From: Gammaproteobacteria bacterium
GTDB taxonomy: Bacteria > Pseudomonadota > Gammaproteobacteria > UBA6429 > Thiohalophilaceae
Direction of reading: 5' to 3'
Length of the DNA: 35,911 nucleotides
Assembly (NCBI GenBank): GCA_026197095.1
Contig: JAPHTF010000201.1
Location: 1 to 35,911, forward strand
Shown here: one piece after another, positions 1-35,911 of the stretch
Position numbering within the stretch: the first letter of the stretch is position 1
How the letters are laid out: each line of letters begins with the position of its first letter
Notes under the pieces: generated by a model
The model's input: the letters and a program-made list of their open reading frames with translations, nothing else
Told to the model about the DNA's origin: nothing
Databases searched by the model: none
Program-made: the position numbers and the translations under genes

Positions 1-63
1 TAGCGGTTCATTAAGTGCAATGACAGGTTTTACATGGGCGACGTTTAGAGCATAAAATAAACT

Positions 64-894
64 ATGGAAATTGAATTCACAAAAATGCACGGCCTCGGCA
101 ATGACTTTGTTGTCATTGATGCAATAAATCAGGATATTGACCTGTCTGAGGAAGAGGTGCGTCTTATTGCAGATCGTCACTTTGGTATTGGTTGCGATCA
201 GTTGTTGTTAGTTGAAACAGCGGAGAGTGCTGATGTTGATTTTATCTACCGTATTTTTAATGCAGATGGTGGTGAAGTTGAGCAATGTGGCAATGGTGCA
301 CGCTGTTTTGCGGTATTTGTACGTGAAAAAGGCTTAACAGACAAAGATATCATTCGGGTAGAAACAGCATCAGGTGTCATTGAATTACATGTTCAGGTTG
401 ATGGACAGATCACTGTCAATATGGGTATTCCCGAATTTGATCCCTGGAATATTCCGTTTAATGCTGACACGCGCCTCAATGAATATTCACTGGATGTGAA
501 GGGTGAGGTAATACAAATTGGTGCGGTTTCCATGGGTAATCCACATGCCGTGACCATTGTAAAAAATGTGGATACGGCTGCGATTGATGAGCTTGGTGCG
601 GCTATTGAAAATCACTTGCTTTTCCCTAACCGGGTGAATGCCGGTTTTATGCAAATTATTGATGATGCGCATATCCGTTTGCGTGTCTATGAGCGTGGAG
701 CAGGAGAGACGCTGGCCTGTGGCACGGGTGCCTGTGCGGCAATGGTGATTGGTTACGTGCAAGGTTACTTAGCTGACAAGGTTCAGGTTGATTTACCGGG
801 TGGAAGTTTACAAATCAGCTGGCAAGGTGAGGCCTCGCCCGTTATGATGACAGGACCTGCAACCACTGTTTTTGAAGGCAAAATAACTCTATGA
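64..894 (+). CDS. dapF: diaminopimelate epimerase
   Basis: Cytoplasmic epimerase that converts LL- to meso-diaminopimelate, the last intermediate before lysine and a building block of peptidoglycan. The 276-residue product has the usual length and the family opening ([11 protein letters not shown] at residues 5-15). Both catalytic cysteines are present: Cys75 in EQCGNGARC and Cys219 in [11 protein letters not shown]. The two halves form the expected pseudo-symmetric fold around these motifs. The ATG at 64 fits the family N-terminus, although no strong ribosome binding site precedes it, so translation may be coupled to a gene upstream of the window. The stop overlaps the start of the DUF484 gene by 4 nt (ATGA), which indicates an operon with that gene and xerC. 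Confidence 0.97.
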
Positions 895-1592
895 GTTCTC
901 AAGATCACAAAGCTGTCGACACTGAATTTGAACATAACATGGTGCGCTACTTGCGTGATCACCCGGCCTTTTTTGAAAAGCATCAGGATCTCCTGACGGA
1001 TATGTTATTGACTCACGAATCAGGCCCAGCGGTGTCATTAATTGAACGCCAGGTGCAGGTTTTACGTGAGCAAAAAGGTGAGCTCAAAAGAAAGCTGCAA
1101 AGTTTAATTAAAACCGCGCAAACGAATGAAAAATTAAATAACAATGTTAATGCACTTATTTTAGAGTTGCTGGATGCCTCTTCATTAAAAGATATTATTA
1201 GCGTTATTGAGCAACGTATGCGCGCGGACTTTGAAGCCGATGCCATTGTGGTAAAACTCCTGGCATCAGGCAATGAGATTTTAAAAGAACATGAAGAGTT
1301 AACCTCATGGCAACAACCTGCTTTAGTTATTGGTGAAAAAGTCATGACCGCAAGGCAACCTGTATGCGGTTCGTTTAATGCAGAACAAATGCAGGCGTTA
1401 TTTGATGATGCCGATATTCAATCAGCCGGTGTAGTGCCTTTAGTAACTGATAAAGACAGTAAAAATTGTTATGGCATTATAGCGATTGGTAGCTATGATT
1501 CTCAGCGCTTCCGTGCAGATATGGGCACGCTCTTTCTATCCTTACTTGGCCAGGTTTTAACCCGCATCCTTAAGCAACATCTGGAAGAATAA
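891..1592 (+). CDS. DUF484 family protein
   Basis: A 233-residue cytoplasmic protein of the DUF484 family, usually encoded between dapF and xerC in gammaproteobacteria. The N-terminal part (about residues 15-35) carries the typical [13 protein letters not shown] stretch. A helical, probably coiled-coil segment follows at about residues 55-85, and the C-terminal two thirds look like a GAF-type domain (about residues 90-230). Its biochemical role is not established. The start overlaps dapF by 4 nt and the stop lies 1 nt before xerC, so it is almost certainly co-transcribed and translationally coupled. The family call is firm; the function is unknown. Confidence 0.9.
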
Positions 1593-1593
1593 A

Positions 1594-2526
1594 ATGAAAA
1601 ATGCCGCAATGAAATGGATAGATTCATTTCTTGCCAAGTTACGTAATGAACGTAACTATTCTTCGCATACTTTAAAAAGTTATTCCCGCGATCTTCAGTC
1701 ACTTATCGCTTATTGTGACAAACACGATATCTCACAATGGACTGATATTGACGATCAAGTTATCCGTTCTCTCATTTCACAATGTCACCGGCAGGGTCTG
1801 GGTGGAGCAAGTTTGCAGAGAATGTTATCGACATTTCGATCATTTTTTAAATACTTGCTAGTCGAAAACCAGCTATTGAATAATCCCGCAAAAAATATTC
1901 AGGCACCCAAGACTGGGCGTAAGCTTCCTTCTACTTTAGACGTTGATAGTGTGGCGCGCTTGATTGAAATTAAAGGGGATGAAGCCGAAACGGTGAGAGA
2001 CCGCGCCATACTGGAGTTATTTTATTCATCTGGATTACGTTTGTCGGAGCTTTCATCTCTGGATCTTAATGATGGAAAAAAAAGTGTATCGGGTGTGATT
2101 CGTGTTACCGGTAAAGGGGATAAAGAACGTGAGTTGCCCGTGGGTAAAAAAGCCAGCGAAGCCATCAAGGTCTGGTTATCACGGCGGGCTGAATTAGCGA
2201 ATGAAAACGAACAGGCTTTGTTTGTCGGTAAACAAGGCAAGCGTATACATAACTCCGTTATCCAAAAACGACTGAAATATTGGGCGCAAAAGCAGGGCAT
2301 TGATATGAATGTTTTTCCGCATTTGCTTCGCCATTCTTTTGCCAGTCATATGCTGGAGTCCAGTGGTGACTTGCGTGCTGTGCAGGAATTATTAGGACAC
2401 GCCGATATATCAACCACCCAAATTTATACTCACCTGGATTTTCAACATTTAGCCAGAGTTTATGATGCGGCACATCCCAGGGCAAAATTAAGCGCTAAAG
2501 CGGGAGAGAAATTAGGCAAGAAATAA
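1594..2526 (+). CDS. xerC: tyrosine recombinase XerC
   Basis: Site-specific tyrosine recombinase that works with XerD at dif to resolve chromosome dimers. The product has 310 residues, close to the family norm. It contains an N-terminal SAM-like core-binding domain (about residues 5-95) and a C-terminal catalytic domain. The full catalytic set is visible: Arg149 (SSGLRLSEL), Lys174 (TGKGDKER), His243 and Arg246 (HLLRHSF), His269 (LLGHADIS) and nucleophile Tyr278 (TTQIYTH). The C-terminal DFQHLARVYDAAHPRAK matches XerC more closely than XerD. A second in-frame ATG at 1609 is a possible alternative start. It is the last gene of the dapF-DUF484-xerC operon. No clear terminator follows. Confidence 0.96.
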   Translation: MKNAAMKWIDSFLAKLRNERNYSSHTLKSYSRDLQSLIAYCDKHDISQWTDIDDQVIRSLISQCHRQGLGGASLQRMLSTFRSFFKYLLVENQLLNNPAKNIQAPKTGRKLPSTLDVDSVARLIEIKGDEAETVRDRAILELFYSSGLRLSELSSLDLNDGKKSVSGVIRVTGKGDKERELPVGKKASEAIKVWLSRRAELANENEQALFVGKQGKRIHNSVIQKRLKYWAQKQGIDMNVFPHLLRHSFASHMLESSGDLRAVQELLGHADISTTQIYTHLDFQHLARVYDAAHPRAKLSAKAGEKLGKK

Positions 2527-2577
2527 CAGCCATTTCGAGAAAGTATATAAAATAGGTGTTTTTTATACTGACGCGGT

Positions 2578-2632
2578 AATCTTATGAATATACCTTCTCG
2601 GTATAAGATTGCTTCGCCATAAAAAACATGGC
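2578..2632. other. dyad-symmetric intergenic DNA after xerC
   Basis: The gap after xerC holds short inverted repeats: AATCTTAT (2578-2585) with ATAAGATT (2603-2610), a nested TATACC (2589-2594) with GGTATA (2600-2605), and GCCAT (2616-2620) with ATGGC (2628-2632). No T-tract follows any of them, so they are not obvious intrinsic terminators. They may form RNA structure in the leader of the downstream small gene. Confidence 0.35.
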
Positions 2633-2691
2633 TCGCAACGACAGGGTTTAGTTAACCATGTATCCTGATTAAATAAGAACAGCTATTTTCC

Positions 2692-2699
2692 AGGGAGGG
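2692..2699 (+). promoter_or_regulatory. strong ribosome binding site
   Basis: AGGGAGGG lies 8 nt before the ATG at 2708. This purine-rich site is among the strongest in the window and supports translation of the otherwise unrecognised small gene that follows. Confidence 0.6.
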
Positions 2700-2707
2700 A
2701 AAATATC

Positions 2708-3013
2708 ATGAAATACTCACTGATCTTTATCTCATTTGTACTCGCTTCGGCATTTCATGTTGTATCAGCGAAAAGCCAAAAAGAAGTACGTATTGAGTCT
2801 GCTTCCCAATTCCAAAACTGGTGTAAACACCTTTCATATCATTATTTCAGGCAGAAACAACAACAGCCATACAACTGGGTTGCCTCCACTATTCGTCAGT
2901 TAAACGACTACCAGACCTCGGGTAGTTGGAAGATCAATAATGCCGAACGGACTATTTTTTGCCACATTCGCATCGGGAAAAAGGCAAAACAGACCAAAAT
3001 GCAAATCCGCTAA
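2708..3013 (+). CDS. small secreted protein of unknown function
   Basis: A 101-residue protein that I do not recognise. Residues 1-21 form a clear Sec signal peptide (hydrophobic core LIFISFVLASAF, AXA-like site VSA before Lys22), so the mature product of about 80 residues should be periplasmic. It has two cysteines, Cys39 (QNWCKH) and Cys85 (TIFCHI), that could form one disulfide. The mature part is basic, with a Lys/Arg-rich C-terminus. A strong ribosome binding site supports expression. It stands alone between xerC and the tetR promoter, with its own long upstream gap, so it is probably a separate transcription unit. No function is assigned. Confidence 0.7.
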   Translation: MKYSLIFISFVLASAFHVVSAKSQKEVRIESASQFQNWCKHLSYHYFRQKQQQPYNWVASTIRQLNDYQTSGSWKINNAERTIFCHIRIGKKAKQTKMQIR

Positions 3014-3058
3014 ATTTATAAGCATTTGTTTTATAAGTGATAATTGATCGATTTTTGC

Positions 3059-3094
3059 TGAATAATGAATATTTAATTGATTATTCATTATTCA
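3059..3094. promoter_or_regulatory. palindromic operator candidate for the TetR regulator
   Basis: A perfect 13-bp inverted repeat: arms at 3059-3071 (TGAATAATGAATA) and 3082-3094 (TATTCATTATTCA), separated by 10 nt. It overlaps the -35 box of the predicted tetR promoter and lies 56 nt upstream of the tetR ATG. Long dyads like this next to a tetR gene are typical autoregulatory operators; binding would block RNA polymerase. That TetR binds here is inferred. Confidence 0.65.
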
Positions 3095-3105
3095 TGGTCT
3101 ATAAA
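3077..3105 (+). promoter_or_regulatory. sigma70-type promoter of the tetR cassette
   Basis: TTGATT (3077-3082) and TATAAA (3100-3105) are separated by exactly 17 nt. The predicted transcription start is near 3112, giving a leader of about 38 nt before the ATG at 3150. The operator candidate covers the -35 element. Confidence 0.6.
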
Positions 3106-3149
3106 TACGACCTTACTTATCAAAATTACGTTAAATATGGAAAAAATTG

Positions 3150-3731
3150 ATGACAGAAGAAATTAGTACCCAAATTCTTGATGCGGCAGAAGCACGTTTT
3201 CGTACCTATGGCTTTGGTAAAACCACCATGGCTGAAATTGCTTCTGACATTGATATGTCGACAGCAAATCTATATCGCTATTTTGAGAATAAAATGGCGA
3301 TTGGTTCTGCCATGGCAGAGCGGTGTATTTGTGATAGAGAAACAATTTTAAAGGAGGTTGTGTCTCGTCAGGGTATTACAGAATCCACGCGACTAAAGAT
3401 TTTTGTTTTAGCCATGCTGAATTATGGACACAGCCAGGTTAGCAACGAACCAAAAATGTCCGAGTTAATTGATATCATCATTAAGAAACGAGCTGACATA
3501 GTACAACAACAAGTAAAAACAGATAATGAATTTATTAGCACAATCCTGCAACAGGGCTGTGACAGTGAAGAGTTTGCTATTGAGAACGTAGCTGAAATGG
3601 CCGGGTATGTTCAGGCCGCCATCGTAAAATTTTCCTCTCCTTTTTTTATTAATATGTTTCCCATTGAAGAATTGGAGCGACTCGCCAAAGGGGTGGTGTT
3701 ATTAATTTTGAATGGGTTAGTTAAAAAATAA
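3150..3731 (+). CDS. TetR/AcrR family transcriptional regulator
   Basis: A 193-residue one-component repressor. The N-terminal DNA-binding domain has the TetR helix-turn-helix signature at about residues 25-48 (TTMAEIASDIDMSTANLYRYF); the remainder is an all-helical ligand and dimerisation domain with low conservation. An upstream TTG at 3147 is in frame, but the ATG at 3150, with GGA at 3139-3141 as a spaced binding site, is the better start. The gene lies directly upstream of and on the same strand as the RND transporter, 50 nt apart, so it probably controls its own operon through the palindrome at 3059-3094. The ligand is unknown; by analogy it could be the transported compound or a related lipid. 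Confidence 0.92.
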   Translation: MTEEISTQILDAAEARFRTYGFGKTTMAEIASDIDMSTANLYRYFENKMAIGSAMAERCICDRETILKEVVSRQGITESTRLKIFVLAMLNYGHSQVSNEPKMSELIDIIIKKRADIVQQQVKTDNEFISTILQQGCDSEEFAIENVAEMAGYVQAAIVKFSSPFFINMFPIEELERLAKGVVLLILNGLVKK

Positions 3732-3781
3732 GAATAATTTTTATCCCGAGCCATTCCTGGTAAATTGAATAGGAGCATCAC

Positions 3782-6073
3782 ATGAAAGAGCTGGAAGAAA
3801 GTCTTGGACCATGGGTATTAAAATACCGTTGGTTAATTATCGTATTAACATTATTTTTGGTCTTTGGCGCGGCGAGTGGTGGTCGGTTCCTGGTATTTAA
3901 AGCAGATTACCGTGTTTTCTTTAGTGCTGATAATCCTCAGCTACAAGCCTTCGACAATTTAGAAAAAACATATAGTCACAATGACAATGTACTTTTTGTT
4001 TTGAGTCCTAAAGATGGAAATGTTTTCACGCGCGAAACTTTAAAGGTAATTGAAACCTTAACGGAAAAATCCTGGCAGATTCCGTATTCAACCCGAGTTG
4101 ATTCTATTTCAAATTTTCAACATACCTATGCAGAGGGAGATGATTTAATCGTTGAAGATTTAGTCAGTGATGCGGGCAACTTAAGTAATGCTGATTTAGA
4201 AAAAATTAAAAATATTGCGATAAATGAGCCGCTATTAAAGCAACGCCTAGTCTCTCCTAAAGGACATGTAACATCAGTATCAGCATTAATCACTTTACCT
4301 AACATTGACCAAACCAAAGAAGTCCCCGAAGTGATGAATCATGCACGAAACTTAGCAGAAGAGATTCGTGTCTTAGCACCAAATATCGATGTACGTGTAT
4401 CTGGTATGGTACCCATGAATAATGCCTTTGCAGAAAGTGCACAGGGTGATATGCAAACCTTAGTCCCGATTAGTTTTGCTGTTATGTTTATTATGCTCTT
4501 ATTTTTGTTGAAAAGTTTTTCAACAACGTTTGGTACGATATTAGTGATCTTTTTATCTATCATGACGGGAATGGGATTAGGCGGCTATATTGGTTTCCCC
4601 TTAACCGGACCGTCAGTGTCATCAATGACCATAATATTAACCGTTGCGATTGCAAACTCAGTACATGTTTTAACAACACTTTTACATGGCATGCGAATGG
4701 GTAAAGAGAAAAACAATGCCATTATTGAAACGTTGCGTATTAACTTACAACCTGTTTTCCTTGCCAGCGCAACAACCATGATTGGTTTCTTAACCATGAA
4801 TTTTTCAGATGTTCCGCCATTTCAACACTTAGGTAATTTTGTTGCGATGGGTGTGGTTGCCTCATTTATTCTTTCAGTCACTTTTTTGCCTGCCCTCGTT
4901 TCAGTTTTACCCGTGCGAGTAAAAGTACAAGAGGAAGAGAGTGAGCCGGCGATGGTGAAGTTAGGTGATTTTGTTGTCAGCAAACAGAAGCCATTAATGT
5001 ATGGAATGGGTGCGCTCATTCTTGTTCTGGTTATGTTTGTTTCAAAAAATGAATTGAACGATGTGTTTGTCCATTACTTTGATGAAACAATTGAATTTAG
5101 GCAAGATTCAGATTATGTCGATAAAAATTTAACAGGACTATATATTGTCGATTATTCACTTGTGAGTAGTGAACCGGGTGGAATCAGTGCGCCTGAATAC
5201 TTAAATGAAGTTGAAAGCTTTGCAAACTGGTATCGCCAGCAGCCTGAAACACGTCATGTAAATATTTATACCGAGGTAATTAAGCGCCTTAATAAAAATA
5301 TGCATGGTGATGATAAAAGCTGGATGAAAATACCAGAAGAAAGAAATCTGGCCGCACAATATTTGCTTATGTATGAAATGTCATTACCGTATGGCCTGGA
5401 TTTAAACAATCAAATCAATATTGATAAATCAGCATTACGTATGACCGTTTCAATTAAAACAATGTCGAGTAATGAAATCCTTAGCCTGGAAAAACGTGCT
5501 GCCAAATGGATTACGGATAATGCTAAACATATAAAAGAAGCGAATGGATCAGGTCCAACAGTGATGTTCGCCAATATTGGACAGCGTAATATTAATAGCA
5601 TGCTGATTGGTACAACATTAGCCATGGTGCTTATATCTGCTATCTTAATTATAGCTTTCCGTTCAGTGAAAACAGGCTTAGTCAGTATGGTTCCAAACCT
5701 TGTTCCTGCCGCGATGGGCTTTGGACTATGGGGGATCTTTGTTGGTGAAGTTGGTTTAGGTTTGTCAGTGGTAACTACAATGACACTGGGTATTGTGGTT
5801 GACGATACCGTTCATTTTTTAAGTAAGTATCTTCGTGCCAAACGGGAATATGGTTATACCGCAGAAAATGCTGTTCGTTATGCCTTTACTCATGTTGGTC
5901 GTGCATTACTGACAACCTCAATCGTACTTGTGGCCGGCTTTATGGTGCTTGCCCAGTCACACTTTGCACTGAACTCAGGCATGGGTTTGTTAACAGCGAT
6001 AATTATTACATTCGCGTTACTGGCAGATTTCTTCTTCCTGCCACCACTATTAATGAAACTGGAGAAAAAATAA
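3782..6073 (+). CDS. RND superfamily transporter, MMPL type
   Basis: A 763-residue inner-membrane RND-superfamily exporter of the MMPL/HpnN-like group. There are two repeats, each with one membrane helix, a periplasmic loop of about 170-200 residues, then five helices. Helix 1 is near residues 17-37 and the second repeat starts near residue 405. The second half keeps an acidic proton-relay pair, Asp674-Asp675 in GIVVDDTVHF. The equivalent place in the first half reads AIANSVH, with Asn292 in place of an acid. AGGAGC at 3771-3776 is a good binding site. The stop overlaps the ATG of the LolA-like gene by 1 nt (TAATG), so the two are coupled. This type usually moves lipids or other hydrophobic molecules; it is not an AcrB-type drug pump, being shorter and lacking a visible adaptor gene. 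Confidence 0.9.
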   Translation: MKELEESLGPWVLKYRWLIIVLTLFLVFGAASGGRFLVFKADYRVFFSADNPQLQAFDNLEKTYSHNDNVLFVLSPKDGNVFTRETLKVIETLTEKSWQIPYSTRVDSISNFQHTYAEGDDLIVEDLVSDAGNLSNADLEKIKNIAINEPLLKQRLVSPKGHVTSVSALITLPNIDQTKEVPEVMNHARNLAEEIRVLAPNIDVRVSGMVPMNNAFAESAQGDMQTLVPISFAVMFIMLLFLLKSFSTTFGTILVIFLSIMTGMGLGGYIGFPLTGPSVSSMTIILTVAIANSVHVLTTLLHGMRMGKEKNNAIIETLRINLQPVFLASATTMIGFLTMNFSDVPPFQHLGNFVAMGVVASFILSVTFLPALVSVLPVRVKVQEEESEPAMVKLGDFVVSKQKPLMYGMGALILVLVMFVSKNELNDVFVHYFDETIEFRQDSDYVDKNLTGLYIVDYSLVSSEPGGISAPEYLNEVESFANWYRQQPETRHVNIYTEVIKRLNKNMHGDDKSWMKIPEERNLAAQYLLMYEMSLPYGLDLNNQINIDKSALRMTVSIKTMSSNEILSLEKRAAKWITDNAKHIKEANGSGPTVMFANIGQRNINSMLIGTTLAMVLISAILIIAFRSVKTGLVSMVPNLVPAAMGFGLWGIFVGEVGLGLSVVTTMTLGIVVDDTVHFLSKYLRAKREYGYTAENAVRYAFTHVGRALLTTSIVLVAGFMVLAQSHFALNSGMGLLTAIIITFALLADFFFLPPLLMKLEKK

Positions 6074-6852
6074 TGAAAGGAATAATTTTATTATCAGGCT
6101 TACTTGCTTTTAGCGGTGCAAGTTTTGCAGAAACAGCTGAAGAAAAAGGTCTGGCAATTGCAGTAGAAGCAGATAAACGTGATCAAGGTTGGGGCGATCA
6201 AGCCACAATATCGAAAATGATTTTGCGCAATAGTCAGGGTGCTGAAAGTACGCGTGAGATCAGAGGCAAAGCATTAGAAGTAGAAGGTGACGGAGATAAA
6301 TCACTAACAATTTTTGATACTCCGGCTGATGTCAAGGGAACGGCCTTTTTAAGTTTTACACATACCTTGGATGCTGATGAACAATGGTTATATTTACCTG
6401 CACTAAAACGGGTAAAACGAATTTCGTCATCAAATAAATCGGGTCCGTTTATGGGCAGTGAATTTGCTTATGAGGATATCTCTTCTCAGGAAGTGGCAAA
6501 ATATAAATACAGATTTATTAAAGACGATAAATTTAATGGCCGCGATGTTTTTGTTATTGAGCGTATCCCGCAGTATGTAAAATCAGGCTATACAAAACAA
6601 ATTACATGGTTAGACAAGGAAATGTATCAGCCACTTAAAATTGAATTTTATGATCGTAAAAAAAGTTTATTAAAAACATTAACGCAACATGATTATAAGA
6701 AACATGTGAATAAGTTCTGGCGTCCAGGTCGACTTGAGATGGTTAATCATCAAACCGGAAAAAGTACGACATTGATCTGGAAATCGTATAAGTTTAACAA
6801 TGGTTTTAGTAGTCGTGATTTTGATCGCAATAGTCTCAAGCGCGCACGTTAG
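6073..6852 (+). CDS. LolA-like outer membrane lipoprotein-sorting family protein
   Basis: A 259-residue periplasmic protein with a Sec signal peptide (residues 1-19, SFA before Glu20) and no lipobox cysteine. The mature part matches the family annotated as outer membrane lipoprotein-sorting protein (LolA-like fold, PF17131 as I recall it). The hallmark segment at about residues 100-135 reads DEQWLYLPALKRVKRISS, then NKSGPFMGSEFAYEDIS. Proteins of this fold form an open half-barrel that carries acyl chains or other hydrophobic cargo. Genes of this family commonly follow an MMPL-type RND gene, as here with a 1-nt overlap, so it probably accepts the cargo of the transporter. It is unlikely to be the housekeeping LolA, which is shorter and not linked to RND genes. 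Confidence 0.85.
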   Translation: MKGIILLSGLLAFSGASFAETAEEKGLAIAVEADKRDQGWGDQATISKMILRNSQGAESTREIRGKALEVEGDGDKSLTIFDTPADVKGTAFLSFTHTLDADEQWLYLPALKRVKRISSSNKSGPFMGSEFAYEDISSQEVAKYKYRFIKDDKFNGRDVFVIERIPQYVKSGYTKQITWLDKEMYQPLKIEFYDRKKSLLKTLTQHDYKKHVNKFWRPGRLEMVNHQTGKSTTLIWKSYKFNNGFSSRDFDRNSLKRAR

Positions 6853-6884
6853 AGTATTGATATTTTGATTTAGTGGAGTTGAAT

Positions 6885-8084
6885 ATGAGAAAGGGTTTTC
6901 TATCGCTATTCGTTGTTAGTTTAACTACGTTATGGATAAATATGTTGTCGGCAAGTGAATGGTCCGGTGACGTTTCATTTCAGGCACGTCACTTTAGCCA
7001 GGATGCATTATCTTCTTCACAGTTTAATCAATATGGTTCTGTTGCAATTAAAGCGCAGTGGTATCACGAATGGGATGATGGTAAACAACTCATGACATTT
7101 TCTCCTTTTACGCGTTGGGATCACCATGATAAAGAACGCACACATTCGGATATACGCGAATTAAGCTGGTTAAAAGTCTTTAATGCCTCTGAATTAAGAG
7201 TAGGTGTTCGTAAGGTTTTTTGGGGCGTGTCGGAGTCGCAACATCTTGTTGATGTTATAAACCAAACCGATTTAGTAGAAAGTATGGATGGTGAACAAAA
7301 GCTCGGCCAACCCATGATTAACTATGCAATGATTCAGGACTGGGGGACGGTAGATTTATTTATCCTGCCTTATTTTCGTGAACGCACATTTGCAGGCGTG
7401 AATGGACGATTACGCACTGCATTATATGTCGACACGACGAGTCCAATATACGAGTCTGGCGATAAACAAAATCATATTGATTATGCTGTGCGCTGGATAC
7501 ACAGTATCGGTGATTGGGATATTGGTTTAAGCCATTTTGATGGTACAAGTCGTGACCCTTTATTTGAAGCAGGGCTTGATGCGAGTGGTAACCCGGTGTT
7601 GAGGCCTGTGTATAATTTGATGCAACAAACGGGACTTGATTTACAGGCAACAAAGGGGGCATGGCTTTGGAAAGTCGAAGCGATTAATCGACATATTAAT
7701 AACGAGAGTTACTATGCTGCTACAGCAGGCTTTGAATATACCTTTAATGGTGTGTTCGAAAGTGCTTCTGATATTGGTTTGGTAGTGGAGTATTTATATG
7801 ATGATCGTAATAGCACTGCGACAACACCTTTTGAAGATGATTATATGCTTGGGTTGCGCTGGACTAAAAATGACGCGAAAGATACAACAGTACTCGTGGG
7901 TGTCATTGCGGATAGAGATGACAGCTCACGTTTATACAGTATTGAAGCGAGCCGACGCTTAGCTGAAGGCTGGAAATTAAATATCGAAGCACGTGTATTT
8001 AATGGAATTACCGATTCTAACAGCCCACTGTATTCATTACGTCAGGATGATTTTGTGCAGGTAGAAGTCGGATACTATTTTTAA
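6885..8084 (+). CDS. outer-membrane beta-barrel protein of the RND/LolA-like cassette
   Basis: A 399-residue predicted outer-membrane protein. The signal peptide spans residues 1-23 (LSA before Ser24). The rest alternates polar and aromatic residues in short strands, as in beta-barrels, and the chain ends in Val-Gly-Tyr-Tyr-Phe, a C-terminal aromatic signal for BAM-dependent insertion. The segment VGVRKVFWGVSESQHLVDVI is typical of barrels that accompany MMPL/LolA-like genes; it resembles the DUF1302 group, but I cannot confirm the family. An in-frame GTG at 6873 would add four residues, but GGAG at 6875-6878 is correctly spaced for the ATG at 6885. It is probably the outer-membrane component or entry/exit port for the cassette substrate. 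Confidence 0.8.
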   Translation: MRKGFLSLFVVSLTTLWINMLSASEWSGDVSFQARHFSQDALSSSQFNQYGSVAIKAQWYHEWDDGKQLMTFSPFTRWDHHDKERTHSDIRELSWLKVFNASELRVGVRKVFWGVSESQHLVDVINQTDLVESMDGEQKLGQPMINYAMIQDWGTVDLFILPYFRERTFAGVNGRLRTALYVDTTSPIYESGDKQNHIDYAVRWIHSIGDWDIGLSHFDGTSRDPLFEAGLDASGNPVLRPVYNLMQQTGLDLQATKGAWLWKVEAINRHINNESYYAATAGFEYTFNGVFESASDIGLVVEYLYDDRNSTATTPFEDDYMLGLRWTKNDAKDTTVLVGVIADRDDSSRLYSIEASRRLAEGWKLNIEARVFNGITDSNSPLYSLRQDDFVQVEVGYYF

Positions 8085-8086
8085 GC

Positions 8087-8917
8087 TTAATCAGAAAACT
8101 CAACAAGATAACCACCAAACTTACGAATATTTATTACGCCGGTATCGAATATCAGGTACTGGCCTTTAATACCCTGTAACACACCTTCAACCTCAGGTGT
8201 TTTATCAAAGCTGAGTGATTTTATTTTTTCTGGAAATTTTTCTATAGGAAATTCAATACTGATTTGCTGTTCATCAAGTAACTGAATTTCTGATTTTCCA
8301 TATTCTCTTTCAATTTCGTTTATTTCTACTTCAGATGCTTTAATTAAATCAGAGCACCTGGCAGCAAGATCAATATGTTCAGGCTTGCCTTTAAGCATTT
8401 TACGCCAGTCGGTACGATCAGAAACATGACTTTTCAGGACTTCTTCGAGCTTACCGGACAGCAGGCGATTACTTACTTTAAAAATAGGCAAGGCTTCACT
8501 TGCACCCTGATCCATCCAGCGAGTGGGTATTTGACTGCCGCGTGTAATGCCCACTTTTATACCTGAAGAATTAGCCAGGTAAACATAATGTTCCTGCATG
8601 CAGTGCTCTTCACCCCATGCAGGTTCACGACATGTCCCGAGGTGATAGTGACAGGTTTCCGGTTTCATAATACACATATCGCATTTTGCCAGCGACTTGA
8701 AACAGGGATAACAAAATCCCTGGTTATAATTTTTACTGGTCTTGCGTCCACACTCTATACAGTGAATTTCACCAAGGTATTTGAGTTTTACCTTTTCATC
8801 AATATATTTATTTAATGGAATAAGTTCATCGTCGAGTGGTAACTGGTATTGAACAGGTGACCCCGGAGTTGCCCCCAGCGTTGTCAGCATTTTGTTTATG
8901 TGGCCTGTAATTTTCAT
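8087..8917 (-). CDS. DUF2797 domain-containing protein
   Basis: A 276-residue cytoplasmic protein of the DUF2797 family, function unknown. The N-terminal third carries a cysteine-rich zinc-ribbon-like region (CIECGRKT, then CYPCFKSLAKCDMC, followed by further Cys/His). The middle segment YVYLANSSGIKVGITR resembles the GIY-YIG-like strand-loop motif of this family. The gene converges with the barrel gene; the two stop codons lie within the 8-bp palindrome TAAGCTTA with only 2 nt between the reading frames, so no separate terminator fits. It looks unrelated to the transport cassette. The start is set by the first ATG of the frame; no strong binding site is visible. Confidence 0.8.
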   Translation of the reverse strand: MKITGHINKMLTTLGATPGSPVQYQLPLDDELIPLNKYIDEKVKLKYLGEIHCIECGRKTSKNYNQGFCYPCFKSLAKCDMCIMKPETCHYHLGTCREPAWGEEHCMQEHYVYLANSSGIKVGITRGSQIPTRWMDQGASEALPIFKVSNRLLSGKLEEVLKSHVSDRTDWRKMLKGKPEHIDLAARCSDLIKASEVEINEIEREYGKSEIQLLDEQQISIEFPIEKFPEKIKSLSFDKTPEVEGVLQGIKGQYLIFDTGVINIRKFGGYLVEFSD

Positions 8918-9056
8918 AGCAGTATTTTCGCATAATCAGTGAATGAGTGCGATCCCTTCATGCAGATTGAAATATCATTGTGACTAATATCAGTAATTAT
9001 TTAATTAACCTTACTCTTTTCTTGAATTGAATAGGTGTGTGAATTATCACAAACTG

Positions 9057-9247
9057 GACTTTGGAACAGTAGCTACTGATATCTCTAGTGTGAGGTATCA
9101 GAGGCTCAAGCTATTAATTACATACATGAGGAAAAATTAAAGTATTGATCCAGTAACACCAGATACACGAAAGAAATTTTTGTCTTTAAGTAAAAATATT
9201 GCAGAGGTATTAAAGATAATTATAGCCCTCATGAAGAGGGCTTTTTT
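9057..9247 (+). ncRNA. candidate small RNA ending at an intrinsic terminator
   Basis: A + strand transcript of about 190 nt is suggested by three aligned signals. TTGAAT (9022-9027) and TATCAC (9045-9050) are 17 nt apart. A 10-bp hairpin follows, CTGATATCTC (9076-9085) with GAGGTATCAG (9092-9101), including one U-G pair and a 6-nt loop; CAGTAGCTACTG (9067-9078) overlaps it as an alternative dyad. A terminator hairpin with six T lies at 9225-9247. No + strand gene explains the terminator. The transcript is inferred and the promoter boxes are only moderate matches. Confidence 0.35.
9225..9247 (+). terminator. intrinsic terminator
   Basis: GCCCTC (9225-9230) pairs with GAGGGC (9236-9241) around ATGAA and is followed by TTTTTT (9242-9247). 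On the - strand the same hairpin lies 24 nt beyond the hemE stop but is followed only by a broken T-tract. It may therefore act in both directions, but is better formed for a + strand transcript. Confidence 0.7.
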
Positions 9248-9264
9248 ATAGGTATGATGCTGAC

Positions 9265-10329
9265 TTATTTATGATAGGCAGGACTTAATTCATGCACCGC
9301 CTCAATAAAGGCTTTGGCATGTTCCGGATCTACAAACTGATGAATACCATGTCCTAAATTAAAGACATGGCCTGAACCTTTGCCATAACTTTCAAGAATA
9401 GTGGCTACTTCTTCACGAATACGTTCAGGTGAGGCATAGAGCACACAAGGATCCATGTTGCCTTGTAATGCCACTTTATCTCCAACACGTTCACGTGCAT
9501 TGCCAATGTCTAACGTCCAGTCTAAACCTAATGCATCAGCACCTGTATCTGCCTGGGCTTCTAACCACTGACAACCACCTTTACTAAACATGATAACGGG
9601 CACTTTGCGGCCTTCACTTTCACGCTTTAAACCATCCATGATTTTTTGCATGTAGCGTAATGAAAATTCTTTGTAATCACGTGTTGTGAGGACGCCACCC
9701 CAGGTATCAAAAATCATGACAGCTTGCGCGCCATGTTCAATCTGCGCATTGAGATACTCAATAATCGTGTCAGCCAACTTATCTAATAAAAGGTGCATAA
9801 GTTGTGGCTGATCATAGAGCATGCCTTTTACTTTAGCGTATTCTTTCGAGCTGCTGCCTTCAACCATGTAGGTCGCAAGTGTCCATGGACTACCGGTAAA
9901 ACCAATCAGTGGGACACGGCCATCAAGTTCGCGGCGAATCATAGCAACTGCAGCCATTACATAACCAAGCTCTTCATCCATTTGGGGCTTAATCAGATTC
10001 TCAATATCTGCTTTGGTACGTAGCGGACGCTCAAAGCGCGGACCTTCACCTTCAGAGAAATATAAACCGAGTCCCATTGCATCGGGAACGGTCAAAATAT
10101 CCGAGAAGAGAATGGCGGCATCAAGTGGAAAACGATCTAAGGGCTGAATCGTGACTTCAGTGGCAAGTTCTGGTGTTTTACATAATGTCATAAAGTCACC
10201 GGCTTTAGCACGGGTGGCTTTATATTCAGGTAGATAACGACCAGCCTGGCGCATCATCCATACCGGTGTCATGTCTACTGGTTCTTTTAGTAGAGCACGT
10301 AAGAAACGATCATTTTTTAAATCTGACAT
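9265..10329 (-). CDS. hemE: uroporphyrinogen decarboxylase
   Basis: Cytoplasmic enzyme of haem synthesis that removes four carboxyl groups from uroporphyrinogen III to give coproporphyrinogen III. The product has 354 residues, the normal length. The N-terminal active-site motif [10 protein letters not shown] (about residues 27-36) and the second signature [16 protein letters not shown] (about residues 143-158) are intact, as is the Asp in [12 protein letters not shown] that contacts the pyrrole NH groups. The start [14 protein letters not shown] matches the family. Only 8 nt separate the start codon from the long inverted repeat upstream, and no standard ribosome binding site is visible. It is the last gene of the gltB-gltD-hemE series, an order I recall from Pseudomonas. 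Confidence 0.97.
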
Positions 10330-10337
10330 TTTTATAA

Positions 10338-10481
10338 ACCACAGAGGTCGCAGAGGTACACAGAGAAATTATAAAAATTTAACCGTGTCTTCTTAAGTTA
10401 TAAGAAAAATTATTATTTAATTACACCACAAAAGTTTGGAGACAGAATTTTAACTCTGTGTACCTCCGTGGCCTCTGTGGT
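10338..10481. repeat. 144-bp element with 28-bp imperfect terminal inverted repeats
   Basis: The left arm (10338-10365, beginning ACCACAGAGGTCG) and right arm (10454-10481, ending GCCTCTGTGGT) are inverted copies that match at 25 of 28 positions. The AT-rich interior is 88 nt. The element fills nearly the whole hemE-gltD gap, leaving 8 nt on each side. Arms rich in CACAGAG are a motif I recall from intergenic repeats of many environmental bacteria; it may be a miniature mobile or palindromic repeat. No transposase is present in the window. Confidence 0.7.
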
Positions 10482-10489
10482 GAAAATTT

Positions 10490-11914
<1,425 letters not shown>

Positions 11915-11920
11915 TTAGTG

Positions 11921-11937
11921 GCCGGTTTAAATCCGGC
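11921..11937 (-). other. intercistronic stem-loop between gltB and gltD
   Basis: GCCGG (11921-11925) pairs with CCGGC (11933-11937) around an AT-rich 7-nt loop, with partial extension outside across a bulge. No T-tract follows in either direction, so it is not a standard terminator; it may protect gltB mRNA or tune the ratio of the two subunits. The role is speculative. Confidence 0.35.
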
Positions 11938-11987
11938 ACCTATAAATTATTTAAAACTGTTGCGTGTTGAATGCTACAGAACTGAGT

Positions 11988-14900
11988 CTATGCTGCGGCG
12001 CTTTGTAAGTCTGTTAACAATGATTCCATTGATGCTGCTTTTGGTTTAACTAACCAGAAATGGCAAAGTGAATCAGCAAAGTTATCCAGAATATCCTGGC
12101 CGCGTTGACTTCCTGTTTCTTTTACATGCTCAACGATGACTGAACGTAAATGACTACGATAGGCTTCCATTGATTCCGGAACAATACGTTCAATGTCAAT
12201 ATCCTGGTTAGTACGATTGTTAAAGTTATTGTTTTCATCATAAACGTAAGCAAAACCACCGGTCATACCTGCGCCAAAGTTCACGCCTGTTTCACCCAGT
12301 ATGGTAACAAGACCACCGGTCATGTATTCACAACCATGATCTCCGATGCCTTCAACAACGGTGTGTGCGCCTGAATTACGAACGGCAAAACGTTCACCGG
12401 CTAAACCTGAAGCAAACAGTTTTCCGCCTGTTGCACCATACAGACAGGTGTTACCAATAATCGTTGTTTCATGGCTCTTGAATACACTACCTTTAGGCGG
12501 ACGGATAGAAAGTTTACCGCCAGCCATGCCTTTACCCACGTAATCATTAGCATCACCTTCAAGGTTCATGTGTAAACCACCGGCATTCCATACGCCGAAG
12601 CTTTGGCCGGCAGTGCCTGTTAAGTTCAGCGTAATTGGGTTGTCTTCCATACCGAGGTTGCCATGACGTACTGCAATTTCACCGGATAAACGTGCACCAA
12701 TAGAACGGTTAATGTTTTCAACCTGGTAGCTGAATTCGCCACCGGATTGACTTTCAATCGCTTTGAGTGCATCCGCTACCATTTGCTCTGCTAACTCGCC
12801 TTTATCAAAAGGTTCGTTTTTAGGTTCAACACAGAATGTGGGTTTATCTTTTGCAATACCGGCATCAGATAACAAGGGTGATAAATCTAATGAATTTTGC
12901 TTAGCTGTAGTCCCTTCTAATATTTCTAATAGATCCGTGCGCCCAATAAGATCCGTTAATTGCTTGCAACCAAGTGATGCCATTAACTCGCGCACTTCCC
13001 GGGTGATAAATTTAAAATAGTTTGTCACCATTTCAACTTCACCAATGAAGTGTTTTTTACGCAAGATTTCATCTTGTGTTGCAATACCAGTTGCACAGTT
13101 ATTTAAATGACAAATGCGCAAATATTTACATCCCATGGCAACCATTGGACCCGTGCCAAAACCAAAACTTTCAGCGCCTAATATCGCTGCTTTAATCACG
13201 TCTAAACCGGTTTTCAAACCGCCATCAGTTTGCAAACGCACTTTACCGCGCAAGTTATTTGCACGAAGAATTTGATGTGTTTCAGTTAAACCGAGTTCCC
13301 ATGGACCACCCGCATATTTAACCGAGGTTAAAGGTGATGCACCTGTGCCACCGTCATACCCTGAAATAGTGATTAAATCGGCATAAGCTTTGGCGACACC
13401 TGCGGCAATCGTACCCACTCCGGCTTCAGAAACAAGTTTCACTGACACTAAACCGTCCGGGTTCACTTGTTTTAAATCATAAATAAGCTGTGCCAGATCT
13501 TCGATAGAATAAATATCATGATGGGGTGGTGGTGAAATTAACGATACACCAGGTTTGCAGTAGCGTAACTCTGCAATGTAGTCGTTAACTTTATGCCCCG
13601 GTAATTGTCCACCTTCACCAGGTTTTGCACCTTGGGCAACTTTAATTTGCATAACTTCTGCACTGCGCAAGTACGCTGGCGTTACACCAAAACGACCGGA
13701 GGCAACTTGTTTGATTTTTGAACGTTTATCAGTGCCATACCGTTTAACATCTTCGCCACCTTCACCCGAGTTAGAGCGCCCACCAAGTTGATTCATGGCC
13801 TGGGCAAGTGTTTCATGTGCTTCAGGTGACAAGGCACCAAGTGACATCGCAGCAGAATCAAAGCGTTGCACGATAGTTTCAAAAGGTTCTACTTCATCAA
13901 TGTTGATGGCTTTAACGTCATCACGTAATTTTAAAAGATCACGTAAAGCGATAGGCGCACGATTATTTACCTGGTCAGCATATATTTTATATTTTTCGTA
14001 ATCACCTGATTTAACCGCATCTTGCAGCGATTGAACAACATCAGGATTGTAAGCATGGTCTTCACCACCATGAACAAATTTTAATAAACCACCTTGATCA
14101 ATATTTTTACGCGAGTTCCATGCGAGTTTACAAAGTATACGTTGCTCTGCTTCGAGTTCTTCAAAACGACTGCCTTGAACACGATTAGTTGTACCTTTAA
14201 AGCAAAGGTCAACGACAGCTTGATTCAAACCTACACACTCAAATAATTGCGCACCACGATAGCTGGATATGGTTGAAATACCCATTTTAGACGTGATTTT
14301 GTATAAGCCTTTATTGATTCCTTTACGGAAATTCTCATCCAGCACCGTGGCATCAAGCCCGGTAATTTCCCTGGTACGGATCATGTCATTTAAACAAGCA
14401 TAGGCAAGGTACGGATAAACAGCCGTCGCACCATAGCCAATTAAAGTTGCGAAGTGATGTGGGTCACGTGCGGTTGCTGTTTCCAGCACAATGTTGGCAT
14501 CACAACGCAAACCTTCTTCAATTAAGTGGTGATGCACTGCACCTGTTGCAAGTAAAGCATGCACCGGACGTGTATCTTCACTAATGTCTTTATCTGTTAA
14601 GATAATTATGACTTTACCCGCTTTAATGGCGCTAGAGACTTTATTATTAATATCAATAAGTGCTGATTTTAAATCAACGCCTTCTGGATAATTTAATGAG
14701 ATTGTTTCATTTGAGTAGTCACTATTACTGTTACCGAGTTCAATCATCTGTGTGAACTTGGTATGAGATAACACTGGTGAGTTCACTAATAAGCGTGCAG
14801 CATGTTCTGGTGTTTCTTCAAACATATTTTGTTCACGGCCAAAACATGTTTCAAGTGACATAACGATTTGTTCGCGAATGGGATCGATCGGCGGATTAGT

Positions 14901-16502
14901 GACTTGTGCGAACTGTTGACGGAAGTAATCAAATGGTGAACGCTCTTTACGAGACAAAACCGGGAACGGAGTATCATCACCCATTGATCCAATAGCTTCT
15001 TGTCCATCTTCACCTAAGATACGGATAACTTGATCGCGTTCTTCAAAACTCACCTGGAAAAGCTTTTGATACACATTTAATGTATCGGGCTCCATGGTGT
15101 CCGCACCATTTTCAGCAGTGAGTTGTGATTCAAGATGAATGGCATTTTCTTTCAACCATTTTTTATAAGGCTGCGCACTTTTCAGGCGATCATCAACCAT
15201 TTTAGGCAGAATTAACTCACCGGTTTCCGTATCAACAGCAAGCATTTCGCCCGGCTTGAGGCGGCCTTTTTGTGCAACATCCTCAGGTGCATATTGATAG
15301 ACACCAATTTCAGATGCGATAGTGATGTGACGATCTTTAGTGATCATCCAGCGCGCTGGACGCAGGCCATTTCGATCCATACTACATGCCGCATGACGAC
15401 CATCGGTTAACACGACACCGGCTGGACCATCCCATGACTCCATGTGCATGGAGTTATACTCATAGAAGGCACGCAGGTCGGCATCCATGTGCGCAACGTT
15501 TTGCCATGCAGGTGGAATCAACAAGCGCATGGCACGGAAAATATCCATACCACCGGCAAGCAAGGCTTCGAGCATGTTGTCCATAGAGTTTGAATCTGAA
15601 CCACTCATTGATACCAGTGGACGTACATCTTCCATAGGAATATGCGGGCTTTCAAATTTATGGCCGCGGGCAACTGACCAGTTACGGTTCCCCTGAACAG
15701 TATTAATTTCACCGTTATGCGCTAAATAGCGGAAAGGTTGTGCTAAACGCCATTGTGGCCAGGTATTAGTCGAGAAGCGCTGGTGGAAAACCGCCAGTGC
15801 CGTTTCAAAATTTTCATTATTTAAGTCTTTATAAAAGACAGGCAGGTGCTCTGGCATAACCAGGCCCTTATATGAAATAACTGACGATGAAAGACTCGGG
15901 ATATAAAACATTGCATCGTTTTTTTCGAGCGCTTTTTCGCTACGGCGGCGAGCAATGTACAGATGTCTTTCGAACGTTGTGCTGTCCATGCCCTCTGCAG
16001 CATTAACAAAAATTTGTTCAATTAAAGGAAGTGATTTTAATGCTTCTTCACCACAGGCATCTTTGTTGACGGGGACGACGCGCCAGCCAGCCACTGCCAA
16101 GCCTTCTTTACTCAACTCAGCTTCGAGTTGTTTGCGTGCAGCGTCAGCTTTAGTTGTATCTGTATTCAGAAAGACCATGCCTGCTGCATATAAGTCAGAG
16201 AGCGTGTATCCAAGTTCAGAAGCGACAGTTTTGAGGAAGCTGTCTGGTTTTTTCAGCAATAGACCACAACCATCACCTGATTTACCGTCTGCTGCAACAG
16301 CACCTCGATGAGTTAAGCGGGCAAGGGCATCAATGGATGTTTTTAATAGCCAGTGACTCGGCTTGCCGTCCATCTGTGCCATGAGGCCAAAACCGCAGTT
16401 ATCACGTTCAAATTCAGGGCGATAAAGTCCGCCATTCATACCAGAATAATTCGTGTGTGTTGATTCAGGGTTGTTTTTATTTTTCGTCACTATCTTCTTC
16501 AC
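11988..16502 (-). CDS. gltB: glutamate synthase [NADPH] large subunit
   Basis: Large (alpha) subunit of glutamate synthase; transfers the glutamine amide to 2-oxoglutarate. The 1504 residues show the standard order: N-terminal class II glutaminase domain, central domain, FMN-binding synthase domain, C-terminal GXGXG beta-helix. The catalytic N-terminal Cys of the mature enzyme is Cys36 in RDNCGFGL, so residues 1-35 would be a removed propeptide, longer than the 11 or so residues in E. coli as I recall. The 3Fe-4S motif is [12 protein letters not shown] (Cx5Cx4C). The longest frame starts with GTG at 16502; ATG at 16439 is an alternative that gives a 14-residue propeptide. Neither has a strong binding site. 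The start is therefore uncertain. Confidence 0.96.
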
Positions 16503-16513
16503 CGGATAATCAT
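16499..16513 (-). other. four-codon upstream ORF overlapping the gltB start
   Basis: On the - strand ATG ATT ATC CGG TGA ends by overlapping the GTG proposed as the gltB start (GTGA). Such an overlap can couple translation, and would help if GTG at 16502 is the real start. It may be chance. Confidence 0.25.
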
Positions 16514-16579
16514 CGTGTCGTATATCTAGCCTGGCGCTCAGAGCTTAGTGCTGGCACGGCAAGCTTGTCGTAAATCAGT

Positions 16580-16623
16580 CCATTTTGGTGGAAAAATTCC
16601 AGCGGGGACGCTGGGTAAAATGG
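16580..16623 (-). promoter_or_regulatory. nested hairpin at the 5' end of the gltB leader
   Basis: On the - strand, CCATTTT (16617-16623) pairs with AAAATGG (16580-16586). Inside this lies CCAGCG (16609-16614) with CGCTGG (16599-16604), loop TCCC, followed by AATTTTT. The outer stem begins at the predicted transcription start. The inner hairpin plus T-tract resembles an attenuator, and the outer stem could stabilise the transcript or compete with termination. No known riboswitch is recognised. Confidence 0.45.
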
Positions 16624-16629
16624 CCAAGC

Positions 16630-16658
16630 AGTATACAGGCAGAGGCCTTTTGCTTCAA
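16630..16658 (-). promoter_or_regulatory. sigma70-type promoter of gltBD
   Basis: On the - strand TTGAAG (16653-16658) and TATACT (16630-16635) are 17 nt apart. The start would be near 16623, giving a leader of about 120 nt before the GTG at 16502. Confidence 0.6.
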
Positions 16659-16785
16659 TCCAAAAAGGGGGTTTGCAAAGGAAGATTTCCTTCCTTGAAG
16701 ACCCTTATATCTGCATTGAAATAAGGGAAAAAAGCATCTAAAACAATAACTTGTTATTCGAACAATTAGAGTAACAATGAGGTTA

Positions 16786-19029
16786 TTAGTTCAACTCAGC
16801 ATGGATGGCACCAAAACTCCGTGGCCAGGGTTTTGCTTTTTGTACCGTCTGGGGGAGCTGGTTAATCGCCTGTTTTGCTTTTGAATAGCCGTCATAACTA
16901 CCATGAACCAATATATACCAGTCCTTACCATCACGAAGGCGATGAAAGTAAACGGCTTTGCCTTCTAAATCATGGCGCTTGATAAATGCCTGGATGGCTT
17001 TCTTATCGGTACCGGCGGCTAGTTGTAAAGTGTAATGGCGGGGATCCTGGCTCCATAACCAGCCTTCCTGATTGGCTGTTACAATTTTAGCGGGAGCAGA
17101 AACGGCACTCGCGATAGGAGCAGTTTTCACCTGAGTTTCCCTGGGCAAGGAGGGAATAATACTCGCAAATGAACGTATCCAGGGTTTGGCCACACCTTTG
17201 GGTAATTGTGCTGCGGCTGTTTGCGCGGCAGATTTTGTTGGGTAGACACCATAAATTAAGGTATACCAGTTTTTACCACGACGTTTCGTTTTAAATGACG
17301 CGGCATCATTATTTAAAGAGTATGTTTTTAGATAAATGGGCAGTGAGCTTTCCTGGTGCGTACCTAATAATTGCATAGTGAAATAATTTTTATTTTGTTG
17401 TTTTATCCAGCCCTGATCATATAAACCGCTTGTTTGTTTAATGGCTGCTGGTTTTGTTGGCTCTGCTTCTTTAATATCAGGCGACGTTTCTTTTTGAATA
17501 CTATTTTCTTGTTCAGGTTTAGTTGCCGGGATGTTTTGATTTTTAGTTTTATTATCTGAAAGAATATCTTTTTTTGCTGAAACAACCTCAAAGCTAATGG
17601 TATTTGATTCTATATTCTGAACAGGATCAATGACTGTTACTTTCCATGTATCGTTTTGCATACCCACATTAAGGATTAAATTAATATAGGTATCGCTGGT
17701 AAAAGTTACTTGTGTTTCAGCAAGGATCTTTTCATTGCCTGTCCAGTTGATTTTTACTTTTTGTCTTGCATTAAAGCCTGTTCCACTGATGGAAATTATT
17801 TGACGTTGTTTACTTCCGGAAACCGGGTTAGGATTTATTGATAATAACTGAATGCCAGCTAATTCTTTTTTAGGTGTGTTAGCCGGTTCAGTTTTCTTTT
17901 GTATTTTTATTTCCGGGCTATTTTCAAGTGAAAACTCAATCGTTTTCTGTTCTGTCTTCAGAGGCTTTGTAGCATTTTGTGATTCCGGGGCACTACTTAC
18001 ATCAGAAATGGCTTCTGCACCAGTTGGTTTAATTTCTGTTTGTTTAACAACCTCAGTTTCAGGTATCGGTTCTTCAAATAAGCTATTAATTTTATCCTGG
18101 AAAAGTAAAGCAGTAACAACAATAGCCAGAGCAAAACCACCTAATAGGATATTGCGTAAGTTTAAATTTGAAGTTTCATGTATCAGTTCATCATCTATAT
18201 CAGATTCGTTGGATGATGTCGGCTCGGTATCATCAAGTAAATTCTGATGGGCATAATCATTTATTCTGGCAGGTATGCCTTCAGAGGCTTTGAATATTTT
18301 ATTAATCAGTTTTGGAGTAAATGGGCTGGTACCATCAAGTCCGGCAACTGCCAACCGATGTCTTAAGTACTCTGCAGTTTGAACCTCATCTAATGCGGGA
18401 ATTTCCATGCTATGGGTCACGCGTTCTTTTAACGAATGAATCGCAGGAGCTTCCAGCATGACCTCAATTTCTGGTTCGCAAAATAAAATAATACGAAGTG
18501 TTGTGTGTTGATCTGAATGGTGTTCAGCAAGATAAAGCAATGCTTGCAAGGCATCTTGTGGTAATTCGTGTGCATCATCAATCAACAGGATAGGTACATT
18601 TTCTGATTGATGTATGTATTCGAGTTGAGAACTTAAGACTTCAAATAGTGCAGCAGGATCATGCGGAGGCTCTGTGATGTTAAATCCAAGTGCAACTTGT
18701 TGTAACAGTTGGCTGGCATCCATCATAGTATGAGACTGAATTTCACATATCTGCCATTCTTCTTGCGCGGTATTTATAAAATGTTGTTTAAGGCTGCTTT
18801 TGCCAATGCCGCGTTCGCCGGTAATGATAAGTAACAGGTTGCCGTACTGGGTATAATGTTTGAGTAGTTCGAGTCGCTCAGTGAGTGCCGAATTTGAGTA
18901 AAAAAAGCGATCGTCTTGTCGCGTAGAGAAGGGTGCTTCAGTTAAACCGTACGCAGCCAGATAAGTAGGTTCAACGCGATTAAGTTGCTCCAGACTGGAT
19001 GGATTATAATTATTGGTATCATAAGTCAT
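16786..19029 (-). CDS. DamX-like AAA ATPase with IPT-like and two SPOR domains
   Basis: A 747-residue single-pass inner-membrane protein. The cytoplasmic part is an ExeA/DamX-type AAA ATPase with Walker A GERGIGKS (residues 71-78) and Walker B ILLIDD (147-152). A membrane helix follows at about 292-310. The periplasmic part has a low-complexity linker, an IPT/TIG-like immunoglobulin-fold segment (about 391-483), a Lys/Glu/Pro-rich linker and two SPOR repeats (about 546-622 and 665-741) that share the NWYTLIYG/DWYILVHG core. SPOR domains bind denuded peptidoglycan at the septum, so a role in cell division is likely, as for DamX. The place downstream of aroKB supports this. The second SPOR copy and the IPT-like part are unusual compared with E. 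coli DamX. AAGGATC before the ATG supports the start. Confidence 0.85.
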   Translation of the reverse strand: MTYDTNNYNPSSLEQLNRVEPTYLAAYGLTEAPFSTRQDDRFFYSNSALTERLELLKHYTQYGNLLLIITGERGIGKSSLKQHFINTAQEEWQICEIQSHTMMDASQLLQQVALGFNITEPPHDPAALFEVLSSQLEYIHQSENVPILLIDDAHELPQDALQALLYLAEHHSDQHTTLRIILFCEPEIEVMLEAPAIHSLKERVTHSMEIPALDEVQTAEYLRHRLAVAGLDGTSPFTPKLINKIFKASEGIPARINDYAHQNLLDDTEPTSSNESDIDDELIHETSNLNLRNILLGGFALAIVVTALLFQDKINSLFEEPIPETEVVKQTEIKPTGAEAISDVSSAPESQNATKPLKTEQKTIEFSLENSPEIKIQKKTEPANTPKKELAGIQLLSINPNPVSGSKQRQIISISGTGFNARQKVKINWTGNEKILAETQVTFTSDTYINLILNVGMQNDTWKVTVIDPVQNIESNTISFEVVSAKKDILSDNKTKNQNIPATKPEQENSIQKETSPDIKEAEPTKPAAIKQTSGLYDQGWIKQQNKNYFTMQLLGTHQESSLPIYLKTYSLNNDAASFKTKRRGKNWYTLIYGVYPTKSAAQTAAAQLPKGVAKPWIRSFASIIPSLPRETQVKTAPIASAVSAPAKIVTANQEGWLWSQDPRHYTLQLAAGTDKKAIQAFIKRHDLEGKAVYFHRLRDGKDWYILVHGSYDGYSKAKQAINQLPQTVQKAKPWPRSFGAIHAELN

Positions 19030-19056
19030 AAGTATTGATCCTTAAAAAATTATAAC

Positions 19057-19311
19057 TCAGATAGGTTGATTCTGTCCCTGCATAAAGACAACTTTGAAGC
19101 CCCGTTTTAATTGTGAGTCTCGTACACGTAGTAAAGCATCTTCAGCCGCTTCGCGGTTTTCAAAGTGGTCGCGTTTAACGCGCCCAGAGCGACCTTGCTG
19201 ACCCCATTCACGAACTAAGGTCCAACCATCAAGTAAATCTTCCAATAATAATAATTGGTAGTAACGTGAAGGCTTGTCCTCTAGAGCCGGTATTTGCATA
19301 TATATCCGCAT
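19057..19311 (-). CDS. small WGR domain protein
   Basis: An 84-residue protein made up almost entirely of a WGR domain. The name-giving motif is present as VREWGQQGRSGR (about residues 33-44), followed by the usual FENREAAEDAL helix and a C-terminal RGFKVV strand. In larger proteins such as PARPs and MolR the domain is associated with nucleic-acid binding; stand-alone bacterial copies have no settled role. It lies between dgt and the damX-like gene, 39 and 27 nt away, so it is probably co-transcribed. An internal ATG (residue 5) may be the true start. The domain call is good; the function is unknown. Confidence 0.8.
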   Translation of the reverse strand: MRIYMQIPALEDKPSRYYQLLLLEDLLDGWTLVREWGQQGRSGRVKRDHFENREAAEDALLRVRDSQLKRGFKVVFMQGQNQPI

Positions 19312-19350
19312 AATTATTTATATACAGTTTTCTCTTCAGGTTAACCCGGT

Positions 19351-20502
19351 TTAAGTTAATTCAGTCGGGTCAAAAATACGTTTGTATTCTTTAATGGCAT
19401 AACGATCTGTCATACCAGCAATATAATCAGCAACAATGCGTGCCCGACCGCTATCACTATGTTTTGATTCTTCTTGCTGGGCCTTGCTGCGATATTCAGG
19501 TGGCATAAGACGCAGGTCATTTAGCATCGCATCAAAAAGTTTGGTTATAACGTTGCCGGCTTTATGACTCATACGATGCACACGGTAATGGCGGTACAGG
19601 TTATCTCTTAAGAAGCGCTTGAGTTCAAGATGCATATCTAACATGTCTTTACTAAAATTGATTAAACTGTTTTTATGTTGACGAATGTCTTCAATCGACT
19701 GCGGGTTTGCCTTTGAAATTTGTTGTGCACTTTCTGCAATTAAATCTTTGATTTGTTCATCAATCATGCGGCGTACAATTTCGTAAATAGTGCGTTTGTC
19801 ATCGAGTTTTGGATAATCTTTTTCAACTTTACTATAAAGAGTTTTAAATAAGCGGGTTTCTCGTAACTGTTCGATGCTAATAAACCCTGAACGCAAACCA
19901 TCATCGACATCGTGGCTGTTATAGGCAATTGCATCTGCCAGGTTGACCATTTGTGCTTCTATGTTTGGCTGAGTCTTGTTAATAAAACGTAAACCAACAT
20001 CACCCAAGTGTTCAGCATTTTTAAGAGAGCAGTGCTTGAGTATGCCTTCACGACTTTCGAAAGTAAGGTTAAGGCCATTAAATTCAGCATATTTTTCTTC
20101 AAGCTCATCAACGACACGTAAAGATTGCAGGTTATGCTCAAAGCCTCCGTAGTTTTTCATGCAATCATTTAAGGCATCCTGACCTGAATGACCAAAAGGT
20201 GTGTGACCTAAATCATGTGCAAGCGCGATCGCTTCGCTTAAATCTTCATTAAGATGTAAGGCGCGTGCAATAGTGCGGCTCATTTGTGCCACTTCAATTG
20301 AATGAGTTAAGCGGGTGCGGAATAGATCGCCTTCATGATTTACAAAAACCTGGGTTTTGTATTCCAGTCGTCTAAAGGCGGTTGAATGAATAATACGATC
20401 ACGATCGCGTTGAAATTCACTACGATGTTTGGGTAAAGCTTCAGGGTAGCGTCGCCCTAAAGATGAATCATTATTTGCTGCATAAGGGGCAAGTTCTGAC
20501 AT
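19351..20502 (-). CDS. dgt: deoxyguanosinetriphosphate triphosphohydrolase-like protein
   Basis: HD-superfamily dNTP triphosphohydrolase that releases triphosphate from dGTP or other dNTPs and so affects nucleotide pool balance. The 383-residue length fits the short dGTPase-like class, not the roughly 500-residue E. coli Dgt. Metal-binding HD residues are visible: His67 (RLTHSIE), His96-Asp97 (LAHDLGH) and the later Asp in NLADAIAY. The arginine-rich start (GRRYPEALPKHRSEFQRDRDR) and AFRRLEYKTQVF are family signatures. AAGGAT precedes the start with suitable spacing. It is 18 nt downstream of aroB, in the same operon. The exact substrate preference cannot be read from sequence. Confidence 0.9.
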   Translation of the reverse strand: MSELAPYAANNDSSLGRRYPEALPKHRSEFQRDRDRIIHSTAFRRLEYKTQVFVNHEGDLFRTRLTHSIEVAQMSRTIARALHLNEDLSEAIALAHDLGHTPFGHSGQDALNDCMKNYGGFEHNLQSLRVVDELEEKYAEFNGLNLTFESREGILKHCSLKNAEHLGDVGLRFINKTQPNIEAQMVNLADAIAYNSHDVDDGLRSGFISIEQLRETRLFKTLYSKVEKDYPKLDDKRTIYEIVRRMIDEQIKDLIAESAQQISKANPQSIEDIRQHKNSLINFSKDMLDMHLELKRFLRDNLYRHYRVHRMSHKAGNVITKLFDAMLNDLRLMPPEYRSKAQQEESKHSDSGRARIVADYIAGMTDRYAIKEYKRIFDPTELT

Positions 20503-20520
20503 TCATCTCTATCCTTGTCT

Positions 20521-21621
20521 TTATTGACCATCAATTGCACGATGTGCTTCGATAGTTTCTTTTAGTAAGCCATGATCAAAATCGTTGGTCACCATGGCGT
20601 CACCTAATTTATTAAATAAAACAAAATTGATTTTTCCCGCACGGACTTTTTTATCTACTGCCATAAGTTCAAGAAAGTGATCATAGTCCATGTGATGAGG
20701 AGCACGAGTAGGTAACATCGCCATATCAAGAATATTATCCACACGCTCAACATCATGTTGAGTCAGTTTGCCTAAACGCATCGATAAATCTGCGGCCATA
20801 AGCATTCCCGTTGCGACAGCTTCCCCGTGTAACCAGTTTCCATAACCGGCGCTGGTTTCAATGGCATGACCAAAAGTATGACCTAAGTTGAGTAGTGCGC
20901 GCACGCCACCTTCTTTTTCATCCGCGGCAACAATGTCAGCTTTACAGCGACATGAAACTTCAATGGCATAAGAAAGCGCTTCTGGATCACGCTCTAACAA
21001 ATTATGCATATTTTGTTCGAGCCATTGAGTGAAATCCATATCCCGGATAAGGCCATATTTTATAACTTCCGCAATGCCTGCACTGAGTTGATTATCTTCT
21101 AATGTATTCAGGGTATTTGAATCGGCAATGACGCAGCGTGGTTGGTGGAAGGCACCAATCATATTTTTTCCTTTGGGATGGTTTACACCTGTTTTGCCAC
21201 CTACTGATGAGTCCACTTGGGCAAGTAAAGTGGTCGGGATCTGAATAAAATTAACACCTCGTTGATAAGTTGCAGCTGCAAAACCGGTCATATCGCCAAC
21301 TACACCACCACCCAGCGCGACTAGCGTACAGGTACGATCAAATTTAGCAGTGAGTAAAGCGTCGTATATGGCATTTAATTCATTAAGGTTTTTATATTTT
21401 TCGCCATCAGGCAGTATGACTGTTTCCACTTGATATGCGGAAAAGGCTTTTTTAACTTTATCGAGATAAAGTGGAGCGACCGTTTCATTACTGACGATTA
21501 GAACCTGGCTGCCTTCTACATAGGGTTCTACAAGCTTTGGCTGTTCGAGTAAATTCTGGCCAATGAAAATTGGGTAACTGCGGTCGCCGTTTTCACCAAG
21601 TTCAACCTGTAATGTTTTCAT
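20521..21621 (-). CDS. aroB: 3-dehydroquinate synthase
   Basis: Second step of the shikimate pathway: converts DAHP to 3-dehydroquinate, using NAD and a divalent metal. The product of 366 residues has the usual length. The NAD-binding glycine-rich segment [19 protein letters not shown], the substrate motif [14 protein letters not shown], and the metal ligands Glu (IAEVIKYG) and two His ([21 protein letters not shown]) are all present. The frame also opens with a TTG at 21627, but the ATG at 21621 gives the expected N-terminus. It follows aroK by about 76 nt and probably shares its transcript. Confidence 0.96.
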
Positions 21622-21697
21622 TATCAACGCTCTATAGAATTAATCAAACCTGATTATAAATGAAACTGACTAAAAATGCGGAGTGTACGTTGGCTTT

Positions 21698-22216
21698 TTA
21701 AGAGGGCTGTAATTGCTCTAAAATTTCTTTTAATGCCAAGCGAACACTGTCCTTACCCGTATCAATAATAATATCAGCAGTTTCACGATAAAGCGGGTCA
21801 CGAATTGCTAATAATTCTTCTAATTTGGCTTGTGGATTTTCAGTTTGTAATAGAGGACGGCTACGATCCTTGGATGTCCGTTCCAGCAAGGTATCAATAT
21901 TGGCATAGAGATAGATTGTCGTGCCACGAGACATAAGAAATTGGCGATTTTCTGCTTGCAAAATAGCGCCACCACCTGTGGCTAATACAATCCCTTTTTT
22001 TTCAGTGAGCTCATCAAGCATCGCTGTTTCACGCTTACGAAATCCTGCTTCACCTTCAATATCAAAAATATGGGTAATAGTAACGCCGGTGCGTTTTTCA
22101 ATTTCATGATCGCTATCAAAAAATTCCAGGGAGAGTTCACTGGCAAGCTGACGGCCGATGGTGGTTTTACCTGCCCCCATTAAACCGATAAGAAATATAT
22201 TTTGATGGTTTGCCAT
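21698..22216 (-). CDS. aroK: shikimate kinase
   Basis: Cytoplasmic kinase that phosphorylates shikimate at the 3-hydroxyl using ATP. It is 172 residues long, as expected. The Walker A motif GLMGAGKT is at residues 11-18, the shikimate-binding DSD at about residues 34-36, GEAGFRKRE at about 56-64, the GGGA loop at about 80-83, and the lid Arg in DRSRPLL near residue 118. It is the first gene after the pil operon, separated from pilQ by 120 nt with a perfect palindrome, and is followed by aroB, the standard order. Confidence 0.95.
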   Translation of the reverse strand: MANHQNIFLIGLMGAGKTTIGRQLASELSLEFFDSDHEIEKRTGVTITHIFDIEGEAGFRKRETAMLDELTEKKGIVLATGGGAILQAENRQFLMSRGTTIYLYANIDTLLERTSKDRSRPLLQTENPQAKLEELLAIRDPLYRETADIIIDTGKDSVRLALKEILEQLQPS

Positions 22217-22281
22217 TCTTTTTTTATTTTAGTTGTACATTTTTAAAATGTTTTGATGATGGCGCCAAGAATAAAAGTTCA

Positions 22282-22319
22282 AGTTTTAGGCGGTATGTTT
22301 AAACATACCGCCTAAAACT
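22282..22319. repeat. perfect 38-bp palindrome between pilQ and aroK
   Basis: The half-site AGTTTTAGGCGGTATGTTT (22282-22300) is followed directly by its exact reverse complement (22301-22319). In RNA it would form a 17-bp stem with a UUAA loop. It starts 18 nt after the pilQ stop. No run of T follows on either strand, so it is not a textbook intrinsic terminator. It could be an mRNA 3'-end stabiliser, a processing site or a protein-binding dyad. Confidence 0.75.
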
Positions 22320-22336
22320 AAGGAGGTAAAATGAAA

Positions 22337-24439
22337 TTATAGTTTTGCGTTATCTTTTAACAGTTTTGGCGTTACGAAAATAAGTAATTCAGATTTATTA
22401 TTCTGTTCAAACTTATTACGGAATAACCATCCAACTAATGGTAAGTCACCGAAGAACGGGACACGCGTTACATTATTCGCTTTTGTTTGCTCATACACCC
22501 CGCCTAATACAATTGTTTCACCATTATCAACTAATACATTAGTTTTAACAGCTTGCGTCTTAATAGGTGGAACCCCCGCCGTTATGTTAGCAAAATCAGG
22601 ACTATCTTTATTTACTGCTAAATTCATAATTATTCTGTCATCAGGAGTGATCTGAGGTGTAACCTTTAGACTTAATACCGCTTTTTTGAACGACACCGTT
22701 GCAGCGCCACTTGAAGAGGCTTCTGAATAAGGAATTTCAGTCCCTGTTTCAATAGTTGCTTCAGACTGATCTGATGTGATAACGCGTGGACTTGATATTG
22801 TTTCTGAACGTCCTTCAGTTTGAGCGGCTGAAAGTTCAAGATCTAATAGTGTTCCAAATGGAAGTCTAGCTAGCGCAATGCCTATAGTTCCTGCTCCAGC
22901 CAGAGATGCAGGTAAATCAACATTGTAGCGAGCGGGTGAAGTTAAGGTGGTACCGTTAATAAGTTGATCTGTTGCAGTTAGGCTACCTGATATAGCACCA
23001 ACATCAGTACTGGTTCCAGCTGCTTGAGTATCTGTGCTTGAAATACCAAAGCGTACCCCGAGCTCTTTACTGAAATCGTTGGTAGCTAACACAATACGCG
23101 ATTCAACTAAAACCTGTCTGACAGGAATATCTAATTGCTGAACTAGTTCAGTAATAGCGGTAATGTTTTTTGCGGTATCACGAATAAGAAGCTTGTTAGT
23201 ACGTCCATCTACACTCACACTGCCTCGTTCAGACAATAGCGAGTTATCTTTAGTTTTAAGTAATTTAGTAAAATCAGCAGCTTTAGCGTAATTTATCTGA
23301 ATGCTATCACTAATGAGAGGCGCTTGTGCTTCAATAGTTTGATCCAGTTTTGCACGTGCAGCAACTTCTTCAGCAGGGGCAACAGAGATTACATTGCCAT
23401 CCTTTACCATGGCCAAACCTTTACTACGTAAAATAATATCCAGAGCTTGATCCCAGGGCACATTCTTTAAGCGTAAGGTCACATTACCCGTTACGGTATC
23501 ACTGGTTATAAGATTTAGATCGGTGAAATCAGCAATAAGTTGCAATACCGCACGGACTTCTATGTTTTGAAAATTAAGAGACAGACGTTCACCTTTAAAG
23601 GCAAATTTTTTCTTTTGTTTTTCTGCGGCAGACTCTTTTACAATTGGTTTAACATCAACAGTAAAAGAGTTATCTGCCTGGTAAGCCAGTTGTTCAAATT
23701 CTCCAATACCGGTAATGATAATTTTAACATTGCCATTTTGATTGAATGAATCAATACTTTTAACGGGTGTACCAAAATCAATCACATCAAGACGACGTTC
23801 TAATTCACTGGCTATAGTGCTATCAGTAATAGTAACGGTTATTTGTTCGCCACGCGTTTTTAAATCAACAGGTGTATTGGGATCAGCCAGATTAATAATG
23901 ACGCGACCTTCACCCTTCTCGCCACGACGAAAATCAATATTTTTAATGTTTTTGTCAGTTGTTCCTGTTTTCAGGCCCGCAATATTGGATGATTTTGTTG
24001 CCGTGTTTGTTGAAGTGCCACCAAGTGTTACGATGACATCGTTCCCATCTACAGTTGTGTTATAAGTCACTAAGCGTGATAAATTAATGACTACACGAGT
24101 ACGTCCTCCTGCTTCTACAGACTTTATACTCCGAGCTACACCTATACCAATATTTTGAGAGCGTTCAGCTAATTTTACTTTTGTATTAGGGAAGTCAAAG
24201 GCAATGCGTGCAGGGTTGTCAATTGTAAAGCTACCGGGCTCAGAGGCTAAATTTTCTAATGACATTCTTATTTGTACTTGATCACCCGGCAATGATGAAT
24301 AATTTATTTCAGTAATCGCATTCTCTTCAGTGGATGCGAGCGAAGGCATTGCCGCAACGATGAGCATGCAAGCACCAACAAAGCTTGATATATATTGACG
24401 TCCAGTTAAATGAGATAAATTAAATGTTATATTTTTCAT
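22337..24439 (-). CDS. pilQ: type IV pilus secretin PilQ
   Basis: Outer-membrane secretin through which the type IV pilus passes. The 700-residue precursor has a signal peptide (cleavage after SLA, residue 35), two AMIN-type peptidoglycan-binding domains (about 43-145 and 168-270), an STN/secretin N0 domain (about 290-345, LNFQNIEVRAVLQLIADF), an N1 (NolW) domain (about 385-440), and the C-terminal secretin barrel domain (about 530-697) with VPFFGDLPLVGWLFRN. GGAG upstream of the ATG supports the start. It is the last of the pilMNOPQ operon. PilQ binds the lipoprotein PilP, encoded just upstream. Confidence 0.97.
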   Translation of the reverse strand: MKNITFNLSHLTGRQYISSFVGACMLIVAAMPSLASTEENAITEINYSSLPGDQVQIRMSLENLASEPGSFTIDNPARIAFDFPNTKVKLAERSQNIGIGVARSIKSVEAGGRTRVVINLSRLVTYNTTVDGNDVIVTLGGTSTNTATKSSNIAGLKTGTTDKNIKNIDFRRGEKGEGRVIINLADPNTPVDLKTRGEQITVTITDSTIASELERRLDVIDFGTPVKSIDSFNQNGNVKIIITGIGEFEQLAYQADNSFTVDVKPIVKESAAEKQKKKFAFKGERLSLNFQNIEVRAVLQLIADFTDLNLITSDTVTGNVTLRLKNVPWDQALDIILRSKGLAMVKDGNVISVAPAEEVAARAKLDQTIEAQAPLISDSIQINYAKAADFTKLLKTKDNSLLSERGSVSVDGRTNKLLIRDTAKNITAITELVQQLDIPVRQVLVESRIVLATNDFSKELGVRFGISSTDTQAAGTSTDVGAISGSLTATDQLINGTTLTSPARYNVDLPASLAGAGTIGIALARLPFGTLLDLELSAAQTEGRSETISSPRVITSDQSEATIETGTEIPYSEASSSGAATVSFKKAVLSLKVTPQITPDDRIIMNLAVNKDSPDFANITAGVPPIKTQAVKTNVLVDNGETIVLGGVYEQTKANNVTRVPFFGDLPLVGWLFRNKFEQNNKSELLIFVTPKLLKDNAKL

Positions 24440-24458
24440 GGTGCATCTCCGTCACGAA

Positions 24459-25034
24459 TTATTCACCCAGTTCGAGTGAGGCCTCGCGTTCAGTCCATCC
24501 TCCCACACCATTGGGGATGATTTCTTTAAGTAGTATTGAGTCTTCAGTAATAGCTAAAATTTCGCCATAGTTAGAACCCATATGGTTTCCGGGTAGTACC
24601 CTGTATATGACACTATCAGGTGCGGTAATGAGCGCCCAGGTTTTGCCATCTTTTTCTATGTGACCAACAAAATTCAGTGAATCAAGACTATATTGTTCAA
24701 GCTCTTCACGTTTACGGTTTAAATTTGGATGCAGGCCTGAATCTTTAATTTCGAGACTGGCTTCTTCCTGCGCGATAAATGGTGTGAAAGGATCACGTAA
24801 ATGACTGACCTGGTACAAATATGTTTCATAAGGAATTATTTCAGGTAATGGTTTAATTCGTCCTTTTGGGCGCGCTTTCACTTCCGCTACATATTGTTGC
24901 AGATCACTGGTGTTGTCACTACTGCATGCAGTTAGTAGCACAGGCAGGCATATGCACAACACCTTAGCAACCGATATAGTTGCAGGTGTTGGTTTTTGAG
25001 AATGTGTTTTAATTTCATTCGCCATTATTTTCAT
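24459..25034 (-). CDS. pilP: type IV pilus assembly lipoprotein PilP
   Basis: Inner-membrane lipoprotein that links the PilMNO platform to the secretin PilQ. The 191-residue product has a lipobox LTAC with acylated Cys37, followed by SSDN; its N-terminal extension of about 20 residues before the hydrophobic core is rather long, so the ATG at residue 4 or a later start is possible. The C-terminal beta domain (about residues 95-185; SLNFVGHIEKDGKTWALI) is the part that contacts PilQ. It sits 19 nt upstream of pilQ in the operon. Confidence 0.94.
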   Translation of the reverse strand: MKIMANEIKTHSQKPTPATISVAKVLCICLPVLLTACSSDNTSDLQQYVAEVKARPKGRIKPLPEIIPYETYLYQVSHLRDPFTPFIAQEEASLEIKDSGLHPNLNRKREELEQYSLDSLNFVGHIEKDGKTWALITAPDSVIYRVLPGNHMGSNYGEILAITEDSILLKEIIPNGVGGWTEREASLELGE

Positions 25035-25091
25035 GCCTTACTTTGATATTTTTATATTACTTCTTGATGTAACTAATATTCAGTTTGCTAA

Positions 25092-25721
25092 TTATTTGCC
25101 ACGTTTCTTACGTTCTTTTCGTTTACCTGAGACTTCACTTTCATCCAGGTAACGGTACGTTTTTGCTGTTACATCCATGGTTAAATTGCCTTTTGTATCT
25201 TTATTACCGCCAGCAATTGAAATATTTTCCAAGGTAACAATGCGAGGTAAGGCTGCGATGCCACTAACAAATTCACCGAACTGGTGATAAGTACCCGTCA
25301 TCTTTAAGGTAATCGGTAATTCAGCATAAAACTCGATATGCTTTTCAGCGAGAGGTTTGAATAATTGAAACTCAATGCCACTGGCAAGGCCCGTCTGTGA
25401 AATATCAACCAGCAAATCTTCTACTTCGGTTTTACTTGGCAGTTGCCGGATCATGGCGCCAAATGAATCTTCCATTTCGACCATTTGTGCTTTGTATGCA
25501 TCAAGGTTGGCTGCCTTGGCTTGCTTAATTTCAAAGTCTTCCTTCAAGGTTTTCTCTTCGTTGGTAACTCGAGCGAGGTTATCTTGCTGAGTCTGAATGT
25601 CTAAAAAGTACCCGGCTGTTAGTACAGCAATAGCAACAACAGCTATAAGTATTCCCTTGACCAATAGAGGCCATGAACCAATGTTACTTAAGTCAAGATT
25701 GTTAAGATCGATGTCTGCCAT
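25092..25721 (-). CDS. pilO: type IV pilus inner membrane protein PilO
   Basis: Inner-membrane alignment protein of the type IV pilus machine; forms a heterodimer with PilN. The 209 residues comprise a short cytoplasmic N-terminus, one membrane helix (about 22-42), a coiled-coil stretch (about 48-85) and a ferredoxin-like periplasmic domain. LPSKTEVEDLLVDISQTG and TYHQFGEFVSGIAALPRIV are typical of PilO. The basic C-terminal tail (KRKERKKRGK) is a minor feature. It starts 9 nt after pilN and precedes pilP. Confidence 0.95.
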   Translation of the reverse strand: MADIDLNNLDLSNIGSWPLLVKGILIAVVAIAVLTAGYFLDIQTQQDNLARVTNEEKTLKEDFEIKQAKAANLDAYKAQMVEMEDSFGAMIRQLPSKTEVEDLLVDISQTGLASGIEFQLFKPLAEKHIEFYAELPITLKMTGTYHQFGEFVSGIAALPRIVTLENISIAGGNKDTKGNLTMDVTAKTYRYLDESEVSGKRKERKKRGK

Positions 25722-25730
25722 AATATAAGT

Positions 25731-26296
25731 CTATTTTTTGATTTCTTTTTTTGATTGAGCAAGTTGTTCTGCGCGTAAAATAAAATCACGACCACCGTCT
25801 TTTTTCTTTTGCCCTTTTTTCTCAATAATATTTAACTGAGGTTTTGTTAGCCAATCAGAGCCATCAATGTTTCGCATATAGGCTGAGACTCGGGCGTTAG
25901 ATTGAGCAATACCGTTGATAGTTAATTGATTCCCGCTTTGTTTTAGACTTTGTATATGAGCACCTTCTGGAATCACTTTCACCATTTCTTCAAACAGATG
26001 CACAATACCAGGGCGATTTCGTTGTAGTTGCTGAATGACTTCCATACGAGCAAGTAAACGTTTCTTTTCGTTTGCGATATTATTAATTTCCCGGATTTGT
26101 TTTTCTACTGCCGTGATTTCGCCCTTTAAATAGTTGTTACGTGATTCTTGTGCGCTAATCATTCGATTGTATTGTAAATGTATTGCTAAAATAATCAGCA
26201 GCATCAGAACAACTGATAAGCCTAACATTGTAAGGAATTGGCGAAGTTGTTCTTTACGACGTTCTTCGCGCCATGGAAGTAAATTAATATGCGCCA

Positions 26297-26297
<1 letters not shown>
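25731..26297 (-). CDS. pilN: type IV pilus inner membrane protein PilN
   Basis: Inner-membrane partner of PilM and PilO. The N-terminal cytoplasmic motif INLLPWREERR (residues 4-14) is the PilM-binding signature. A membrane helix (about 22-42) is followed by a coiled coil and a periplasmic domain. The 188-residue length is normal. The start codon overlaps the pilM stop by 1 nt (TAATG), so translation is coupled and gives matched amounts of the interacting pair. Confidence 0.95.
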
Positions 26298-27376
<1,079 letters not shown>

Positions 27377-27453
27377 TCAATGCCTGCATTTTTATATCTC
27401 AACTATTATTGAACCATGTTTTTTTGTTATTTTGCAAGTGGTTACAGTTGTTA

Positions 27454-27483
27454 TTTATATAATACTTTAGGTTGTTGAGTCAA
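27454..27483 (-). promoter_or_regulatory. sigma70-type promoter of pilMNOPQ
   Basis: On the - strand TTGACT (27478-27483) and TATAAA (27454-27459) are 18 nt apart. Each box matches the consensus at five of six positions. Transcription would start near 27447, about 80 nt before pilM. The -35 lies in a short dyad, GTTGAGTCAAC (27474-27484). Confidence 0.6.
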
Positions 27484-27517
27484 CTATAGGACATACAATG
27501 AAAAATTACAAATAGGC

Positions 27518-27546
27518 GTGACAGCTTTTCATTGACCCCATATACT
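27518..27546 (+). promoter_or_regulatory. sigma70-type promoter of ponA
   Basis: GTGACA (27518-27523) and TATACT (27541-27546) are 17 nt apart, each matching the consensus at five of six positions. The start would be near 27553, about 53 nt before the ponA ATG. It does not overlap the divergent pilM promoter. Confidence 0.6.
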
Positions 27547-27605
27547 TTCCGCATGTGTGAATGTATCGGTATTTTTAGACACGACCTTAATATAGTGTGG
27601 GGTAT

Positions 27606-30269
27606 ATGAAGTTATTTTTTAAGAAATCGATCAAAATTTTTGGAATTTTGACATTAGCTGGCGGGATAATTGCCAGTATATTTATTGGTGGGGCCTATTT
27701 ATATCTATCTCCACGTCTGCCAAGCATTGATACCCTGAAGGACGTGCAGTTACAGGTTCCATTACGTGTCTATGCAAAAAGTGGGGAACTCATCGCTGAA
27801 TTTGGTGAGATGAAGCGTGTGCCACTTAAATATGAAGAGTTCCCACAACATCTTATTAATGCTGTGCTAGCGGCGGAAGATGATCGGTTTTTTGAACATC
27901 CTGGTGTGGATTACCAGGGTATATTACGTGCTGTTGTTCATCTACTGCGTACTGGCAAGAAAGGTCAGGGTGGCAGCACAATTACCATGCAGGTCGCACG
28001 TAATTTTTTCTTAAGCCGTGAAAAAACCTATTTACGTAAGCTGAATGAGATTTTTCTTGCATTTAAAATAGAAGGTTTTTTAAGTAAAGAAGAAATTCTT
28101 TCTTTATATTTGAACAAGATATATCTGGGTAAACGAGCATATGGTTTTTCAGCGGCGACCCAGGTTTATTATGGAAAAGAAATTAATCAATTGAGCGTGG
28201 CAGAGTACGCCATGATTGCAGGCTTGCCGAAAGCACCCTCAAGCTATAACCCTATAAATAACCCTGAGCGAGCATTAATCCGCCGAAACTATGTGCTTGG
28301 GCGTATGCGGATCCTGGATTTTATTGATGAAGAAGTTTATCAAGCTGCGCTTGCTGCACCTGATTTGGCAAAAATTCATGGTCAAGATATTGAGCTTGAA
28401 GCACCCTATATTGCGGAAATGGTGAGGAATGAAGTCGTCAGCCGATATGGAGCAGAAGCCTATACTGGTGGTTATAGTGTTTACACAACACTTAATGCCG
28501 ATCGACAACGGGCTGCAAACAAGGCGTTGCGTAACGCTTTATTAGATTATGACCGCCGACATGGTTATCGCGGTCATCTGGGATTTTTTGATCTAAATAC
28601 TGATGAACAGGCAACTCAAAAAGATAAACCAGTAACAGAACTCGCTCAAACTGAGCTTACTGAGCTTGATGAAAATTCTGATGAGATCATGCCTCAGGTT
28701 CAGGAGCTGGATGAATTCGCCATTTGGCGTAAAGAGTTAAATAAACTACCTACATTTGGCGATCTTATTCCTTCATTAGTTTTTCAGGTTAATGAAAAAG
28801 AAGCCTATGCCTACACAGCTGAAAACAAAGTGGTATATCTACCGTGGGAGCATATTGAATGGGCGCGAACCTATGTTGATGACAATACTGTTGAGGCTGA
28901 ATTAACATCGGTTCATGAAAGGTTAAAAGAAGGGGACATTATTTATACCGTTCCTTCAGCTCAACCGGGTTGCAGTTGGTTAGCACAAAAACCCACTGTG
29001 GGGGGAGCGCTTGTCTCCCTGGCGCCTGAAGATGGAGCAGTTGAAGCGCTTAACGGTGGTTACGATTATTACGAAAGTAAATTTAACCGTGCAATTCAGG
29101 CTCAACGTCAGCCGGGTTCAAGTTTTAAACCTTTTATATATACCGCCGCATTAGATAAAGGCTATACCGCGGCAAGTATCATTGCCGATGCACCAGTTGT
29201 ATTTGATGCACCAGGCCTTGAAGATACCTGGCGGCCAGAAAATTACAGTGGGAAGTTTTATGGTGATACACGCTTGCGTCTGGCGTTAATAAAATCGCGA
29301 AATTTAGTCTCCATTCGTTTATTACGTGACATTGGCATTGGTTATGCTATTCGTTATATCAAACGTTTTGGCTTTACCAGCAAGATGTTGCCTCGTGACT
29401 TATCTCTTGCATTAGGTAGCGGCTCTTTGACGCCGTATGATTTGGCCAATGGCTATGCTGTTTTTGCAAATGGAGGTTACCGCGTTAAACCGTATTTCAT
29501 CGACTACATCGTGGGCGCTAAAGATAAAATTGTTTATATGGAACAGCCTGAGCGAGTTTGTCGTGCATGCCGAAAAGAAGAGTTAATTGAAAAGAAGGAA
29601 GAGGAAAAACAAAAAGAGGGCGAATCTCAAGTAACAGATGTTAAAGAACATGTTGCAGAACCACTCCCTGCATTACCGCCTGACTTGAGTGAATCATTTC
29701 TTTCTTTGATGGATGAGGACGAACGTTTACAGGTTAATCAAGGCCCTCTGCCATTAAAATTAGCGGAGCAAATTTTGTCCCCGCAAACATCTTTTTTAAT
29801 TAATACGATGATGCGAGATGTTATTCTTTCTGGCACAGGCCGACGTGCGTTAGCAATTGGTCGCAAAGATTTGGCTGGCAAAACAGGAACAACCAATGAT
29901 CAACGTGATGCCTGGTTTACAGGTTTTAATGCTGATTTAGTGACAATAGCATGGGTAGGATTTGATAATCCTCGGCCATTAGGTGAGCGTGAAACAGGTG
30001 CCCAGGCTGCATTACCGATGTGGGTTGATTATATGCGTGATGCATTAGTGGGTGTAGAGGAAAAACAATTAGAGCAACCCCCAGGTTTAGTGTCCGTTCG
30101 AATTGATCCCAAAACTGGAAAGCTTGCCAATTCAACAACTCAGGATGCAATTTTTGAGTTCTTCCTGGCAGATCAAGTGCCAACAGAACAAGCGGATGTA
30201 ATTGATGTTGAGCAAACAGGTACTTCAACTGTAACACCGCCAGCAGATATTACTGAAGATATTTTTTAG
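27606..30269 (+). CDS. ponA: penicillin-binding protein 1A
   Basis: Bifunctional class A PBP that polymerises and cross-links peptidoglycan. The 887 residues comprise an N-terminal membrane anchor (about 8-32), a GT51 glycosyltransferase domain with AEDDRFFEHPGVD near residue 90 and GGSTITMQVARN near residue 122, an OB-like linker (about 315-425), and a transpeptidase domain. The catalytic motifs are Ser505-x-x-Lys508 (PGSSFKP), SxN in KSRNLV, and KTG at 759-761. A charged Lys/Glu-rich segment with a CRAC motif lies near residues 650-680, between transpeptidase elements. A GTG at 27597 is in frame, but the ATG at 27606 gives the usual MKLFFKK start. It diverges from pilM. Confidence 0.96.
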   Translation: MKLFFKKSIKIFGILTLAGGIIASIFIGGAYLYLSPRLPSIDTLKDVQLQVPLRVYAKSGELIAEFGEMKRVPLKYEEFPQHLINAVLAAEDDRFFEHPGVDYQGILRAVVHLLRTGKKGQGGSTITMQVARNFFLSREKTYLRKLNEIFLAFKIEGFLSKEEILSLYLNKIYLGKRAYGFSAATQVYYGKEINQLSVAEYAMIAGLPKAPSSYNPINNPERALIRRNYVLGRMRILDFIDEEVYQAALAAPDLAKIHGQDIELEAPYIAEMVRNEVVSRYGAEAYTGGYSVYTTLNADRQRAANKALRNALLDYDRRHGYRGHLGFFDLNTDEQATQKDKPVTELAQTELTELDENSDEIMPQVQELDEFAIWRKELNKLPTFGDLIPSLVFQVNEKEAYAYTAENKVVYLPWEHIEWARTYVDDNTVEAELTSVHERLKEGDIIYTVPSAQPGCSWLAQKPTVGGALVSLAPEDGAVEALNGGYDYYESKFNRAIQAQRQPGSSFKPFIYTAALDKGYTAASIIADAPVVFDAPGLEDTWRPENYSGKFYGDTRLRLALIKSRNLVSIRLLRDIGIGYAIRYIKRFGFTSKMLPRDLSLALGSGSLTPYDLANGYAVFANGGYRVKPYFIDYIVGAKDKIVYMEQPERVCRACRKEELIEKKEEEKQKEGESQVTDVKEHVAEPLPALPPDLSESFLSLMDEDERLQVNQGPLPLKLAEQILSPQTSFLINTMMRDVILSGTGRRALAIGRKDLAGKTGTTNDQRDAWFTGFNADLVTIAWVGFDNPRPLGERETGAQAALPMWVDYMRDALVGVEEKQLEQPPGLVSVRIDPKTGKLANSTTQDAIFEFFLADQVPTEQADVIDVEQTGTSTVTPPADITEDIF

Positions 30270-30287
30270 AAGGGCTTTCGTACTCGT

Positions 30288-30890
30288 ATGTCGCAACGTG
30301 ATCACACTCATATGCGCCAACGTCTGGCGCAGAAAACAGCACAAATATTACTTGATAGTGGCACACGTGATTTTAAAGCCGCAAAACAAAAAGCAGCACA
30401 GCAACTTGGTGCAACAGATACTAAAAGCTTACCAAACAATGCTGAAATTGAATTAGCGTTAAGCGAATATCAACGTATATTTCGTTCTACCAGTCAACCT
30501 GAGCATCTCAGTCGCCTGCGTGAAATTGCAATTGAAGCTATGCGATTTTTATCAGACTTTAAACCCCGCTTGGTAGGTAGTGTTTTAAGTGGCACAGCAG
30601 ATCAGCACTCGATAATCCGGATACACCTGTTTGCAGATACGGTTGAAAGCATCGGCTTTTACTTGTTAGATAATAAGATTCCACATGAACTTGGTGAGCG
30701 ACGATTAAAAGTAGGTGTAGATCAATATCAACTTTATTCTACTTATGAGTTTGTTGTCGATGAGGTACGGGTTGAGTTGGTGGTCTTTTTACCTAAGCAG
30801 AAAAAAATTCCATTAAGTCCGGTTGATGGCAAAGTTATGAAACGTGCAGATATTACTGAGGTTGAAGAGTTATTAAACCTCAGTAGTTAA
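30288..30890 (+). CDS. conserved protein, nucleotidyltransferase-like
   Basis: A 200-residue cytoplasmic protein, 18 nt downstream of ponA and probably co-transcribed. The N-terminal half is helical and basic (RQRLAQKTAQILLDSG, FKAAKQKAAQQLG). The C-terminal half, starting with RLVGSVLSGTADQHS then IRIHLFADTVESI, looks like a nucleotidyltransferase fold (GS followed by an acidic strand), though the classic GSxxxGxxxxxSDxD active site is not intact. I believe homologues are conserved in this position in gammaproteobacteria under vague or misleading names. The function is not assigned. No strong binding site precedes the ATG; a second ATG lies at 30312. Confidence 0.75.
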   Translation: MSQRDHTHMRQRLAQKTAQILLDSGTRDFKAAKQKAAQQLGATDTKSLPNNAEIELALSEYQRIFRSTSQPEHLSRLREIAIEAMRFLSDFKPRLVGSVLSGTADQHSIIRIHLFADTVESIGFYLLDNKIPHELGERRLKVGVDQYQLYSTYEFVVDEVRVELVVFLPKQKKIPLSPVDGKVMKRADITEVEELLNLSS

Positions 30891-30896
30891 TAAACC

Positions 30897-30936
30897 AGGG
30901 TAGTTATTAATTAAAAATTATCGAAATAACTACCTG
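30897..30936. terminator. bidirectional terminator candidate
   Basis: GGTAGTTATT (30899-30908) pairs with AATAACTACC (30925-30934) as a perfect 10-bp stem around a 16-nt AT-rich loop, between two convergent genes. The right arm covers the stop codon of the malic enzyme gene. The + strand continues TGTCTTT, a weak T-tract. Confidence 0.45.
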
Positions 30937-32165
30937 TCTTTAGCTACACCAGTATCAATGGCTGCCTCAGCGACGGCTTTAGGTACAAATTCTTGTAAGC
31001 GCGAATCAAATGGTTTTGGAATAATATAATCTTTACCAAATTCAAGCTTATCAACACCATAGGCATCCAATACACTTTGAGGTGTGGCTTCTTTCGTTAA
31101 TGCGGCAAGTGCTTTGACTGCGGCAATTTGCATCTCGGTATTAATGCAGGTTGCTCTGACATCTAATGCGCCACGAAAAATAAACGGGAAACCTAAAACA
31201 TTATTAACCTGGTTTGGGTAATCACTTCGGCCGGTGGCTAAAATAATATCGTCACGTGTTTGTTTAGCGAGTTCAGGATTAATTTCAGGGTCAGGATTTG
31301 ATAAGGCAAAAACGATGGGGTTAGCCGCCATGGTTTTTAGCACCTCAGGTTTTAATAAATTTGGGCCGGATACACCAATGAAAACATCAGCATCCTGCAT
31401 TGCATCACTTAAGGTGCGACGAGAAGATTCTCGCGAGAACTCTTGTTTGTACTTGTTAACCTCTTCCCTGCCGTTATAAACAACACCTTTACGATCAACC
31501 AGGTAAATTTTTCTTGCACCTAAACTTTTTAGCATTCGCATCGCTGCAATACCCGCGGCACCGGCACCTAAACAAACAATATGTGCTTTTTCAATTTCAC
31601 GTCCAGTGATCTCAAGCGCGTTAAGTAAGCCTGCAGCAATAATAATGGCTGTACCATGTTGATCATCATGAAAAACAGGAATATTAAGTTGTTCTTTAAG
31701 TGTTTGTTCTATTTCAAAGCATCTTGGCGCGGCGATGTCTTCAAGGTTGATGCCACCAAAGGTTGGCGAAATATTTTTAACCGTTCGAACAAAATCTTCC
31801 ACAGACTCTGCGTCGACTTCAATATCCATAACATCAATGTTTGCAAATTTTTTAAATAAAACGGCTTTACCTTCCATTACGGGTTTACCCGCTAATGCAC
31901 CCACATTACCTAAGCCGAGTACAGCAGAACCATCGGTAATGACCGCAACAAGGTTCCCTTTATTTGTATATTGATAGGCTGCTTCAGGATCTTCAGCAAT
32001 GGCGCGTACAGGTGCTGCAACGCCTGGTGTATATGCCAGGCTAAGTTCACTTTGGGTATCACAAGGTTTGGTTAAAGCTGTTGCTGTTTTACCAGGTATT
32101 GGGTTGGCATGATAATCAAGGGCAGCTTGCTTTAATTCATATGAAGTCAGTTTTTTCTCTGCCAT
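30930..32165 (-). CDS. NAD(P)-dependent malic enzyme
   Basis: Oxidative decarboxylation of malate to pyruvate and CO2 with reduction of NAD(P). The 411-residue product is the short form; the phosphotransacetylase-like C-terminal half found in MaeB of about 760 residues is absent. N-terminal [14 protein letters not shown], the catalytic Lys in [14 protein letters not shown], metal ligands in [18 protein letters not shown] and [11 protein letters not shown], and the dinucleotide motif [12 protein letters not shown] are all present. Which cofactor is preferred is not clear. It has its own promoter overlapping the end of the upstream nuclease gene. It converges with the ponA transcription unit. 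Confidence 0.94.
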
Positions 32166-32209
32166 GCTGAGCCCTTTTTATAGAGTAAGTTTTTAAATTT
32201 AAGACATTG

Positions 32210-32238
32210 ATTATAACAGTTGAATGCTGTTCAGTCAG
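32210..32238 (-). promoter_or_regulatory. sigma70-type promoter of the malic enzyme gene
   Basis: On the - strand CTGACT (32233-32238) and a perfect TATAAT (32210-32215) are 17 nt apart. The -35 overlaps the stop codon of the nuclease gene. The predicted start is near 32203, about 38 nt before the ATG. Confidence 0.65.
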
Positions 32239-33034
32239 TGCTTTGTATTTGTATAGAGGCTGGATGCTTAATTGACATACGATACTCGTTATTTTTTAGA
32301 TAAATCCAACCTTGAGCGATGAGTTTTTTGTTGACTAATGATTTTGGATGATAATCTGTAAATTGAGGTAGATATTTTTTTTGAATTTTTAAGGAAAACT
32401 TTTCATCCAGATTTAACCAGAAAGAAGAGCGACTTTCACCAAGGCGTTGTACAGTTCCGGTGACTCGTTGAAAGCCAAGTTTTGATTTTGATATTGACGA
32501 TGCATTAACCGGGGTACTGAATGGATGATTCCAGATACCACGCTTGAATTTTTTGGCATGATTTTCAGCATCGCTATAACATTTTAAAAATTTTATATTA
32601 GGCGCAATCGCAATGTTATAGCCCAGGCCTTTTTTGAGTAATAGTTCAGAAATGTTTTTTCCATCATGGGTAAATATATGAGCAAGTAGTCGTTTATAAC
32701 GATCGTGTTTATCTTGTCCGAAAATGATATTTATCTGGTATTGATTATTTTTTATGATTTGCAGAAGTTGAGTTTTCGCTTCGGTGTAAAAAGGTTGATC
32801 CTGATTTCCATCGCGCCCCCGTTCAGGGGTATTAATTCCAATCAGGCGCAATTTATAGCCACTCGCCAGTTGGATAGTATCACCATCAAAAACGTGGGCA
32901 ACTTTAACGGTTTGATCAAAACTTTTAGCACTGCAATTTTCGGCATATACATTCTGAGTAGAAAAGAAGAGTGCTATAAATACAAAAAGCGCCCACTTGG
33001 ACGCCTTTTGTTTAACATACGAACTGTCTGCCAT
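32231..33034 (-). CDS. secreted thermonuclease (SNase) family protein
   Basis: A 267-residue nuclease of the staphylococcal nuclease type. The frame is open upstream to 33154, but that would overlap rpmE by about 100 nt; the ATG at 33034 gives a clean signal peptide (residues 1 to about 31; KWALFVFIALFFSTQNVYA before Glu). The SNase domain spans roughly residues 45-165, with HVFDGDTIQL, catalytic Arg and Glu in LRLIGINTPERG, and a second Arg in DRYKRLLAHIF. The C-terminal 90 residues contain an OB-like strand region that matches longer bacterial homologues. It lies 16 nt after rpmE, a linkage I recall from Pseudomonas. Probable periplasmic or secreted nuclease. Confidence 0.88.
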   Translation of the reverse strand: MADSSYVKQKASKWALFVFIALFFSTQNVYAENCSAKSFDQTVKVAHVFDGDTIQLASGYKLRLIGINTPERGRDGNQDQPFYTEAKTQLLQIIKNNQYQINIIFGQDKHDRYKRLLAHIFTHDGKNISELLLKKGLGYNIAIAPNIKFLKCYSDAENHAKKFKRGIWNHPFSTPVNASSISKSKLGFQRVTGTVQRLGESRSSFWLNLDEKFSLKIQKKYLPQFTDYHPKSLVNKKLIAQGWIYLKNNEYRMSIKHPASIQIQSTD

Positions 33035-33050
33035 GACAAAATCGGATGAA

Positions 33051-33254
33051 TTATTTTTTGCCGTATTTTTGGTTGAATTTATCAACACGACCTGCAGTAT
33101 CAAGCAGTTTTTGTTTGCCTGTAAAAAATGGATGGCATTGTGAGCAAACTTCAATTGTTTGATCTTTGCAGCTTGCTGAGCGTGTTATGAAGCTGCTGCC
33201 ACAGCTGCAAGATACTGTAATTTCTTCGTAGGCTGGATGGGTATCAGCTTTCAT
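33051..33254 (-). CDS. rpmE: 50S ribosomal protein L31
   Basis: Small ribosomal protein of 67 residues. It is the zinc-binding (C+) type with the four ligands Cys16, Cys18, Cys37 and Cys40 (SCSCGS and [11 protein letters not shown]). An extra Cys29 lies between them. AGAGGT 7 nt before the ATG is a good binding site. The strong upstream promoter with a GC-rich discriminator suits a ribosomal protein gene. The nuclease gene follows by 16 nt and may be read through at a lower level. Confidence 0.97.
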
Positions 33255-33350
33255 TTTAAAGACCTCTGTGTTTTAGAACATCGCCACTTGTGTTTAAGAA
33301 AGTAGTTAAGTATTCCTTAAATCAGTACCATGTACATTATTGGACGGGCG

Positions 33351-33379
33351 ATCATACGGAAAAGACTATGCTGCATCAA
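33351..33379 (-). promoter_or_regulatory. sigma70-type promoter of rpmE
   Basis: On the - strand TTGATG (33374-33379) and TATGAT (33351-33356) are 17 nt apart, followed by CGCCCG, a GC-rich discriminator of the kind linked to ppGpp-dependent control of ribosomal genes. The start would be near 33344, giving a 90-nt leader. Confidence 0.65.
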
Positions 33380-33407
33380 GCTTTTATCTTGATTTAAAGT
33401 GCTTAAT

Positions 33408-33764
33408 TTAGGTTCTTGATTTTAATGGAAAAGGGATAATGTTTCCCTGTATGGATGGGGCAGGGGCTGATGCACCACATTCAGTTGTGGACTGCTGCAA
33501 AAGTTCAGCGAGCTGTTCAAATGTTTCCCACATGAGCTCAGAAATGGCTATGCATGCAGCCATAGCGGAGTCTTTATGCTGCTCACGAATAAGATCAATC
33601 CGCCATTGTAAACCACGTAGGCGCCGTTGCTGACGTTGACTGGAGGCTCTTTCAATAATTGCCGTGATTTGATCCTGACGTAATTGTTCAAACTTTTGAG
33701 GATCTGTTGAAGCCAGAACTGACCAGTATTCAAAATCAATCTCATAAATTGAATTACCTGACAT
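33408..33764 (-). CDS. DUF3135 family protein
   Basis: A 118-residue cytoplasmic protein of the DUF3135 family, function unknown. The typical features are the N-terminal FEYWSVLASTDPQKFEQLRQDQI (about residues 11-33 in two adjoining helices), QRRLRGLQWRID (about 46-57) and the late ISELMWETFEQLAELL helix. AAGGAAT is placed well before the ATG at 33764. It lies alone between rpmE and rho with its own gaps on both sides, so it is probably monocistronic. The family call is fairly firm; the role is not known. Confidence 0.8.
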   Translation of the reverse strand: MSGNSIYEIDFEYWSVLASTDPQKFEQLRQDQITAIIERASSQRQQRRLRGLQWRIDLIREQHKDSAMAACIAISELMWETFEQLAELLQQSTTECGASAPAPSIQGNIIPFPLKSRT

Positions 33765-33793
33765 ACGCTTATTCCTTACTCAATTTGTAATAG

Positions 33794-33808
33794 GGCTTAT
33801 ATTAAGCC
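33794..33808 (-). other. stem-loop in the DUF3135 leader
   Basis: GGCTTA (33794-33799) pairs with TAAGCC (33803-33808) around a 3-nt loop, 30 nt upstream of the DUF3135 start. A perfect -35 match TTGACA lies further upstream on the - strand (33891-33896), but the -10 at 17 nt (CATGCT) is poor. Confidence 0.35.
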
Positions 33809-33976
33809 TAGCTATTACTCGTGACTAAAACAGCAAAAACAGGATATTTTTACCTGAATTGTGATTTAGCATGTGGGATTTTTACATATTTGTCAAAAGA
33901 CACACTAATTGTCTAGAATTTACTTGAGGAGCTTGCTTTATCTTGTTAAGAACAGGGGAAAGTTTAAAATTTTGAG

Positions 33977-34013
33977 GGAAAAAGAAAACAGGGGTAATGT
34001 GATATTACCCCTG
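33977..34013 (-). terminator. intrinsic terminator of rho
   Basis: On the - strand a perfect 10-bp stem, CAGGGGTAAT (arm at 34004-34013) with ATTACCCCTG (33989-33998), has a 5-nt loop and is followed by TTTTCTTTTT. It lies about 50 nt past the rho stop and is the best terminator in the window. Confidence 0.85.
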
Positions 34014-34063
34014 AGTTATTGCTGAAACGATTGATCTGACTTATTTTTATTCTGTTTTTTCAC

Positions 34064-35320
34064 TTATTTCTTCATGGAATCAAAGAAGTCATTATTAGTT
34101 TTGCTGGCTTTAAGGCGATCATGCAAGAATTCCATTGAGCCAATTTCATCCATATCATGAACCACTTTTCTAAGGATCCACATTTTTTGCAGTTCGTCAG
34201 GTTTAGTCAGTAATTCTTCGCGACGCGTACCTGAGCGATTGATATTGATGGCAGGATACAGGCGTTTTTCTGCGATCTTACGATCCAGGTGTATTTCCAT
34301 ATTACCTGTGCCTTTGAATTCTTCGTAAATAACATCATCCATACGTGAACCTGTTTCAACCAAAGCAGTAGCAAGGATGGTTAAAGACCCACCTTCTTCA
34401 ACATTACGGGCAGCACCAAAGAAACGTTTCGGACGGTGTAAAGCGTTAGCATCAACACCACCGGTGAGTACTTTGCCCGATGAGGGAATTACCGTGTTAT
34501 AGGCGCGGGCGAGACGAGTAATTGAGTCGAGTAAAATAACAACATCTTTTTTATGTTCAACCAGGCGTTTCGCTTTTTCAATAACCATTTCAGCAACCTG
34601 AACATGGCGACTGGCGGGCTCATCAAATGTCGATGACACAACTTCACCGCGTACCGAACGAGACATTTCGGTTACTTCTTCCGGACGTTCATCAATTAAC
34701 AAAACGATAAGGTGACATTCAGGATTGTTGTGGGTAATGGCATGCGCAATATCATGCAGCATCATGGTTTTACCGGCTTTAGGGGGCGATACGATCAAAC
34801 CACGCTGGCCTTTTCCAATGGGTGCGGTGAGGTCAATGATACGTGCAGTCATATCTTCACTACTGCCATTACCGACTTCAAGAGTAATACGCTCATTTGG
34901 GTGTAACGGCGTTAAATTTTCAAATAAAACTTTATGCTTGGCATTTTCAGGTGGCTCAAAATTGATTTCATTGACTTTCAGCAAGGCAAAATACCGTTCG
35001 CCATCCTTAGGGGGACGAATTTTGCCTGCAACGGTATCACCCGTACGCAAATTAAAGCGTCTTATTTGACTGGGTGAAACGTAAATATCATCAGGGCCTG
35101 CAAGGTATGAGCTATCAGCTGAACGTAAGAAACCAAACCCATCCTGTAGTATTTCTAATACACCGTCACCGTAAATGTCTTCGCCACTTTTAGCATGGGA
35201 TTTCAGAATAGAGAAAATAATATCTTGTTTACGTGAGCGGGACAGGTTGTCGATACCCATACCAGATGCAATTTTAATAAGTTCAGGGACGGGATTTTGT
35301 TTGAGTTCAGATAGATTCAT
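34064..35320 (-). CDS. rho: transcription termination factor Rho
   Basis: Hexameric RNA-dependent ATPase that ends transcription. The 418 residues match the compact form in gammaproteobacteria, without large insertions. The N-terminal helical domain ([18 protein letters not shown]) is followed by the cold-shock-like RNA-binding domain ([21 protein letters not shown], about 58-78), Walker A ([11 protein letters not shown] near residue 178) and Walker B ([16 protein letters not shown] near residue 258). The Q- and R-loop segments appear normal. It is 242 nt downstream of trxA and ends at a strong intrinsic terminator. Its upstream gap could hold the autoregulatory leader known for rho genes, but no clear element is seen. 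Confidence 0.97.
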
Positions 35321-35352
35321 TTTGAAGGTTCTTTAATTTTGGATGAAAATAC

Positions 35353-35374
35353 GACACGGATTTACGCGGATGCG
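35353..35374. repeat. short motif resembling a widespread intergenic repeat
   Basis: GACACGGATTTACGCGGATG begins here, in the gap between trxA and rho. Sequences of the form CACGGATTNACACGGATT recur in intergenic DNA of many environmental bacteria, as I recall. Only one copy is seen in the window. Confidence 0.35.
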
Positions 35375-35511
35375 TTGTATGGTGTACTGGTTTTTAAGTT
35401 TGTTATTTTATGAAGTTTTGAGGTTTTGCCGCTCGTATATCGTTATTGAAGGAGCGAAATGGTTAAAATTTTTTGAAATTAATTATTGTGGCGAACATTA
35501 ACATTAAAACC

Positions 35512-35550
35512 TAAAAACGTCCAGCTTTATGATTTGATTTAGCCAGACGC
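35512..35550 (-). terminator. intrinsic terminator of trxA
   Basis: On the - strand GCGTCTGGCT (35541-35550) pairs with AGCTGGACGT (35517-35526) through 10 positions, three of them G-U, around a 14-nt loop, and is followed by a run of five T. It begins 12 nt after the trxA stop, so rho needs a separate promoter or readthrough. Confidence 0.6.
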
Positions 35551-35562
35551 TTTTATCGTTAT

Positions 35563-35889
35563 TTACAAATTACTGTCGATGAAAGCGGCTAACTGGGATT
35601 TTGAAACAGCGCCTACTTTGGTGGCTTCAACATTACCATTTTTGAAAATCATTAATGTAGGGATGCCGCGAATACCAAATTTAGGTGGAGTAGCGGGGTT
35701 TTCATCAATATTAAGTTTAGTGACTTTAAGTTTACCCGCATATTCTTCTGCAATCTCATCAAGAATAGGGGCAATCATTTTGCAAGGGCCACACCAGTCT
35801 GCCCAATAATCAACTAATACGGGACCTTCGGCATTTACAACTTCAGCATCGAAGCTATCATCTGTGGCGTATACGATCTTGTCGCTCAA
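35563..35889 (-). CDS. trxA: thioredoxin 1
   Basis: Cytoplasmic disulfide reductase that supplies electrons to ribonucleotide reductase and other enzymes. The 108-residue product carries the active site WCGPCK with Cys33 and Cys36, and the cis-proline loop RGIPTLMIF. Length and N-terminus ([13 protein letters not shown]) match E. coli thioredoxin. The start codon is TTG at 35889, with AGGAGA (35897-35902) 7 nt upstream as a proper binding site; no ATG is available nearby. It is next to rho, a common gammaproteobacterial linkage. Confidence 0.97.
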
Positions 35890-35911
35890 TGTAGTGTCTC
35901 CTGTGACTTAA

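Follow-up and report, generated by a model that had tools for sequence, protein, structure and literature searches.

A TetR-linked MMPL, LolA-like and outer-membrane barrel gene trio in Gammaproteobacteria: a candidate exporter of amphipathic lipids

The genes for an MMPL/RND inner-membrane protein, a LolA-like periplasmic protein and an outer-membrane barrel form a real unit, found together in at least 112 of 368 other sampled Gammaproteobacteria genomes (about a third). We consider it probable, if not strongly so, that this trio is a substrate-induced, proton-driven exporter spanning three compartments, in which a LolA-fold shuttle would deliver an amphipathic lipid to a barrel of its own. 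Of the initial annotation of this DNA, which proposed transport of a hydrophobic substrate across the whole envelope, the gene order, the co-occurrence and the tie between pump and carrier have held, while the likeness to DUF1302 proteins, the purely hydrophobic or housekeeping substrate and the aryl-polyene type have not.

Organisation of the locus

In the window (the whole stretch of 35,911 nucleotides analysed), positions 3059-8084 hold an operator-like palindrome followed on the + strand by genes for a TetR regulator, the MMPL/RND protein, the LolA_like protein and the barrel, so that all four same-strand genes described initially are present. The MMPL stop and LolA start share one base in the reported TAATG overlap (6071-6075), and the spacing before the barrel gene is indeed short (32 bases). 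Only these four genes lie between the operator and a convergent DUF2797 gene. A 101-aa secreted ORF at 2708-3013 was considered as a fifth member and rejected, since among the loci compared it had good tblastn matches (64-67%) only in two near relatives, L045 and L047. No promoter evidence was found for the cassette (15 consensus-like sites against 22.2 expected); terminator-like sites exceeded those of shuffles (10 against 4.9), with no + strand site directly after the barrel gene.

The remaining window genes that were examined bear out the earlier remark that no biosynthetic or catabolic gene lies nearby. They are housekeeping or surface genes. The translations point to dapF, xerC, hemE and gltBD, and Pfam matches comprise SPOR/AAA, HD, aroB-type, secretin, PilM, PilN, penicillin-binding protein, malic enzyme, SNase and Rho families, the scan beyond 16.5 kb covering 10 of the 14 listed ORFs of at least 140 aa.

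Co-occurrence and distribution

The co-occurrence in other genomes, on which the initial reading had been made to depend, is clear. Barrel and LolA genes were found together in 115 of the 368 genomes, the barrel alone in seven and LolA alone in one; these counts take barrel matches to E 2.1e-66 and LolA matches to E 2.4e-61, limits that drop one genome (G009) and second fragments of two others (G099 and G215), the MMPL side uses 120 of 124 other genomes, and the accompanying Fisher test treats related genomes as independent. A LolA match lies within 2.5 kb of 107 of 129 barrel matches; the other 22, some of them at contig ends, have none in that distance, and the trio is sometimes split, a point against the export reading. 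The search for the same gene order that had been suggested found it conserved: MMPL, LolA and barrel genes are adjacent in 51 of 63 genome-contig loci with enough flank, an undercount in that gene starts were set naively at the first start codon (at L115 and L121 an MMPL ORF does precede LolA). Pump and carrier can also be one polypeptide, as in two genomes where an MMPL-LolA fusion (1069 aa in one, 1102 aa in the other) lies beside a barrel gene.

The spread of the trio is patchy, and a housekeeping lipid, the substrate suggested initially, is therefore not favoured. Of seven other genomes in the genus, two, each of them incomplete, lack the LolA gene or match it only weakly, as do further members of the family; the trio is also sometimes plasmid-borne, the barrel gene being divergent on a Pseudoalteromonas plasmid.

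The TetR regulator and its putative operator

The TetR-family regulator (3150-3731, + strand; TetR_N 43.7 bits, TetR_C_27 38.9 bits) starts with ATG at 3150, with an in-frame TTG at 3147. Upstream lies a putative operator, a strandless 18+18 palindrome at 3059-3094 that is 89% complementary, begins exactly where the initial annotation had set the start of the cassette and scores higher than every one of 200 dinucleotide shuffles made from its region. Its core, TGAATATT-TAATTG-ATTATTCA at 3066-3087, has one mismatch to the family motif TGAATATT-N6-AATATTCA. This motif stands 5' of the TetR gene at 34 of 37 loci whose TetR is orthologous, against none of 11 whose TetR is distant, where orthology means a threshold of 200 bits chosen after the score gap (176 to 222) was seen; the three exceptions carry it between TetR and MMPL. 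Such conservation supports, at the level of sequence, the TetR control proposed earlier.

Across the genome, the operator pattern with up to three mismatches occurs at 87 places, against 54 for a reversed control. Three sites, the window's included, have one mismatch; of the other two, one lies within an ORF and one between ORFs, upstream of an ORF that we presume to be related to T6SS Hcp. On these results no wider TetR regulon was adopted. The V. cholerae regulator AtrR, picked up by title, was also set aside, since it is described as controlling vexRAB and tolC and no link to this operon was seen in the part of the source consulted (PMC10805010).

The pump and the carrier

The MMPL/RND (HAE3-like) transporter (3782-6073, + strand) scores 141.7 bits against a Pfam MMPL cut-off of 20.5. 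Its best NCBIfam match is HAE3 (TIGR00921), yet it misses that cut-off (168.8 against 351.9 bits), and it falls below those of HpnN and BstA. An acidic pair in a transmembrane helix forms the proton relay of MMPL/HAE3 pumps, and the corresponding D674-D675, within predicted helix 661-690, is invariant in all 67 aligned MMPL sequences longer than 650 aa; at the matching site of the first half, 34 of the 67 have N and 30 have D. The Foldseek search with the pump model gave MmpL4/5/3 as best matches, with NPC1L1 and HpnN lower in the list. The set does not fit a tripartite HAE1 pump, the carrier being LolA_like and the barrel porin-like in place of a linked membrane fusion protein and a TolC-type outer-membrane factor.

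The carrier (6073-6852, + strand) scores 221.2 bits against the PF17131 (LolA_like) cut-off of 30 and, judged from its sequence, appears to be a secreted, soluble member of that family. By eye it begins with a signal peptide that contains no lipobox cysteine, and a lipobox scan of 66 carrier N-termini gave one pattern match, within the signal helix of L080. It is close to the solved structure 3bk5 (E 6.7e-98), and part of its length also exceeds the DUF1329 cut-off (44.2 against 23.1 bits). Its family name and LolA superfamily membership could suggest a variant of lipoprotein sorting, with this protein carrying lipoproteins and the MMPL protein replacing LolCDE, but an MmpL-type RND engine and co-inheritance with a porin-like barrel make this reading highly improbable.

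The outer-membrane barrel

The barrel gene (6885-8084, + strand) is taken to start at ATG 6885, the ORF listing having placed a GTG start at 6873. Its product has no Pfam match above cut-off. The last residue is F, as in 64 of 69 aligned sequences, in agreement with the C-terminal aromatic signal noticed initially. Structure prediction, which had been proposed as a check, gave a barrel of 18 strands (our own count) that aligns with OccAB3 (VIA-align Z 23.5, rmsd 3.4 over 309 residues) and AlgE (Z 22.9, rmsd 3.2 over 302 residues) at 10-11% identity; Foldseek gave its lowest E-values to a 289-residue porin and placed AlgE high in the list as well. By predicted fold it would thus be an OprD/AlgE-type pore, a shared fold not amounting to family membership: OprD/Occ and AlgE profiles are absent from the 15 Pfam families listed for 67 barrel members at E <= 1, and no known porin family fits these members. 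The DUF1302-type likeness drawn earlier was not borne out, either by this fold or by Pfam, where none of the 67 members matched DUF1302 at E <= 1 (assuming its presence in the library); none of the PDB fold matches listed bears that name, which is not evidence of absence.

The lumen face of the barrel is charge-rich and more conserved than the membrane face (mean entropy 1.07 against 1.95 bits), and one loop is also conserved. The charge contrast between the faces is partly built in, because they were assigned by hydrophobicity. Charge is uncommon in the lumen of a lipid path, which counts against lipid export; an amphipathic molecule fits this conserved face better than the purely hydrophobic substrate proposed initially.

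Gene neighbourhoods and known systems

Biosynthetic context comes only from distant copies, because PKS, AMP-binding, condensation and oxoamine-type genes are absent from the flanks of all 80 close loci, the best 80 of 215 confirmed stretches (single-query phmmer, E 1e-8, ORFs of at least 110 aa; flanks of up to 6 kb and often shorter at close loci, longer at most others). Such context was found at five of 24 divergent loci, two of the five lacking a barrel match; the 24 were hand-picked, not at random, from weaker matches and plasmid records, and a few are near relatives. At L158 the order is PKS, aminotransferase, MMPL, LolA and barrel, with every neighbouring pair overlapping; in Sulfitobacter the trio is surrounded by PKS, condensation proteins, galE and glycosyltransferases, and in Halioglobus it is preceded by an AMP-binding gene. 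Two groups of downstream genes in other lineages gave no functional clue: a 435-aa group (four loci) belongs to the impB/mucB family of DNA polymerases, and a 442-aa group (nine loci) had no convincing Pfam or PDB match.

Aryl-polyene clusters hold an MMPL/LolA pair of the same protein families as the window. The window copy differs in having no ketoacyl synthase beside it, and another MMPL of this genome does lie beside one, on contig C81, so the window set is not this genome's aryl-polyene-type exporter, as the initial comparison had allowed.

Among the matches listed, the open-access literature did not describe TetR, MMPL, LolA_like and barrel as a unit. By analogy, the closest published systems appear to be TOL_3187/TOL_3188 of Thalassolituus oleivorans MIL-1 and AmeABCD of Castellaniella defragrans. 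The former, likened here by description and not by sequence, also adjoins MMPL, LolA-like and porin-like parts, the last without a conserved domain; it differs in joining pump and carrier domains in one protein, and the sections of the source concerned mention no TetR neighbour (PMC6304351). AmeABCD likewise groups in a single cassette an HAE3 RND pump, a periplasmic protein of the LolA superfamily and an outer-membrane component, and has hydrophobic substrates (PMC6394551); the partial DUF1329 match of the window carrier is another likeness. It has a DUF1302 barrel and a fourth protein, AmeC (COG4447) (PMC6394551), whereas the window set has no DUF1302 match or AmeC, a carrier that best fits PF17131 and its own TetR. 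HpnN and BstABC are similar in using a lipid-moving RND pump (for hopanoid and sterol), and BstABC in spanning three compartments; BstC is described as outer-membrane-associated rather than as a barrel, and the word LolA is absent from the main text on BstABC (PMC10942540).

Proposed function and significance

In the mechanism we propose, TetR would keep the operon repressed from the palindrome 3059-3094, and a ligand, probably the substrate itself or a related compound, would release it. The MMPL protein, driven by protons through its invariant Asp pair, would draw an amphipathic, soap-like lipid of acyl or polyketide origin out of the inner membrane and into the periplasmic domains of the pump. 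A hydrophobic groove of the LolA-fold protein would then hold this lipid on its way across the periplasm, and the dedicated 18-strand barrel, with its conserved charged lumen face and loop, would deliver it to the cell surface or the medium, presumably through contacts between the proteins.

The strongest competing explanation, which we regard as rather unlikely, is general efflux of, and tolerance to, hydrophobic toxins from outside (terpenes, alkanes, free fatty acids) instead of a self-made lipid. It would resemble AmeABCD, whose deletion lowers monoterpene tolerance (PMC6394551), a phenotype that also speaks for export by the trio, and it agrees with TetR control from a local operator, patchy spread and plasmid carriage, and the 80 close loci devoid of the biosynthetic neighbours sought; the conserved, charge-rich lumen face and the association of some divergent relatives with PKS and acyl-activating genes argue against it. 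Import, in which the barrel would admit a hydrophobic nutrient for carrier and MMPL to move inward, seems improbable. It is prompted by TOL_3187/TOL_3188, both upregulated on n-C28 alkane (42-fold; exclusively), which their authors read as serving long-chain alkane passage into the cell, a reading that counts against export (PMC6304351). Against import, HAE3 pumps are said to deliver their substrates into the periplasm, and HpnN to carry hopanoids from the inner membrane outward (PMC6394551); some divergent relatives of the trio follow biosynthetic genes, and the genes examined around the window copy include no catabolic one.

Gram-negative surface transport of lipids other than LPS and lipoproteins is poorly known. 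Lipid export by the trio would have one protein per compartment, tied by co-inheritance, gene overlap and natural fusion, with an outer-membrane member that lacks a fitting Pfam family yet is present in roughly one in three genomes sampled from the class. Since three adjacent co-inherited genes and one TetR are involved, such a lipid path is directly testable, and the divergent copies in PKS operons point to concrete products. Tentatively, the trio may represent a widespread, unrecognised route by which amphipathic lipids of (poly)ketide or acyl type reach the Gram-negative surface, combining a mycobacterial-type MMPL, a LolA-fold shuttle and a dedicated, unnamed barrel family. If so, it would work with interchangeable TetR regulators and, in certain divergent lineages, alongside genes for PKS, acyl activation, aminotransferases and glycosyltransferases, and would stand apart from the Lpt, Mla and Lol systems and from TolC pumps.

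Organisation and conservation of the cassette

The cassette comprises four same-strand genes encoding a TetR regulator (3150-3731), an MMPL inner-membrane pump (3782-6073), a LolA-like periplasmic carrier (6073-6852) and an outer-membrane barrel (6885-8084), with a convergent DUF2797 gene downstream and an 18+18 palindrome (3059-3094) ahead of TetR, whose score exceeds 200 of 200 dinucleotide shuffles. The overlapping arrangement described in the initial annotation is borne out by the one base common to the MMPL stop and the LolA-like start. The remaining window genes inspected, among them 10 of the 14 ORFs listed past 16.5 kb, have housekeeping or surface functions, in agreement with its statement that no biosynthetic or catabolic gene lies nearby. 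A small secreted ORF (2708-3013; 101 aa) lies between xerC and this palindrome; it has no Pfam family and, among the loci searched, good matches only in the near relatives L045 and L047 (64-67%).

A scan covering a single genome for each species yielded 215 confirmed stretches, the best 80 of which became the named loci. In the 63 loci whose LolA gene is preceded by 2.4 kb or more and followed by 1.25 kb or more, this gene is adjoined by MMPL in 55, by the barrel in 58 and by both in 51, figures that are undercounts owing to naive gene starts; TetR is upstream in 43 of the 52 loci with an adjacent MMPL and enough flank. An independent sample of 369 genomes of the window's class, placed by its near relatives in Gammaproteobacteria, was queried with each trio protein. 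At the chosen cut-offs, the barrel was found in 122 of the 368 other genomes, LolA in 116 and MMPL in at least 120, with all three in at least 112. A LolA match lay within 2.5 kb of 107 of the 129 barrel matches, and both partners were close to at least 83 of the 128 LolA matches, some non-adjacent barrel/LolA cases being broken by contig ends. The trio therefore co-occurs well beyond the window, and both the four-gene observation and the trio as a unit are solid.

In two genomes, pump and carrier form a single open frame (1069 and 1102 aa) with an adjoining barrel gene and a linker that is a leftover signal-peptide-like stretch; both frames come from single MAGs and may be assembly errors. 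Their domain make-up nevertheless matches that of the published TOL_3187 of Thalassolituus oleivorans MIL-1 (PMC6304351). An odd fusion of response-regulator receiver domains with a C-terminal LolA-like domain occurs elsewhere (L128:2221-4896; 891 aa).

Pump, carrier and barrel

The best NCBIfam match of MMPL is HAE3, under the cut-off. Foldseek places MmpL4, MmpL5 and MmpL3 first for its predicted model (pLDDT 87.6), NPC1L1 coming 22nd and HpnN 23rd; VIA-align gives Z of 43-46 across the whole RND superfamily, including drug pumps and Patched, and Z therefore singles out no subfamily. D674-D675 is kept in 67 of 67 sequences. The carrier matches PF17131 (221 bits) and 3bk5 (E 6.7e-98), and also DUF1329 over the cut-off (44 bits). 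Two more LolA-like genes in the same genome (L125, G000:C143; L126, G000:C171) neighbour genes for ABC permeases and ATPases of the MacB type, and after one of the two comes a gene whose weak OMP-barrel match stays under the cut-off; LolA-like carriers seem to work with different engines.

None of the known porin or export families matched any of the 67 barrel members at E <= 1, and the sole profile match of the window's protein is the PelB barrel domain (20 bits against a cut-off of 31). The predicted model (pLDDT 94.8; 67 sequences) has 18 strands by its DSSP line. VIA-align relates it to OccAB3 (Z 23.5) and AlgE (Z 22.9) at 10-11% identity, and Foldseek gives its lowest E-values to general porins and lists AlgE close to the top. 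When the face with lower hydrophobicity on each strand is taken as the lumen side, mean entropy is 1.07 bits there and 1.95 bits on the other face, and charged residues number 36 of 107 against 8 of 110; this assignment partly builds in the charge contrast but not the conservation contrast. With 0.70 bits against 1.57 bits overall, residues 110-141, which form the loop joining strands 5 and 6, rank among the best conserved. As modelled, the barrel resembles a pore carrying its substrate along a polar path.

TetR and its putative operator

The motif TGAATATT-N6-AATATTCA, sought with up to 3 mismatches in a zone reaching from 160 bp ahead of TetR to 20 bp inside it, is present in 34 of 37 loci with an orthologous TetR (200 bits or more) but in 0 of 11 with a distant TetR, a split whose Fisher value overstates its strength since the loci are related. 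The 3 exceptions carry it between TetR and MMPL, and 39 of 64 matches in these 48 loci (547,764 bases in all) fall inside the TetR zone. Regulator and site therefore change together while the trio stays constant, and, judged from sequence, TetR looks like a plug-in regulator. The motif is absent from both fusion loci; at one of them TetR is distant (47 bits), and at the other no TetR matched. Applied to the genome that holds the window, the relaxed pattern lacks specificity, occurring at 87 places against 54 for the reversed control. A one-mismatch site (L132, G000:C26) that lies between ORFs, next to what by its sequence appears to be T6SS Hcp/VgrG, is probably due to chance.

Distribution and mobility

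Within the window's genus, 5 of the 7 other genomes sampled have LolA matches (73-91% identity), the remaining 2 being incomplete with weak matches only; in several sampled genomes of the family the gene is missing or only weakly matched. In a sample taken across the phylum, 40 of 398 genomes, counting that of the window, carry the barrel at E <= 1e-30. Quick trees of MMPL and the barrel both gather the Nitrospinaceae copies into one main group, and a few rows carrying the label Nitrospinota or Nitrospirota fall elsewhere. One contig labelled Emcibacteraceae (L085) falls inside Nitrospinaceae in both trees, probably through a binning or label error.

The barrel matched 6 plasmid records, and all 4 examined carry the whole trio: a 1.7-Mb replicon of Photobacterium sp. 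GJ3, with a distant TetR; a Halioglobus pacificus plasmid record; Sulfitobacter sp. DSM 110093 plasmid pDSM110093_b (L175); and Pseudoalteromonas rhizosphaerae plasmid p1 (L151). On p1 the barrel is divergent from LolA and MMPL, and the trio adjoins the gamma-mobile-trio genes gmtX/gmtY, which suggests mobile cargo.

Biosynthetic neighbours and candidate substrate

PKS, KS, AMP-binding, condensation and oxoamine-type genes were found in the fetched flanks of 0 of 80 close relatives and in 5 of 24 other loci, which were hand-picked and mostly divergent. At L158, every neighbouring pair overlaps in the order PKS (KS-AT-DH-KR-ACP), class I/II aminotransferase, MMPL, LolA and barrel, the last three sharing 36%, 41% and 29% identity with their counterparts in the window. 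The Sulfitobacter plasmid locus encodes condensation proteins, a Mur-ligase-like protein, PKS, MMPL, LolA, galE, barrel and glycosyltransferases, possibly a sulfated glycolipid cluster in an alphaproteobacterium; cysDN lies further along this plasmid. L159 and L160 have AMP-binding, aminotransferase-III, AMP-binding, LolA and MMPL genes, with no barrel match within the fetched stretch, and L153 has an AMP-binding gene and an FAD protein ahead of the trio. Mycobacteria have Pap-Pks-MmpL lipid clusters, which these loci resemble.

These neighbours suggest that the divergent loci export amphiphiles of acyl or polyketide origin, and the TetR-controlled branch may, though need not, move molecules of this kind. 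Such an amphiphile would fit the polar lumen of the barrel better than would a purely hydrophobic form of the substrate initially proposed to move across the envelope. Lipid export is the best-supported reading of the trio, and a reasonably probable one. An HAE3 pump with a LolA-superfamily carrier and a barrel is of a known kind; what is new here is a barrel family without a name, together with a TetR-operator system belonging to the cassette.
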